A stretch of 64,000 nucleotides of DNA from an uncultured Bizionia sp. (GTDB lineage: Bacteria > Bacteroidota > Bacteroidia > Flavobacteriales > Flavobacteriaceae). Positions 1 through 64,000 of the stretch are shown piece after piece. The stretch's first letter is position 1. Every line of letters begins with the position of its first letter. Location of the stretch: positions 186,001 to 250,000 of the forward strand of contig CANMCF010000002.1 in the NCBI GenBank assembly GCA_947496215.1. Reading direction: 5' to 3'. The notes under the pieces were generated by a model. The model had not been told where the DNA came from. It saw only the letters and a list, made by a program, of their open reading frames with translations, and searched no databases. A program made the position numbers and the translations under genes.

Positions 1-683
1 TATGAAAAAATAGAAGCTTCTTGTTTGTTGGATTGGTTCAATACTGCAATCCAACTATTCTTCATTATTGTTTTGTCTATTTTTTGCAAATTCCTTTTGC
101 GAGCCGTATTGTCTGCGATCTTTAAAACGATCAAAGTCACCATATTCACATAATCGCTCAATGGCTGTATTACGTCTTCATCAAACGAAAGTATATTCGC
201 GTTAGTGAGGAACATTAGGTCTTGCTCTACCGAAAGGATTGACCTGTAAGCGTATGATATGGAAGAGTATTGATCGAAGTCAAGCCTGGAAATTGGTATG
301 TAGCCAGAACCATATTGGTATAGGAAGTCACCATTAGCATCTTTTTTGTAGGAGGAAATGGAGTTTACAGCAGGTTTCAAATGATCGAATGCAATTGTTT
401 TGGATTGTACGGCTAGTGCATTTTGGGTACTTTTCTTCCTGAGATGGAGAATAAGTGCTTTTTGAATTTCGATTTTCAAATTACGAGCCTCTTCGTTCAA
501 AGGAGTGCCATATATGAAATCCTCCAAGCGATTTGCTGTCGCGTAGCACTTAGGGTCCTTCTCTTTTTCCAATATGTTTATCTTCTCGATAATTTCAGAA
601 ATGTTCGAGTTTACTTGTGCCATCGTTACAAATGAAACAAGAGAGAAGAACAAGAAAAGACGAAGTCGAAACTGTGGTGTCAT
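1..683 (-). CDS. Hypothetical secreted protein, partial (runs off the left edge)
   Basis: Open minus-strand frame from ATG at 683 (MTPQFRLRRLFLFFSLVSFVTMAQVNSNISEIIEKINILEKEKD...) with a signal-peptide-like N-terminus. Not in the ORF track because it has no stop inside the window. Confidence 0.7.
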   Translation of the reverse strand, partial: MTPQFRLRLFLFFSLVSFVTMAQVNSNISEIIEKINILEKEKDPKCYATANRLEDFIYGTPLNEEARNLKIEIQKALILHLRKKSTQNALAVQSKTIAFDHLKPAVNSISSYKKDANGDFLYQYGSGYIPISRLDFDQYSSISYAYRSILSVEQDLMFLTNANILSFDEDVIQPLSDYVNMVTLIVLKIADNTARKRNLQKIDKTIMKNSWIAVLNQSNKQEASIFS

Positions 684-833
684 AATTTTTTTGATGTCGT
701 GATAAAAACTGGTCAAATGTACTACAAATAACAGTAGTTTTTAAACATAGATGCATCATAGGTGATGATGAGTTCTATGGAATTATTATCCAAATGCAGT
801 TTTGCAATTGGGAATGCTTCCATAACAGAGTGC

Positions 834-1721
834 CTATTGAAAAATCACGATTCCCATATCTTCATATTCATAGTACATCACATCGTACCCCCAAATGGTC
901 GTTGCCGTAGGTATGCAAGCATCGTTTTCAATGCAAATCAAGAAGTTGTTCAGTTTTTCCAATTTGGAGTAGACTATTTCAGGAGTTCCATGGGCCCCAA
1001 ACAGCTTGTAGTCTGGAGTCAATGTGGAAATGAGGTACTCTATGCTTTCCTTATAGGGTAGAAGGTCATTATCGTCAAATAAAAACAATGAGCCATTATA
1101 TAGGTAATCTCCCAAAAAAGCCATTTTGTTGGTCTTGTCTACAATGGCCACGGATTCATCCGTATGTCCAGGAATGCTTACCAATTGTATGATTCTATTT
1201 CCTAGATCTATGTCGGTATTGATTGGTAACCATTCATTTACTTGTGTTTGAGAAGGATAATCTCCAATGAATAAATCCTCGCTTGTGAAATTATAGGTGT
1301 CATCGATGGAAACAGCTTGTCTTAAAAAAGGTAGGTCAGGAAAACCAATGGTATTGAACTCCGAAATGTTTTGATTGTGGTCAAAATGAAAATGCGAAAG
1401 CAATAGAGTTGTCGGTAACTGTGTCAACTCTTCTATGACGGGTTTGATCTTAAATCCATTCACAGATTGATTTTCTCCAGAACCAGTGTCGAACATCATT
1501 GCTCTGTTGTCCCCAACAAGTAGATAGCTCACATTGTCTTGGGAACTGTCAGGCTCCTCTATAACATAGGTTCTTGGTTCTTGGTAACTAACATTGAACC
1601 AGTCGTGATCAATGGATACAACAGTATAGTTTTCTGATTCTTGAAGGACTACCTCCTCATCTTTGCAAGTAGTTAACAAGATTAGTAAAAGAGCGGTTTT
1701 AAAAAGAGTTTTCGTTTTCAT
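834..1721 (-). CDS. MBL-fold metallo-hydrolase
   Basis: HxHxDH-type motif SHFHFDHNQN, later GHTDESV and FGAHGTPE; signal-peptide/lipoprotein-like N-terminus (LLLILLTTC). Confidence 0.85.
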   Translation of the reverse strand: MKTKTLFKTALLLILLTTCKDEEVVLQESENYTVVSIDHDWFNVSYQEPRTYVIEEPDSSQDNVSYLLVGDNRAMMFDTGSGENQSVNGFKIKPVIEELTQLPTTLLLSHFHFDHNQNISEFNTIGFPDLPFLRQAVSIDDTYNFTSEDLFIGDYPSQTQVNEWLPINTDIDLGNRIIQLVSIPGHTDESVAIVDKTNKMAFLGDYLYNGSLFLFDDNDLLPYKESIEYLISTLTPDYKLFGAHGTPEIVYSKLEKLNNFLICIENDACIPTATTIWGYDVMYYEYEDMGIVIFQ

Positions 1722-1906
1722 TTTTAGAATATTGTTGTTATGAATTTGGACTTAGACCTATTGTTGCATCAATTGAAATTTCACACGAATTTTTACGTCT
1801 AAGACAATACTAGTTAAATGTACCACAATAATTGCGAGTAGTAAAAATAAAGTATTCGATAAGAATGATTTAATGCATCGATTGTCAATGTTGAAGGTGA
1901 TTCACA

Positions 1907-4354
1907 ATGGGAATACAGTCTATGCTTGTCATTGTCAAATCAATAATTCGTAAATTTGTAAAAGCAAAGGATAGCCTTATGAAAGATATAAATGACGAAA
2001 TAGAATCTCCATTTAGACTTGTAGTAAGTTTTAACAAGTTTTTGGAACAGTATGAAACTATGGCAAAAAGCGATGATGAATTTGTCGCAGCCAAAGCAAA
2101 ACGCATATTGGAGGCCCAAGAGTCCTTGCCTTTATTGAGGGAAGGATTTAGTGATCCAACACTATTGGAGACCTATAAAAAGGAAATTCGCTTCATTCTT
2201 CAAGATTCATTTAGCGAGGTGTTGACCCTTAATGAGATAAAGACGGCATCAGTGCCGTTTCACAACATCATCTTCAACTCTTCACAACGGTTTCAAAACA
2301 TAATTAAGAATGCAGGAGACGATTTTGAATTAACCATAACGAATATGCCAGAAGATGGGAAGTACATTATTGCTTGTACGATTATCTTGGGGTTTTGCTA
2401 TGGTTATAATCTAAACTTCAAGCGTCCTTTCTTCTATGAGATTCCTGATGCCGACGGAGTGATACATTATTATAAGATCTTGTACAATGCAGATTTCATG
2501 GAAATCATTCCAACGGACAAAGCAGTGAAGATAACACAGGAAGATATAGATGTGTTGATAGATAATTTTGACAACATAGAGTTATGGAAAGAAAAGTTTC
2601 CGCCAAATAGTTATTTGTTCAAAGGTTTTGTTATTTCCAATATTTTTGATGTGACGGATGATCAGTCCATTTCCAACATAAAATCCAGTTTGATAGGAAA
2701 GGACAAACGTCATGATCAAAACTTCATAGAAAGCTTCCATGATATTTTTAGTTCTCTTTTAAATTTAAAAGGTCTTCGAGTAGGCTTCACTAAATATAAT
2801 AAGGAGGAGAATGCTTTTGAACGAGTTTACGGGCACGGCATCAGTAGCTTCTTGTTGAATGACCTGGATGTCAACAAGTGTTCTGATACACTATGCAGTT
2901 GGTCTTTTAAAGAATTGCTGGAAAAAAATAAGACAATTTCAATTTCTGACGTAGATAAGAAATATGAACAATCCAAAGGGCACGCAGCTCAAGTAAAGAC
3001 ATTGTACGATCAAGGTATCAAAAGTGCTATTTTGGCTCCAATAGCCAATGATGAAGAATTATTGGGAGTGTTAGAACTAGTGTCGACTCGACCAAAAGTC
3101 TTAAATAGCATCAATGCAAACAAGTTGATAGATGTGATGCCTTATATTCTTTCTGCGGTTGAGCGTTCCAAAGAAGAAGAAGAAAACCTCGTAGAAGTTA
3201 TTATTCAAAAAGAATGTACATCGATTCATCCAAGTGTGCATTGGAAGTTCAAGAAGGAAGCAGAGCGTTTTATAAATGAACAATTTAGAGGAAATCAAGT
3301 AGCATTCAATAAAATTGTCTTTGAAGATGTCTACCCATTGTTTGGACAAATAGACATAAAAGGATCTTCGGAGGCAAGAAATTGGGCAACAAAGGAAGAC
3401 TTGTCATTGCAATTGAATGATGCAAAAAGGATTATACAAAAGGCATTGGATTTGGAGGGGTTGCCAATATACGAACAATACATATTTCAGATAGAAACTT
3501 TCTTAGGGAAGTTGAAATCTAATTTTCAGGTGGATAGTGAGCAGCAGATCAATACATTCTTTGAAAATGAAATTACTACATTGTTAAAATACAGAATGAC
3601 CTCGAAGGAATTGGAAGTAGACATAGCTGCATATTTCAATAGCCTGGACGATAAAGTGAAGATTGTTTACAAGCATAGGAAGGATTATGACGATACAGTA
3701 AGCTTGGTCAACAAGAAAATGGCAAGCCTATTGGATGAAAAGCAAGTGGAGGCACAAAAAATGTATCCACATTTCTTTGAGCGTTTTAAAACCGATGGAG
3801 TGGAACACAACATGTACATTGGGGAGTCCATAACAAAGGAAGAGAGTTTCAATCCCATTTATCTGTACAATTTAAGATTATGGCAATTGCAAGTCATGTG
3901 TGAAATGGAAAATGCCTATTACCAAATGCAATCCGAATTCCCGATAGCATTGGATGTGGCCTCGATGATTTTGGTGTTCAATCAACCATTATCAATAAGT
4001 TTCAGGATGGATGAGAAGCAATTCGATGTCGATGGGACTTACAATGCACGTTACGAAGTCGTGAAAAAACGAGTAGACAAAGCCTATATAAAGGGAACGA
4101 AGAAACGGATTACGGAGAAAGGAAAGATCACAATCGTATACTCCCAAAAACAAGACGAAAGAGAATATTTGCGCTATGTTGAGTTTTTGCAATCCAAGAA
4201 ATATTTGGATACCGATGTCGAGATTGTGGAATTGGAGGATCTGCAAGCCGTAACCGGGTTAAAAGCCATTCGCGTTAGTGTACTATACAACAAGGCTGGG
4301 GAAGAGAAAGAGTTCTATACCTACAGTGACTTAATGAAGACCATTAAAGCATAG
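1907..4354 (+). CDS. GAF domain-containing protein (815 aa)
   Basis: Long ORF; the central segment LKGLRVGFTKYNKEENAFERVYGHG...SAILAPIANDEELLGVLELVS reads as a GAF domain. Confidence 0.75.
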   Translation: MGIQSMLVIVKSIIRKFVKAKDSLMKDINDEIESPFRLVVSFNKFLEQYETMAKSDDEFVAAKAKRILEAQESLPLLREGFSDPTLLETYKKEIRFILQDSFSEVLTLNEIKTASVPFHNIIFNSSQRFQNIIKNAGDDFELTITNMPEDGKYIIACTIILGFCYGYNLNFKRPFFYEIPDADGVIHYYKILYNADFMEIIPTDKAVKITQEDIDVLIDNFDNIELWKEKFPPNSYLFKGFVISNIFDVTDDQSISNIKSSLIGKDKRHDQNFIESFHDIFSSLLNLKGLRVGFTKYNKEENAFERVYGHGISSFLLNDLDVNKCSDTLCSWSFKELLEKNKTISISDVDKKYEQSKGHAAQVKTLYDQGIKSAILAPIANDEELLGVLELVSTRPKVLNSINANKLIDVMPYILSAVERSKEEEENLVEVIIQKECTSIHPSVHWKFKKEAERFINEQFRGNQVAFNKIVFEDVYPLFGQIDIKGSSEARNWATKEDLSLQLNDAKRIIQKALDLEGLPIYEQYIFQIETFLGKLKSNFQVDSEQQINTFFENEITTLLKYRMTSKELEVDIAAYFNSLDDKVKIVYKHRKDYDDTVSLVNKKMASLLDEKQVEAQKMYPHFFERFKTDGVEHNMYIGESITKEESFNPIYLYNLRLWQLQVMCEMENAYYQMQSEFPIALDVASMILVFNQPLSISFRMDEKQFDVDGTYNARYEVVKKRVDKAYIKGTKKRITEKGKITIVYSQKQDEREYLRYVEFLQSKKYLDTDVEIVELEDLQAVTGLKAIRVSVLYNKAGEEKEFYTYSDLMKTIKA

Positions 4355-5555
4355 CCGATGCACTTTCTGAAATTTGAAAAGCTATGGCAAAGGCAATCAC
4401 ACTGATAATTATGCCTAGAATAAAAACAGTATAGGTCAAACGTAATATCTTGTATTTTCTATCCAAGACCTTACCTAGGAAGTACAAGTCTTTTTTCATT
4501 GAGGAATAGAGGTAATCTCGATCTTTCATCATTTCACCCATGGCCCATTCAAAGTCGGGAAGACTCATTTTATGGAAATTCCCGAAGAATAACAAGTTTA
4601 CTTTCTTGTTGGCCACATCTTCTTTGGAGAATTTGCCACTAGTTACATTGGGACGAGTGGCTAGTACGGAAAGTACCATGGAGATGACCGTAAACAATAC
4701 GAAGATAATTGTTGGCCAGATTAAATGCTTGTTGGAAGCATTGTCCAATTTTGAAACTAGGTTGGACAATACCAAAGACACGATGATGGCATTTACAGAT
4801 AAGAGTATGTTGGCTTTGGTATCTGCAATGTCACTTAGCGTAATATGGTTGCGAAGTGTAACACGAAACATTGTTTCTATGCCTCTTTCTGGTGTAGCAG
4901 CCTTGTTTTTCTTTAAAACGAGTTCTTCTGCCTTGTTCTTATCCTTTTTTTCTTCAGATTTATGCTTTTTTAGTGTTTTTAACAAGGTTACAAGGTTTCT
5001 ATCTTTCCCTTTTTGCCAATTGTTAATGGCGAAATCACTATGAAAACGATGGTGTTTTGTATAAAAGACTATGTTTTCTTGAGTCCATTCACTGTCCGTA
5101 TATGCCTTGTTGGTTCCCAATTCCCATTCAGCCCTCAACAAATCGCTTATCTCTGCATAGCTCTTACTTTTGAAATGAGCACAATCAGCATCTCGAATTA
5201 TTTTTTCAGAATTTGTCTTTGGTTCGTAATTCATTTTTGTAGCCTCTATCAACTGGGAAATTTCAGAGATGTACGAAGCATCAACATTGTGTTCTTCTAA
5301 AAAAGTAGTTGCAATTTTTATGCTTTCATCTTCATGGTGTTCACAGCCGTTAACATATCCAACATCATGAAACCACGCAGCAATGATAAGATTGTCTGTT
5401 TCTTTTTTAGAGATTTTTTCACCTACAGCCAATATCTTTGCGAATTTCACCACTCGCTGTGTGTGATTTAAATTATGATATAAAAAAGAGGAAGGGAGCT
5501 TGGTTGTAAGTAAAGAAGTAACGAATTTTTCAGCCTCGGCAATAATGATGTCCAT
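4344..5555 (-). CDS. HD-domain protein with C-terminal Pycsar-effector-like (PycTM/DUF5706) transmembrane domain
   Basis: HD motifs HNLNHTQRVVKFA, AAWFHDVGY and HHEDESI; C-terminal FRVTLRNHITLSDIADTKANILLSVNAIIVSLVLSNL plus further TM helices, the DUF5706/PycTM signature. Confidence 0.8.
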   Translation of the reverse strand: MDIIIAEAEKFVTSLLTTKLPSSFLYHNLNHTQRVVKFAKILAVGEKISKKETDNLIIAAWFHDVGYVNGCEHHEDESIKIATTFLEEHNVDASYISEISQLIEATKMNYEPKTNSEKIIRDADCAHFKSKSYAEISDLLRAEWELGTNKAYTDSEWTQENIVFYTKHHRFHSDFAINNWQKGKDRNLVTLLKTLKKHKSEEKKDKNKAEELVLKKNKAATPERGIETMFRVTLRNHITLSDIADTKANILLSVNAIIVSLVLSNLVSKLDNASNKHLIWPTIIFVLFTVISMVLSVLATRPNVTSGKFSKEDVANKKVNLLFFGNFHKMSLPDFEWAMGEMMKDRDYLYSSMKKDLYFLGKVLDRKYKILRLTYTVFILGIIISVIAFAIAFQISESASAML

Positions 5556-5694
5556 AATTAATTACGATTTATTTAGTAAAAGTACTAAACTTTAATTTAG
5601 TTGAATTCTATTTTGTTGACTAATGGAAATGTAAGCATTAAATGGTATTTTAGATGTTTCGTCGTTTAAAATGGGAGAATCTTAAAAAAAATCA

Positions 5695-6732
5695 ATGATT
5701 AAAAAAGTCGAAACAGAAATTAACAAAGTATATTTTATAAATAAATATACGATGGTGCATATCCTAGAAGGAACGGGTAATATTCAAGTCGACTTCAAAA
5801 ATTACAATGATTGGAAGGACAAGGCAATCTATTTGGAAAAGGGGCAATACATTAAATTCCTGTCTGATGATTTTGTTGTTCGTTTCATAGATTTTCCAGA
5901 TGAAATACTATTTGCATCCAAAGATGTGAGGGTTCTATTTAAGCACCTCATTTCGTTGGGGTACATTAATTTCAATGAATGTAAGGACTGTGAGGTTTTT
6001 TTGAAAAATACGGTTTTCAATGAAAAGATGAGTCATATAATAGATGTCTCCACAGAACAATGGTATTGGCAAAACCCATTTCAGGCGAACAAGGAGGAAT
6101 ACCAATTGATCTTTGATGTAAAAGATATTATAGATATGGAGTTTTCCAGTAAAATCAATACAACCTCCTTGATTGACCACATAGTGAATACGCAGTATAA
6201 CGTGCAACACTTGGTAAAGGACAAATTAGGTCTTTCCATAAGTAAATTGATTAGGAACAAGCAGTTTTTGGAATCTAAAAAGGATATTGCATTCACAGGT
6301 AAGAGCATTCAGGAGATCGCCTATGATCAAGGTTTCAAAGATCCAGCATACTTCAATAGAAACTTTAAAAAAGTGGTAGGGCAAACCCCTGGGCAGTTTA
6401 GAGATACTTTCGATTTCGAAAATCGAGATACCTTTTCGCAAGATCTTATCGAACTCATTCAATTGTTCCACAGAGAACAACATAAGCTGGGCTTCTATGC
6501 TCAAAAAATGAATATTAGTGTAAAGGCGCTTTCAAAAAAAATTAAAGAAAAAATGAATACGTCGGTTGGACAGCTCATTCGTTCGGAAATCATCGTTTCT
6601 GCAAAGACGATGCTGGACAACGGAGAGAACGTGAAAAATGTCGCCCATGCCCTGGGTTTTGAGGAAGCCAATCACTTTTCATCGTTCTTTACCAATTACG
6701 TAGGTACTTCACCATCTAACTACAAAAACTAA
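5695..6732 (+). CDS. AraC-type regulator with two tandem HTH domains
   Basis: Two AraC signatures: SIQEIAYDQGFKDPAYFNRNFKKVVGQTPGQFR and NVKNVAHALGFEEANHFSSFFTNYVGTSPSNYK. Confidence 0.85.
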   Translation: MIKKVETEINKVYFINKYTMVHILEGTGNIQVDFKNYNDWKDKAIYLEKGQYIKFLSDDFVVRFIDFPDEILFASKDVRVLFKHLISLGYINFNECKDCEVFLKNTVFNEKMSHIIDVSTEQWYWQNPFQANKEEYQLIFDVKDIIDMEFSSKINTTSLIDHIVNTQYNVQHLVKDKLGLSISKLIRNKQFLESKKDIAFTGKSIQEIAYDQGFKDPAYFNRNFKKVVGQTPGQFRDTFDFENRDTFSQDLIELIQLFHREQHKLGFYAQKMNISVKALSKKIKEKMNTSVGQLIRSEIIVSAKTMLDNGENVKNVAHALGFEEANHFSSFFTNYVGTSPSNYKN

Positions 6733-6839
6733 AAGTGCAATTTTCTGCGCCTTTTCTGTAGGCCTTTAGTGACCATTCGTCTTGATATTTGCAGTGTAAT
6801 TACAAAATATGATTTGTTTAATCACTAAAAAATATAAAA

Positions 6840-7193
6840 ATGAACATTAAAGAACAAGCTACACAAATGGACAACGTCGTATCCAAAGGAGCAATAGTAG
6901 ATGCCGTAAAACAATTTTTTGCGGAAAGTGCCACCACTTCAGATTATAATGGTCTAGCGACGACCAACAAGCAACAAATGGTCGAGAAAATGGAAGGTTT
7001 TGCAGGAGCCATAGCGGCAGTGAATGGCATTACCCATCATCATACGATCGTAGATGGAAATGTATCCGCTTCGGAGTTTACTTTCGATTTCGACATGAAA
7101 GACAACAGTAAGATCTACTGGCATGAAATAATTCGTCGCGTATGGAACAACAATGGAGAAGTCATTCAAGAAGAATACTTCAACGCACAATAA
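6840..7193 (+). CDS. Nuclear transport factor 2/SnoaL-like protein
   Basis: 117 aa; AVKQFFAESATTSDYNGLATTNKQQMVEKMEGF...IIRRVWNNNGEVIQEEYFNA pattern typical of SnoaL-like folds. Confidence 0.6.
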   Translation: MNIKEQATQMDNVVSKGAIVDAVKQFFAESATTSDYNGLATTNKQQMVEKMEGFAGAIAAVNGITHHHTIVDGNVSASEFTFDFDMKDNSKIYWHEIIRRVWNNNGEVIQEEYFNAQ

Positions 7194-7228
7194 TCAAATA
7201 CAAATAACAACACTAAAGATACAGACAA

Positions 7229-7702
7229 ATGAAAAATATAATGAAAACCTCAGTTTTGATACTTGCTCTAATGGTTGGAATCACGGCTTTCGCACAAGAT
7301 AAAATGGCAAACAATTTGGATAACAGCAATATTGCCTTACAAGGATACAGTCCTGTTTCTTATTTGGATTTGGGTATAGCCCAAAAAGGACTGAAGGAGT
7401 ATAAGTCGGAATACGAAAAAGTGGTATATTATTTTACCTCTGCAGAACAAAAAGCAACGTTTGACAAGGCCCCGAGTAAATACAAGCCGCAATATGGGGG
7501 ATTTTGTGCATTTGGAGCTTATGCAGGAGCAAAGTTTAGACCAGACCCAAATAAATTCTTGGTAAAAGATGGAAAATATTTTTTGTTCCTTTATAACTTA
7601 GAGTTGGATGCACAACAACTGTGGATGGCAGAAAAAAATCATGGTAAATTGGTGTCCATGGCAAACAAGAATTGGACAAAATTAAGTAAAACGCACAATT
7701 AA
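7229..7702 (+). CDS. Secreted YHS domain-containing protein
   Basis: Signal peptide; NIALQGYSPVSYLD...YYFTSAEQKATFDKAPSKYKPQYGGFCAFGAYAG matches YHS-type proteins. Confidence 0.85.
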   Translation: MKNIMKTSVLILALMVGITAFAQDKMANNLDNSNIALQGYSPVSYLDLGIAQKGLKEYKSEYEKVVYYFTSAEQKATFDKAPSKYKPQYGGFCAFGAYAGAKFRPDPNKFLVKDGKYFLFLYNLELDAQQLWMAEKNHGKLVSMANKNWTKLSKTHN

Positions 7703-7729
7703 TTTTTTTAAATACTTAATGTTAAAGGG

Positions 7730-7770
7730 AAAGTCTGTCGATAATATTTAATATCATTGACAGACTTTTT
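7730..7770 (+). terminator. Intrinsic terminator-like hairpin
   Basis: AAAGTCTGTC ... GACAGACTTT followed by a T run. Confidence 0.6.
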
Positions 7771-7801
7771 TGTTAATCAACTATTAAACATTTCTAATAA
7801 A

Positions 7802-8635
7802 ATGAACTTTAAATACACCAAGTTTACCGATCAAGGGAGTCTCTTTTTGACAGATTTCAATTGTGCTTCATTCGATAAACGTTTAGGCGAAGGTGATTTT
7901 TATAAAATAGTTTGGGCAAAGGACAAGGATATTTTAATCCGGGTCGATGGGTATTCCGTAGACCTGAAAAAGAATCAAGTGTTATTTTGTACGCCATATA
8001 ATAAAATATATTTGGAGCCCTATTTAAAAGGAGCCATCTCATATATTTTCAATAGAGAGTTTTATTGCATCAGAGATCATGATCATGAAGTATCCTGCAA
8101 TGGGCTTTTGTTCTTGGGAACATCTGAGCCCATAAAAATCGATTTGACGGAAAAAGAACGTAAGAGCTATGAATTACTGTTTATGTTTTTTGAAGAAGAA
8201 TTCGAAACCAAGGATCAAATACAAGGGGAGATGCTACTCGTATTGTTGAAACGACTTTTGATAAAATCGGTAAGACTCGTGAAGAGAACAATGGTAGATA
8301 CAGAATTGAGTCAAACAAAGATAGACATTGTAAGGCAGTTTAATTTATTGGTGGATGAGCACTTCAAGGAAAAACATAAAGTTTCCGATTATGCAGAATT
8401 GCTTAACAAATCTCCAAAGACATTGGCAAATGCTTTTGCCAAGTATAATGACAAATCCCCATTGCAAATAATAAACGAAAGGGTAATTCTTGAGGCAAAA
8501 AGACTTTTGTCCTTTTCGGAGAAATCATCAAAGGAGATCGCTAATAATCTAGGTTTTCTCGAAGCTTCGCATTTTTCTAAGTTTTATAAAAATCAAACAG
8601 GGGAATCACCTACATCTTATAGGAAGAGAGAATAG
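7802..8635 (+). CDS. AraC family transcriptional regulator
   Basis: C-terminal HTH: SSKEIANNLGFLEASHFSKFYKNQTGESPTSYRK. Start placed at 7802 (MNFKYTK) because the ORF-track start at 7757 lies inside the terminator hairpin. Confidence 0.85.
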   Translation: MNFKYTKFTDQGSLFLTDFNCASFDKRLGEGDFYKIVWAKDKDILIRVDGYSVDLKKNQVLFCTPYNKIYLEPYLKGAISYIFNREFYCIRDHDHEVSCNGLLFLGTSEPIKIDLTEKERKSYELLFMFFEEEFETKDQIQGEMLLVLLKRLLIKSVRLVKRTMVDTELSQTKIDIVRQFNLLVDEHFKEKHKVSDYAELLNKSPKTLANAFAKYNDKSPLQIINERVILEAKRLLSFSEKSSKEIANNLGFLEASHFSKFYKNQTGESPTSYRKRE

Positions 8636-8731
8636 TTTCTTTTATTGAATTTATCCTTTTTGACTATCTTTTTTAGTAAAATTAACAACTATTAAGGAAA
8701 AATGTCCATTTTTTCTAAGTGAGATACAATC

Positions 8732-8739
8732 TACATTTG
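8732..8739 (+). promoter_or_regulatory. Possible Bacteroidota -7 box (TAnnTTTG)
   Basis: TACATTTG, 41 nt upstream of the 8781 start codon; no clear -33 TTG seen. Confidence 0.35.
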
Positions 8740-8780
8740 TACCATAAACAATGGTATTATAAATAGAGAGAGCTATCTAA

Positions 8781-9650
8781 ATGAGAATCACACCAACAGA
8801 AGAATGTCCAGATGTAATTTTAAGTTCGTATAAAAGAGGGGCTGTGAAATTTACAAATATAGGAGCTACGTCTTTGGTTTGGATTACTGAAACCCTATGC
8901 AATTGCACAATAAATTTCAGTCAAGAATCTATCTTGCCAAATACCTTGTTGTTTCTTAATGAAAGAGAAATGTTCAATTGCAAGAGTGATAATGATTCAC
9001 AAATAGAGATCTTAAGCTTTAAGGCGCAAACCTTTTCTTCTTCTTCCAATATCATTAATAGTGTATTCAACTTCTTGTTACAAAGAGAGAAAGAGAATTA
9101 CATTTCGGTTCAATATGGTATGGAACAAGCAAAGTTCATCGATAATATGTTTAATAACATTTTGGATTGCATAAACGATTCCGAACATATCGATTTAGAA
9201 AGGGTAAGGATGTACATAAATGGTATAATGACGGAAAGCATAGGTGTGAAGTTTCATAAGGACTATAGATTCCTATTGGAGTTTACAAGAACTCTGAACA
9301 ATCAATATAAAATTCATCATGATGTGTTTAGTTATGCCAAACTGTTGGATGTGAATTCCAAAGGTCTGTTAAGGGGGTTTCAAAAATTGGGATTTCAAAA
9401 ACCTAGCATGGTTATTAAAAAACGACTATTGTTGGAAGCCAAGTTTTTGTTGGGGTACAGTAACAAGACAGCAAAAGAAATATGTTATGAAATTGGGTTT
9501 GATGATCCTGCATATTTTGCACGCTTTTTCAAGAAGAACACTAAGATGACCCCATTGAGTTTTAGAAGGAAGTTTCAAGAAACTAAAATAGATGATATTC
9601 CGGAAGGAGTCTTGGAAATGGAAAAAAGTGCAATCAAAAAAAATGTTTGA
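8781..9650 (+). CDS. AraC family transcriptional regulator
   Basis: C-terminal HTH: TAKEICYEIGFDDPAYFARFFKKNTKMTPLSFRRKF. Confidence 0.85.
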   Translation: MRITPTEECPDVILSSYKRGAVKFTNIGATSLVWITETLCNCTINFSQESILPNTLLFLNEREMFNCKSDNDSQIEILSFKAQTFSSSSNIINSVFNFLLQREKENYISVQYGMEQAKFIDNMFNNILDCINDSEHIDLERVRMYINGIMTESIGVKFHKDYRFLLEFTRTLNNQYKIHHDVFSYAKLLDVNSKGLLRGFQKLGFQKPSMVIKKRLLLEAKFLLGYSNKTAKEICYEIGFDDPAYFARFFKKNTKMTPLSFRRKFQETKIDDIPEGVLEMEKSAIKKNV

Positions 9651-9675
9651 ATATTAACTTTAAGTATTATAGACC

Positions 9676-10059
9676 ATGGATGTCAATGAAGTGCGAAATG
9701 AAAGTATGATGGCAATTAACCAAAATTTGTTTTTCATGTTATTAAATAACTTAAAGATTGAAGAAGCCATTGAAAAATTTATATTAGATGACGTAGAAAT
9801 AGATTATATGGGTAAACAAAGGTTCATTTTAAAGGCAATATGGATTAGGTATTTAAAAAAAGTACTATTGAATCGATTTACCAAAGTAGTTCATTTTAAG
9901 ATAGAAGCACTAAGTGAAAAAAGAAAAAGTATGGCTTTTAAAATTTTTATGATTTGTAAAAAGAACAATGATACTTTTGAATTTACTGAAGTAAGAATTG
10001 TCAATAATTGGAAAGAAAATTATATCAATAAAACACAATGTCAATTAATAAGTCACTAA
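9676..10059 (+). CDS. Small hypothetical protein, possibly SnoaL/NTF2-like
   Basis: 127-aa ORF, well placed between neighbours; weak SnoaL-like pattern. Confidence 0.55.
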   Translation: MDVNEVRNESMMAINQNLFFMLLNNLKIEEAIEKFILDDVEIDYMGKQRFILKAIWIRYLKKVLLNRFTKVVHFKIEALSEKRKSMAFKIFMICKKNNDTFEFTEVRIVNNWKENYINKTQCQLISH

Positions 10060-10075
10060 CCTAAATTAAGAATAA

Positions 10076-11188
10076 ATGAAAATTAGATTTAAAAATGGTT
10101 TTATACTGATGATACTATTGTCCTTGGTCTTTTTGTCTTGTAAAGACAAATCAGAGAATTACCAAGATGTATCTTACTTTACCATTAATGCTCAAGGAGA
10201 ATTAGAAAGGCCACAAGATTATAGAACATGGATTTATGTGGGAACACCTGTAACTCCCAATGACATGAATAATGGGAAGGCTGCCTTTCCAGAATTTCAT
10301 AACGTATATGTCGATCCAATGAGTTATGATCATTGGAAAGAACATGGGACATGGAGAGAGGGAACCATACTGGTAAAAGAACTAATAAGTGTGGGATCCA
10401 AAGGTGCAGCAAGTGGCAATGGATATTTCATGGGAGAATTCATTGGGCTGGAAGCCACGATAAAAAGCAAGAAACACTTTCCAAACGAACCAGGGAACTG
10501 GTCATACTTTAGTTTCACCAATCCTAAAGGAGGTGATTTGACCATGACTGGAAAAGCATTTGAAACGAAAATGTGCAATGCCTGCCATAATGCCAATGCT
10601 GGGGATGATTTTGTCTTTACACAGCATTACCCTGTTTTATCTGCAGCCAAAGCTGTTGGAGAGAATATTATCCCTGAAAATGCAGCAGCAAGAATGGCAG
10701 CGGCAAAATCTAAAGTTGCAGTAGGTAAATGGGAAGCGTCTGTGCCAACTCCAGAAAATCTAACGTTGGAGATTCCTTTAACCAAAGATGCGTTGTTCAA
10801 ATACCTGGTCTCAGGAAAATACAAGACCTATGAAAATCAAGAAAAAGAATTGCACCCATCTTTGGGACCACACCAAAAATTGGGATTGCCAGTAAAGGTG
10901 TTCATAAATGACATTGCCGCTGAATCATTGGAGAAAGGAAATGAAGAACATCCTTTGGGGTCTGTAATGGTCAAAGAAATGTATAATAAAGATAAAACAC
11001 CTGCAGGATGGGCGGTCATGGCCAAAACACACGATAAGTCAGATGGAGGAAATGGATGGTTTTGGTATGAAGTCACAGACTCTGAAGACGCTAGGGAAAT
11101 AGCTGCCATCGGTAATGGAGTAGAAGGATGTGTTGGTTGTCATACCATCGGAAGGGATATGGTTAGAACAGTATTTCCATTGCAGTAA
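10076..11188 (+). CDS. Cytochrome P460 family protein with additional C-terminal c-type haem motif
   Basis: Lipoprotein-like signal (LVFLSCK); P460 pattern YRTWIYVGTPVTPNDMNNGKAAFPEFHNVYVDP...CNACH; second CVGCH near the C-terminus. Confidence 0.85.
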   Translation: MKIRFKNGFILMILLSLVFLSCKDKSENYQDVSYFTINAQGELERPQDYRTWIYVGTPVTPNDMNNGKAAFPEFHNVYVDPMSYDHWKEHGTWREGTILVKELISVGSKGAASGNGYFMGEFIGLEATIKSKKHFPNEPGNWSYFSFTNPKGGDLTMTGKAFETKMCNACHNANAGDDFVFTQHYPVLSAAKAVGENIIPENAAARMAAAKSKVAVGKWEASVPTPENLTLEIPLTKDALFKYLVSGKYKTYENQEKELHPSLGPHQKLGLPVKVFINDIAAESLEKGNEEHPLGSVMVKEMYNKDKTPAGWAVMAKTHDKSDGGNGWFWYEVTDSEDAREIAAIGNGVEGCVGCHTIGRDMVRTVFPLQ

Positions 11189-11218
11189 TCAATAACAAAC
11201 CAAATAATACTTTTAAAA

Positions 11219-11830
11219 ATGAATAAGATAAAACATATAGTATTGTTAGTCATTGTTTCAGTGATGCTAACAGCATGTGGAGAAGGAAGCAAATATGAAA
11301 AAGCAATCTACTTTACCATGGACGCCAATGGAGAATTGGTAAGGCCGACAAATTATAGAAGTTGGGTGTATGTTGGGACTCCTTTGACTCCAAACGATAT
11401 GAATAATGGAAAAGCTGCTTTTCCAGAATTCCATAATGTATATATAGATCCGATGAGTTATGATCACTACAAAGAAACCGGAAAATGGAGAGAAGGAACC
11501 ATATTAATAAAAGAATTGGTAAGTGTAGGTAGTAAGGTAGCGGTAAGCGGCAAAGGCTACTTTATGGGAGATTTCATCGGTTTGGAAGCAACTATAAAAA
11601 GTAAGGAGCATTTTCCTAATGAACCAGGGAACTGGTCCTATTTTAGCTTTACGAATCCAGAAAAGGGAACATTGACAGCAACAGGAAAAGCATTCGAGAC
11701 AAATCAATGTAATGCATGTCATGCAAATAGTGCAGGAGACGATTTTGTGTTTACGCAACATTACCCTGTTTTAAGAGCTGCAAAAAATGCAGGAATAAAT
11801 GTTGTGCCAGAAAATATGGCAAAACGATAG
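11219..11830 (+). CDS. Cytochrome P460 family protein (single domain paralogue)
   Basis: YRSWVYVGTPLTPNDMNNGKAAFPEFHNVYIDPMSYDHYKETG...CNACHANSAGDDFVFTQHYPVL; near-identical to the N-terminal domain of the preceding gene. Confidence 0.85.
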   Translation: MNKIKHIVLLVIVSVMLTACGEGSKYEKAIYFTMDANGELVRPTNYRSWVYVGTPLTPNDMNNGKAAFPEFHNVYIDPMSYDHYKETGKWREGTILIKELVSVGSKVAVSGKGYFMGDFIGLEATIKSKEHFPNEPGNWSYFSFTNPEKGTLTATGKAFETNQCNACHANSAGDDFVFTQHYPVLRAAKNAGINVVPENMAKR

Positions 11831-11885
11831 TAAACCAATAACTTTTACTAGACCGTTTTCATTGGTTTTTATTAATGGTTTAGTT

Positions 11886-11924
11886 AACCCAAGAGTTTAT
11901 GAAAATGAAACTCTTGGGTTTTTT
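11886..11924 (+). terminator. Intrinsic terminator
   Basis: AACCCAAGAGTTT / AAACTCTTGGGTT 13-bp stem followed by T run. Confidence 0.8.
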
Positions 11925-12023
11925 ATGAAATGAATACCTCGAAAAAATTAAGCTCAACCTATTTATGGAAAAATGTACAATAATGTGGGAAGTGTGGATA
12001 TTTTAAATAAAGGATTTAAGAGA

Positions 12024-12031
12024 TACCTTTG
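12024..12031 (+). promoter_or_regulatory. Possible -7 box (TAnnTTTG) for the msrBA operon
   Basis: TACCTTTG 29 nt upstream of the msrB start codon; -33 element not evident. Confidence 0.4.
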
Positions 12032-12060
12032 TATAAACAAAGAAGGAAAGGACAATTAAA

Positions 12061-12525
12061 ATGATGTTTACATGGAAAGATGTTATTCAGTTTGCTATAA
12101 AAGGAAACCCGACACCAGATAGGCGTGTTGAAAAAACAAATGTCGAATGGAAACAGGAACTAACACCAGAACAATATAGAATTACAAGGAAAAAGGGAAC
12201 GGAACGAGCTCATAGCGGTGCACTATGTAATATTTATGATGCAGGAAAATACAATTGTATCTGTTGCAATACACAGTTGTTTGACTCTACAATTAAATTT
12301 AGTTCCGGGACAGGTTGGCCAAGTTTTACTCAGCCAATTAAAGAGAATGCCATTAAATATAAAAAGGATATGGCCTTTGGTATGACTAGAGTAGAAGTGA
12401 TCTGTAATATATGCGATGCACATTTAGGTCACGTTTTTCCAGATGGTCCCGAGCCCAGTGGATTGCGTTATTGTATAAATTCAGAATCTATACAATTGGA
12501 AAAGGAGGATAACGATGAAAACTAA
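12061..12525 (+). CDS. msrB: Peptide-methionine (R)-S-oxide reductase
   Basis: CICC/CNIC metal-binding pairs, SGTGWPSF, GHVFPDGPEPSGLRYCIN. Confidence 0.95.
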   Translation: MMFTWKDVIQFAIKGNPTPDRRVEKTNVEWKQELTPEQYRITRKKGTERAHSGALCNIYDAGKYNCICCNTQLFDSTIKFSSGTGWPSFTQPIKENAIKYKKDMAFGMTRVEVICNICDAHLGHVFPDGPEPSGLRYCINSESIQLEKEDNDEN

Positions 12526-13057
12526 AAACATAGAAGTTGCAACTTTTGGAGGAGGTTGTTTTTGGTGTACAGAAGCTGTTTTTCAAGAAATAAGAGGAGT
12601 AGAAAAAGTCGTCTCTGGTTATTCGGGCGGAGACAATCCCAAAAAGCCTACCTATAGAGAAATTTGTTCTGGTTTATCGGGTTATGCCGAGGTCGTACAA
12701 GTAACATTTGATGCCAACATCGTTTCTTATGAAGAACTTGTAGTGATTTTCATGACGACTCACGATCCAACAAGTTTAAATAAGCAGGGAGCAGATCGTG
12801 GAACGCAATATCGCTCGGTAGTTTATTACCACAACAAGAGGCAAAAAGAAATGGTAGAGGTCGTTTCAAAAGAAATGGCATTGTATTACCATAACCCAAT
12901 TGTAACGGAAATTTCACCATTGGATGTTTTTTACGAAGCCGAAGAAGGACATCAAGATTATTATAAAAACAATCAAGGGCAAGGTTACTGTAGTTTTGTA
13001 ATAACACCAAAACTAACAAGGTTACGTGAACTTCATGCTAATAAATTGAAAACTTAA
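12515..13057 (+). CDS. msrA: Peptide-methionine (S)-S-oxide reductase
   Basis: ATFGGGCFWCTEAVFQ active site, GYSGG, DPTSLNKQGADRGTQYRS, EEGHQDYYKNN. Confidence 0.95.
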   Translation: MKTKNIEVATFGGGCFWCTEAVFQEIRGVEKVVSGYSGGDNPKKPTYREICSGLSGYAEVVQVTFDANIVSYEELVVIFMTTHDPTSLNKQGADRGTQYRSVVYYHNKRQKEMVEVVSKEMALYYHNPIVTEISPLDVFYEAEEGHQDYYKNNQGQGYCSFVITPKLTRLRELHANKLKT

Positions 13058-13058
13058 A

Positions 13059-13334
13059 ATGAAAACTCAAATAGACAATGAAACCAATGAAGAATCTGTT
13101 TTAGAGGCAGATGGCGTTTTTATATTCGTTGGATTAATTCCAAACACCCAACCTTTTAAGAATAGTATTGCTCTGGACGATAGAGGTTTCATTGAAACAA
13201 CAGGATTGGCGCAAACTTCCGTAAATGGAATCTTTGCAGCAGGCGATTGTAGAGAAGGAGCCATTGTCCAAGTACCAACTGCTATGGGAGAAGGTGTTTT
13301 AGCGAGCTACGGTGCTAGAAATTATTTGAAATAA
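13059..13334 (+). pseudogene. C-terminal fragment of a thioredoxin-disulfide reductase-like FAD enzyme
   Basis: ADGVFIFVGLIPNTQPFK...GFIETTGLAQTSVNGIFAAGDCREGAIVQVPTAMGEGVLA is the TrxB C-terminal FAD segment; the N-terminal FAD domain and the CxxC are absent upstream. Confidence 0.7.
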
Positions 13335-13368
13335 ACACAGCAGTGAAAAGTATTTGCTGTACTATGAT

Positions 13369-13860
13369 ATGATAAACAAAATAGAACAAACAGAGATTTT
13401 TAAAGCACCAGAATTTAATGTCAAGGACTGGGTAGATGCCAATGGAAATAAAATAGAAGCAGTAAGACTTTTAGACTTTGAAGGAAGATTTAAAATAATA
13501 TATTGCTTTCAAAGTTGGTGTCCGGGCTGTCATAGCAAAGGACTACCAGATCTGAAAAGAATTGTGGAAGCCCATGAAGAGAATGATAAGGTTGTTTTTT
13601 TAGCTATTCAAACCGTCTTCGAAGGACATAGTGAAAATACTTATGAGAAAATGATGGAAACTCAAAAAAAATACGATTTAAAAATTCCGTTTGGCCATGA
13701 CGCTGGAGATGATGGAAAGTCAAGATCTAATGTCATGACTAATTTTCAAACTGGAGGAACACCATGGTTTTTATTTATAGACAAGCATAATCATATTGTT
13801 TTTAGTGATTTCCATTTAAATGTGGATGCGGCAATGGCATTTTTAAACACTTTAGAATAA
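13369..13860 (+). CDS. Thioredoxin-fold (TlpA/peroxiredoxin-like) protein
   Basis: FQSWCPGCHSKGLPDLKRI CxxC motif and GGTPWFLFIDKHN; start could be 13354 (ORF track) or 13369. Confidence 0.8.
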   Translation: MINKIEQTEIFKAPEFNVKDWVDANGNKIEAVRLLDFEGRFKIIYCFQSWCPGCHSKGLPDLKRIVEAHEENDKVVFLAIQTVFEGHSENTYEKMMETQKKYDLKIPFGHDAGDDGKSRSNVMTNFQTGGTPWFLFIDKHNHIVFSDFHLNVDAAMAFLNTLE

Positions 13861-14117
13861 TGAGTAGTCTTCCAAAAGTGAAATTATATGGAGCAACACG
13901 TTGTCATAAAACTAGCTATTATAAAGGTTTGTTAGATGAAATGGGACAGTCCTTTCAATTTTTGGATGTAGAAGAAAATGAAGATTTTGCTGAGGAACTT
14001 AAAAGTCTCTATGAAAATGGAAAGCTTAATTTTCCAACAATAACAATAGGAGCGAAGAAACTAAGAAACCCATATAAGGAAGAGTTGCTAAAATGGTTAA
14101 ACAAGCTCATTGCGTAA
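13860..14117 (+). CDS. Glutaredoxin-like small protein
   Basis: KVKLYGATRCHKTSYYKGLLDEMGQSFQFLDVEEN...NFPTITIGAKKLRNPYKEEL; Grx fold pattern with CxxT in place of CxxC; TAATG-coupled to the preceding gene. Confidence 0.7.
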   Translation: MSSLPKVKLYGATRCHKTSYYKGLLDEMGQSFQFLDVEENEDFAEELKSLYENGKLNFPTITIGAKKLRNPYKEELLKWLNKLIA

Positions 14118-14145
14118 GTATGATAACTATCACTAAGTACCAAAG

Positions 14146-14592
14146 ATGTCATTGAACAAGAAAAAAATACTGCTTTTTTTATTGATTGGATTCATTGCAA
14201 TACAATTTTATAGACCCAATAAAAATAGCTTGAAGGAAGAAACATTAGATGATTTTTTAATTGTAGAAAAAGCTCCTGAGCAAGTTAAGGTACTTGTTAG
14301 AAACTCTTGTTACGATTGTCATTCCAACCAAACCAATTATTTGTGGTATGATAATATTGTGCCAGTTGCATGGTATGTGGACAACCATATTAAAGAAGGA
14401 AAGGAGCATCTTGATCTTTCTAATTGGGCAACATTGGATAATAGAGATAAAATAGCAGTAATATCTGAAATAGCAGTTAACATTGTAGAAGGCAATATGC
14501 CTTTGCCAACATATCTGAAGTTGCATTCAGGAGCAAAACTCAATGAAGATCAAAAACAGGTTATTTTGAATTGGCTATACACTATAGAATAA
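14146..14592 (+). CDS. Haem-binding domain-containing protein
   Basis: CYDCHSNQTNYLWYDNIVPVAWYVDNHIKEGKEHLDLSNW, a single CxxCH haem-binding family. Confidence 0.85.
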   Translation: MSLNKKKILLFLLIGFIAIQFYRPNKNSLKEETLDDFLIVEKAPEQVKVLVRNSCYDCHSNQTNYLWYDNIVPVAWYVDNHIKEGKEHLDLSNWATLDNRDKIAVISEIAVNIVEGNMPLPTYLKLHSGAKLNEDQKQVILNWLYTIE

Positions 14593-14594
14593 TT

Positions 14595-14840
14595 ATGTCT
14601 ATATTAAAACGAATAAAAGCATTACAAACGGGATATTCAGAAGTTAGTTATAACGGTGAAAAATATAGAGGGATCAAAAACGAGTTTAATGAAGGGGATC
14701 GTTTAAAAGTCTATGCCGAAGAGCTTGGAGGTAACAACTTCATAAGTTTAAATTATTATATAGCTTATAGCGGTGAAAAACTGAAACCTTGTGAAATGGA
14801 AGATGAAAAAGTAATACACTTTTTAAATAATTATAGTTGA
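14595..14840 (+). CDS. Conserved hypothetical protein (81 aa)
   Basis: MSILKRIKALQTGYSEVSYNGEKYRGIKNEFNEGDRLKVYAEELGGNNFISLNYYI; start reassigned from 14571 to the ATG at 14595, just after the upstream stop. Confidence 0.6.
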   Translation: MSILKRIKALQTGYSEVSYNGEKYRGIKNEFNEGDRLKVYAEELGGNNFISLNYYIAYSGEKLKPCEMEDEKVIHFLNNYS

Positions 14841-14950
14841 ATAATATGAATAGAGATTTGCTTATGGGCATTACTCCAGAGAAGGGAGCGTTATTGGAAA
14901 CTTGTAAGCCAACGGAATTAGAAAATTGAAAAACGAACCAGATCGTAAAT

Positions 14951-15520
14951 ATGAAACAATTATTATCTGAAATTTCGAAATGCACTGTTTGTGCAGAACA
15001 TTTAGACTTGGGGCCGAGACCAATAGTGTCTGGTAGCATAGAAAGCAAAGTCATAATCATTGGGCAAGCACCAGGGACGGTTGTACATAGAACGGGAGTG
15101 CCATGGGATGATAAAAGTGGAGAGAACCTTAGAGCTTGGATGGGTATTGACAATGACACTTTCTACGATCCTAAAAAAGTGGGGTTGGTACCTATGGGGT
15201 TTTGCTATCCCGGTAAGGGGAAATCCGGAGATTTGCCGCCAAGAAAAGAATGTGCTCCGCTTTGGCACAATGAGCTATTGAAAAAAATGAACAAAGCCAA
15301 ACTTACAATATTAGTTGGAAAATATGCTCAAGATTATTACTTGAAGGAACAATCCAAACGGACATTGACGGATACCGTTCGTAATTTTAAAGATTATTTG
15401 CCCAATTATTTTGTATTGCCGCACCCATCACCGAGAAACAACATATGGCAAGCAAAAAATGAATGGTTCAAAGAAGAAGTGCTACCCGAACTAAAGGCAA
15501 TTATAAAAGAGGTTGTTTAA
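14951..15520 (+). CDS. Uracil-DNA glycosylase family protein
   Basis: KCTVCAEHLDLGPRPIVSG...VIIIGQAPGTVVHRTGVPWDDKSGENLRAWMGI and FVLPHPSPRNN. Confidence 0.85.
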   Translation: MKQLLSEISKCTVCAEHLDLGPRPIVSGSIESKVIIIGQAPGTVVHRTGVPWDDKSGENLRAWMGIDNDTFYDPKKVGLVPMGFCYPGKGKSGDLPPRKECAPLWHNELLKKMNKAKLTILVGKYAQDYYLKEQSKRTLTDTVRNFKDYLPNYFVLPHPSPRNNIWQAKNEWFKEEVLPELKAIIKEVV

Positions 15521-15566
15521 TTTGATGAAGAAAGATAAAAGGGAGTCAACCAATTTTTTTTGAAAA

Positions 15567-16089
15567 TTGAAAAACGAATTACATAAAATAGCATTTGGCG
15601 GAGGCTGTCATTGGTGTACGGAAGCAGTCTTTCAATCCTTGAAAGGAGTAGAGAAGGTAGAGCAAGGCTTTATTTCTTCAAGAGGAGAGCATAGGTCTTT
15701 TTCAGAAGCCGTAATCGTCCATTTCAATAAAGAGACGATAGCATTGAAAATACTTTTCGAAATACATTTGCATACTCATAAAAGTCGCTCCAATCATTCC
15801 ATGCGCAGGAAATATAGATCTGCTATCTATGTGTTTAATACAGAACAAGAGGAAGAAGCAACCAGGTTATTGGAAGAATTTCAAATTTTTTTTTAAAGGT
15901 GAATTGATAACCAAGGTGTTGGATTTTACGGCATTTAAGCCTTCGGAGGAGCAATTTCAAAATTACTATGATGCAAATCCGGAAAAACCATTTTGTAAAA
16001 CCTACATAAATCCCAAATTGAAGTTGTTGTTGAAACAATTTTCGAAATATGTAGAAATTGAAAACAACAATTTTAAAGAAACCACCTAG
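15567..16089 (+). pseudogene. Second MsrA-like gene interrupted by a frameshift at a T9 tract
   Basis: TTG start; IAFGGGCHWCTEAVFQSLKGVEKVEQGF in frame 1 stops at TTTTTTTTTAA (T9 at 15886-15894); the reading continues as FKGELITKVLDFTAFKPSEEQFQNYYDANPEKPFCKTYINPKLKLLLKQF in another frame. Removing one T joins the two. Confidence 0.75.
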
Positions 16090-16189
16090 CTTTGTTTTAA
16101 ATTGAGTAAGATTGAGATATTAATAACCTCAATTGACATCTCTACGATATAAAGATTATTTTTACTGAACAAGTTAACCAACGATCACG

Positions 16190-19100
16190 ATGAGATTCAA
16201 AAGATTCATTATTTTAAGTGTTGCAATATTTTTGACCAAGGCTTGTGCAACCTATGAACCACAGTATAAAGATGGTAATGTAAGTGGATCTTCCACAGCA
16301 AATAAAGAGATTGAGCATTCTTTCTATTTAATAGGAGATGCAGGGAATTCCCCGATAGATTCAGAATCCAATGCGTTGAAGGCTTTTAAAACAGCATTGA
16401 AAAGTGCAAAGAAAAACAGTACTGCCCTTTTTTTGGGGGACAACATCTATCCTAACGGATTTGTGGGCAAGGAACATGAGGATAGGGCTTTCTCTGAGCA
16501 TCAGTTAAAGATACAAACAGAAGCAGTAAAAGACTTTAAGGGAAATACCATATTCATTCCAGGGAATCATGATTGGTATTCTGGGTTGAAAGGGTTGAAA
16601 CGTCAAGAAAAATATATTGAAGATGCGTTGGGGGAAAATACTTTTCTACCAGAAAATGGTTGTCCGATAAAAAAGGTCAATGTCAGTGACAATGTTGTGA
16701 TGATTATCATAGATACACATTGGTATTTGACGAATTGGGATAAGCATCCAACAATAAACGACGATTGCGAGATTAGAACGAGAACTCAATTTTTCGACGA
16801 ATTTGAAGGACTGGTAAAAAAGGCGAGAGGGAAGACGACATTGATTGCAATGCACCACCCCATATATACAAATGGGCCTCACGGAGGACAGTATTCGGTG
16901 AAACAACACATGGGGCCATTGCCAATTTTGGGGACGGTTAAGAATATATTGAGAAGAACAAGTGGAGTTACGGATACAGATGTGTCGAACAAGCGATATA
17001 ACGAAATGAAAAAACGTATTGTAACCTTGTCCCAAGAGAATAGCAAAGTGGTTTTCGTATCTGGACATGAGCATAGTTTACAATATATCGTTCAAGATAA
17101 TCTACCACAAATTGTAAGTGGATCCGGATCCAAGACAAATCCGACCAAAAACGTTGGAGGAGGGCAATTTTCATATGGGGCAGAAGGATACGCAAGATTG
17201 GATGTGTACAAAGATGGATCTTCTAGCGTACGTTTTTATACAGCAGAGGAGAATGATGTCGTATTTGATGTCGATGTATTTGCAAAGGATAAAAAAGAAA
17301 ATATGAAAACCTATGAACCGGATTTTTCAAATACTAAAACGGCATCGGTGTATACTACGGAAGAAACGGATAAAGGAGGGGTGTATAAAACCCTTTGGGG
17401 GAAACGTTATCGTGAAGACTTCAGTACGCCAGTTACTGTTCCAACGGTTGACTTGGATACACTTTTTGGAGGATTGACACCAGCTCGAAAAGGAGGTGGT
17501 CATCAATCAAAGTCATTGAGATTGAAAGACAAGGATGGTAGAGAGTACGTAATGCGAGCGATACGTAAGAATGCTCTACAATATCTACAAGCCGTAGCAT
17601 TCAAGGATCAATACATAGAAGGGCAATTTGATGGGACATATACAGAAGGATTGTTGCTGGATGTCTTTACAGGATCTCATCCCTACGCTCCGTTTACAAT
17701 AGGGGTATTATCGGATGCAGTGGGTGTTTTTCATACTAACCCAGTGTTATATTATGTTCCTAAACAAAATGCATTATCCCATTTTAACGATGAGTATGGA
17801 GATGAGTTGTACATGATTGAGGAACGTGCTGCATCTGGTCACGGAAATGCCAAGAGCTTTGGTTTTTCAGACACTGTGATAAGTACAGACGATCTATTGA
17901 AGAAATTGAGAAAGAATGCAAATCATTATTTGGATGAAGAAGCCTATATCCGAGCACGTTTGTTCGATATGCTAATTGGAGATTGGGACAGGCATGAAGA
18001 CCAATGGCGTTGGGCAACGTTCAAGGAAGACGGGAAAACGATCTATAGGCCGATACCTAGAGATCGAGATCAAGCATTTTCCATTATGGCGGACGGTACG
18101 TTGTTGGGCATAGCTACAAACATAGTACCTGCTCTACGTTTGATGCGCAGTTATAGTGAAGATCTTAAAAGCCCAAAATGGTTCAATTTGGAACCTTACC
18201 CTTTGGATATGGCTTTGATAAATGAGTCTGACAGAACAGTATGGAATGCACAAGTAGAGCATATAACAAGCAATTTAACGGATGAGGTGATAGATCAAGC
18301 TTTCAAGTCTTTTCCATCAGAAGTCAATGCTGAAACCATTCAGGGGATCAAACGAAAACTAATGGGGAGACGAGAAAATCTCCAAAAGATATCGGACGAT
18401 TATTATGATCATATCAACAAATATGCTGTAATAACAGGTACTGACAAGGACGATTGGTTTGAAATAATGAGATTGGCAAACGGTCAAACGAAGATTGTTG
18501 CCTACCGAATCAAGAAAGGAGAGAAAGCAGATGTTTTTCACACGAGGACATATTCTTGTTCGGATACCAAGGAAATATGGATTTACGGATTGGATGATGA
18601 GGATGTCTTTGCTGTTTCAGGAGAAGGAGACAAGTTAATTCCCTTGCGATTGATAGGAGGGCAAAACAAAGACACCTACACCATAGAAAATGGCAAGAAA
18701 GTTAAGGTGTATGATTACAAGTCGAAGAAAAATGAATTCACAACAGGTGAAGGGACTTTAAAACTAACCGATGATTACGAAACGAATACCTATGACTATA
18801 AAAAACTGAAGAATAGTTCCAATCAGTTCATTCCATCGATAGGATCGAACCCAGACGATGGATTCAAAATAGGGTTTGTCGATACGTTTTCCACTTTCGG
18901 TTTCGAGCGTAACCCATTTACGCAACAACATGTGTTTTCTGCAGCCTACTATTTTGCAACGAGCGGATTTGATTTCAGCTACAAAGGGGAATTTGCCAAT
19001 GTCATTGGAAAGTGGAATCTAGGTTTGGAAGCTACTTTCACAAGTCCAAACTACAGTGAGAATTTCTTTGGCTTCGGAAATGAAACATTGAATCCCAACA

Positions 19101-19864
19101 GTGAGGATGAAGACAATTTCGATTTGGATTACAATAGGGTGAAATTGCAAACGATTGGTTTTTCCCCATCCTTGATTTTCAAAGGGGATTTGGGCTCTAA
19201 AATCAAGATAGGATTGTCGTACGAAGATATTGAGGTCGAAGAAACTCAAGATCGTTTTATAGATGGGTTTTATACAATAAATGAGGATGGCAACAAAAAC
19301 TCCTTTGCCGGAGTTGAAGCTAGCTATAGTTTTGAAAACAAAGACAACAAGGCTTTCCCGACATTGGGAATGGAAACTGGTTTGCAGGTCGGTTACAAAA
19401 CAAATTTAGACGATTCCAAAGGCTTTGCCTATGTTATGCCGTCTTTGGGTTTCGATTATAAATTGGTGTCAAGTGGACAATTGGTATTGGCGACAAAGGC
19501 AAGTGCGCATTTTAACTTTGGAGACGATTTCGAATTTTACCAAGGTGCAAACTTGGGAGCAAACAATGGATTGAGAGGATACCGAAACCAACGATTTACA
19601 GGGAAAAGTGCTTTTGTGCAAAGTACCGATTTACGTTTGAACCTGCGCAAGGTGAAAACTGGGATCTTACCATTGAACATTGGAATTTATGGAGGTGTGG
19701 ATTATGGACGTGTTTGGGTGGAAGATGATAATTCCAAGAAATGGAACAACTCCATTGGAGGAGGTTTGTTCTTCAATGGAGCAGGGATGCTTGTTGGCAA
19801 CTTATCGGCATTTAACAGTGATGATGGGTTGCGTTTGGCCTTTAAATTGGGCTTTGGGTTCTAG
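16190..19864 (+). CDS. Metallophosphoesterase + kinase-like + C-terminal beta-barrel outer-membrane fusion (1224 aa)
   Basis: Lipobox LTKAC; GDAGN, GDNIYPNG, GNHDWYSG, HHPIYTNGPHGG, GHEH (calcineurin-like); middle region with IGDWDRHEDQWRW and RPIPRDRDQAF; C-terminal BamA/TamA-like strands (NNGLRGYRNQRFTGKSAFVQSTDLRLNL...LRLAFKLGFGF). Confidence 0.85.
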   Translation: MRFKRFIILSVAIFLTKACATYEPQYKDGNVSGSSTANKEIEHSFYLIGDAGNSPIDSESNALKAFKTALKSAKKNSTALFLGDNIYPNGFVGKEHEDRAFSEHQLKIQTEAVKDFKGNTIFIPGNHDWYSGLKGLKRQEKYIEDALGENTFLPENGCPIKKVNVSDNVVMIIIDTHWYLTNWDKHPTINDDCEIRTRTQFFDEFEGLVKKARGKTTLIAMHHPIYTNGPHGGQYSVKQHMGPLPILGTVKNILRRTSGVTDTDVSNKRYNEMKKRIVTLSQENSKVVFVSGHEHSLQYIVQDNLPQIVSGSGSKTNPTKNVGGGQFSYGAEGYARLDVYKDGSSSVRFYTAEENDVVFDVDVFAKDKKENMKTYEPDFSNTKTASVYTTEETDKGGVYKTLWGKRYREDFSTPVTVPTVDLDTLFGGLTPARKGGGHQSKSLRLKDKDGREYVMRAIRKNALQYLQAVAFKDQYIEGQFDGTYTEGLLLDVFTGSHPYAPFTIGVLSDAVGVFHTNPVLYYVPKQNALSHFNDEYGDELYMIEERAASGHGNAKSFGFSDTVISTDDLLKKLRKNANHYLDEEAYIRARLFDMLIGDWDRHEDQWRWATFKEDGKTIYRPIPRDRDQAFSIMADGTLLGIATNIVPALRLMRSYSEDLKSPKWFNLEPYPLDMALINESDRTVWNAQVEHITSNLTDEVIDQAFKSFPSEVNAETIQGIKRKLMGRRENLQKISDDYYDHINKYAVITGTDKDDWFEIMRLANGQTKIVAYRIKKGEKADVFHTRTYSCSDTKEIWIYGLDDEDVFAVSGEGDKLIPLRLIGGQNKDTYTIENGKKVKVYDYKSKKNEFTTGEGTLKLTDDYETNTYDYKKLKNSSNQFIPSIGSNPDDGFKIGFVDTFSTFGFERNPFTQQHVFSAAYYFATSGFDFSYKGEFANVIGKWNLGLEATFTSPNYSENFFGFGNETLNPNSEDEDNFDLDYNRVKLQTIGFSPSLIFKGDLGSKIKIGLSYEDIEVEETQDRFIDGFYTINEDGNKNSFAGVEASYSFENKDNKAFPTLGMETGLQVGYKTNLDDSKGFAYVMPSLGFDYKLVSSGQLVLATKASAHFNFGDDFEFYQGANLGANNGLRGYRNQRFTGKSAFVQSTDLRLNLRKVKTGILPLNIGIYGGVDYGRVWVEDDNSKKWNNSIGGGLFFNGAGMLVGNLSAFNSDDGLRLAFKLGFGF

Positions 19865-19886
19865 TGGCCTTGAAAATAGACATCAA

Positions 19887-19927
19887 AAACACAAAAGCCA
19901 TACTGTATTAGTATGGCTTTTGTGTTT
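19887..19927. terminator. Strong hairpin, probably a bidirectional terminator
   Basis: AAACACAAAAGCCATAC / GTATGGCTTTTGTGTTT, 17-bp perfect stem with 7-nt loop. Confidence 0.8.
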
Positions 19928-20052
19928 GTCGTTGCAAGTTAAGGAGAAGGAGTCACCATGCTTCCAAAGGAACTTTAAGTTTTATCACAAGGTCTTTATT
20001 GTCAATAGAAGTCATTTTTGTCTTATAAATAAAACTTCGTATACTTTTTGTA

Positions 20053-20060
20053 TACCTTTG
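20053..20060 (+). promoter_or_regulatory. Possible -7 box (TACCTTTG) overlapping a GTATAC inverted repeat
   Basis: GTATAC-TTTTT-GTATAC-CTTTG at 20039-20060, upstream of the metalloprotease gene. Confidence 0.4.
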
Positions 20061-20200
20061 ATTTTGTAGATGTTTCAGTGGTTTTGTTATAAGCGTTTGT
20101 ACGATTATGTTATATTTGAATATGAGAAAGATTGAAATTATTGTAAAATAATGGATATTATAAATTCTTTTTATCAACTAATCCTTAAAACTCCCTTATT

Positions 20201-22213
20201 ATGAAAAAAACATTACTTTTTCTATCCATTGTCTTTGTTGTGCACGGGATATATGCACAAGAGCATTGTGGACAAGACTCATATCAACAAAAAATCTATG
20301 ATGAAGATCCAACATTGAGACCAGAGAATAATTTGGCCTATCAAGAATTGGAAGAATTTACAAGGGCATTCATATCCGATGATGCCAATTTCGAATCCAG
20401 AGACATTGGGGATCTAACGATCGGAACGGATTATATCATTCCTGTAGTCGTACATGTAATACACAACAATGGACCTGAAAACATTTCAGATCAAGCTGTG
20501 GAAAGATCCATAGAGATGCTTAATACGTTTTATGCTGGCAAATCTGCTTTTGATGGTAACATCGATTCCGATTTTTTATCGGTCAGGGGAGGATTTACAA
20601 ACAAGAAGTTAAAGTTCGTCTTGGCGAAATTTGACCCTAGCGGCAATCCGACCAATGGAATAGATAGACAGGTAGACCCTGTCTATACCTTGAAGGGTGA
20701 TGACAATGCCATGAGACAAACATATCACTGGCCTAGGGCAAACTATTTCAACATCTATGTGGTAAGACAAGCTGTGGATGGTAGTGGAACTTCCGGGTTT
20801 GCCACTTTCCCACCAGATGTTAGTTCACCATCAAATGCATACAAGGATGGACACGTCATGTCTGCTTGGGCATATGGAGAACACGATCAGATGTGGCAGA
20901 CTTGGTATCACAATCTCGCACATGAAGTTGGGCATTGGTTAAATGTATATCACATATGGGCAAACGCAGGAGGCAATGGCAACAATGTATATTGCAATCA
21001 GGATGATTCCGTTTCCGATACACCCAATACAAAGGGCAATGGCTTACAAGATCTAGACAACTTCCCAGGAGTGGGATCGGTTTCAAATTGTGGAAGCAAA
21101 GACAATTACACCAATATGATGGATTATACATCGGCTACATATGCAATGTTTACCAATGGACAAAAAGCAAGAATGGAGGCAGCATTGAACTCTAGTGTCT
21201 CGGATAGAAACAACTTGTGGTCGGTAAATAATGTGTTGACGACATTGTATGGCTGCACAACTGGATTGGATAGTGACAATGATAGCATACCTGATGCTTG
21301 TGATGATTGTCCGAATGACATAAACAACGATAGTGATGGAGATGGAGTTTGCGATAGCGCAGACATGTGCAATGGCTATCCGGACGTTAACCTGGATGCG
21401 AATCCTGCTGCGATGGATTCTTGTGATGCGCTTTTGCCTATCAAGGATTTTAATTCGGAAACGATTTTGACCTACGATCCTGCCCAAGACAAAGGGGTTT
21501 CAGATGTCTATGACAATGGAGCAACATTGCATCTATCCGTAAATGCATGGAAATCCATTGCATTGAATTATACCATTACAGCAAATACGGTGTTGGAGTT
21601 CGATTTCAAGAGTACCATAGAAGGTGAGGTACATTACATAGGAATAGATGATGACTTGGCATTGGATCCAACTTTGGCATTCAAGCTGTTTGGAACACAG
21701 AATGTTACTGCATCCGGGATTTTTAATTTGGATTATGAAACGTATACGGATGGAGACCTTTACACATACAAGCATTATTCCATTCCCATTGGGACATTTT
21801 ATACGGGCAATGCTCCCTACTTGTTCTTTGCAGCAGATAACGACAGTTTCAACGAGACGTGGAATGGTGGAAACAATTATCCTGGAGGAGGAAGTTACAA
21901 TGATGGAACTTCATTTTTTAGAAATGTGAAAATCTATGAAAGCAATACATTGTCCACTTCTGAAGTAGGTGATCTGCCATCGGTAGTTTCCCTATATCCA
22001 AATCCTGTGGAGGATGTGTTTACAATTGTTGCCAAGAAAGGGCAATTGTCGAAACTGACGATATACGACATCAACGGAAGGTTCATAAAAACCATCGAGA
22101 TCCCAGGAAAGGAATCGGAAACCATTAATGTAGAAACGCTTTCTTCTGGAGTTTACTTCTCCTTGATAGAAACCAACCTGACCACAACGGTCAAGAAATT
22201 GATCAAATTATAG
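20201..22213 (+). CDS. Secreted M43-type (pappalysin-like) zinc metalloprotease with thrombospondin type-3-like repeats and T9SS sorting domain
   Basis: LAHEVGHWLNVYH zinc motif; DSDNDSIPDACDDCPNDINNDSDGDGVCD; C-terminal LYPNPVEDVFTI...GVYFSLIETNLTTTVKKLIKL. Confidence 0.9.
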   Translation: MKKTLLFLSIVFVVHGIYAQEHCGQDSYQQKIYDEDPTLRPENNLAYQELEEFTRAFISDDANFESRDIGDLTIGTDYIIPVVVHVIHNNGPENISDQAVERSIEMLNTFYAGKSAFDGNIDSDFLSVRGGFTNKKLKFVLAKFDPSGNPTNGIDRQVDPVYTLKGDDNAMRQTYHWPRANYFNIYVVRQAVDGSGTSGFATFPPDVSSPSNAYKDGHVMSAWAYGEHDQMWQTWYHNLAHEVGHWLNVYHIWANAGGNGNNVYCNQDDSVSDTPNTKGNGLQDLDNFPGVGSVSNCGSKDNYTNMMDYTSATYAMFTNGQKARMEAALNSSVSDRNNLWSVNNVLTTLYGCTTGLDSDNDSIPDACDDCPNDINNDSDGDGVCDSADMCNGYPDVNLDANPAAMDSCDALLPIKDFNSETILTYDPAQDKGVSDVYDNGATLHLSVNAWKSIALNYTITANTVLEFDFKSTIEGEVHYIGIDDDLALDPTLAFKLFGTQNVTASGIFNLDYETYTDGDLYTYKHYSIPIGTFYTGNAPYLFFAADNDSFNETWNGGNNYPGGGSYNDGTSFFRNVKIYESNTLSTSEVGDLPSVVSLYPNPVEDVFTIVAKKGQLSKLTIYDINGRFIKTIEIPGKESETINVETLSSGVYFSLIETNLTTTVKKLIKL

Positions 22214-22308
22214 AAGAGACGTATAGACTCAAAAAAAAGTTTATGAAAAAGCCAATGGAATTGTTTGGGTTTCATTGGTTTTTCTATGAATGTTAAGCGA
22301 ACAGGTTT

Positions 22309-23127
22309 TTATTTTTTCAATGAAAACTCATAGGTGTTACCACCTTCCGTATTGTCATATTCATCGGTAATGAGGACGGTATTGCCAGTTTTGAAGCAAA
22401 TACCTTCCTTTTGGGAAGTGTGTTCGAAAGGTAATGCTTCAACAGAACCTTCAAAAAAATTATCGCCATCAAAGTTTGTAAGTTTCCATAGTTTGTCGTG
22501 ATTCAACAAAATAATGGTCTTGCCATCTGGACTGATGTCTGCTGCTGTCACCCTGTTCTTTTTGCCTTCTAAATTGAATTCGGTAACAAATTGTGCCAAA
22601 TGATTGCCCATTATGTTTGGGACGGAAACAACAATTGCCTTTTTATCATTTTTACTGAAAACATAAAAGGTGTCATTAAATAAAAAGAAGGCTTCAAAAT
22701 CTTTGGGTTTGATGGTGTCAGGAAGCTTGAAGGTAATGATTTCTGCATTCACTCTGTCTTCAAGAGAAGCAACGTTGTTAACCTTGTAGATGGTAAATGT
22801 CTCACGTTTTTTGGAATTGTTTCCAAAATCGCCAATGTAAAGATTGCCATTGCCATCACTAGTTAAATCCTCCCAATCCATATTCGTGCTATTTCCAATG
22901 ACTATGTTTTTTGCGATGCCTCCTTTGGAGTCCAATCCGTAAAGGTTGTTCTTGTTTCCAGAATCCTCAATGACCCAAATCAAATCGGAATTAGTTATGG
23001 TTTCAACGGCAGAAACCTCTTTAAGATCACTGGAAATGTCGGCAACGACTTTTAAACGACCTGTATTGCAAGACAAGACCATAAGTGACAAGAAGAGTAG
23101 GCAAGAAAAACAGCGATGCATAATCAA
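22309..23127 (-). CDS. Lipoprotein, putative beta-propeller
   Basis: LSLMVLSCNTG lipobox; repeated DGNGNLYIGDFGNN / DGKTIILLNHDKLWKL strands. Confidence 0.6.
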   Translation of the reverse strand: MIMHRCFSCLLFLSLMVLSCNTGRLKVVADISSDLKEVSAVETITNSDLIWVIEDSGNKNNLYGLDSKGGIAKNIVIGNSTNMDWEDLTSDGNGNLYIGDFGNNSKKRETFTIYKVNNVASLEDRVNAEIITFKLPDTIKPKDFEAFFLFNDTFYVFSKNDKKAIVVSVPNIMGNHLAQFVTEFNLEGKKNRVTAADISPDGKTIILLNHDKLWKLTNFDGDNFFEGSVEALPFEHTSQKEGICFKTGNTVLITDEYDNTEGGNTYEFSLKK

Positions 23128-23341
23128 AAAGAATTTAAAATAAATGTTTGATGTAATCTAAAGTGCCTCTGATGAAAAAATGATGTCAAAGACAAATACA
23201 TTCACCATTCTAATTACATTAATTAATGCTAAATTTACGACGATATTTTTCAGTATGAAAATCCAATGTGGTAATGGAATGAAAACATTGAATGAAACAA
23301 TATGAGGTAGATGGTATGAATACCGATTTCCCAGATAGAAT

Positions 23342-24559
23342 ATGATAGAAAAAGACATAGTAATAGTAGGAGGAGGAGCCGCAGGCTTTTTTGCAGCCAT
23401 AAACATAGCAGAACTAAACCCGGAATTGGAAGTAGCCATATTGGAACGAGGGAACGAGGTGTTGACAAAGGTAAAAGTATCAGGAGGAGGACGATGCAAT
23501 GTCACACACGCAGAATTCATTCCACAAGAGCTGGTTAAAAACTACCCTAGAGGAGAAAAGGAGTTGCTTGGGCCATTCCATACCTTTATGACGGGAGATA
23601 CCATCGAGTGGTTTGAAAAAAGAGGTGTGGAATTGAAAATTGAAGAAGATGGTAGGATGTTTCCAACATCCAATACATCTCAGACCATAATAGATTGTTT
23701 TCTATATGAAGCCAAAAAACATGGTGTTTCTGTGCTTAAAAATCAATCTGTAACCACGATATGCAAAGAAGGTGCTCATTGGATGGTAAAAACAAAAACA
23801 GATGAGTTTGCTTGTAATAAATTGGTGATGGCAACAGGAAGCAATCCAAAGATATGGAAGCTTTTGGAGAATGTCGGGCACAAGGTTACTGCGCCAGTAC
23901 CTTCACTGTTTACCTTCAACATAAAGGACGATCGCATTAAAGACATTCCTGGAGTCGTAGCGCAAGATGTGGAAATTGAAGTTATTGGGACAAATCTCTT
24001 TTCTGAAGGACCTTTATTGATTACACATTGGGGAATGAGTGCTCCATCGATTTTGAAACTCTCGGCTTTTGGAGCTCTTGAATTGGCAAAGCGTAATTAT
24101 AAATTTCAAATAAAGATAAACTTCATCAAGGAAACTATTGATAATGTGATATTACGATTAAAAGAATTGAAACAAGAGTCTCCTAAGAAAACAATAGTAA
24201 ACTACGCGCAGTTCAACCTACCAAAGCGGTTATGGGTACAATTGGTTTCTGCCTGCAAGATAGAGGCTGATTCGCGTTGGGCAGATATAAACAAAAACCA
24301 AATGGAAGCATTGGCCAATCAGCTTACGAAGGCAATGTTCTATGTGGACGGGAAAAGCACATTCAAGGAAGAATTTGTAACTGCCGGAGGGATCGATTTG
24401 AAAGAAATCAATTTCAAGACTTACGAAAGTAGGCAACAAGAGAACCTATATTTTGCAGGGGAAGTTATGAATGTGGATGCGGTAACAGGAGGTTTCAATT
24501 TTCAAAATGCCTGGACGGGAGCATACATAGTAGCGCAAAGCATCACGAAGCATTCATGA
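23342..24559 (+). CDS. NAD(P)/FAD-dependent oxidoreductase, HI0933/BaiN family
   Basis: IVIVGGGAAGFFAAINIAE, SGGGRCNVTH, FVTAGGIDLKEI, GEVMNVDAVTGGFNFQNAWTGAYIVA. Confidence 0.9.
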   Translation: MIEKDIVIVGGGAAGFFAAINIAELNPELEVAILERGNEVLTKVKVSGGGRCNVTHAEFIPQELVKNYPRGEKELLGPFHTFMTGDTIEWFEKRGVELKIEEDGRMFPTSNTSQTIIDCFLYEAKKHGVSVLKNQSVTTICKEGAHWMVKTKTDEFACNKLVMATGSNPKIWKLLENVGHKVTAPVPSLFTFNIKDDRIKDIPGVVAQDVEIEVIGTNLFSEGPLLITHWGMSAPSILKLSAFGALELAKRNYKFQIKINFIKETIDNVILRLKELKQESPKKTIVNYAQFNLPKRLWVQLVSACKIEADSRWADINKNQMEALANQLTKAMFYVDGKSTFKEEFVTAGGIDLKEINFKTYESRQQENLYFAGEVMNVDAVTGGFNFQNAWTGAYIVAQSITKHS

Positions 24560-24806
24560 CGAATAGTTGGATGTGCATCGTAATGACTATGTTGATGTTG
24601 TAGGAAATCCTCGATTTGGAATTGGTAGAAACAACAAATTTATAGCAATGCCCAAACGGGAATTTGAAATAATGGATGGTTGTGTCTATTTTTATTCAGC
24701 CCATCTGCTATGGGAAAACCAAATGCATAAACAACTATTTCGAGAAAAAGCTAAAAATGTCGACAACTACCACAAACTACAATAAAATGTTGGAAACGAG
24801 CAAAGA

Positions 24807-25370
24807 TTAATATTCTACATGCTTAACGCTGTCCCAAGTCATTCTCATGGCGTCTTTTATCTGTGCTTCGTCCATTGGCAGCTCATCCTTGAATTTTAAC
24901 CTAGCCACGGAGATCACAGAACCAAAGCACATTTGCATGATAAGTCTCAAGTTTACATTTCTCAATTCTTTTTTAAGGATACCAGAAAGAATAAAATCCC
25001 TTATGTTGGTAAAGTGTACAATGTTCTTAAGGCGAATCTCGGGAGTAATGATTGGAGGGACTCCGACAAATTCGATGAATTTAAAGGCTAGAGGATTCCC
25101 AACAAAATAATTGTATAGGTTCAACCACATTGCTTCACATTGCTTTTTGTAATTGTCTTCTGGCAAATTGGCCATTAAGACAACTCCGAAATCCTGACAT
25201 ATCATAGAGTATATCTCTTCTATGATCTGATTTTTATTGTCAAAATAATGATAGATCGTACCTACGGCGACGTTTGCTTCTTTGGCTACTTGAGACATTG
25301 GGGTGGCGTGAACACCTTGTTCTACTACTAACTCAAGCATTGTCAGTATAATTTTCTGTTTTTTATCCAT
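24807..25370 (-). CDS. TetR/AcrR family transcriptional regulator
   Basis: MDKKQKIILTMLELVVEQGVHATPMSQVAKEANVAVGTIYHYFDNKNQII; the start may be 25400 as in the ORF track. Confidence 0.9.
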   Translation of the reverse strand: MDKKQKIILTMLELVVEQGVHATPMSQVAKEANVAVGTIYHYFDNKNQIIEEIYSMICQDFGVVLMANLPEDNYKKQCEAMWLNLYNYFVGNPLAFKFIEFVGVPPIITPEIRLKNIVHFTNIRDFILSGILKKELRNVNLRLIMQMCFGSVISVARLKFKDELPMDEAQIKDAMRMTWDSVKHVEY

Positions 25371-25581
25371 TTTTTTGGCCTTAAGGGCGTAAAATAACAT
25401 TGAGGTTGCGGTTTTAAGGGGGCCTCTTTAAAATGCTATTACGTGTTACATTTACAAACAATCAGTGAAATAGAAACGTTTTGAATATGCCGAAAAACAT
25501 ACAATAATCAGTAAACATCACTAAACCGAATGAATTTCTATTTGGCGCTAAAGTAGTAAATAATTTTATAGAATTAAAAAC

Positions 25582-25589
25582 TATATTTG
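25582..25589 (+). promoter_or_regulatory. Possible -7 box (TATATTTG) upstream of mvaD
   Basis: TATATTTG, 16 nt upstream of the 25606 ATG; -33 not evident. Confidence 0.35.
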
Positions 25590-25605
25590 TAAAAAATTTT
25601 TTTAA

Positions 25606-26718
25606 ATGAAAGAAACACAATTTCTTCCGAGAAATTATTCAAATAACATAGCGTGCGGAGAAGTTGCTTGGTCTTCGCCCAGCAACATAGCATTGGTGAA
25701 ATATTGGGGCAAGAAAAAATATCAAATTCCACAAAACCAATCCATAAGTTTTACATTGGATGCATGTAAGACGAAAACCAAGTTGCATTTCGAGAAAAAG
25801 GATCAAAACAATGACGGGTTTTCTTTCGATGTCATTTTCGAAGGCGCTAAAAATGAAGGTTTCAAACCCAAGATCGAAACTTTCTTCAAGCGAATAGACG
25901 CCTATTTACCGTTTTTGAAGACATACCATTTTACCATCGAGACATCCAACACCTTTCCTCATAGTTCTGGAATTGCCTCATCTGCATCGGGAATGAGTGC
26001 TTTGGCATTGTGTTTGGTCGATCTGGAAAAACAACTCATCGCGTCGGATGCTTCCTTGGAAGAACAGGACAGAAGTGTCGAAGAAGACTACTTTGTCAAA
26101 AAAGCATCTTTCTTGGCTCGGTTGGGTTCCGGAAGCGCCTGTAGAAGCATAGAAGGAGACATTGTGGTTTGGGGAGAGCATGATGAAATAGAAGGAAGCT
26201 CGGATCTGTATGGTGTAAGGTACCTGGAAGAAGTCCATGAGAATTTCAAGAATTACCACGATACCATCTTGTTGGTGGACAAAGGAGAAAAACAAGTGAG
26301 TAGCACGGTCGGACATGACTTGATGCACGGTCATCCCTTTGCCAAGGAACGTTTTGGGCAAGCAGAAGAAAACATAACGAAGATAAAGGCGATTTTGAAA
26401 TCTGGTGATTTAAAGGCATTCATAGCATTGATTGAAAGTGAGGCTTTGACATTGCATGCCATGATGATGACCAGCATGCCATATTTTATTCTGATGAAAC
26501 CAAATACATTGGAAATAATCAACAAGATTTGGGCATTCAGGGAAGAAACAGGATTGCACATAGGCTTTACGCTGGATGCAGGAGCGAATGTACATGTTCT
26601 ATATCCTGAAAATGAAGCAGAAGAGATTTATGAATTCATTAATACAGAGTTAGTTGCATATTGCCAAAACGGTCACTATATTTGTGATAGAATTGGTTTT
26701 GGAGCTTGTAAGCTATAA
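25606..26718 (+). CDS. mvaD: Diphosphomevalonate decarboxylase
   Basis: SPSNIALVKYWGKKKYQIPQNQSISFTLDACKTKT, NTFPHSSGIASSASGMSALAL, RLGSGSACRSIEGDIVVW. Confidence 0.95.
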   Translation: MKETQFLPRNYSNNIACGEVAWSSPSNIALVKYWGKKKYQIPQNQSISFTLDACKTKTKLHFEKKDQNNDGFSFDVIFEGAKNEGFKPKIETFFKRIDAYLPFLKTYHFTIETSNTFPHSSGIASSASGMSALALCLVDLEKQLIASDASLEEQDRSVEEDYFVKKASFLARLGSGSACRSIEGDIVVWGEHDEIEGSSDLYGVRYLEEVHENFKNYHDTILLVDKGEKQVSSTVGHDLMHGHPFAKERFGQAEENITKIKAILKSGDLKAFIALIESEALTLHAMMMTSMPYFILMKPNTLEIINKIWAFREETGLHIGFTLDAGANVHVLYPENEAEEIYEFINTELVAYCQNGHYICDRIGFGACKL

Positions 26719-26769
26719 TTTCACTATATTAGATTGTAAACTACTAACCAACAACTGAATGCTAATTTT

Positions 26770-27699
26770 ATGAAAGGCCCACTTTTTTACTCAAAAATCC
26801 TACTCTTTGGAGAATATGGAATCATCAAGGACTCCAAAGGATTGTCCATACCCTATAATTTTTACAATGGTGCTTTGAAAATGGATGAGAATCCTTCAGC
26901 CGAAGCGATGCAGTCCAATGAAAGCCTTAAAGGATTTGTGGAGTATATGGAGAACATAAGCCCTGAGCTCGTTGTTTTTGAAACCATGAAGTTGAAAGCG
27001 GATGTCAATGCAGGAATGTACTTCGACTCGTCCATACCACAAGGATATGGAGTGGGGAGCAGTGGAGCATTGGTTGCGGCTATCTACGACAAGTATGCAC
27101 AAGATAAAATCACGGTGTTGGAAAACCTGACACGTGATAAATTACTTAAGTTGAAGGCCATCTTTTCTGCAATGGAATCATTTTTTCATGGCAAGTCATC
27201 CGGATTGGATCCTTTGAACAGTTATTTGAGTCTACCGATACTTATCAATTCCAAAGATAACATCGAAGCTACCGGGATACCGACACAAAGTACTTCTGGA
27301 AAAGGAGCTGTATTTTTATTGGATAGTGGAATCATTGGTGAAACAGCGCCCATGGTAAGCATTTTCATGGATAACATGAAACAAGAAGGATTCCGCAAGA
27401 TGCTGAAGGACCAGTTCATAAAGCACACGGATGCTTGTGTGGAGGATTTCTTAAAAGGTGACATAAAATCACTGTTCAGCAATACCAAGCAATTGTCCAA
27501 AGTGGTACTCAATCATTTCAAACCCATGATACCAAAGCAGTTTCACGAACTTTGGAAAAAAGGGATAGATACAAATGCATACTACTTGAAGCTATGTGGC
27601 TCTGGAGGAGGAGGTTATATCTTGGGATTCACCCAAGACATAGATCAGGCACAAAATGCACTTAAAGATTATAAATTGGAAGTCGTTTATAATTTTTAA
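26770..27699 (+). CDS. Mevalonate kinase-like GHMP kinase
   Basis: SKILLFGEYGIIKDSKGLSIPY, IPQGYGVGSSGALVAAIYDKYA, FHGKSSGLDPLNSYL, KLCGSGGGGYILGFT. Confidence 0.9.
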   Translation: MKGPLFYSKILLFGEYGIIKDSKGLSIPYNFYNGALKMDENPSAEAMQSNESLKGFVEYMENISPELVVFETMKLKADVNAGMYFDSSIPQGYGVGSSGALVAAIYDKYAQDKITVLENLTRDKLLKLKAIFSAMESFFHGKSSGLDPLNSYLSLPILINSKDNIEATGIPTQSTSGKGAVFLLDSGIIGETAPMVSIFMDNMKQEGFRKMLKDQFIKHTDACVEDFLKGDIKSLFSNTKQLSKVVLNHFKPMIPKQFHELWKKGIDTNAYYLKLCGSGGGGYILGFTQDIDQAQNALKDYKLEVVYNF

Positions 27700-27708
27700 A
27701 ACCTCAAT

Positions 27709-28614
27709 ATGTTTTCTCGACAACAAAAGCACATTCTGTTAAAGTTCTTCAGTATGTTTTCTGTTGTGAGAGGTTACAACATCCTTGTCATTGTAATAGC
27801 CCAGTATTTAACGTCGGTTTACATATTTGCAAACTACAAGCCTGTAAAAAAGGTGCTTTTCGACATTAATTTGTTGATGCTCGTTTTTGCATCTGCAGCA
27901 GTTGTGGCAGCAGGGTACATAATCAACAATTTTTACGATTCGGAGAAGGACTTGATCAACAGGCCAAACAAATCCATGTTGGATAAGTTGGTGAGTCAAA
28001 ACACGAAATTGTCATTTTACTTCGTACTTAACTTTGTTGCAGTAATAATGGCAAGCTATGTGTCTTTCAATGCCGTTCTATTCTTTTCAATTTACATCTT
28101 TGCCATATGGTTCTACTCCCATAAGCTCAAGAAGATGCCAATAACAGGTAACATAACATCTGCCGTTTTAACGATAACTCCATTTTTCGCAGTATTCATA
28201 TATTACAAGAACTTTGACACCGTCATTTTCGTACACGCTACATTCTTGTTTTTGATAATAGCCATCAGGGAACTCACAAAGGACTTGGAGAACATAAAGG
28301 GGGATTTGGCCTTGAACTATCAGACCATTCCCATAAAATATGGGGAAAACATGTCCAAGAAAATGATTACCATACTCATTGTATTGACTTTGATCCCTGC
28401 CTACTTGTTGATTACAAAGTTTGAGGTAGGTCACATGTATTTCTATTTCTACGTCTGCATGACCCTGCTCTTCGTGTTTTTGGTCTTGCTTTGGAAATCG
28501 AAGACGAAAAAACAATATCTCATTCTTCACAATATTCTGAAATTCATAATAGTGGCAGGTGTTTTCAGTATCTTGTTGGTAGATGTGAATTTAGTATTAA
28601 AACGTATCTTGTAA
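27709..28614 (+). CDS. UbiA-type prenyltransferase (geranylgeranylglycerol-phosphate geranylgeranyltransferase-like)
   Basis: NNFYDSEKDLINRPNKSM and RELTKDLENIKGDLALNYQTIPIKYG aspartate motifs in a multi-TM protein. Confidence 0.9.
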   Translation: MFSRQQKHILLKFFSMFSVVRGYNILVIVIAQYLTSVYIFANYKPVKKVLFDINLLMLVFASAAVVAAGYIINNFYDSEKDLINRPNKSMLDKLVSQNTKLSFYFVLNFVAVIMASYVSFNAVLFFSIYIFAIWFYSHKLKKMPITGNITSAVLTITPFFAVFIYYKNFDTVIFVHATFLFLIIAIRELTKDLENIKGDLALNYQTIPIKYGENMSKKMITILIVLTLIPAYLLITKFEVGHMYFYFYVCMTLLFVFLVLLWKSKTKKQYLILHNILKFIIVAGVFSILLVDVNLVLKRIL

Positions 28615-29564
28615 TGGAAAACACCCTTAAAATAGCGATGGCACAAATAACACCGGTGTTATTGAACAAAGTGGAAACGCTCAAAAAAGTGGAAAACGCG
28701 ATAACGGAAGCTGGCAAGCAAGGCTGTGAACTCGTGGTTTTCGGAGAAGCACTGGTCCCAGGTTACCCGTTTTGGTTGGCCCTCACAGGAGGAGCAGAAT
28801 GGAATACGACGGTAAACAAGGAACTGCACGCGACATATGTACGCAACGCCATCCAAATAGAAGAAGGGGAGTTGGATGCCATTTGTGCATTGGCAAAGAA
28901 ATATGGGATAGCCGTTTACCTAGGCATTATGGAGCGCGCCAAAAATAGGGGAGGACATAGCATCTATGCCTCCTTAGTCTACATAGATGCAGAAGGCGAC
29001 ATAAAATCCGTACATCGTAAATTGCAACCAACATACGATGAGCGTTTAACTTGGGCGCCAGGGGATGGCAATGGTTTGCAAGTACACCCCTTGAAGAAAT
29101 TTACCGTTGGAGGGTTGAACTGTTGGGAAAACTGGATGCCACTGCCACGAACGGCATTATATGGACTGGGAGAGAACTTGCACATAGCAGTTTGGCCAGG
29201 AAGCGATCACAACACAAAGGACATCACACGATTCATAGCAAGGGAGTCACGTTCGTTTGTCGTTTCCGTATCCAGTTTGATGGCGAAGAAGGACTTTCCC
29301 AAGGATACGCCACATTTGGAGCAGATTCTTGAAAAGACACCAGACGTGCTGGCCAATGGAGGTAGTTGCATTGCTGGGCCGGATGGTGAATGGATTGTTG
29401 AACCCGTGTTGCATGACGAAGGATTGATTATACAAACCATAGATTTCGATAGAGTATACGAAGAACGTCAAAACTTTGATCCGGTGGGGCATTATTCCCG
29501 ACCAGACGTTACCAAGTTGACAGTGAATAGGGAACGACAGTCAACGGTGTATTACAAGGATTAA
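28614..29564 (+). CDS. Nitrilase / carbon-nitrogen hydrolase family protein
   Basis: FGEALVPGYPFW (E), HRKLQPTYDERLTWAPGDG (K), GGLNCWENWMP (C). Start at 28614 overlaps the UbiA stop (TAATG). Confidence 0.9.
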   Translation: MENTLKIAMAQITPVLLNKVETLKKVENAITEAGKQGCELVVFGEALVPGYPFWLALTGGAEWNTTVNKELHATYVRNAIQIEEGELDAICALAKKYGIAVYLGIMERAKNRGGHSIYASLVYIDAEGDIKSVHRKLQPTYDERLTWAPGDGNGLQVHPLKKFTVGGLNCWENWMPLPRTALYGLGENLHIAVWPGSDHNTKDITRFIARESRSFVVSVSSLMAKKDFPKDTPHLEQILEKTPDVLANGGSCIAGPDGEWIVEPVLHDEGLIIQTIDFDRVYEERQNFDPVGHYSRPDVTKLTVNRERQSTVYYKD

Positions 29565-29628
29565 ACCAAGTTTTAGTCGTCTGAAAAACAAAAGACTAAT
29601 CAAGAAACGAAAATCTTAAATTATAAAC

Positions 29629-29636
29629 TATCTTTG
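29629..29636 (+). promoter_or_regulatory. Likely -7 box (TATCTTTGC)
   Basis: TATCTTTGC upstream of the 29686 start; close to the Bacteroidota -7 consensus. Confidence 0.5.
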
Positions 29637-29685
29637 CACCCTCAAAATAGCATTGCAGTAGCAGGGATATAAAAAGAAAGAAACG

Positions 29686-30519
29686 ATGAGTAAAGAAAGC
29701 GGACAACGAAAAGGAAAATCTGCACCAAAAGGCGGAAAGAAAGATTACAAGAAAAAGTTTGTAAAAGGCAATGCTCCAGTAAAAAAGAAAGCAGCACCTA
29801 AAAAAGCGACTGATTCCAATGAGATTCGTTTGAACAAGTACATAGCAAATGCAGGAGTATGTTCGCGTCGTGATGCCGATGTGCACATTGCAACAGGACT
29901 TGTTTCCGTAAATGGGAAGGTAATAACCGAAATGGGTTACAAGGTGAAGTTGGAAGACGAAGTACGTTACGACGGCGCACGTATAAACCCGGAACCGAAA
30001 ACATACGTATTGTTGAACAAGCCGAAGGGATTTGCAACGACCACAAGTGAACATAAGGGGAAGACGGTCATGGATTTGGTGGCCAATGCGACATCGACTC
30101 GCATAAAACCCATTGGACGCTTGGGTAGAAACTCCACAGGATTGTTGCTCTTTACCAACGACGACAAGGTCGTAAACCGTTTTACCAATTCCAACAAGGG
30201 AGTAGAGCGTCTATTTCATTTGGAATTGGATAAGAATTTGAAATTGGAGGATTTGAAACGCATCAGGGAAGGTCTTAGGATTGAAGGAAATATGGTTAAT
30301 GTCGAGGAAATAGACTATGTGGACAACAAGAAGAACGAGATAGGAATCAAGGTGAAGAATACAGGAAACACCATTTTACATACCATCTTCGAATATTTGA
30401 AGTATGAGTTGGTAAGAATAGATTGTGTTGCCATTGCACACCTCACCAAAAAGGATTTGCCTCGTGGTCACTGGAAACACTTGACCGTACAGGAAATGAA
30501 TACCTTGAAGATGATGTAG
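29686..30519 (+). CDS. RsuA/RluB-family rRNA pseudouridine synthase with Lys-rich N-terminal extension
   Basis: S4 domain IRLNKYIANAGVCSRRDADVHIATGLVSVNG; PIGRLGRNSTGLLLFTNDD catalytic motif. Confidence 0.95.
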   Translation: MSKESGQRKGKSAPKGGKKDYKKKFVKGNAPVKKKAAPKKATDSNEIRLNKYIANAGVCSRRDADVHIATGLVSVNGKVITEMGYKVKLEDEVRYDGARINPEPKTYVLLNKPKGFATTTSEHKGKTVMDLVANATSTRIKPIGRLGRNSTGLLLFTNDDKVVNRFTNSNKGVERLFHLELDKNLKLEDLKRIREGLRIEGNMVNVEEIDYVDNKKNEIGIKVKNTGNTILHTIFEYLKYELVRIDCVAIAHLTKKDLPRGHWKHLTVQEMNTLKMM

Positions 30520-30571
30520 GCTATGAAGATGACTTAAATAACATTACATTGTTTTTTGTAACACTATCGAG

Positions 30572-30599
30572 ACCACAATTAAAAATTGTGGTTTTTTTA
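30572..30599 (+). terminator. Intrinsic terminator
   Basis: ACCACAATT / AATTGTGGT stem followed by TTTTTTT. Confidence 0.8.
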
Positions 30600-31043
30600 T
30601 TTGAAAAATATAAAAAAATAATTTTTTTGTTTTTAATTTGTATTAGCATATTATTTAGCTGAGCAAATTGAAACGTGTTTTTGTGTTCGGGTTTTTGAAA
30701 ATTAGGAAGTCATCTTCAAAAGCAGCTTATCGTCTAAGTAACCGAATTTTAGAGCTAACTTCCGCATTTATGACCATTGTTGCTAGTCAGCACAATGATG
30801 CTTTTGTTCCTACTACACAAAAGCAAATCCAGATTTGACATCCATCATTATTTTATAATTAAGCGGTAAGTGCCTTTTTATGGCTAGCCTTTATTTGAAT
30901 TTGTTTTTTGAATGGGAATGACTGTGTTCTTTCATTTTGGGGAGTTAATTATGAACCGTTTTCAATGAGACAGATTTCTAGGCGAAATACATTCAAGGCA
31001 GAGACCGCATTACAATTCAATTTTACACTATTTAAAGATAATA

Positions 31044-32441
31044 ATGAAGACTAAGTATGTAGATTTAATAAATCAGACTTACGATTTTCCACAAGAGGAA
31101 TTCACAATCGAAAACAATACGTTGAACTTTCATGGCGTAGACTTGATGAAATTGGTGGAAGAATATGGAGCGCCATTGAAGTTTACCTATTTGCCACAGA
31201 TTTCCAATAACATACAACGTGCAAAAGAATGGTTTGCGAAAGCCATTGAAAAGAATGACTACAAGGGAAATTACAATTATTGCTATTGCACGAAGAGCTC
31301 TCACTTCAAGCACGTTTTGAATGAGGCATTGAAAAATGACATACACCTGGAAACGTCTTCGGCGTTCGATATTGACATTGTCGAAAAACTAAAGCAGGAA
31401 GGTAAGATAAACGATGATACTTTCATTGTCAGCAACGGTTTCAAGCGTGCGCAATACATTACCAACATAGCTAGGTTGATAAACAATGGGCATAAGAACT
31501 GCATCCCTATAATAGACAATTACGAGGAAATCGATTTGTTGTCCGAAGAAGTGAATGGAAAGTATGACATTGGTATTCGCATTGCTTCGGAAGAAGAACC
31601 CAAATTCGAATTCTACACCTCTCGCCTAGGTATCGGCTATAAGAATATCGTGCCGTTTTACAACAAGCAAATCAAGGACAATGAAAAGGTAAACCTTAAA
31701 ATGCTTCACTTTTTCATAAATACGGGAATACGCGACAATGCCTACTACTGGAACGAATTGCATAAATGTTTGAAGGTTTACGTAAACCTAAAGAAGGAAT
31801 GCAAGAGTTTGGACAGTTTGAACATTGGGGGAGGGTTTCCCATAAAGAACTCTTTGGGATTCGAATTCGACTATGAGTATATGATAGATGAGATCGTAAG
31901 CCAAATCAAGATAGTCTGTGAGGAGGCAGGAGTGGACGTACCAAACATCTTTACTGAATTCGGGAGTTTCACTGTAGGGGAAAGCGGAGGGGCCGTTTAT
32001 GAAATACTGTACCAGAAACAACAAAACGATCGCGAAAAATGGAACATGATCAACTCATCCTTCATTACGACTCTACCAGATACTTGGGCAATAAACAAGC
32101 GTTTCATCATGTTACCATTAAATCGCTGGGGAGACTCTTACGAGCGAGTGTTGTTGGGAGGGTTGACATGTGATAGTGATGACTATTACAACAGCGAACA
32201 AAATACGAATGCGATCTATCTGCCTGCCTACAAAAAGGAAAAACCATTGTATATCGGCTTTTTCAACACAGGAGCTTATCAGGAATCCATTGGAGGCTAT
32301 GGTGGATTGCAACACTGCTTGATACCAGCTCCCAAGCATGTTTTGATCGATAGGGACAAGGATGGCAACATCGAGACACAACTATTCAGAGAACAACAAA
32401 AAAGTGAAGACTTACTAAAAATTCTAGGTTATGCAAACTAA
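31044..32441 (+). CDS. speA: Arginine decarboxylase (PLP-dependent, fold III)
   Basis: NYNYCYCTKSSHFKHVLNEAL (PLP Lys region), LNIGGGFPIKNSLGF, GFFNTGAYQESIGGYGG; followed by agmatinase. Confidence 0.85.
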   Translation: MKTKYVDLINQTYDFPQEEFTIENNTLNFHGVDLMKLVEEYGAPLKFTYLPQISNNIQRAKEWFAKAIEKNDYKGNYNYCYCTKSSHFKHVLNEALKNDIHLETSSAFDIDIVEKLKQEGKINDDTFIVSNGFKRAQYITNIARLINNGHKNCIPIIDNYEEIDLLSEEVNGKYDIGIRIASEEEPKFEFYTSRLGIGYKNIVPFYNKQIKDNEKVNLKMLHFFINTGIRDNAYYWNELHKCLKVYVNLKKECKSLDSLNIGGGFPIKNSLGFEFDYEYMIDEIVSQIKIVCEEAGVDVPNIFTEFGSFTVGESGGAVYEILYQKQQNDREKWNMINSSFITTLPDTWAINKRFIMLPLNRWGDSYERVLLGGLTCDSDDYYNSEQNTNAIYLPAYKKEKPLYIGFFNTGAYQESIGGYGGLQHCLIPAPKHVLIDRDKDGNIETQLFREQQKSEDLLKILGYAN

Positions 32442-33369
32442 GACTTATGCTGGTATTCCTGAAGAGTTCGGGAAGCTGGAAACATCGAAAATCGTATTGA
32501 TACCCGTGCCTTACGATGGTACGAGTACATGGCAAAAAGGAGCGGACAAAGGACCCGAAGCCTTTTTGGATGCCTCTGAGAACATGGAGCTATATGACAT
32601 AGAAACAGAAACAGAAGTATACAAACAAGGGGTGTATTTGGCAAATGCGGTAACCGAGAACAGTTCGCCGGAAGCGATGGTGGAAGCCGTGCATCAGATT
32701 ACCAAAAGCTATATAAGAAAAAACAAGTTCGTTACCATATTTGGAGGCGAACATTCCATTTCGATAGGTACGATCAGGGCATTCAGTGAAATGTTTACCA
32801 GTCTTACCGTGTTGCAACTGGATGCACATGCAGATTTGCGTAAGGAGTACGAAGGTTCATCCTGCAACCATGCTTGCGCAGTTTACGAAGCAAGCCAAAC
32901 GACCAATCTGATACAAGTGGGCATTCGTTCCATGGACAGTATCGAGACCACGGTAATGGACAAGGACAAGACGTATTTCGCACACGACATGGCAATGGAT
33001 GATACATGGACGCATTCGGCAATAGACCAAATGACGGACAACGTGTTCATAACCATCGATCTGGACGCATTCGATCCATCCATACTACCAAGCACGGGAA
33101 CACCAGAACCAGGAGGGTTGCTTTGGTATGAGACATTGGATTTCTTGAGACAGGTGTTCGAGGAAAAGAACGTGGTAGGTTTTGACATCGTGGAGCTATG
33201 CCCAAACAAGAATGAAAGATCATCGGATTTCTTGGCAGCGAAGCTATACTACAAGATGTTGAGCTACAAATTCAAGAATGCAGACATAGAAGATGACTTC
33301 CAAAGTGATTTCGAAGTTCCAAAAACAAAAAACAACAATTCTAAATACAACGAAGACGATGAATACTAA
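32431..33369 (+). CDS. speB: Agmatinase
   Basis: FGGEHSISIGTIRAF, VLQLDAHADLRKEYEG, TIDLDAFDPSILPSTGTPEPGGLLW arginase-family metal motifs. Confidence 0.95.
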   Translation: MQTKTYAGIPEEFGKLETSKIVLIPVPYDGTSTWQKGADKGPEAFLDASENMELYDIETETEVYKQGVYLANAVTENSSPEAMVEAVHQITKSYIRKNKFVTIFGGEHSISIGTIRAFSEMFTSLTVLQLDAHADLRKEYEGSSCNHACAVYEASQTTNLIQVGIRSMDSIETTVMDKDKTYFAHDMAMDDTWTHSAIDQMTDNVFITIDLDAFDPSILPSTGTPEPGGLLWYETLDFLRQVFEEKNVVGFDIVELCPNKNERSSDFLAAKLYYKMLSYKFKNADIEDDFQSDFEVPKTKNNNSKYNEDDEY

Positions 33370-34333
33370 AGGCCCAATTTCACAATTTATCGAAACCCAC
33401 TATTTGCATTTCAATGCAGCAGCCTTGGTAGATGCAGCAAAGGGATATGAAGCCCAATTGCACAATGGGGCAAAAATGCTGGTTTCCTTGGCAGGAGCAA
33501 TGAGCACTGCAGAATTAGGAAAGAGCTTTGCAGAAATGATACGACAGGACAAGGTACAGATCATTTCATGTACAGGAGCCAATTTGGAAGAGGACATAAT
33601 GAATTTGGTGGCACATTCTCATTATGAACGTGTACCCAATTATAGGGATCTGACACCCAAGGATGAATGGGATTTGTTGGAAAGAGGATTGAATCGCGTT
33701 ACCGATACCTGCATACCGGAAGAAGAAGCATTCAGACGTTTGCAGAAACATGTACATAAGATATGGAAAGATGCCGAAGACAGCGGAGAACGTTATTTCC
33801 CGCACGAGTACATGTACAAGATGTTGTTGTCCGGTGTGTTGGAAGAGTACTACGAAATAGATTTGAAGGATTCTTGGATGTATGCAGCTGCAGAGAAAAA
33901 CTTGCCTATCGTGGTTCCCGGATGGGAAGACAGTACAATGGGGAATATTTTTGCAAGCTATGTCCTTAAAGGGGAATTAAAGGTGAGCACCATGAAATCC
34001 GGAATAGAATACATGACGTTCTTGGCCGATTGGTATACCGACAATTCCAAAGGTGGGATTGGCTTTTTCCAAATAGGAGGAGGTATAGCAGGGGATTTTC
34101 CAATATGTGTCGTACCAATGTTGTACCAAGACATGGAACGTACCGATACTCCCTTTTGGAGCTATTTTTGCCAAATAAGCGATTCTACGACCAGTTACGG
34201 TTCGTATTCTGGAGCCGTACCAAATGAAAAGATAACTTGGGGCAAATTGGATATGGATACTCCTAAATTCATAATAGAAAGTGATGCTACCATAGTAGCT
34301 CCACTAATTTTTGCCTATCTATTGAATCTGTAA
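33359..34333 (+). CDS. Deoxyhypusine synthase family protein
   Basis: KMLVSLAGAMSTAELGKSFAEMIRQDKVQIISCTGANLEED; FQIGGGIAGDFPICVVPML; GAVPNEKITWGKLDMD, retaining the WGK lysine motif. Start set to the ATG at 33359. Confidence 0.85.
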   Translation: MNTKGPISQFIETHYLHFNAAALVDAAKGYEAQLHNGAKMLVSLAGAMSTAELGKSFAEMIRQDKVQIISCTGANLEEDIMNLVAHSHYERVPNYRDLTPKDEWDLLERGLNRVTDTCIPEEEAFRRLQKHVHKIWKDAEDSGERYFPHEYMYKMLLSGVLEEYYEIDLKDSWMYAAAEKNLPIVVPGWEDSTMGNIFASYVLKGELKVSTMKSGIEYMTFLADWYTDNSKGGIGFFQIGGGIAGDFPICVVPMLYQDMERTDTPFWSYFCQISDSTTSYGSYSGAVPNEKITWGKLDMDTPKFIIESDATIVAPLIFAYLLNL

Positions 34334-34354
34334 TATAAAATAAAAAAGGAAAAT

Positions 34355-34633
34355 ATGAAAAGAGTAATTGTTGACTATAAGAAACTCAATGAGGATATCT
34401 TGGATCTTTTGGTGGAAAAGTTTCCAGATGGCTATGGAGACCATCAAATAATAGCATTCAAGAATGCGAAGAATGAACTTGTCGAAGCGGTTGAAGTACG
34501 AACGGAAGATACCATCTACCTGGTTAAGGTTGGTGTGCGCTTGGTGAAGGCGATGGAAGACTATGGAGATGACAACGAAGAAGATTTCGACAAGGAGACA
34601 GGAGCTACGGATATGAATTTTGAAGACGAATAA
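34355..34633 (+). CDS. Small acidic conserved hypothetical protein
   Basis: 92-aa ORF tightly following the DHS-like gene; acidic C-terminus. Confidence 0.65.
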   Translation: MKRVIVDYKKLNEDILDLLVEKFPDGYGDHQIIAFKNAKNELVEAVEVRTEDTIYLVKVGVRLVKAMEDYGDDNEEDFDKETGATDMNFEDE

Positions 34634-34651
34634 AGATCGATATTTAAGACA

Positions 34652-35002
34652 ATGGAAAAGGCTATTTTTAAACGGTATGAAAATGGTTACTATACATTTG
34701 GCTTTGAGAATGGTGAAGATTTGGTGTTTGAGGAGATAAATCCAAGAGTATTGCATCATTTTGATTTGAAAACCGACAAGGCATTGATTGGAGAGACATT
34801 CGGAATTTCTTATACCGAAAGATATGAGGATGATGAAGATGACCTTCTTGTCTATAGGATAGAGGCTTTGAAATACTTATTATATATATGTTCGACATGT
34901 TTGTGGCCAAGTTCATCTAATAGCTGGTTTCGATTATTTAGGATTGCAAATGGCCTTGTTGAAAAGTGGGGTCATTTGATTTTTTTCTTTAGGATTAAAT
35001 AG
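34652..35002 (+). CDS. Small hypothetical protein, possibly with an aberrant C-terminal tail
   Basis: MEKAIFKRYENGYYTFGFENGEDLVFEEINPRVLHHFDL...DDLLVYRIEALK, then a low-quality tail LLYICSTCLWPSSSNSWFRLF. Confidence 0.55.
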   Translation: MEKAIFKRYENGYYTFGFENGEDLVFEEINPRVLHHFDLKTDKALIGETFGISYTERYEDDEDDLLVYRIEALKYLLYICSTCLWPSSSNSWFRLFRIANGLVEKWGHLIFFFRIK

Positions 35003-35056
35003 AATATTTCGTAAATTACAGTAAGGGAAATTCAAGAATATTCATTTTAACACCTT

Positions 35057-35476
35057 ATGACTATGGATGCCAATTTTCACATTTCATTGCCTTGTGACAA
35101 CATAGAAGATACCAAGGCCTTTTACCTGGATACCATCGGAGCAACCTCAGGACGGCAAGCAAAGAATTGGTTGGATGTCAATCTGTTCAATAATCAAATA
35201 ACGTTCACAAAGGCCGGTAAGTTCAATTTCAATAGCCCCAACTACGTGTTTGAAGGCAAGATTCTACCTGCTTTCCATTTCGGAATAATCGTGGACGTAG
35301 ACACTTGGGGTAAGATCTATACAAAGCTTCAAAACCAAAATTTGGAGTTGGTGACGCAAGCGACCTTTTTAAAAGATAAAAAAGGAGAGCATCTCTCTTT
35401 CTTCATCAAGGATCCCAATGGTTACATATTGGAATTCAAAAGCTTCAAGGATAAAAAGGAAATGTTCGAAATCTAA
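35057..35476 (+). CDS. VOC/glyoxalase family protein
   Basis: FHISLPCDNIEDTKAFYLDTIGATSGR...HLSFFIKDPNGYILEFKSF. Confidence 0.85.
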   Translation: MTMDANFHISLPCDNIEDTKAFYLDTIGATSGRQAKNWLDVNLFNNQITFTKAGKFNFNSPNYVFEGKILPAFHFGIIVDVDTWGKIYTKLQNQNLELVTQATFLKDKKGEHLSFFIKDPNGYILEFKSFKDKKEMFEI

Positions 35477-35488
35477 GTGGAGATACAG

Positions 35489-35519
35489 AAAAGCCGCAAC
35501 GTTAAGTTGCGGCTTTTTT
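35489..35519. terminator. Intrinsic terminator
   Basis: AAAAGCCGCAAC-GTTAA-GTTGCGGCTTTTTT. Confidence 0.85.
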
Positions 35520-35530
35520 GTGTTCTGAAA

Positions 35531-36592
35531 TTACTTGTATGTATCACAAATGTAGGTTCTAATCATATGTTTTGTTATTTTTTTCAGTGTGTTCCCTGTT
35601 TCGGGATGCTCTCCATAACTTTTGAAAAGTTCTAACTCGCCTTTGGTGTTTCTTCCATACCAAGCATTGGGTTTGCCATTGGCCTTGAAGAACTCTGTAT
35701 CGCAATTGGGGTTCTTGATTTGCTTGAAGTATAAAATGCGCTCTTTTTTGTATAACTTCAATTTACCGAAGTCGTATTTGTTCATATCGAATGTGACTTC
35801 GACATATTCCCCATCCTGCCATATCATCCAACGTGTTTTGTTTAATGGAATGATGATGATGGCACTCAATAGTATTATGGAAGAAATCACGATGATTTTA
35901 ATGTTGATTCCTAAAGACTTTGTTTCTAATGATTCTTTCTTGCCTGTTTTTTTCATAAAACTACTTATATGGCCATTACTACTATCACTATTGTCTGATT
36001 TGTTGCTTTTTCCATAATTGTTACCATCGTTCTCTTCTACACTATTTCTATCAATGTCGGGTACTGATTCGTTAACTCCATGCTTGCCCTCAGATAGGTC
36101 AATAGGAGCTATGATTACAATATCTCCATCGTCATCTTCTTTCCTCTTGTTTTCATTTGCCAATTGCTCCCTTTTGTCATTACTGGATGTTTCTCTCTTC
36201 TCTTCTATGTCTTTTGTTTTAGAATGAATATTTTCAAGCCTATAATTATTATATGGCCTTGGGGTAAAATCTATGATGAGGGAAATTAACTCTAAAGCGT
36301 CTGGAGATTTTATGGATTCAGTTTTTCCTGTCAAAAATTTACAGATGGGTCTAAATCCATCAATGTCATACTTCATTATTTTCAGCCTTAAATCTTCTTC
36401 TTTTTTTAGAAGAAAATAATTTTTCATAATTGATCGATCACTTTCTCCAAGAATATCATCAACGATATTCAAGCATATGGTTTTAATGGTTTTTGGGGTT
36501 AATTTATAAAGATTACCTCTTAGTTTACCATGCTTTTTATCGTTTAAATATTTCTGTTTTACATCGTTTTCATAAGTAATTGTTGTCCTCAT
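35531..36592 (-). CDS. Hypothetical protein with low-complexity middle and single TM helix
   Basis: 353 aa; IIVISSIILLSAIIIIPL TM; N-terminal alpha-helical region of unknown family. Confidence 0.65.
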   Translation of the reverse strand: MRTTITYENDVKQKYLNDKKHGKLRGNLYKLTPKTIKTICLNIVDDILGESDRSIMKNYFLLKKEEDLRLKIMKYDIDGFRPICKFLTGKTESIKSPDALELISLIIDFTPRPYNNYRLENIHSKTKDIEEKRETSSNDKREQLANENKRKEDDDGDIVIIAPIDLSEGKHGVNESVPDIDRNSVEENDGNNYGKSNKSDNSDSSNGHISSFMKKTGKKESLETKSLGINIKIIVISSIILLSAIIIIPLNKTRWMIWQDGEYVEVTFDMNKYDFGKLKLYKKERILYFKQIKNPNCDTEFFKANGKPNAWYGRNTKGELELFKSYGEHPETGNTLKKITKHMIRTYICDTYK

Positions 36593-36679
36593 TTTTAAGC
36601 TTTTTAGGGATTTTGAAAGATTTTAGCGGATTCTTCGGAATGCTCGGATTCCTATTCAAAAAAGGCTTGGTTCCCACTG

Positions 36680-36687
36680 TACCTTTG
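36680..36687 (+). promoter_or_regulatory. Possible -7 box (TACCTTTG) with long leader
   Basis: TACCTTTG about 250 nt upstream of the 36936 ATG. Confidence 0.3.
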
Positions 36688-36935
36688 GCTTGGGAATCAA
36701 TTCTAATTGTGTGTAGCTAACATAATTAATGTATACAATAGATTCTTACGGAAATCCTCAATGTGGCAACAATGGCCAAATTGGAAAGTAGCCAAAAGCT
36801 ACTGCATTGAGATTTTCACTTTCCAAAAAAACAAAGGAGTACTCCAAACTTTTTAATGGGTTGCCATCCCCTAACAAATATCTGAGAAGATCTCGGACAG
36901 CAACCTCTTTGTTCAATTTTTTAATACAGGAAACA

Positions 36936-37091
36936 ATGAGAATTTTACTATACCTAATGATAGCTCTTTTTATGAGCGCAAACTTTACATCATGTACACC
37001 AACAGCTTTAACCGAGCAAGTCGAAACTCAAAATACAGGAGGGGAAGATGGAGAAGTTGAAGACGAAGACGATGATGGCAGTGGAAATTAA
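36936..37091 (+). CDS. Small secreted/lipoprotein-like acidic peptide (51 aa)
   Basis: MRILLYLMIALFMSANFTSCTPTALTEQVETQNTGGEDGEVEDEDDDGSGN; start set at the internal ATG of the ORF-track entry. Confidence 0.5.
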   Translation: MRILLYLMIALFMSANFTSCTPTALTEQVETQNTGGEDGEVEDEDDDGSGN

Positions 37092-37128
37092 TACACTTAC
37101 TATTTATTTAATTTAGTACTTTAGAGAG

Positions 37129-39078
37129 ATGAAACAATTTTATGTGACATCTCTCTTTTTTTTATGCCTGTTCTGTATCATATGTTCTTGCGAAAATAGA
37201 AATATAGAGATTCATTCAGGACATCCTTTATCTGAAGAACTCAATGAATTATTTGACTTTAAAATAAAGGGAAATGATACTTCGGCCCTTAAAAATAAAC
37301 TTAGATTAACCGATGAATTACTTGAAAAATCTAAACAATTTGGAATTGATAGCGTAACCTACAAGGTTTTAATGCATAAATCTTCGATACATTATAAACT
37401 AAGGGAAGTTGATAGTGCGATGTATTATTCATATGAGACATATGATTTAGCGTCAAAAGCTAAAGATAGCTCATATGTAGTTAGAGCATTAAGTAAGTTG
37501 GGATATTATCATAAATCAAAAAAAGAATATCTGAAATCGTTTGAAAAGTATAATGAAGCATTTAAGATAAGCGAATTATTAAAGGATAAGGAAAAGACGG
37601 GTAAAGTATTGCATGCAATGGCAAAAATTCAAACGAGCATTGGAGATTTTGTTGGTAGCAAAGCTACGGCCATCGATGGTGTTGAATTTTTGGAGAGAAC
37701 AGATGAATTAAGAGATTTGTCGGGTTTGTATCATACTATATCGGTAGCTCTAAAAGAAGAAGGGAAATATGAAGAGGCTTTGGATTATAATGACAAAGCC
37801 ACACAATTGGCCAACAGCGATTCGAAGACAAAAAAAATAGGTAAGAGCAATCTTTTAAAGTTTAAAAATACAAAAGCCAACATATTGAGAGAGCAAAAGA
37901 AATTCAAAGAAGCGATCTCTATTTACGATGGGCTATTAAAAAATCCTGTAGTAGTCAAAGATAAAAAGGAACATGCAAGGGTATTGGATAATAAAGGATA
38001 TACATTGTGGTTGGAGAATACCGAAAATATCGAATCTGAAAATTTAATGTTGAGGGCATTAGAGTTAAGAAATGAAGAAAAAGATAACAATGGATTAATA
38101 GCTAATAACATTCATCTTGCAGAATATTATTCTGAATACAATAAGTCGTTGGCATTGCAATATGCTGAGAAAGCATATGAAAAAGCAAAGTCTTTAGATG
38201 CAATGGATGATGTGCTAGAGGCTTTGGATAATGTTTTTTCTTTGAGTTTAGGTTTGAATAAAAAAATAAATGATAATCTCTCTGTAGAATATAGTAAAAC
38301 AGCAAACAACCTTAAAAGCCTTAAAAACTCAACTCAGGAAATTTATGCATCAACAATGTATAATATCGATAGGGAACGAAAAAGAACAGAAGCACAAAAA
38401 CTACAAAAAGAAAGGCAAAAAAGAATAACAGACTCATTAATTTTAATGATTATTTTAATTTTGTGTATTTCCATTTTTTCATACTTTATATTAAAATCCA
38501 AACACAAAAAGAAAACCCTACAGGAAGTCTATAACACTGAAAGCCATATTTCCAAGAAGGTACATGATGAGGTTGCCAATGACGTATTTCAGGTCATGAC
38601 TATGTTGCAAGGAAATACTAGCGTAAGCGAAAAGGTCATAGACGACTTGGACCATATCTATGACAAGACCCGAAACATAGCAAAGGTACATAGTGTATTG
38701 GATTATGAAGGAGATTTCAAGGATACCTTGAACGATTTGTTGTTGAGTTATGACAATGAGATGACTAGTGTCATTGTAAAGGACATTGCCAAAATAAATT
38801 GGGGAGCCATTTCAAAGATGAAGAAACAGACCATTTACAAGGTGTTGCAAGAATTGATGGTAAATATGAAAAAGCATAGTGAAGCGGAAATCGTGGCTTT
38901 GACCTTCAAAACGATTAAGAAAAAGATAGCAATAACTTATAGTGATGATGGCGTGGGAACCAACCTTAAAAAAAGCACAGGATTGCAGAATGTGGAAAAC
39001 CGTATAAAATCCATCAAAGGAACGATTATTTTTGAATCGGAAATCAATAAAGGTTTCAAATCTAAAATCACTGTATAA
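37129..39078 (+). CDS. TPR-containing membrane sensor histidine kinase
   Basis: Lipobox-like N-terminus, TPR-like helices, TM ITDSLILMIILILCISIFSYFIL, H-box-like ISKKVHDEVANDVFQVMTML, ATPase region VLQELMVNMKKHSEA...YSDDGVGTNLKKSTGLQNVENRIKSIKG. Confidence 0.85.
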   Translation: MKQFYVTSLFFLCLFCIICSCENRNIEIHSGHPLSEELNELFDFKIKGNDTSALKNKLRLTDELLEKSKQFGIDSVTYKVLMHKSSIHYKLREVDSAMYYSYETYDLASKAKDSSYVVRALSKLGYYHKSKKEYLKSFEKYNEAFKISELLKDKEKTGKVLHAMAKIQTSIGDFVGSKATAIDGVEFLERTDELRDLSGLYHTISVALKEEGKYEEALDYNDKATQLANSDSKTKKIGKSNLLKFKNTKANILREQKKFKEAISIYDGLLKNPVVVKDKKEHARVLDNKGYTLWLENTENIESENLMLRALELRNEEKDNNGLIANNIHLAEYYSEYNKSLALQYAEKAYEKAKSLDAMDDVLEALDNVFSLSLGLNKKINDNLSVEYSKTANNLKSLKNSTQEIYASTMYNIDRERKRTEAQKLQKERQKRITDSLILMIILILCISIFSYFILKSKHKKKTLQEVYNTESHISKKVHDEVANDVFQVMTMLQGNTSVSEKVIDDLDHIYDKTRNIAKVHSVLDYEGDFKDTLNDLLLSYDNEMTSVIVKDIAKINWGAISKMKKQTIYKVLQELMVNMKKHSEAEIVALTFKTIKKKIAITYSDDGVGTNLKKSTGLQNVENRIKSIKGTIIFESEINKGFKSKITV

Positions 39079-39081
39079 AGT

Positions 39082-39753
39082 ATGTTTAAAAAAGTATTGA
39101 TAGTAGATGATCATGCAAGTGCCAACAGTGGCGTATTGGAAGTGCTTGATGGTTTAAAAATAGAAAGGGAGTGTGTATATAAATCACAATATTGCGATGA
39201 TGCCCAATTAAAGATGAAGAGAGCGGTCTTGGATAACGATCCTTTCGATTTGTTGATTACCGATTTGTCATTTAGGGATGATCACCGTCCAGAGAAACTA
39301 ACCTCGGGAGAAGCATTGATAAAGGCATTGAGAGTGGATTATCCGAAAATGCCTATCATTGTATATTCCATGGTGGATCTTCTTCAAAAGGTCAGGGTGT
39401 TGGTTAACGAACATCAAGTAAATGCATACGTCTGCAAAGGTAGGGAAGCTTCAAAAGAGCTAAAACTAGCCATAGAAGCCGTAAGCAACAAACAACGATT
39501 CCTGTCTCAACGGGTGCAAAATGCCTTGAGTACCAAAAACAATTTGGAAATAACCGATTTTGATATCGAGTTGGCAAAACAACTGTCCCTTGGCAAGTTG
39601 CAAAATCAAATCAGCGAGTACTTCAAAGATAACGACATCTCACCAAGTAGCGTGAGCTCCATAGAGAAACGCTTGAACAAACTTCGCATACAATTCAAAG
39701 CCGACAATGCTACGCACTTGGTAGCAAAGATGAAAGATCTTGGCTTGATATAA
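39082..39753 (+). CDS. Response regulator with C-terminal HTH-like region
   Basis: KVLIVDDHASANSGV receiver start, DLLITDLSFRDD phospho-Asp, C-terminal helices ELAKQLSLGKLQNQISEYFKDNDISPSSVSSIEKRLNKLRIQF. Confidence 0.85.
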   Translation: MFKKVLIVDDHASANSGVLEVLDGLKIERECVYKSQYCDDAQLKMKRAVLDNDPFDLLITDLSFRDDHRPEKLTSGEALIKALRVDYPKMPIIVYSMVDLLQKVRVLVNEHQVNAYVCKGREASKELKLAIEAVSNKQRFLSQRVQNALSTKNNLEITDFDIELAKQLSLGKLQNQISEYFKDNDISPSSVSSIEKRLNKLRIQFKADNATHLVAKMKDLGLI

Positions 39754-39855
39754 CTTCCTCCTTCTTCCTGCTCCCAATATGGAAGAAAACCAACAATTAT
39801 CATAATTTTTTAGTAGTACTACGGTAACCCATAAGGATTGCTTTTGTCCAGGATT

Positions 39856-39863
39856 TAGTTTTG
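39856..39863 (+). promoter_or_regulatory. Possible -7 box (TAGTTTTG), diverged copy of the downstream repeat module
   Basis: ATAAGGATTGCTTTTGTCCAGGATTTAGTTTTGGGCATTATTAATTTAAAA aligns by eye with the promoter side of the 40475-40554 module. Confidence 0.35.
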
Positions 39864-39892
39864 GGCATTATTAATTTAAAATATTTAAAACA

Positions 39893-40078
39893 ATGGCAAA
39901 AGCAAAATTCGTAATCAACAAAAGCAGCAATGACAAATTTTATTTCAATTTGCATGCAACCAATTCCAAAATCATTGCGACAAGTGAAATGTATGAGACA
40001 AAAGATGGTTGTGAGAATGGGATTGAATCTGTTAAAGTCAATGCCCCAAATGCAGAGATTGACGATCAAACCAAATAA
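39893..40078 (+). CDS. DUF1508 (YegP-like) domain protein
   Basis: AKFVINKSSNDKFYFNLHATNSKIIATSEMYETKDGCENGIESVKVNAPNAEIDD. Confidence 0.85.
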   Translation: MAKAKFVINKSSNDKFYFNLHATNSKIIATSEMYETKDGCENGIESVKVNAPNAEIDDQTK

Positions 40079-40095
40079 TTGTTGATTATTCTTTT

Positions 40096-40146
40096 AAAGC
40101 CTTACGGAACTCCGTAAGGCTTTATTGTTTTATGGCTGTAAGTTTG
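40096..40146 (+). repeat. Intergenic module copy 1: hairpin + 15-nt spacer + TAAGTTTG
   Basis: AAAGCCTTACGGA-AC-TCCGTAAGGCTTT, then 15 nt, then TAAGTTTG. Confidence 0.8.
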
Positions 40147-40174
40147 AAGTATTAAATCCATAAAATTTGAAATT

Positions 40175-40306
40175 ATGAACAAACAACCTCAAAAGCCAAC
40201 AAATTGGCCAAGTAGAAATCCAGGGAAACCTTCAGGACCAAGAAGAGATAACAATCCGCCAAAACCATCAAAACCAAATATGCCATCGAAACCAATTTTA
40301 AAATAA
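40175..40306 (+). CDS. Pro-rich small protein (43 aa), not in the ORF track
   Basis: MNKQPQKPTNWPSRNPGKPSGPRRDNNPPKPSKPNMPSKPILK; complete ATG-TAA frame 28 nt after the module-1 TAAGTTTG. Confidence 0.5.
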   Translation: MNKQPQKPTNWPSRNPGKPSGPRRDNNPPKPSKPNMPSKPILK

Positions 40307-40313
40307 ATTAATA

Positions 40314-40451
40314 ATGGCAAAGAAAACCGTACCTGTAAAACCGCATAGAAGATCAAAACCTTCCCCTATTCCAAGAGTAAACCCAGATAAACCTAAGCCA
40401 GGACCAAAGACTGTTCCTGTAAAGCCTCACGAGAGAACACCACCAAAGTAG
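40314..40451 (+). CDS. Pro/Lys-rich small protein (45 aa), not in the ORF track
   Basis: MAKKTVPVKPHRRSKPSPIPRVNPDKPKPGPKTVPVKPHERTPPK; internal repeat KTVPVKPH; starts 7 nt after the preceding stop. Confidence 0.5.
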   Translation: MAKKTVPVKPHRRSKPSPIPRVNPDKPKPGPKTVPVKPHERTPPK

Positions 40452-40474
40452 AAGTGATTACGTGTTTTATAATT

Positions 40475-40525
40475 AAAGCCTTGCGGAAGTCCGTAAGGCT
40501 TTGTCATTTAATGCCTTTAAGTTTG
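40475..40525 (+). repeat. Intergenic module copy 2: hairpin + 15-nt spacer + TAAGTTTG
   Basis: AAAGCCTTGCGGA-AG-TCCGTAAGGCTTT, then 15 nt, then TAAGTTTG. Confidence 0.8.
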
Positions 40526-40553
40526 AAGGCTAATAATTTAAAACTTAAAAAAG

Positions 40554-41006
40554 ATGAAAACAATAATATTGATTATGATATTCATGATTGGATCAAATGG
40601 TTATGGGCAAACAGACTCGGACAAACTTTTAGCCTCTTGCTGTTTTGAAAGAGGAAGGTGTACAGGCTCTGCTTATTGTACTGCATGTAAAAACTGTTCG
40701 AGGTGCAAGCATTGCTCTAAAAATGGAGGTAGTTGCGGTGTCTGTAGTTCAGGAAGCCGTGAAAAATCGTCATTGAGGCGAAAATCTAAAACAAAACCCC
40801 TTTCTAAATCTTTTGATGATAAGGTATTATATGTGTCTGTTGCTTTGTTGAATCTTAGAGAAGGCGCAGGGACAAACTTTCCAATCGTTGAAAAATTGAG
40901 CAAAGATGCCAAGCTTCTGTATCTGGGAAAGGAAAAATTATGGATTAAGGTAAAAGTAGAGAAATCCAATACTATAGGTTATGTCTACTATAAATACTTA
41001 CGTTAG
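40554..41006 (+). CDS. Secreted Cys-rich SH3b domain protein
   Basis: Signal peptide; CCFERGRCTGSAYCTACKNCSRCKHCSKNGGSCGVC; SH3b-like VALLNLREGAGTNFPIVEKLSKDAKLLYLGKEKLWIKVKV. Confidence 0.8.
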   Translation: MKTIILIMIFMIGSNGYGQTDSDKLLASCCFERGRCTGSAYCTACKNCSRCKHCSKNGGSCGVCSSGSREKSSLRRKSKTKPLSKSFDDKVLYVSVALLNLREGAGTNFPIVEKLSKDAKLLYLGKEKLWIKVKVEKSNTIGYVYYKYLR

Positions 41007-41033
41007 AGAATTTATTCTTGTAATTGAATTTTT

Positions 41034-41084
41034 GAAGCCTTACGGAATTCCGTAAGGCTTTGTTTGCTAATGGTTTTAAGTTTG
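41034..41084 (+). repeat. Intergenic module copy 3: hairpin + 15-nt spacer + TAAGTTTG
   Basis: AAGCCTTACGGA-AT-TCCGTAAGGCTTT, then 15 nt, then TAAGTTTG. Confidence 0.8.
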
Positions 41085-41112
41085 GAGTGTTATTAATCTT
41101 TTAAACTAGCAG

Positions 41113-41538
41113 ATGATCACAATACTACTACTCATCATAATTATTTTAATTCTCATAGATGTTTTTTTCGCTATGGAGTTTCCAACACATATAGCTTACA
41201 TCTTACTAACCTTTATCATTGTTAGCACGATGGACTCAAGTATTGTTACCCTAGCTCTTTTGAGTATTTTGATATGGTTTGCTTGGATTGTATTCCATTA
41301 TATGGTTTGGAGGAAACTCATAGAAAGAATTCATGATAGAATTGTCTCACCGAGAAAACATATTGGAGGGATAGAAGCTTTAATAGGAAAACAAGGTGTT
41401 ATTAAAGAAATAGAAGGCGTACAATTCATTTTTGTAAATGAAGAGTTGTATGAATTCGAAAGTGATGTTAATACCAAAATAATAATTGGACACACATATA
41501 ATATTCTAGAGGTGAAATCAAATAAGCTATTAATCTAA
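41113..41538 (+). CDS. NfeD-like membrane protein
   Basis: TM helices then EALIGKQGVIKEIEGVQFIFVNEELYEFESDVNTKIIIGHTYNILEVKSNKL, an NfeD C-terminal OB-like pattern; adjacent SPFH gene. Confidence 0.7.
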   Translation: MITILLLIIIILILIDVFFAMEFPTHIAYILLTFIIVSTMDSSIVTLALLSILIWFAWIVFHYMVWRKLIERIHDRIVSPRKHIGGIEALIGKQGVIKEIEGVQFIFVNEELYEFESDVNTKIIIGHTYNILEVKSNKLLI

Positions 41539-41550
41539 AAATCATTAATT

Positions 41551-42378
41551 ATGTCATTAATCTACACGATACCACAAAATCACGTTGTATTAATCAAAAG
41601 ATTCGGAAAACACTCCAGAGTTCAAAAAGATGGACTCAGGTTTAAGATTCCTTTTATAGAAAGTATAAAATATGTTCCAGAATGGAATGGAACAGCAAAT
41701 AAAAGGGGGTGCTACATAGAGCTTTCAGAACAACAGACCGATACACCACCAAGACAATGTCAGACAATGGACAATGTTACAATAGAAGCCGATGCCTCCA
41801 TTTATTGGAAAATAATAGACCCGGTTAAAGCTGTTTATGATATAGATATTCTACCAAAATCAATATCTGATGTTGCATTAAATGCATTAAGAGCAAACAT
41901 AGGTAAACTTAAATTGGATCAATTACTTTCCGAGCGACAAAAATTGAATCAAAGAATTGCTGCTCAACTAATAGAGGTGGCATCAAAATGGGGAGTAGTA
42001 TTCACACGAGTGGAAATTCAAGAAATCAATTACTCCAATGAAACAGCTGAAGCAATGATGCAAGAAATGACAGCTGAGAGAAAGAAAAGAGCTTTAATAG
42101 CAGAAGCGGAAGGGAAAGCGAAAGCCGAATTAACAAAAGCGCAAGCAGATGCGGATGCTAACTTGATAAGAGCAAGTGCTCAAGCTCAAGCATTGAAGGT
42201 AATAGGAGAAGCAGAAAGCAACTACATTCTTAAGTTGAAGCAGAATACAAGCACGGAAGCAGCAAACCAAATTATGTTGTCTCAAAAATATATTGAAGGT
42301 ATGAAAGCCATAACGGACAACCCTAGTCATAAAGTGTTTTTGCCAACAAACTTTAAAGGAGCCTATGAGTTAGGTTAA
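41551..42378 (+). CDS. SPFH/stomatin-like (paraslipin-type) protein
   Basis: IPQNHVVLIKRFGKHSRVQKDGLRFKIPF...ADASIYWKIIDPVKAVYDI...INYSNETAEAMMQEMTAERKKRALIAEAEGKAKAELTKAQADA. Confidence 0.9.
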   Translation: MSLIYTIPQNHVVLIKRFGKHSRVQKDGLRFKIPFIESIKYVPEWNGTANKRGCYIELSEQQTDTPPRQCQTMDNVTIEADASIYWKIIDPVKAVYDIDILPKSISDVALNALRANIGKLKLDQLLSERQKLNQRIAAQLIEVASKWGVVFTRVEIQEINYSNETAEAMMQEMTAERKKRALIAEAEGKAKAELTKAQADADANLIRASAQAQALKVIGEAESNYILKLKQNTSTEAANQIMLSQKYIEGMKAITDNPSHKVFLPTNFKGAYELG

Positions 42379-42382
42379 TGTT

Positions 42383-42751
42383 ATGAAAGCAATACTAAAC
42401 AAAAACAATACAAGAATAGTATCCATAATTTGCGCAGTTCTATTGTTCATCGCAACATTTCATTGGCCCATCAAGTATTATACTTTTTTGAGGATTGTCA
42501 TTTTCTTGGGAGCCATATTGGTAATCATACCGCACAATGTAAAACAATTGCATTGGACAGTGATCTTTTGCATCATAGCTGTCCTGTTCAACCCGATTTT
42601 TCCGATACATCTGCATATGAAATCACATTGGATACCCATAGACATCGCTTCTGGAATACTTTTCCTGTTGGAGGCCTTCATGCAAATGCCAAAGCGCAAA
42701 GAGAAGAAGACAAAGGAAGCGAAAGCATATAGCAGAGATAAAATTTACTAA
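42383..42751 (+). CDS. Small multi-TM protein, DUF6804-like
   Basis: Four hydrophobic segments; FLRIVIFLGAI...VIFCIIAVLFNPIFPIHLHMKSHWIPIDIASGILFLLEAF. Confidence 0.65.
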   Translation: MKAILNKNNTRIVSIICAVLLFIATFHWPIKYYTFLRIVIFLGAILVIIPHNVKQLHWTVIFCIIAVLFNPIFPIHLHMKSHWIPIDIASGILFLLEAFMQMPKRKEKKTKEAKAYSRDKIY

Positions 42752-42771
42752 CCACAACAAATACATAGAAT

Positions 42772-43176
42772 ATGGAAAAGACTACGATTCCAATGGAACT
42801 GAAGAGTCACTTTTTACGATTGTATCAAATGGCGTTGTCCGATGACAACTTCAGCCATTTGGAAATGCAATTGCTCTACAAGTTTGCTCAAGAAAGAGGT
42901 GTTTCACAACTAGAATTGGAAAACATATTGACAGGACATTCCGGCAAGGTGACCATTCCGGAAAGCATTGAAAAGAGAATAGAATACCTCTACGACTTTG
43001 CATTGATGATTTGGGCAGACGACATCGTGACCGAGGATGAAAGAATCGCTTTGAACAAGTACATCCTGAAGTTTGAATTCTTGGAGGAAAACGTAGAAGC
43101 ACTTTCTACCTACCTCTTGGAAAATGCCAAACAGGATACCCTAAAAGAAGCCATTTTAAAAGAACTAAAAGAATAA
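42772..43176 (+). CDS. TerB-like helical protein
   Basis: 134 aa; LRLYQMALSDDNFSHLEMQLLYKFAQERGVS...ALMIWADDIVTEDERIALNKYILKF resembles TerB-fold acidic helical repeats. Confidence 0.6.
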   Translation: MEKTTIPMELKSHFLRLYQMALSDDNFSHLEMQLLYKFAQERGVSQLELENILTGHSGKVTIPESIEKRIEYLYDFALMIWADDIVTEDERIALNKYILKFEFLEENVEALSTYLLENAKQDTLKEAILKELKE

Positions 43177-43179
43177 GTC

Positions 43180-44445
43180 ATGGGACTATTGAAAAAACTA
43201 ACACAGTTGACATCTCAGAATGGAGCAATGGATGTCGTGAAACCAGAAACTGTCGAGAAACCAAAAATAACCTATCACGAGGACGGTTATAAGGTTTCGG
43301 AGGATTGTTCTGGAAACACACATAATTTACAATCTTCATTGGGAGCACTTTATCAAGCATTCGAGAAAAAATGTAAAGAAGACTTCATAGATCAAGAGCG
43401 GTTGAAACAGCCGTACATAGCCGAGCTAAAAGGAAAGAAAACCACATTGTTGAACAAAGATGATGAACTCGATAGGCTAGAAAAAAAGGAGGATGGCATA
43501 AATGCCGAAATAGATGGTTTGAATCAAGATTGTAGGAAAGTAAAAACAAACCCCGAGGATTATTTGGTGGATGTCGACAAGAAGGCAAGTGCCAAGTTTT
43601 GGATAGGAATAAGCTTCCTGTTGCCATTGGCGGCCTATATTTTCGTGTTTTACATTTCCACGTCATTCTCTGCATTCTTCAGGGAATTCGATCCAGGGAC
43701 GAGCTTGTTTCAAGGTATGTTCGATCCACAAGCCCTATCCAAGGCCTATGAAGCAGGCTGGTTGGAATTGGTGTTCATTTTGTTCATTCCCTTCGTGTTT
43801 TTTGCATTGGGTTATCTAATACACATGTTCCAAGAAAAACGGAATCTGGTGAATATGTTTAAAATAGCTGCGCTGTTTGTGATCACATTTGTATTCGATG
43901 CGATTTTGGCATACCTGATAGACAAGAAACTATATGACCTCAATAAGACGTTCGATAGTGAAGCATTCGACATATCGGTAGCCTTCCAAAGCGTCAGTTT
44001 CTGGGTCATCATATTTGCAGGTTTTGTATCCTACATCGTTTGGGGTTTGGTTTTCGACTTTGTGATGAAGGAGCACGCCGATAGGGATAAGATAAAGGCT
44101 TTCATCAAGGAAAGAAAGGAAGCCATTTTCGAAAAAGAAAGGAAGCGGACGAAAACAAAAGAACAAGTAACCAAGATAGAAGATGAGGTTTCAAAGACAA
44201 AGACCAGAATCACCGAACTTCAAAACATAATAGATGGCTTCATACTTCCTGTCATGAATTACAAGTCGCTGTCCACCGAGTATCTTCAAGGTTGGCAGCA
44301 CTATATCTCTTCAGCTTTGCGAATGGGAAGAGATGAGAAGGATGCCTTGCTTCAGGAATGTAGAAAGACATACGACAAGCACATTAAAGACTTGGAAATA
44401 GATACGGATACCTATCAAAACAAAGTATACACCAAAACCCTATGA
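43180..44445 (+). CDS. Multi-TM protein with flanking coiled coils (421 aa)
   Basis: KKTTLLNKDDELDRLEKKEDGINAEIDGLNQD, several TM segments, then KERKRTKTKEQVTKIEDEVSKTKTRITELQNI. Confidence 0.7.
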   Translation: MGLLKKLTQLTSQNGAMDVVKPETVEKPKITYHEDGYKVSEDCSGNTHNLQSSLGALYQAFEKKCKEDFIDQERLKQPYIAELKGKKTTLLNKDDELDRLEKKEDGINAEIDGLNQDCRKVKTNPEDYLVDVDKKASAKFWIGISFLLPLAAYIFVFYISTSFSAFFREFDPGTSLFQGMFDPQALSKAYEAGWLELVFILFIPFVFFALGYLIHMFQEKRNLVNMFKIAALFVITFVFDAILAYLIDKKLYDLNKTFDSEAFDISVAFQSVSFWVIIFAGFVSYIVWGLVFDFVMKEHADRDKIKAFIKERKEAIFEKERKRTKTKEQVTKIEDEVSKTKTRITELQNIIDGFILPVMNYKSLSTEYLQGWQHYISSALRMGRDEKDALLQECRKTYDKHIKDLEIDTDTYQNKVYTKTL

Positions 44446-45386
44446 TTATGAGTAGTACAAAATATTATTTGCATTATGCTTTGTTGATGGTCGGTCTAGT
44501 CCTAATAAGCTGTGCAAAAGAAAAAAAAGAAACCCTAGACGAAGATTATATCGTGAAAAGGGAATCTGTGACTAATAATTCGAAATGCCCAGAATACATC
44601 CTCAAAGAAAAAGAGAATAATCTGAACATAAGTATTCTTTTGGACTTGTCCGATAGGATCGAAGACCAGAAAACAAAGGAAAGGGATTCTGCATACCTAT
44701 CCAGTTTGGCCAAGGTCTTTGTAAATCATGTAAAGAGCAAGAAGTTGATACTGTTGGAGGACAAAATGCAATTGTTCTTCAATCCGGAACCGTCGGACGA
44801 CAAGATCAATGACATTGCAGAGAAGCTAAGAGTCAGGTTTACAAAGGAAACCTCCAAGGAGAGTTTGACAGAAGCACAGACTTTATACGATGAACATCCT
44901 TCGCGATTGTATGCGCTTGCGCAAGACGATGCAAAGGAAGCAGGAGGTTATCCCGGCTCGGACATTTGGCGATTTTTCAAGGACAATGTCAAAGATTATG
45001 TCATGGACGATTGCCATAGAAACATTTTGGTACTCCTTACGGATGGTTATATGTACTACGATGGGACTGTGATGAAGGAGAAGAACAAGACGTCCTATTT
45101 GACACCTAGGAGTTTAAAGGCTTTGCAACTCAACAAAAGTAATTGGGAGCAAAAAATAAAAGATGGACAATTGGGATTCATTCCAGCAAACAATGATTTA
45201 GATGATTTGGAAGTACTAGTCATCGGTATAACAAGTCACAACGAAAACCCTTATGCAAAGGATATTATGGAAGTCTATTGGAGAGAATGGTTTGATGCCA
45301 TGGGGATAAAGAAATATAAAATCAAGAATGCGGGATTGCCTTCCAACATGGAGAAAGTGATGTCGGATTTCATACAAAAGCGATAA
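44442..45386 (+). CDS. Lipoprotein with vWA-like fold
   Basis: LLMVGLVLISCAKEK lipobox; LNISILLDLSDRIED and ILVLLTDGYMYYDG; 4-nt overlap with the previous gene. Confidence 0.65.
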   Translation: MIMSSTKYYLHYALLMVGLVLISCAKEKKETLDEDYIVKRESVTNNSKCPEYILKEKENNLNISILLDLSDRIEDQKTKERDSAYLSSLAKVFVNHVKSKKLILLEDKMQLFFNPEPSDDKINDIAEKLRVRFTKETSKESLTEAQTLYDEHPSRLYALAQDDAKEAGGYPGSDIWRFFKDNVKDYVMDDCHRNILVLLTDGYMYYDGTVMKEKNKTSYLTPRSLKALQLNKSNWEQKIKDGQLGFIPANNDLDDLEVLVIGITSHNENPYAKDIMEVYWREWFDAMGIKKYKIKNAGLPSNMEKVMSDFIQKR

Positions 45387-45388
45387 TC

Positions 45389-45928
45389 ATGGGATTTAAA
45401 TTTTATAGACGCATAAAATTAGGAAAGGGATTGGGCTTAAATGTAAGCAAATCTGGAATACGACCTAGTTACAGAAACAAGCGAGGATCCATAAACAGTA
45501 AAGGATATTCCATTAGAACCGGCATTCCTGGACTGTCATATGGCAAGAGCTTTGGGAAGCGCAAGAGTGGTGGGTGTGTTGTAGTGTTATTCACCTTCTG
45601 TATTTTAACAATGGCAGTGTTTTCTTGTTCAAAAACGGAAAATGACACAGCAGGATTGGATATGTCATTGGATGTGTCCCCATGTTTTGACACGAATTGT
45701 TCAGATTATACTTCACAAGCTGCTGCACAGCTAGCCTTCGATGCAGATCCAGATTGCAGAGGGGATTTGGATGCGGACAACGATGGGATTGCTTGCGAAG
45801 AACCAGGAAATGGTGTGACCATCTGTCCAACGACATCCAACTGTGGCTGTTCAAATAAATCGAAAGCAGAATGTGAAGCCTCTCCCTGCTGTAGATGGAT
45901 CGTAGGAGAAGGTTGTTATTGCGATTAA
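45389..45928 (+). CDS. DUF4236 + TM + excalibur-like calcium-binding domain protein
   Basis: MGFKFYRRIKLGKGLGLNVSKSGIRPSYRNKRGSINSKGYSIRTGIPGLSY; DADPDCRGDLDADNDGIACEEPG; Cys-rich C-terminus. Confidence 0.75.
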   Translation: MGFKFYRRIKLGKGLGLNVSKSGIRPSYRNKRGSINSKGYSIRTGIPGLSYGKSFGKRKSGGCVVVLFTFCILTMAVFSCSKTENDTAGLDMSLDVSPCFDTNCSDYTSQAAAQLAFDADPDCRGDLDADNDGIACEEPGNGVTICPTTSNCGCSNKSKAECEASPCCRWIVGEGCYCD

Positions 45929-45946
45929 AAAATAAACATAAAACTT

Positions 45947-46996
45947 ATGGAATTACAAAATAAACTAAAGGCCTTGGCAGAGAAGATAAATCAGCTGAGG
46001 GACAAGATAGAAACGGAAGAATCAACAAAACATGCTTTCGTATTGCCTTTCATCAATGCGTTGGGGTACGATACCTTCAACCCATTGGAAGTCGTTCCCG
46101 AATTTACTGCGGACATCGGTTTGAAAAAAGGGGAGAAGGTGGATTATGCGATCTTTCAGAATGAAATCCCCATCCTCATCATAGAATGCAAGCATTGGCA
46201 AGTGAACCTGGATGCTCACAATTCACAATTGTTCCGATATTTCCATACCACCAAGACCCGTTTTGCCCTATTGACGAATGGCATACAATATCGTTTTTAT
46301 ACGGACTTGGATCATACCAACAAAATGGACTCAAAACCGTTTTTCGAGTTTGACATCACAAGGATAAAGGATAATGAAGCTCTTGAGATATCAAAGTTTC
46401 ACAAATCGAATTTCGATGTGGACAAGATAGTCAATAATGCAAGTGCCTTGAAATACACCAAAGAGATAAAGAAATGCATAGCAGAAGAGTTGGTAACACC
46501 TTCTTATGACTTTACTAGGCTTTTTGCGAACAAGGTCTATGATGGGAGATTGACAGAGAAGGTAATGGATGAATTTACAGAATTGGTACACAAGGCCTTC
46601 AACCAGACGATAAATGAAAAAATCAATGATCGATTGAATTCGGCACTGAACAAAGAAGCCGAAAACCAACAAGAAGACCATATTGAAGTGATCGAGGAGG
46701 AAAGCAAGATAGTTACCACAGAAGAAGAACTGGAAGGCTTTAGAATAGTGGTGGCCATCTTACGGCGAAAGTTGGAGGTCAATAGGATCGTACATCGGGA
46801 TACACAATCTTATTTCGGTGTCTTGTTGGATGACAACAATAGAAAACCATTGTGTAGACTACATTTCAATGGCGGGAAAAAGTACTTGGGGCTTTTCGAT
46901 GAGAATAAAAGAGAAACAAGGGAACTTGTCAATGATGTTGATGACATCTATCAGTTTGAAGAGCAGTTGTTGAAAACGATAGATATGTACGAATAA
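45947..46996 (+). CDS. HSDR_N-like restriction-endonuclease-type protein
   Basis: KHAFVLPFINALGYDTFNPLEVVPEFTADIGLKKGEKVDYAIFQNEIPILIIECKHW (PD-D/ExK); no HsdM/HsdS nearby. Confidence 0.8.
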   Translation: MELQNKLKALAEKINQLRDKIETEESTKHAFVLPFINALGYDTFNPLEVVPEFTADIGLKKGEKVDYAIFQNEIPILIIECKHWQVNLDAHNSQLFRYFHTTKTRFALLTNGIQYRFYTDLDHTNKMDSKPFFEFDITRIKDNEALEISKFHKSNFDVDKIVNNASALKYTKEIKKCIAEELVTPSYDFTRLFANKVYDGRLTEKVMDEFTELVHKAFNQTINEKINDRLNSALNKEAENQQEDHIEVIEEESKIVTTEEELEGFRIVVAILRRKLEVNRIVHRDTQSYFGVLLDDNNRKPLCRLHFNGGKKYLGLFDENKRETRELVNDVDDIYQFEEQLLKTIDMYE

Positions 46997-47134
46997 CATT
47001 TCTTTGAAGAGAAGAACCTAATGTCCGTTTTGTCATAATCATGGATCAGGCGTGATACCGAATTTATTAGGGAATCACATAACGGCAGTCAATGCCTATT
47101 GAAAAAGAAATATAAATTTTAAAACAAAGAACAA

Positions 47135-47425
47135 ATGAGCTTAATGGAAAAATCAGACTTACACTACAAGGATTACAAATGGACTGCCATAGAAGGAGAT
47201 GATCCAAAAGTAACAGGGAAACCAGACAGAACCTTTTTAAATAGAAACGAAGGCTATGAAGTATTGTACTTCATAAACAAGCTTTCTGAGATTTTTGGGT
47301 TGAAAAAGATGGCTTCTGCAACAAAGATGGAGAAGATGATAAGAGAAGAACTGCCAGGCAGCATCAGAAGTCAGGAAAACATAAAAAAATGGATAGAAGA
47401 AAATTGGGAGACAAGTAAACTCTAA
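47135..47425 (+). CDS. Small hypothetical protein (96 aa)
   Basis: Intact ORF with an AT-rich upstream region; no recognised family. Confidence 0.55.
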   Translation: MSLMEKSDLHYKDYKWTAIEGDDPKVTGKPDRTFLNRNEGYEVLYFINKLSEIFGLKKMASATKMEKMIREELPGSIRSQENIKKWIEENWETSKL

Positions 47426-47460
47426 AAAACTATAATTTTAAAATTAAGAAAAATCTCACT

Positions 47461-48594
47461 ATGAAACTTAACCAACTCATAAAACTAGTTTTCATGTTCT
47501 TGTCATATCTAGTATTTCCTCAAGAAGTGATGGACGTTGCAAACCTGAACATAAAGCTCTCTTTGGAACAAACAGCAGATCACTATTACACCTTTGATGA
47601 AGGAGATGAAATCATCATAAACTTCAACATGGTAAAAGGGAGGCATATGAAATTGTTTGAAATAACAGCATTGCCATCCAATATCAAGTTGACGGAATTT
47701 AAAGCAAGCAAATTAGAAAACAGAAAGATCAAGGTGACCAAAAAAGGAGTCTACCGTTTTCGTGTGTTCAGCTCCTCCATTACCAATCGTGTTTGTAACT
47801 TGAGAATACAACGAAAACCTTCCAAAGCAGGTAATGCAGACTTCAATACAGATTGGAAATGGAATGTTGTTAAAGACTCAACTTACATACCCTATCAAAT
47901 AGATAGTTTGGTAGGCTATAATACTGTTGAATATAAAGAAATAGTAAAAGAACTTAAAGACACAAAACTTGAAGAGATTATGATATTTGAAAAATCTCAA
48001 AAAGTGCATTCCTATTATAATGGAAATGTTAGTAGAACACATTTGAAAGTAGATTTGCCTCTAGTTGAAAACACAGTTCTTAAAGAAGAAAAATTGCTAG
48101 CTTGGTCTTATTGGATTGGAGTAGGTCAAGAAGGTCAAGAGGCTTACAGAGAAAGTTTGGAATCTATTTCGGGATTAGTTGAAAAAGCGGCATCTATAGA
48201 TTTTAAGACACCCTTAGCTGGTTTAGCCATTGGTGCCGTTTCTAAAATGATTATCCCTCAAACTGGGGAGGATGTTAGTTATTACTTTGTACAAGATTAT
48301 GAAAACATTCAGAAGTTTTATAACAATCAGCAGTTCTTACAATTTGATATGGGGAAAGGACGAGGAGGTTTTGGTAGAAATGATAGATTGAAAAAAGGTA
48401 GTTTTTATATTGGTTTTCATAATGATAATATGACTACTGGCATCGATGTTGATGTAAAGGTTTTGGCAGTCAAGGAAATCAAAACCTACGAAAACGTAAC
48501 CTACGATAGAGAAAAACAAGAACCGCAATATGTGACATTGGACAAGAAAAGATTGGAGGTAAAAGAAACACGTTTTAGAATTCCCGTAGAATGA
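47461..48594 (+). CDS. Secreted hypothetical protein (377 aa)
   Basis: Signal peptide; beta-rich N-terminus (GVYRFRVFSSSITNRVCNLRIQRKP). Confidence 0.65.
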   Translation: MKLNQLIKLVFMFLSYLVFPQEVMDVANLNIKLSLEQTADHYYTFDEGDEIIINFNMVKGRHMKLFEITALPSNIKLTEFKASKLENRKIKVTKKGVYRFRVFSSSITNRVCNLRIQRKPSKAGNADFNTDWKWNVVKDSTYIPYQIDSLVGYNTVEYKEIVKELKDTKLEEIMIFEKSQKVHSYYNGNVSRTHLKVDLPLVENTVLKEEKLLAWSYWIGVGQEGQEAYRESLESISGLVEKAASIDFKTPLAGLAIGAVSKMIIPQTGEDVSYYFVQDYENIQKFYNNQQFLQFDMGKGRGGFGRNDRLKKGSFYIGFHNDNMTTGIDVDVKVLAVKEIKTYENVTYDREKQEPQYVTLDKKRLEVKETRFRIPVE

Positions 48595-48595
48595 T

Positions 48596-48937
48596 ATGAA
48601 ACCTAAGAAACTAAAAAAAACAACGATGGTATTGTCCGTTGTGTTGGCTTTCTTTTTGGGAAGGGAATCCAAAGGTTTCAATGCCTATGAGGAACTGCAA
48701 CCCAATTATGGACAGGAACCATACAAGCCTTATTTTTTGAATGGAAGATATCACGATGGTAAGATTTTAAGACTGGTGGAAAATGACAAGGATACGGTTT
48801 ACCGTTGCGGAAAAAGCAAGATATATCATCCAACATTGAAGCACGGATCATTCAAGATCTGTCGGTCCAGAATCACAACATTGACGGTAGGGGAAGCAAA
48901 ACGATTAGGTATGCGGCGCTGCAAGTGCAGTGATTGA
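48596..48937 (+). CDS. Small hypothetical protein with C-terminal His/Cys motif
   Basis: YRCGKSKIYHPTLKHGSFKICRSRITTLTVGEAKRLGMRRCKCSD; starts 1 nt after the previous stop. Confidence 0.6.
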   Translation: MKPKKLKKTTMVLSVVLAFFLGRESKGFNAYEELQPNYGQEPYKPYFLNGRYHDGKILRLVENDKDTVYRCGKSKIYHPTLKHGSFKICRSRITTLTVGEAKRLGMRRCKCSD

Positions 48938-49449
48938 TTTTTATTTCAGCATCAGTCTTTTTTTGCTTTTTAAATTTTTCGATGAAAAACCTTGAATGGG
49001 AACATTCATTTTCTTCTATCTGCTCGAAGACTTAGCAGCTTGCTGTATTGCGCATCGGTCGAAAATATAAGGAGGTATTTGCTTTGAAGATGGTTTCCAC
49101 TCCCTGTGGCTTTTTCGTTGTGGCAGGAATTTTAAACCAAAGTAGGGTTTGTAATCGTATAATGAGTATAAATCCCATTATGATTGAAAAGTACCAAGGA
49201 TGTATTTATGGTACTCATAAAAGCATAATGACAAATATCCATTGATTATTTAACAATTTTACTTAAAAGCTTATTTTAATAGAAGGGGACTTAATACATT
49301 GAGTCTACCAGACGTTTCCTTTAGAGTAATGCATTTTGAGTGTTGAATTTGTTTCTAGATTATTCGAATGTGTTTGATTTTGTGATAACCATGGTATGAG
49401 TCGTGTTGCGAGTTGATTGAATGGGATGCTAATCTAAAACCCCTTAAAA

Positions 49450-51498
49450 ATGAAAAAAGCATCAAAAATTATTTTAGCGCTCTTGTTTGCGGTCAATTTA
49501 ATTGCAGCACAAGAAGATCAGTATGTACCCGGAACTAATTGTCGTGCCAAAGAAAAAAATGATGAGCACTTCCAAAAGAACCCTGAAGCCTATGGAGAAT
49601 ACCAAGACTTCAATGAATATACACGAAACTTTGTAGACAATGCAAGCAAGTCACAAATGCAAGCGACATATGTAATTCCAGTCGTATTCCATATATATGG
49701 ATCTCCACAAAACGGAGATGTTGTGGATTATGATACCATTGTAAATTCACTCAATCAAGTAAATGAGGAATTTCAAGGGTTAAATGCAGATTATGATACA
49801 GTAGATCCGAATTTTCTTGGAATTCGATCCACACTGGACATTGAATTCAAATTGGCTCAAATAGATCCAAGTGGGAATTGCACTGATGGAGTGGTCTTTC
49901 ATCCAGTTTCATCTGGACATGGCAACTATGGCAGCTCGATAGTGGCTGCGGATTCATGGGATAATTACAAATATATGAACGTATACATTACGGCAGATCT
50001 CTATGGGGATGGAGACCCTTATAACTCAGGTGTGGCTTGGTATCCTGATACGACAATGTCCGATCTGGGAATTGCTCGTGTTGTTTACAATGGACAGTAT
50101 CTAACCGGAAATACCAATCAGGAATTTGCATCTACGTTGACACATGAGTTTGGGCATTGGTTGAATTTGATCCATACTTTCGAAGGAGGCTGTCAGGATG
50201 GTGATCAGGTTGCGGACACACCATCGGAAAACATTGGTGGAGATTGCAATGAAACGGTAGACTGTGGACACAATATAAATTATGAAAATTATATGGGATA
50301 CAATGGCGCTCAAGGGTGCTATAAAATGTTTTCTCAAGGTCAGGTGGATAGAATGTTGGCCGCTTTGACGCATCCTACAAGAGAACCTTTGTGGCAACCT
50401 GATAATTTGACGGTGACAGGAGTAAATGATACAGGTGGAGCTGCCATAGTTGATGCAAATGAATTGTTGGAAGCGTTACCCAATGATGGAAGTTTCGATA
50501 CTGTCATCAATATTACCCTTTCTGATGCCGCTTTTTCAGTAACGGGACCATTAACGGAAGGAACGCATTACAATGAGACATTACCGGCGGGTTTAAGCAC
50601 AATGGTAAATGTTGTTGACAATACACAGGCAACCATAACCATCGAAGGAAATGCAATTGATCATGGCTTAGGTACGGTCAATGCCTCCATAGACTTGCTT
50701 GGAGCTTCAATTGTCGGAGGCATCTCAAGTTTGCGATGTTCTTCCATAGGCTGGAGTTTGAAGTTTTATGACCCATATAAAATCGAATATGTGGATATCG
50801 ACGACATTACTGTGAATGCAACGAATACATGGGTGTATTTTGACGTCTCAGAAGGGGATGCCACCGGTTTCGGAGCTTGGTACGATAGCGGGAAATTAAG
50901 AGTAGAGACCTATCAAAAACCATTGGTTTCCGAGGGGCAAACGAGAAACATTACCTTGTTGCCATTCAATACCCTCGTTAGTACAGCAAGCAATTGGGTT
51001 GATGGTGGAGCCTACCCTGACGAGCATGACCTTAGAACTGAAACCTACACCGTTTGGGATGATCAAGAAGCTTATTTTGGTTTTTCCGTGGATATAGATG
51101 GAAGGCCTATTTATGGCTGGTTTAGAGCGCGTGTCAATGCAAGCGGGACAGAATATACGATATTCGATTATGCATACAATACTGAACCCTATGGAGATAT
51201 TTACACTGGACAAGAAGTGCTTTCTACAATAGATTTGTCGGAAAACGATTTCGGCATTAAAATATATCCTAATCCTTTTGGCAATGGATTTAGCATAGAC
51301 AAGGGAAGTTTGCTCAATGAAGGTGTTCGTGTGACCATCCATACTGTTTTGGGACAAATTGTCTATGAGGAAGAGTTTGATGATATAACCGACAACACAA
51401 TTTCGATAAACAATGTTATTGATGCAGCTGGAGTATATTTTGTTAAAGTTGTTTCAGATGCTGAAAAGACGATTACCAAAAAGATAATAAAGAAATAG
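49450..51498 (+). CDS. Secreted M43-type zinc metalloprotease with T9SS sorting domain
   Basis: LTHEFGHWLNLIHTFEGGC; C-terminal IKIYPNPFGNGFSI...GVYFVKVVSDAEKTITKKIIKK. Confidence 0.9.
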   Translation: MKKASKIILALLFAVNLIAAQEDQYVPGTNCRAKEKNDEHFQKNPEAYGEYQDFNEYTRNFVDNASKSQMQATYVIPVVFHIYGSPQNGDVVDYDTIVNSLNQVNEEFQGLNADYDTVDPNFLGIRSTLDIEFKLAQIDPSGNCTDGVVFHPVSSGHGNYGSSIVAADSWDNYKYMNVYITADLYGDGDPYNSGVAWYPDTTMSDLGIARVVYNGQYLTGNTNQEFASTLTHEFGHWLNLIHTFEGGCQDGDQVADTPSENIGGDCNETVDCGHNINYENYMGYNGAQGCYKMFSQGQVDRMLAALTHPTREPLWQPDNLTVTGVNDTGGAAIVDANELLEALPNDGSFDTVINITLSDAAFSVTGPLTEGTHYNETLPAGLSTMVNVVDNTQATITIEGNAIDHGLGTVNASIDLLGASIVGGISSLRCSSIGWSLKFYDPYKIEYVDIDDITVNATNTWVYFDVSEGDATGFGAWYDSGKLRVETYQKPLVSEGQTRNITLLPFNTLVSTASNWVDGGAYPDEHDLRTETYTVWDDQEAYFGFSVDIDGRPIYGWFRARVNASGTEYTIFDYAYNTEPYGDIYTGQEVLSTIDLSENDFGIKIYPNPFGNGFSIDKGSLLNEGVRVTIHTVLGQIVYEEEFDDITDNTISINNVIDAAGVYFVKVVSDAEKTITKKIIKK

Positions 51499-51592
51499 TG
51501 ATAGCGTATTTTTGAAAGCATCGATAATGGAGTGGGATAATTCCCATTGAGTGAATTATTCTGCTCTTTATCATTTAGAAATCATACAAATG

Positions 51593-52984
51593 TCATTGTG
51601 GTTTCAATCTTGTCCTTTCAATAAAAAATACCTCCCAGATGAAAAAACCATAGACGACGGCATATTCCAAGCCTATAATCCATAGGTTTTCAGTATGGTC
51701 AGAATTGGCATAGGCCAAATAACTTATGATGCCTATGAAACTCCAAACCAAAGGAAACCTATAGTTTGTAAATACACTTAAGGCCAATATCGTTGCAACG
51801 TACCAAGGATGTACGGTCGTACTCATGAAAAGATAGAATGTAAAGGCAAATAGCATTGCTACAATCAATTTTTTAGTTGTCTGATTCTTTCTAAAAAGAG
51901 CCATAGATACCACAAACAAGAATGTTAGGATGGGAAGTACCTTGCCGATGATGGCAATTTCGTTCCAGCCCCTAAACCAATATCCAACAGTTCTTGCCAA
52001 ATAATAGACACTGGCATTGAATTCAAAATTCACAAACCAGAGACCAACGGTCTTCGAATAGTTGTCTATGAATTCGGAAGAGAAAAAAGGAACGAACAAC
52101 AACAATGTGGAAACCCCAACTATGGAGTAAAAGACAATCAATCTTTTCATTCCCGATTTGGTGGTCTTCCATTTTCCATCTTTGTTTTCATTGGCGACGA
52201 ACCACCAAAAGAACAAAGGTAAAAACATCAATGGAACCAGCTTGGTCGCTATGGAAAATGCAAAGACGACCGCTGCCCATTTCCAACGTCCAGAATGTAG
52301 TAGATATAGGCTCCACACCAGGAAGAAGATCATGACCCCTTCAAAGTGGAGATTGCCGGTTAGCTCAATGATGATGAAAGGATTCAAAACGTACCAGAAC
52401 ACATTGGAAATAGGGAGCTTTAGCTTCTCCAAGAGTTTTTTTCCATAATACAAGGTTCCAAAGTCGGCAGCAATGATGATAAGTCGTAATACCATTGCGG
52501 AACCTAAGATGCTTTTTCCTGCAAACAAGGCAGCAATGGAAAAGCACAATTGATTTATTGGCGGGTAATTCGTGAAATGGCTGGCATTCAAACTTTGCAT
52601 CCCGACATATAATTCTTGGGCTTGGTGAACAGGGAATTTGCCGATGCTTATAAAGGACTCGGGAGTATGCAAATAGGGATTTATCCCTTGCAAGATCATA
52701 CGACCGTCCCAAAGAAAACGATAGAAGTCCTGTGACAGATTGGGGATGGCAAAGATGAAAACGACTCTAAACAAAAAGGCGACAATGGTCAAAAGCTTGA
52801 AATTGGCCTTTGCTACTTGCATCAATTTGTAAAATAGAAAGAAGAGGGCTGTGTAGAGTGCAATGAGTTTTACATGGTCGGTTCGGGTTAAATCATATGC
52901 AAATGAACCATAAAACAGAACGCTAGTCAATGTCAATAGCATTGGAATCTTGTGGAGTCTCAAAAATGTAGTGTTTATAAACAT
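51593..52984 (-). CDS. Multi-TM glycosyltransferase (GT87/mannosyltransferase-like)
   Basis: LSQDFYRFLWDGRMILQGINPYLHTPESF; FSIATKLVPLMFLPLFFWW; many TM segments. Confidence 0.8.
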   Translation of the reverse strand: MFINTTFLRLHKIPMLLTLTSVLFYGSFAYDLTRTDHVKLIALYTALFFLFYKLMQVAKANFKLLTIVAFLFRVVFIFAIPNLSQDFYRFLWDGRMILQGINPYLHTPESFISIGKFPVHQAQELYVGMQSLNASHFTNYPPINQLCFSIAALFAGKSILGSAMVLRLIIIAADFGTLYYGKKLLEKLKLPISNVFWYVLNPFIIIELTGNLHFEGVMIFFLVWSLYLLHSGRWKWAAVVFAFSIATKLVPLMFLPLFFWWFVANENKDGKWKTTKSGMKRLIVFYSIVGVSTLLLFVPFFSSEFIDNYSKTVGLWFVNFEFNASVYYLARTVGYWFRGWNEIAIIGKVLPILTFLFVVSMALFRKNQTTKKLIVAMLFAFTFYLFMSTTVHPWYVATILALSVFTNYRFPLVWSFIGIISYLAYANSDHTENLWIIGLEYAVVYGFFIWEVFFIERTRLKPQ

Positions 52985-53116
52985 TGCATTAAGTGATTAC
53001 GACATAATTCGTTCGTTTGTCTGCAAACTCTCTTTAGTTGCAATATGGTACCATGTTTTCACATATGACCAACAAATGACAGGTCATTTTTTAAATCGAA
53101 ACTTGTAGGGCTTAAA

Positions 53117-54607
53117 TTATGCCTTGGAAGTCAGTGATTTGAAAAATACATATCCAAAACCCAAGAACAACATCAAGTGAAAAGGGAACAATCCAAAGTC
53201 ACCACCTTGATCCCCGACAATGAATGCGCTATACATTCCAAATGCGAAATAGATCATTAGCATGCCTTCGAAAACAACATTCAAGGATATGTTCTTCTTC
53301 AAGTATTTATTGCCTTTCCAACTGTCTTTCAGTGTACTTATGTTAAATTTTGGGGTACGGACGAATTCACTACGTTTTCCTATGTGCCCTTCCAGGACGG
53401 CTATGGAGTTGTGTAGGGAGAATCCCATTGCAATGGAGAAGAAGGTAAAGAACAATATGATGTATTGGACAAAGTTCTTGAGGCCACCGCCATACGATCT
53501 TCTATACATGGACCAATAGCATATGAAGAATATGATCGTACTGATCACAAAAAAGCTCATGACATAGAAATAAGGCTTCAAGTGTGCATATTCGTTTTTT
53601 ATGTATAGCATTGGAATACTCAAGATCCCGACGATGAGAACATTCAAGAACATGGTGCTGTTCAATAGGTGTAGAATGCCATGCATTTTGGTCTTTGCGG
53701 AAATGTTCTTGCTGGTGAGTACTTTCCAAAGCATCTTTCTGAAGTTCTCGGCACCCCCTTTGTTCCATCTGAATTGTTGGGAGCGTGCAGCACTTATCAC
53801 CACCGGTAATTCTGCTGGAGTATGCACGTTTTCCAAATATTTGAATTTCCAATTCTTCAATTGTGCCCTGTAACTGAGGTCTAGATCTTCGGTTAGCGTA
53901 TCGCCTTCCCAATTGCCGGCATCTATGATGCATTCCTTGCGCCAAACCCCAGCGGTTCCATTGAAATTCATGAAATGTCCCTTGCTGTTTCTTCCTACTT
54001 GTTCAAGTGTGAAGTGGGCATCCAAGGCAAAAGCTTGAATTTTCGTCAAGATGGAATAGTTTCTGTTGATATGTCCCCAACGCGTTTGTACCACACCAAT
54101 CTCTTCGTCCTTGAAATGTGGGATGGTGCGTTTCAACCAATCGGGTTCAGGTAGGAAGTCGGCATCGAAGATGGCAATGAATTCCCCTTTGGCTATGACC
54201 AAGCCCTCCTTGAGAGCGCCTGCTTTGAAGCCTTGTCTATTGGTACGACAAATGTGAACGATGTCCAATCCGGATTGTTTGAGCTCAAGAATGTGAGAGG
54301 CCGTGCTTTTTACCGTTTCATCTGTGGAGTCATCCAAAACCTGAATTTCCAACTTGTCCTTGGGGTAGTCTATGAGTGCGATGTTTTTCAATAGGCGCTC
54401 CATGACGTACATTTCGTTGAAAACGGGAAGTTGTATGGTCACATACGGGACCTCTTCCGGGTCTGCCAAATCAAATTCCGGGCCTTGATTTTGTTTTTTC
54501 TGAGCAGAGATGTAGTTGAAAAGCAAATTCAACTGCGCCAATGCATACATGAATATGAGTATTAACGCTGTTGAGTAAATGACGATTATGATGGTTTCTA
54601 AGATCAC
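53117..54607 (-). CDS. GT2 family glycosyltransferase (membrane, cellulose-synthase-like)
   Basis: PYVTIQLPVFNEMYVMERLL, IFDADFLPEPDWL, TEDLDLSYRAQLKNWK, QQFRWNKGG. Confidence 0.9.
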   Translation of the reverse strand: MILETIIIVIYSTALILIFMYALAQLNLLFNYISAQKKQNQGPEFDLADPEEVPYVTIQLPVFNEMYVMERLLKNIALIDYPKDKLEIQVLDDSTDETVKSTASHILELKQSGLDIVHICRTNRQGFKAGALKEGLVIAKGEFIAIFDADFLPEPDWLKRTIPHFKDEEIGVVQTRWGHINRNYSILTKIQAFALDAHFTLEQVGRNSKGHFMNFNGTAGVWRKECIIDAGNWEGDTLTEDLDLSYRAQLKNWKFKYLENVHTPAELPVVISAARSQQFRWNKGGAENFRKMLWKVLTSKNISAKTKMHGILHLLNSTMFLNVLIVGILSIPMLYIKNEYAHLKPYFYVMSFFVISTIIFFICYWSMYRRSYGGGLKNFVQYIILFFTFFSIAMGFSLHNSIAVLEGHIGKRSEFVRTPKFNISTLKDSWKGNKYLKKNISLNVVFEGMLMIYFAFGMYSAFIVGDQGGDFGLFPFHLMLFLGFGYVFFKSLTSKA

Positions 54608-55296
54608 TTTTTAAAACTGTATTTAAATATCCAACCTAAAATTTTAAATCCTGCAAATATAGTACCTTTTACGGTACCAGACACTTTAGAAACACCAATT
54701 CTTTGTTTGTACCTTACAGGTATCTCTATATACGATAGATTCTGCTTCAATGCCTTAAGTTGCATCTCCACAGTCCAACCATAAGTCTTGTCTTCCATGT
54801 TCAATGCTAGCAACTTGTCATACCTAATGGCTCTGAATGGGCCCAAGTCTGTGAATTTGGCACCAAAGAACAGCGACATCAAAAATGTGGCGAGCCAATT
54901 GCCAAATACTTGTTGCGGTGTCATGGAGCCCCCTTCTCTTAGTTGTTTGACACGACTTCCTACTACGAAATCGATGTTGTCATCTATTATTGGGGTCACA
55001 AGCTTGGTCAATTCTTCGGGGTAATCGCTATAATCTCCATCCAAGAAGACGATGACATCAGGTTTTTGCTCTTGTTGGGCTATGTAATGCATTCCCTTTA
55101 GACACGCATAACCATAGCCTTTGTTAGTTTCTGTCAATACGGTGGCACCAGCATTTTGTGCATTTTTCACGGTGTCGTCCGTCGAGTTGTTGTTGACCAC
55201 TATGACCTCTTCAGCTATTTTCGGTATGTCTTTTATGACATTGGCTATGGAGTCCTGCTCATTGAAGGCAGGAATGATGACTTTTATTTTGGTCAT
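54604..55296 (-). CDS. GT2 family glycosyltransferase (dolichol-phosphate-mannose-synthase-like)
   Basis: KVIIPAFNEQDSIANVIKDIP, NNNSTDDTVKNAQ, VIFLDGDYSDYPEEL. Confidence 0.9.
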   Translation of the reverse strand: MTKIKVIIPAFNEQDSIANVIKDIPKIAEEVIVVNNNSTDDTVKNAQNAGATVLTETNKGYGYACLKGMHYIAQQEQKPDVIVFLDGDYSDYPEELTKLVTPIIDDNIDFVVGSRVKQLREGGSMTPQQVFGNWLATFLMSLFFGAKFTDLGPFRAIRYDKLLALNMEDKTYGWTVEMQLKALKQNLSYIEIPVRYKQRIGVSKVSGTVKGTIFAGFKILGWIFKYSFKK

Positions 55297-56277
55297 TTAT
55301 TTGAGGTCGCTAAGTTTATTTTCTTTTTTAAAGGAAGCCAAGTCGGTCCATTGTTTTATTTTCTTTCCTTCGGAATATTTTACTGCCGATACCAGTTTCT
55401 CGTTCTCATACATTAGACAATATCCATTTTTTCGATTGTTTTTCAGTTGGCATTTATGATTTATCTTTTCCGCAGAATCATAAAACAACCACCAATTCGC
55501 TTTTTTTCCTTGTACGAAATGACCTTCACTTTCCTTGTTTCCGTTTTCGCGGTAAAATTGCCAATAATTTGTGGGTTTACCACCCTTATAGGCTCCATTT
55601 TTTTGAAGTTTTCCATTTTTATGATAGAATTTCCAATAACCATCTTCTTTTCCATTCTTAAAGGCACCTTCTTGTGCCAATTTCCCATTGCCATGATATG
55701 TCTTCCAGTATTTTGAAGGTTTTCCATTAACAAAAGTACCCTCCTTCTCCAATTGTCCGTTATTCAAGTAGAATTTCCAATAACCGGAATGGGTTCCGTT
55801 GACATAAGTCCCTTCCTTGTGCAATTTCCCATTTTCATGATATGCTTTCCAGTATTTGGAAGCTTGCCCGTTCAAGTAATGGCCTTCTTTTTCCAATTGC
55901 CCATTGTCATAATGGAATTTCCAATGGCCGGTTAACCGGCCATTGCTGTATAGACCTTCTTTCTTGAGTTTTTTGTTGCTATGGAAATATTTCCAAAAGC
56001 CATCTTTCTTGCCTATGGCATATTTTCCTTGAGATTTCAAGTTGCCATTGCCATGATAGAATTGCCAGTGATTGGTTTCCTTGTCGTTGAAGAATTCCCC
56101 TTGCTTTTTTATTTTTCCATTGTCGAAATAAAAGATCCAAAAACCTTCTTTGAAATTGTTGTTCGTCCAACCTTCAGCCTTCATCTTGCCATTGTTATGG
56201 TACGTTTTGCTATAGTCTTTCTGTGCAGAAACATTAAGGTATGCAAATGATATTGCTATGATTAAAAGGTGTTTCAT
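55297..56277 (-). CDS. YwqK-like (MORN-type) tandem repeat secreted protein
   Basis: Repeats of about 24 aa of GYWKFYHKNGKLQKEGTYVNGKPS type; signal peptide MKHLLIIAISFAYLNVSAQ gives a start at 56277 rather than 56313. Confidence 0.85.
   Translation of the reverse strand: MKHLLIIAISFAYLNVSAQKDYSKTYHNNGKMKAEGWTNNNFKEGFWIFYFDNGKIKKQGEFFNDKETNHWQFYHGNGNLKSQGKYAIGKKDGFWKYFHSNKKLKKEGLYSNGRLTGHWKFHYDNGQLEKEGHYLNGQASKYWKAYHENGKLHKEGTYVNGTHSGYWKFYLNNGQLEKEGTFVNGKPSKYWKTYHGNGKLAQEGAFKNGKEDGYWKFYHKNGKLQKNGAYKGGKPTNYWQFYRENGNKESEGHFVQGKKANWWLFYDSAEKINHKCQLKNNRKNGYCLMYENEKLVSAVKYSEGKKIKQWTDLASFKKENKLSDLK
55922..55945. repeat. 24-bp perfect palindrome inside coding sequence
   Basis: CAATGGCCGGTTAACCGGCCATTG. 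Confidence 0.9.
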
Positions 56278-56323
56278 CTTTGTTTTTTTTTGAACAACGA
56301 AATAAACTTTCAATTAGGGGAAA

Positions 56324-57913
56324 CTATTGCTTGTTAACCAACTTCATTAGATCCACATCGTTTCCTAACAAGACTTCAGTCGGATTAATTCTACCTTCCA
56401 TACTATCATTCTCCAATTTAAGAACGCCACGAGGACAAACAGCACTGCAAATACCGCATCCAACACAGCTGGAACGTACGATGTTTTCCCCTTTTTGGGC
56501 GTATGCACGCACATCTATTCCCATTTCGCAACTATTGGAGCAGTTTCCACAAGAGATGCATTGCCCTCCATTCGTCGTGATTCTGAATTTTGAGAACATA
56601 CGTTGTTGAAACCCTAAGATGGCAGCCATCGGGCATCCGAAACGACACCAGGCCCTGCTTCCTAGAATGGGGTAGAAACCTGTACCGATCACTCCAGAGA
56701 ATATGGAGCCTATGTAAAGTCCATATGCAGATCTAAGGGCCGATCCTTTTATGAAGAAGACTTCTTCGGTGGTACCGGTAAAGTGCATGCCCATCAGCAA
56801 TGCAATCGTTGCAAAGAATCCAATGGCACCATACTTGGCATCCTTGCCAAGCTCACTACGCTTGAAATACATGATTACAGCAAAGACGAGTGTCAGGAAT
56901 CCTATCACCAAACCGATGAACACTCCTTTCGTCAACCAAAAGTCATTGCTATCGTAACCTAGATATGTATATACCATCGCTACGGTCATGACAACGGAGA
57001 ATACGAGGACGACATGTATCAACCAACGTTCCAGTTTCCAAGCAGACATCTTTTTTGATGATAAGTGTCTAAAGGAATCTCCAGCTGTTTCGGCAAGACC
57101 ACCACAACCACATACCCAAGAGCAATACCAACGTTTTCCATATTTATAGGTTAAAATCGGAGTAATGACGAAAATGGATACAATGCCGAATATGATTAAT
57201 GCCAACCCGATGTTTCCATTGGATAGAAACCCTTTTACAGACCATTCATCAAAAATATAATAATTGAGAGGCCACACGCTTTTCAAGTCATAGTATGGCA
57301 AATTGGAGTTCATTCTATACATGAACTCAGGAATCAAAAAGGCAAATGCCAATTGAAAGAACATGACCGAAACGGTACGGATTTGCTCATAGCGATTATG
57401 ACGGTATTTTAGGATGAACTTGTATCCAAAGGCAAATATGGCTACAGTATACAATGTACCATAGACAAACCATTGGCTGGCTGGCCTACCGCTCAATAGA
57501 TTGCTAAGCGGATCGAACAAGGAGATCAAACCGGTGTTTGCAGCTCCATCCTTGCCTAGCCCCAACAACGTTGGATAAAAATACAACACGATGTAAAATG
57601 TGGTGAGTACGACACCAACGATCCAGCCCCAAGCACCTCGCGAGGATATGGATTTAAACCATGCGCCATCGTTTTTGATGCCTTCCAATTTCGTGAGATA
57701 GGCTTCTCTTGAATAGATGACCGTACCTGCTGTGATGAGGCCCAAAGACAAGCTCAAGAACAAAGCCTTGTTTGGGAAATTCGTGTTAAAAAGCGCCAAT
57801 GCCAATATGAACAACCCAACAATTCCAATGGCCAATGCGATCTTTTGTTTTCTTGAAATGCCCAAAGCGTCTGGTTTTGCTAAAGACATGCTGTGATTTA
57901 ATTTGTTACTCAT
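56324..57913 (-). CDS. Membrane 4Fe-4S protein (NosR/NapH-like)
   Basis: Multi-TM; CSWVCGCGG, CRFGCP, CISCGNCSNSCEMGI, CVGCGICSAVCPRGV. Confidence 0.85.
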   Translation of the reverse strand: MSNKLNHSMSLAKPDALGISRKQKIALAIGIVGLFILALALFNTNFPNKALFLSLSLGLITAGTVIYSREAYLTKLEGIKNDGAWFKSISSRGAWGWIVGVVLTTFYIVLYFYPTLLGLGKDGAANTGLISLFDPLSNLLSGRPASQWFVYGTLYTVAIFAFGYKFILKYRHNRYEQIRTVSVMFFQLAFAFLIPEFMYRMNSNLPYYDLKSVWPLNYYIFDEWSVKGFLSNGNIGLALIIFGIVSIFVITPILTYKYGKRWYCSWVCGCGGLAETAGDSFRHLSSKKMSAWKLERWLIHVVLVFSVVMTVAMVYTYLGYDSNDFWLTKGVFIGLVIGFLTLVFAVIMYFKRSELGKDAKYGAIGFFATIALLMGMHFTGTTEEVFFIKGSALRSAYGLYIGSIFSGVIGTGFYPILGSRAWCRFGCPMAAILGFQQRMFSKFRITTNGGQCISCGNCSNSCEMGIDVRAYAQKGENIVRSSCVGCGICSAVCPRGVLKLENDSMEGRINPTEVLLGNDVDLMKLVNKQ

Positions 57914-57924
57914 CTTATTTTGGA

Positions 57925-59223
57925 TTAGGCGGTTTGTAATTTGTTGTTGTAGGTAGCTAATATCTCTCTCTCGAAATGCTTGTAGAATTCAGGGTCGAAG
58001 TTGGCTTCATTCAAATGATTCATAACATAATCCACGTCTCGCTTTTCGGTCAACCAACGATCAAACACTTCATGGCGCATGCGAATGCCAAAGGTGTTTA
58101 TTCCCAAGAACGTCTTGTCCTTGGTGTCGTAGCATACGGTGATGCATTTGGTGTCGTCTTCATGTATCCAATGGAAATGAGTTTCGTTTTCCCTAGGCTT
58201 GGAAAATACCCATCCATAGGTTTGGTATTCGATATCCAAGAACTTGGCAGAATTGAACCAATGTCCAGGTTTGTACTCGGTTGGATTGTCACAAATGGTT
58301 TGAGCCAAGGCCTCTCCCATCATGCGACCAGTATACCAAACAGCTTCGATGGGTCTTCGTTGTCCGATGGCTTCACGCTGTTCTGCGCAATCCCCAATGG
58401 CAAAAATGTCTTTTATGTTGGTTTCCAGATGTCTATTGACCAATACGCCACGATTGGTTTCGATTCCAGAATCCTTTAGAAAAGTGATGTTGGGAGAAAC
58501 ACCAGCTGTCAGGCCTACCACGGTACAATCTATTTCTTCTCCAGTTTCGGCGACGATGATGGACTTTACCTTTCCAGTGTCATCCGCTTTTATTTCTTTT
58601 AGGTTGACACCCAATCTCAAGTCTATGTGATGGTTCTTGATGTGTCTGTTTATCATGGCACTTTCACCTTCTGGTAGGACACCATTCCAAAAACTATCTT
58701 CCCTGACCAAGAATGTGACGGGAATGCTTCGTGAATTCAACATTTCTGCCAATTCGATGCCGATCAGGCCACCACCTACGATCACGGCACGCTTGCATAC
58801 TTTGTTGCTGGGAGCGTTGCGTTCCAGGGTATCAAGATCTTGTTTGCTGTATAGGCCTTGTGCACCATCCAGATCTTGCCCTGGCCAACCGAATTTGTTT
58901 GGTTTGCTACCAGTGGCAATGATGAGCTTGTCGTATTCAAGAGTGTCCCCTTCTGCAAAGTGGAGTGTCTTGGACTTGGTATCGATGGTTTTCACATATC
59001 CTTTTTTGAGACCGATTCTGTTCTTGTCCCAAAACCAATTTTCATAGGGTTGCGTATGCTCGAACTTCATATGTCCCATATATATGTACATGAGAGCAGT
59101 TCGTGAAAAGAAATAATCTGTTTCCGCAGAAACAATTGTGATTTTTTTATCGGACAGCTTTCTAATGTGTCTGGCGACGGTAACTCCAGAAATTCCGTTT
59201 CCTATTATAACAATGTGTTCCAT
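57925..59223 (-). CDS. NAD(P)/FAD-dependent oxidoreductase
   Basis: HIVIIGNGISGVTVARHIRKL, RAVIVGGGLIGIELAEML, IKDIFAIGDCAEQRE. Confidence 0.9.
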   Translation of the reverse strand: MEHIVIIGNGISGVTVARHIRKLSDKKITIVSAETDYFFSRTALMYIYMGHMKFEHTQPYENWFWDKNRIGLKKGYVKTIDTKSKTLHFAEGDTLEYDKLIIATGSKPNKFGWPGQDLDGAQGLYSKQDLDTLERNAPSNKVCKRAVIVGGGLIGIELAEMLNSRSIPVTFLVREDSFWNGVLPEGESAMINRHIKNHHIDLRLGVNLKEIKADDTGKVKSIIVAETGEEIDCTVVGLTAGVSPNITFLKDSGIETNRGVLVNRHLETNIKDIFAIGDCAEQREAIGQRRPIEAVWYTGRMMGEALAQTICDNPTEYKPGHWFNSAKFLDIEYQTYGWVFSKPRENETHFHWIHEDDTKCITVCYDTKDKTFLGINTFGIRMRHEVFDRWLTEKRDVDYVMNHLNEANFDPEFYKHFEREILATYNNKLQTA

Positions 59224-59425
59224 AATATTTCGTGGTTATGATGCGGTTGGTCGAAACTAAAGATAATAACTTAAATGTATTGGTTATATTTAGAATAGAT
59301 ATAAATTAACAAAAGGTGTAAGGATTCCAATGGAATGAAGACGATGAAAATTTTTGACTTTTTTTGAAAGTTTATCGAAACAATTTAGACTTAGGCATCT
59401 GTTAAGTACATTTAAATTGAAAAAA

Positions 59426-60142
59426 ATGAAAAAAATAACAATCATATTTGCAGTCTTAATGGGGAGTCTTTTCGTAGAAGCTCAAGATTTAAATTCTTTT
59501 TTCACCAAATCAGATGCATTCTTTAAAGCTAATGTGGCCAATGGAAGGGTCGCTTACGCTACCATTAAAAAAGATAGAACGGCCTTGGATGAAGTGTTGA
59601 AGATGGCTGAAGGTATTTCTGTAACGAAGAGTGATGCCAAAAACTATCAAGCTTTTTGGATCAATGCCTATAACCTATCCGTAATAAAGGGGATCGTAGA
59701 CAATTATCCAACAAAATCACCATTGGACAACAAAGGTTTCTTCGACAAGACCAAACACAATTTGGCCGGAAAGAAAATTACATTGAATGACATTGAGCAC
59801 AAGTTGTTACGTGCCCAATTCAAAGACGCTCGCTTTCACTTCGTCTTGGTATGTGGGGCTGTCGGTTGTCCTCCATTGATAAGCAAGGCCTATTTGCCAA
59901 ACACATTGGAAGAACAATTGCAAAGGCAAGCAGTATTGGCACTCAATGGGGGTTACTTCATAAAGGTGAACACCAAAAAGAAAAGAATCTATGGGTCCAA
60001 GATATTGGAATGGTACAAAGAAGATTTCACTATGAATGGCATGACGGAAATAGAGTTCATCAACAAATACAGAAAAGAGAAGATTCCAGCAAAGTACAAG
60101 TTGACGTACTTTGAATACGATTGGAACGTAAACAAACAATAA
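59426..60142 (+). CDS. Secreted DUF547 domain protein
   Basis: FWINAYNLSVIKGIVDNYP...LRAQFKDARFHFVLVCGAVGCPPL; signal peptide MKKITIIFAVLMGSLFVEAQ. Confidence 0.85.
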   Translation: MKKITIIFAVLMGSLFVEAQDLNSFFTKSDAFFKANVANGRVAYATIKKDRTALDEVLKMAEGISVTKSDAKNYQAFWINAYNLSVIKGIVDNYPTKSPLDNKGFFDKTKHNLAGKKITLNDIEHKLLRAQFKDARFHFVLVCGAVGCPPLISKAYLPNTLEEQLQRQAVLALNGGYFIKVNTKKKRIYGSKILEWYKEDFTMNGMTEIEFINKYRKEKIPAKYKLTYFEYDWNVNKQ

Positions 60143-60237
60143 CGGTCCAGCGATAGCAGGGACCTAATTAAAAAAAGCCCTAAAACATAAATAAAAACCA
60201 AAATTTCCAATAGACAAGGAAATACAAATCAACAATT

Positions 60238-61170
60238 ATGAGAAAAATAGTAGTATTAGCCATAGCACTAGTTGCCAATTTTGTGGGATTCGCACAAGAA
60301 GACACAGATGAAGCCGTAAAGAGTAACGTACAGGAGTTCACACCTTCCAAGTTATTGAACAAGGGGCAATGGGATATCAAGTTCTTCAATAGTCTATACA
60401 CGCAAACGGAAGCTACAAACGAAAAAAGCGAGTCTCAAAAGATAGCAAGACAAAACTTCTTTACCAACACGACCGAGATCTATACTGGAGTAAGTGACAA
60501 TTCAAGAATAAACGTAGGTTTGATCTTTCAGATCAGATCCAACAACTATGGTGGGCAAAGTCCATTGAGCGTATTCGATTTCGACAACAACCTAACAGAT
60601 TCCAGAAGTGGTTTGACTACCGTGGCACCATCCATCAGGGTGCAACCTTTTGCAAGCATTCCCAACTTCTCATTTACGAGTTCCGTGTATTTTGCGATAT
60701 TCAAGGATGAGGCTTTCCCTGGTCAATTCAACGATCCAGCATACTTGGACAAGAAAAGCACATTTTGGGAGACGAAATTTTTCTATGACAAGACTTTCGG
60801 AGGAGGGGATTGGCAAGTATTCACGGAGGCGGACTTTGGTTTCAACTTTGGGGAAAAGGGAGCAGATGCCGATTTCAACAGCACCAATGTGGGAGAACGC
60901 TTTGCAAACAACAGTCTGTTCTTGCCGGTAAGTGCATTCTTGAGTTATTTCCCTTCAAGCAAGTCCACCATATTCACAAACGTGCAACAGGCCTTCTTAA
61001 TAGACCTAGGAAACGATTTCTCTCAAAATTACACACAATTGGGATTGGGAGGAAAATACCAATTGACCGAAGCATTGAATTTGGAGGCTTCCTTTGGCAA
61101 GATCGTAAGAGGAAACAACTTTCAAGGTTTGGGACAAACTTTTAGCTTGGGTTTAAGAGCTTTATTTTAG
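60238..61170 (+). CDS. Outer-membrane/secreted beta-barrel-like hypothetical protein
   Basis: Signal peptide MRKIVVLAIALVANFVGFAQ; alternating beta strands ending LGLRALF. Confidence 0.65.
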   Translation: MRKIVVLAIALVANFVGFAQEDTDEAVKSNVQEFTPSKLLNKGQWDIKFFNSLYTQTEATNEKSESQKIARQNFFTNTTEIYTGVSDNSRINVGLIFQIRSNNYGGQSPLSVFDFDNNLTDSRSGLTTVAPSIRVQPFASIPNFSFTSSVYFAIFKDEAFPGQFNDPAYLDKKSTFWETKFFYDKTFGGGDWQVFTEADFGFNFGEKGADADFNSTNVGERFANNSLFLPVSAFLSYFPSSKSTIFTNVQQAFLIDLGNDFSQNYTQLGLGGKYQLTEALNLEASFGKIVRGNNFQGLGQTFSLGLRALF

Positions 61171-61214
61171 CATAAATGGTAAATTAGGAGTTTAATAAAA
61201 CGAATTTCCAGAGA

Positions 61215-62213
61215 ATGAAACATCTTAAACTCCTAATCTTATGCCTATTGATCCAGTCCTGTGATGGACAAACCTCAAAGATGAATGGGGTTAGCTTTGT
61301 CGCTTCGGGAATCCCTGTAGACAATGAACATGTCGATCCAGTCGTTGCTGTCAATGCAAACTATGCGGCAGTAATGCCATTTGGATTCATCAGAGATTTG
61401 AAGAACCCCAACATAGCCTTCAATACGGACAGGCAATGGTTTGGAGAAACTAGGGCAGGAGCAAAACAATATGCGGAGACGTTGAAGGCAAAAGGAATAA
61501 AGATAATGCTGAAACCTCAAATTTGGGTTTGGCGGGGTGAATTCACAGGGTACATAAAGATGGAAACAGAAGCCGATTGGAAAACATTGGAAACATCATA
61601 CTCCAAATTCATTTTGGAATATGCAGCCTTGGCTCAAGAAATTGAAGCTGAGGTTTTTTGCATTGGCACCGAGTTGGAAGGATTCATCGACAACAGGCCA
61701 GAATATTGGAACAAGCTCATTCTGGAGATAAGGAAGATATATGAAGGGAAACTGACCTATGCAGCCAATTGGGACGAATTCAAACGGACACCTTTTTGGA
61801 AGGATTTGGATTTTATTGGGGTAGATGCCTACTTTCCTGTTAGTAATAGTAAGACCCCTACGGTAGAGGAATGTTTGGAAGGGTGGAAAACACATAAACC
61901 TGTCATAAAGGCGATGTCCGAAAAACACCTAAAGCCTATTTTGTTTACGGAGTTCGGGTATCGTAGTGTGGATTTTTCGGGTAAGGAACCTTGGAAATCC
62001 GATCGTAGCATGACCGAAGTAAACCTAGAGGCACAAACCAATACCACAAAAGCGTTGTTTGACACTTTTTGGAAAGAAGAATGGTTTGCAGGTGGTTTTA
62101 TTTGGAAATGGTTTCATGACCATGAACAATCGGGAGGAGGAGACAATTCTCGGTTCACACCACAAAACAAACCAGCGGAAACAGTAATAAAAATGAACTA
62201 TGCATCGCATTAA
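61215..62213 (+). CDS. GH113-like glycoside hydrolase (TIM barrel)
   Basis: EVFCIGTELEGFIDNRPEYW, WDEFKRTPFWKDLDFIGVDAYFPVS, ILFTEFGYRSVDF. Confidence 0.75.
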   Translation: MKHLKLLILCLLIQSCDGQTSKMNGVSFVASGIPVDNEHVDPVVAVNANYAAVMPFGFIRDLKNPNIAFNTDRQWFGETRAGAKQYAETLKAKGIKIMLKPQIWVWRGEFTGYIKMETEADWKTLETSYSKFILEYAALAQEIEAEVFCIGTELEGFIDNRPEYWNKLILEIRKIYEGKLTYAANWDEFKRTPFWKDLDFIGVDAYFPVSNSKTPTVEECLEGWKTHKPVIKAMSEKHLKPILFTEFGYRSVDFSGKEPWKSDRSMTEVNLEAQTNTTKALFDTFWKEEWFAGGFIWKWFHDHEQSGGGDNSRFTPQNKPAETVIKMNYASH

Positions 62214-62240
62214 ATGAAACATTCATAGCTAAAAAGTTAG

Positions 62241-62328
62241 ATGCATAGAGAATGATTATGAGCTCGTTTAAACGAGTTCTATATGAATGTTACAGATGGC
62301 CGATGAAAACAATAAATAAAAACAGATG
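62241..62328 (+). repeat. Duplicated 5' leader, copy 1, with extra palindromic insert
   Basis: ATGCATAGAGAATGATTAT[GAGCTCGTTTAAACGAGTTCTAT]ATGAATGTTACAGAT...GATGAAAACAATAAATAAAAACAGATG. Confidence 0.75.
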
Positions 62329-63057
62329 AAATTTACAAAATACATAATCATCCTATTGTTTGTGTCATCATGTTCAAAATCCGATGATGACACACCCATT
62401 CACAGTACGCTGGAGCAATACACAAGCAATCGTACGACGGAAATGGGAGCTGTGATTGCCTGTGCTGCAAAAGAAGAGAACACGAATGCGGTACTGACTT
62501 TTTTTTATCCGGAAGATGGCGCATCCAACATCCAGTATTTCGAAACAGGAAATGCCGAGGTTGACAAAGAGGACTTTGGCAATTATGCTAGGCTGGACTT
62601 GAGCAGTAGCCCTTTTTTCAATGGACATCTAAGGTTTTTTTCTAGGAATCTTACCGAGGAAAAATGGATTGTCGTAACCTATGAGTTGGGAGGTGAGATC
62701 AAGATTTCCAATCCCATACGTACAAGACAGTTTACAAAGTCATCCGTTTGGAACGACATGGTTACCATTGACCAAGACACCTCATTGATGCCCAAGTTCA
62801 GTTGGGAAGCCAATGCCTTTGGTGACAATGCCATATATTTTCAAGTGGTTTCCAATGCACAAGGCGATCTGCTTTCGGGAACGTATACCCATGAGAATCA
62901 ATTTCAGTATTACGACACCACCAACGTGGTGTTGAACGTTACAGAAGAGACCCCACCGGAATTGGTTGGCGATGTGGAGTATAATTTCACGTTAATGGAT
63001 GTGAGCCTGGACAATTGGGTTAATCTGGTTACCCAAAAATCATTCACCGCGCAATGA
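62326..63057 (+). CDS. Hypothetical lipoprotein
   Basis: MKFTKYIIILLFVSSCSKSDDD lipobox; beta-rich. Confidence 0.75.
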   Translation: MKFTKYIIILLFVSSCSKSDDDTPIHSTLEQYTSNRTTEMGAVIACAAKEENTNAVLTFFYPEDGASNIQYFETGNAEVDKEDFGNYARLDLSSSPFFNGHLRFFSRNLTEEKWIVVTYELGGEIKISNPIRTRQFTKSSVWNDMVTIDQDTSLMPKFSWEANAFGDNAIYFQVVSNAQGDLLSGTYTHENQFQYYDTTNVVLNVTEETPPELVGDVEYNFTLMDVSLDNWVNLVTQKSFTAQ

Positions 63058-63082
63058 TGAAACGAGCATCACAAGAACCCCG

Positions 63083-63148
63083 ATGCATACCAGAATGATT
63101 ATATGAATGTTACAGATTATAGATAAAAACAATAAATGCAAGCAGATG
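63083..63148 (+). repeat. Duplicated 5' leader, copy 2
   Basis: ATGCATACCAGAATGATTATATGAATGTTACAGATTATAGATAAAAACAATAAATGCAAGCAGATG. Confidence 0.75.
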
Positions 63149-64000
63149 AAAAAGACCCTCATCTTTTTCCTTTTGGGAATTTTTACAATTAATTCATTTG
63201 GTCAAGACAAAGTTGTACTTGATTTGAAAGTTCAAGGGAACAAAAAAATAAAAGCAAGCTTCATAAAGAAGTTGGCTACCATTAGAGCAGGCGTCGTCTT
63301 GGATTCCGCTGCCATCGAAAAGGACATAAAGCGATTGAAACGGTTGCCTTCCGTGGCACACGCCTATTATCAAGTGTTCCATTCCCATGACGACTTCTAC
63401 AACGTGTTCTATAACATAGAAGAGAACTTCACGATAATACCATCTGCCAGCATATATACCTCAAACGATGGTGAATTCGCATACAGGCTGGGACTCTATG
63501 AGTTCAACCTGTTGGGAAGAAGCATGACTTTTGGCGGATTCTATCAAAAAGACATCTACAGTAGTTATGGCATCAATTTCAGAGCGCCTTATTTGTTCAA
63601 CAGGCAATTCGGTTTGGCCTTGAACCATCAAGACCTGACTACTCAAGAACCCGTATTTTTCAACAATGCAACGGCAGATTACAAGTATAGAAACAATTCA
63701 TATGAGGTTCTAGGCCTGTATGAGATCGATTTCCAAAATAGATTGGAAGCGGGAATAAATTACTTTACCGAAGATTACGAATACAAGTCTGGGGCAACGA
63801 GTGAGAACGTGCCCCAAACATTGACGGTGAAAAAACTATTGTACAAGCTCATATACGAATACAACGATTTGGATTACGACTATCAATACGTATCTGGTTT
63901 CAAAAGTGCATTGAATTTTCAAATCGTAACGTCCACAAGCGATGAGTTGCCGGAATTCCTGATAGGTTGGAACGACTTTTTCTACTATGCAAGAGTAGGA
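63146..64000 (+). CDS. BamA/TamA-like outer membrane protein with POTRA domain, partial (runs off the right edge)
   Basis: MKKTLIFFLLGIFTINSFGQDKVVLDLKVQGNKKIKASFIKKLATIRAGVVLDSAAIEKDIKRLKRLPSVAHAYYQV (POTRA), then barrel-like strands; open to position 64000. Confidence 0.8.
   Translation, partial: MKKTLIFFLLGIFTINSFGQDKVVLDLKVQGNKKIKASFIKKLATIRAGVVLDSAAIEKDIKRLKRLPSVAHAYYQVFHSHDDFYNVFYNIEENFTIIPSASIYTSNDGEFAYRLGLYEFNLLGRSMTFGGFYQKDIYSSYGINFRAPYLFNRQFGLALNHQDLTTQEPVFFNNATADYKYRNNSYEVLGLYEIDFQNRLEAGINYFTEDYEYKSGATSENVPQTLTVKKLLYKLIYEYNDLDYDYQYVSGFKSALNFQIVTSTSDELPEFLIGWNDFFYYARVG

Follow-up and report, generated by a model that had tools for sequence, protein, structure and literature searches.

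The window, a 64,000-nucleotide stretch of Bizionia DNA, encodes at positions 16,190–19,864 (+) a 1224-residue protein that is probably an outer-membrane-tethered, periplasm-facing bifunctional enzyme and one half of a module whose other half is an inner-membrane HD-PycTM protein. The ORF is uninterrupted, with an ATG start and no internal stop, is present in one copy in the source genome, and has 80 orthologues with 54–89% identity. From the N terminus, the protein comprises a lipobox-like leader, a metallophosphoesterase domain (MPE), a kinase-like domain (KIN), a β-rich linker (LINK), and an Omp85 barrel (BAR). The leader is a signal peptide (16,190–16,246, +) with a lipobox-like end at Cys19, as read directly and as seen in the orthologues, whose N termini are mostly ...NACATY; the residues in this position suggest that the N terminus is lipidated at Cys19. 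Some more distant homologues carry an ordinary signal peptide in its place. LINK (residues ~745–876; 18,422–18,817, +), delimited from DSSP of the full model and from the architectures, accompanies KIN even in proteins that have no barrel. The architectures found are MPE-KIN-LINK-BAR, KIN-LINK-BAR, KIN-LINK, and a solitary KIN preceded by a TM-like segment at the N terminus; at two loci (L119 and L120) the parts are encoded by the overlapping ORFs of a split operon, in the order KIN-LINK, MPE, BAR. KIN is present in 112 of the 297 Bacteroidota genomes sampled; plasmid matches are confined to Bacteroidota, and relatives are absent from the phage collection searched.

KIN (residues ~400–745; 17,387–18,424, +) has no match in Pfam or NCBIfam, and single-sequence searches of the PDB, Pfam, and NCBIfam returned chance matches only (EnY2 and HDAC6). 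Its AF2 model (pLDDT 85.6, pTM 0.86) has the N-lobe sheet and helical C-lobe of a bilobal protein kinase-like (PKL) fold as predicted, and all 13 Foldseek matches in the PDB at E ≤ 1e-3 are kinases or kinase-fold phosphotransferases. The top match is CtkA (E 1.4e-5, prob 1.00), followed by HipA, Rio2, and PI4KII-alpha, with Fam20C (4kqa) at rank 23 (prob 0.99, E 2e-3); TM-scores to solved kinases are modest (0.33–0.46 by query length), and the best of these matches have an rmsd of 8–10 Å. A kinase-like domain in the middle of the protein had been proposed in the initial annotation, and the model and its matches bear this out, with the HipA, CtkA, PI4KII, and Fam20 kinases as the nearest structures. 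In hhalign comparisons, KIN scores 40.2 against HipA and 33.5 against CotH, where the maxima of 60 column shuffles are 21.4 and 22.7, respectively (a 20-shuffle CotH run gave one implausible value of 133, which did not recur), and where reversed profiles and unrelated domains score 12–20. By hmmscan, HipA_C (PF07804) matches neither the window protein (E ≤ 1) nor any of 81 members (E ≤ 10), and CotH (PF08757) matches only one of the 81 members, at E 0.029, short of the cut-off.

The HipA/CtkA/HipT kinases (PF07804) provide the best structural matches, with a catalytic loop in register with that of KIN, in which D600 pairs with the catalytic Asp of the HipA NxDDHxxN motif and Q605 with its Asn. 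Unlike these kinases, KIN is predicted to be extracytoplasmic, has no toxin-antitoxin pair, carries a Gln at the metal position, and is fused to an MPE and a barrel. The CotH spore-coat/secretory kinases, which are likewise extracytoplasmic, share with KIN an IPxDxD second motif and a GxWD-type catalytic loop, whereas no N-lobe alignment with them was found and KIN stays below their Pfam threshold. Fam20C has the kinase fold and also acts outside the cytosol, but it is a weaker match than HipA and CtkA, is eukaryotic, and has neither phosphatase nor barrel. The source genome contains two separate true CotH genes besides the KIN gene; proximity of CotH to KIN was considered as a general pattern and rejected, as it occurs at two loci only.

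The position of PI4KII-alpha among the best structural matches, with TM-scores of 0.44/0.46 that are among the highest, raises the alternative of a lipid kinase/phosphatase, in which KIN would be held by the barrel and act on an outer-membrane lipid of the inner leaflet such as lipid A, a phosphoinositide, or a sphingolipid head group. Membrane tethering is compatible with such a role. However, the protein kinases CtkA and HipA are better matches by E-value, and no lipid-metabolism gene is a consistent neighbor of KIN at the loci surveyed, and we regard a lipid substrate as unlikely.

The motifs on which the proposal of a kinase had been based are all present and are far from chance: GGGHQSK (residues 435–441), YVMRAIRK (453–460), YMIEE (541–545), GDWDRHEDQWRW (597–608), and RPIPRDRDQAF (620–630). 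Weighted conservation over 173 related KIN domains is 0.91 for K460, 0.92 for E544, 0.96 for D598, 0.87 for D600, 0.94 for R601, 0.87 for Q605, 0.98 for W606, and 0.90 for D625; the active-site letters rank among the most conserved of the whole protein. The Gly-rich loop GGG (435–437; 17,492–17,500, +; conservation 0.82–0.86) lies between strands 1 and 2 of the model, and Lys460 (17,567–17,569, +) lies at the end of the third strand, in the position of the β3 lysine. The catalytic-loop motif GDWDRHEDQW (597–606; 17,978–18,007, +) aligns with HipA NxDDHxxN and CotH NWDN, an alignment in which D600 would be the catalytic Asp and Q605 would occupy the position of the metal-binding Asn; IPRDRDQAF (622–630; 18,053–18,079, +) aligns with CotH IPYDYDNTLG, putting D625 at the presumptive DFG-Asp position. 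The β3 lysine and the DRH and RDRD residues are conserved among the 173 domains, and 103 of 109 close full-length homologues share the same motif letters (KEDDRHQWDRD) and also have the full set of MPE ligands, as expected if the initial annotation was correct. K460, D600, and D625 account for the β3 Lys, catalytic Asp, and DFG-like metal Asp of the PKL fold, whereas the position five residues beyond the catalytic Asp, where the fold has its metal-binding Asn, is held by Gln605 in nearly all members; among the sequences read, Asn is found there only in L122, L139, L155, and L169.

The N-terminal MPE (residues ~31–375; 16,280–17,314, +) is a purple acid phosphatase (PAP)-like domain. It matches Metallophos (PF00149) at E 5e-9, beyond the curated cut-off, and its closest structures by Foldseek include GAP50 (3tgh, E 1.9e-11) and purple acid phosphatase (1xzw, E 1.9e-8). 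The motifs GDNIYPNG (83–90), GNHDW (125–129), and GHEH (292–295) contribute to a complete set of metal ligands (D50, D84, Y87, N126, H222/H223, H293, and H295) that includes the PAP tyrosine, and the phosphoesterase of the initial annotation is confirmed and assigned to the PAP-like type. Along the KIN tree, the state of the MPE changes at least seven times: 39 of 173 KIN domains occur without any MPE, and L143, L155, L159, L162, and L163 have lost MPE ligands, all of them except L155 keeping an intact kinase. KIN is the constant part of the family and the MPE is optional.

The most consistent partner of KIN is encoded at 4,344–5,555 (−) of the window, by the sole PycTM gene of the source genome. 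The product, HD-PycTM, is a 403-residue protein with an HD phosphohydrolase domain (PF01966, 6e-7) and a Pycsar-effector TM domain (PF18967, 1e-37; PADLOC PycTM, E 2e-18). Among the 297 Bacteroidota genomes, a strong PycTM gene is present in 94 of 112 with KIN versus 7 of 185 without (odds ratio 133, or 68 at the default threshold of the search), a co-occurrence whose p-values take genomes as unrelated. It lies within 15 kb of KIN in 82 of the 94 genomes, over 19 families, and at one locus (L265) the genes for HD-PycTM, a propeller-like protein (4-bp ORF overlap), and a KIN-LINK-BAR protein follow on the same strand. The catalytic set of KIN is intact in all 94 KIN genomes with PycTM, each retaining K460, D600, D625, and Q/N605, versus 7 of 17 without; seven KIN genomes have an intact kinase and no strong PycTM gene. 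Counted as independent pairs, this trend is 4:0 (sign test, p 0.125). Together these patterns make it highly likely that KIN depends functionally on its PycTM partner. HD-PycTM resembles the Pycsar effector in its PycTM domain but differs from it in being usually single-copy, fused to HD (one family has PycTM by itself), and linked in most loci to KIN rather than to a pyrimidine cyclase. Most KIN/HD-PycTM loci have no adjacent cyclase and hence do not show the pairing of pyrimidine cyclase with PycTM or PycTIR that characterizes Pycsar. Only in one family (L147, L148, L156, and L157) is KIN immediately followed by a class III cyclase; L128, a candidate fifth case, was rejected, as it reads as a TPR-like protein without a cyclase part.

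The Gln that replaces the metal-position Asn in nearly all members, and the clear loss of catalytic residues in L132–L135, L137, L138, L140, L141, L169, and L171, could indicate a pseudokinase, in which the kinase fold senses nucleotides or ligands or acts as a scaffold and the phosphoesterase is the sole enzyme. We consider this quite improbable, given the full retention of the catalytic set alongside PycTM, the strong conservation of the active-site letters, and the finding that the kinase outlives the phosphoesterase, standing without an MPE or beside a degenerate one. Phosphotransferase activity of KIN is predicted with fair confidence.

The C-terminal region (18,818–19,861, +) is a 16-strand Omp85 β-barrel with an RGY motif, read directly in the RG(Y/F) loop, and a C-terminal Phe. 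The NCBIfam Omp85 match is weak, and structure comparison confirms the assignment strongly (TamA, 4n74, TM 0.76 by target length; BamA also matched), in agreement with the BamA/TamA-like strands noted at the outset; the separate barrel of the split operon L119 matches PF01103 at 8e-13. POTRA domains are absent, the N-terminal part being MPE-KIN-LINK. In the Omp85 family, both barrel termini and the N-terminal domains are periplasmic. Because a barrel of 16 strands has both termini on this side, KIN and the MPE very likely face the periplasm. Of the cell-surface, lipoprotein-anchored kinase originally proposed, the lipobox stands and the surface location finds no support. Export by the barrel of its enzymes to the cell surface, for external substrates, would have a parallel in enzyme-Omp85 fusions such as PlpD, for which export has been suggested (PMC4104836), and would suit the real lipobox and the frequent surface display of Bacteroidota lipoproteins. 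Against it stand the Omp85 topology, the lack of a canonical lipoprotein surface-export signal after Cys19 on direct reading, and the inner-membrane/cytoplasmic nature of the best-linked partner, which leave surface export improbable.

Three further genes recur near KIN. An 815-residue protein with a weak GAF match (PF01590, E 1e-4; 1,907–4,354, +) neighbors the HD-PycTM and KIN genes and is found at 46 of 80 orthologue loci and 6 of 60 diverse loci. A propeller-like lipoprotein related to SdiA-regulated/Phytase-like proteins (22,309–23,127, −) is found at 44 of 80 orthologue loci and lies directly upstream in the operon at more distant ones. Full-length PPK1 lies within about 3 kb of KIN at about ten loci in several families; it also lies within 20 kb in 13 genomes, but all 13 belong to a single family and could be a case of simple synteny, and we therefore rely on the ~3-kb loci. 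PPK1 is unlinked to the KIN gene in the source genome. The PPK1 genes beside KIN in several families lend only circumstantial support to polyphosphate as a substrate, as the initial annotation had guessed.

In 2014, Heinz and Lithgow (PMC4104836) listed proteins in which PF00149 is fused to an Omp85 barrel under the name “Metallo.” They labeled PF00149 a metalloprotease domain, reported genus-level conservation, described Omp85 subfamilies without POTRA domains, and suggested a role in periplasmic quality control for the “Metallo” proteins; the word “kinase” was not found in that paper. With PF00149 and a barrel without POTRA domains, these are very probably in part the same proteins, although here KIN is the constant element and is present in 112 of 297 Bacteroidota genomes. 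A role in phosphate scavenging or BAM/TAM-like assembly with merely decorative enzyme domains, in keeping with the 2014 view, is very unlikely given the absent POTRA domains, the dispensable MPE and constant KIN, and linkage to PycTM/HD, propeller, and PPK1 genes and to no assembly factors. PMC10281475 cites a study of a Riemerella metallophosphoesterase whose subject may be an orthologue. The searchable literature yielded no description of a kinase domain in MPE-Omp85 proteins and no kinase and phosphatase built into an outer-membrane barrel. What is new here is the PycTM partner of KIN, identified by co-inheritance and linkage.

In the bifunctional enzyme that we favor, KIN, as a HipA/CotH/Fam20/PI4KII-type atypical kinase, would add phosphate, or possibly AMP, to an envelope substrate and the PAP-like domain would remove phosphate, with the Omp85 barrel and, in this protein, the N-terminal lipid as anchor; the inner-membrane HD-PycTM and the outer-membrane kinase would regulate or report to each other. 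Co-inheritance with PycTM throughout the phylum suggests a phosphate-signaling system across the bacterial envelope. Bacterial kinases outside the cytoplasm are rare. We know of no periplasmic ATP supply, a point against the favored reading. A bolder and decidedly speculative version would have trans-envelope phosphate signaling by an outer-membrane kinase that acts in an ATP-poor periplasm, is switched by HD-PycTM, and uses a donor other than cytosolic ATP, such as polyphosphate from the neighboring PPK1 or an exported nucleotide; if true, it would be a housekeeping use of PycTM and the first kinase/phosphatase pair in an Omp85 barrel. Although neither Pfam nor NCBIfam has a name for KIN, more than a third of the sampled Bacteroidota genomes carry it. 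Its near-obligate coupling to PycTM offers a genetically testable entry to possible phosphorylation-based communication between the two membranes of these bacteria and points to a possible non-defense role for a Pycsar-type effector domain.

The reading frame at 16190–19864 (+) is open across 1224 codons, is single-copy in its genome, and encodes all of the motifs quoted in the initial annotation. Pfam recognizes a metallophosphoesterase domain, MPE (PF00149, E = 5e-9), together with a ShlB match below threshold, and NCBIfam adds a weak Omp85 match. Residues 380–900 have no curated family match in Pfam or NCBIfam, and the middle domain (residues ~400–745, termed KIN) does not reach the curated thresholds of HipA_C or CotH. 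An AlphaFold2 model of KIN based on 81 orthologues (pLDDT 85.6, pTM 0.86) retrieves the kinases CtkA (E = 1.4e-5), HipA, Rio2, PI4KII-alpha, HipT, and Fam20C from the PDB with Foldseek, in line with the kinase-like middle domain that the initial annotation had proposed. The superpositions are loose (TM 0.33–0.46 by query length for the good ones), as would be expected of a distant relative that carries inserts. Profile comparison points the same way as Foldseek, with KIN scoring 40.2 against HipA and 33.5 against CotH (shuffle controls, mean 14 and maximum 21–23; positive control CotH-HipA, 46.0). In the profile alignments, D600 falls at the catalytic Asp and Q605 at the metal Asn, and D625 and D627 match the two Asp residues of the CotH IPxDxD motif. 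A weak PADLOC match between the KIN C-lobe (window 17897–18391, residues 570–734) and the defence candidate PDC-M03A (E = 8e-5) perhaps reveals another remote relative. In the model of residues 25–1224 (AlphaFold2; pLDDT 86.6, pTM 0.86), MPE resembles GAP50 and purple acid phosphatases, and the barrel has 16 strands, like TamA and BamA.

In terms of the active site, the residues read as kinase-like in the initial annotation, K460, D600, R601, H602, D625, R626, and D627, are the same in almost every member, as are E544, D598, Q605, and W606. The only consistent departure from HipA and CotH is Q605, which replaces their Asn; Asn occupies this position in L122, L139, L155, and L169. To the extent that its sequence and fold allow a judgement, KIN looks as if it works like the HipA/CotH group of kinases. 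Kinase residues have been lost in about five independent lineages. Most fused members have a full set of MPE ligands; the set is degraded in L143, L155, L159, L162, and L163, the kinase being intact in all five except L155. At L118 (4129–9148) and L121 (3551–6890), adjacent genes encode KIN joined to a beta-rich linker (LINK), one copy with Ser-Arg-Arg for Asp-Arg-His and another intact; the substituted copy is, by its sequence, likely a pseudokinase, reminiscent of the Fam20A/Fam20C pseudokinase-kinase pair.

KIN is widespread and is found in Bacteroidota only, the phylum searched systematically: 112 of 297 genomes carry it (middle domain alone as query, E ≤ 1e-3). A whole-collection scan gave at least 585 relatives; the 80 top-ranking ones are full-length Flavobacteriaceae-type proteins. 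Within the plasmid collection, KIN occurs in Hymenobacter, Persicobacter, and Parabacteroides only, and none was found in the phage collection. Among 173 collected KIN domains, 134 have the MPE-KIN-LINK-BAR architecture (BAR, Omp85 barrel), in which orthologues are over-represented, 25 are KIN-LINK-BAR, 8 are KIN-LINK, and 6 are KIN alone. In L119 and L120, KIN-LINK, MPE, and BAR are split over three consecutive genes, which overlap in L119. On the KIN tree, MPE presence changes at least seven times and barrel presence at least five; the constant part is KIN. The six KIN-only proteins have an N-terminal hydrophobic segment resembling an inner-membrane anchor; the remaining proteins carry a signal peptide that includes a lipobox in some cases and lacks one in others. 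The genomes encoding the stand-alone proteins L112–L117 (~430 aa, N-terminal TM-like segment) also encode a full-length protein.

Neighbour clustering links KIN to a fusion of an HD phosphohydrolase domain with the Pycsar-effector TM domain (PycTM, PF18967), found at 79 of 140 loci. In the window this HD-PycTM gene (4344–5555, −) is the sole PycTM gene of the genome and is oriented divergently from the KIN gene, an arrangement shared by 54 of 61 linked orthologue loci; the median gap at linked orthologue loci is 154 bp, and in the window ~10.6 kb with other genes lies between the two. Of the 112 genomes with KIN, 94 have a strong PycTM gene, vs 7 of the 185 without KIN (odds ratio 133; 68 at the default threshold); strong here means E below 1e-19, a limit chosen after the list was seen. 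In 82 of the 94 genomes, the two genes lie within 15 kb of each other, across 19 families and in several orientations relative to one another, a linkage not well explained by inherited gene order alone. Each of the 94 retains at least one KIN domain whose K, D, Q/N, and D positions are in place, and KIN is degenerate in 10 of 17 readable KIN-bearing genomes without a strong PycTM gene; counted as independent pairs, the trend is 4:0, which is too small a number of events to be significant.

Other neighbours recur. A propeller-like lipoprotein (SdiA-regulated/Phytase-like) is encoded near KIN at 44 orthologue loci and 15–16 distant loci, and at the distant loci its gene usually sits immediately upstream of KIN in the same orientation; at L265, HD-PycTM, propeller, and KIN-LINK-BAR genes follow one another on one strand, the first two overlapping by 4 bp. 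At about ten distant loci, a full-length PPK1 gene is located within roughly 3 kb of KIN; by a rough estimate, chance would produce well below one such case. This proximity is a hint rather than proof, since the PPK1 gene of the window's own genome is unlinked to KIN and almost all genomes (268 of 297) have PPK1. In one family (L147, L148, L156, and L157), a class III nucleotide cyclase with TPRs is encoded 29–69 bp downstream of KIN, and the PycTM protein has no HD domain. Between the KIN and propeller genes, the window also encodes a pappalysin-type (M43) metallopeptidase that carries a sorting domain for type IX secretion (20201–22213, +). Two lipoproteins that closely resemble each other and have a CxxC(H)-type motif are encoded in tandem (10076–11830, +), the second ORF being shorter and apparently truncated, and an msrB-msrA pair (12061–13057, +) is accompanied by a second, shorter MsrA-like ORF at 15567–15896 (+). 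SelO genes recur near orthologues (24 of 80 loci).

Fusions of PF00149 with Omp85 were catalogued as “Metallo” by Heinz and Lithgow (PMC4104836), who described the PF00149 domain as a metalloprotease and made no mention of a kinase. Our literature search, with most subscription journals outside its reach, found no paper on KIN or its PycTM link. The barrel would anchor the protein in the outer membrane and, by the established topology of Omp85 proteins, LINK, KIN, and MPE would hang in the periplasm. There the kinase may modify a substrate in the envelope, and the phosphatase, if there is one, may reverse the modification or recycle phosphate; co-inheritance points to the inner-membrane HD-PycTM protein as the probable partner. 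As we know of no ATP supply in the periplasm, the phosphate donor becomes the central question.
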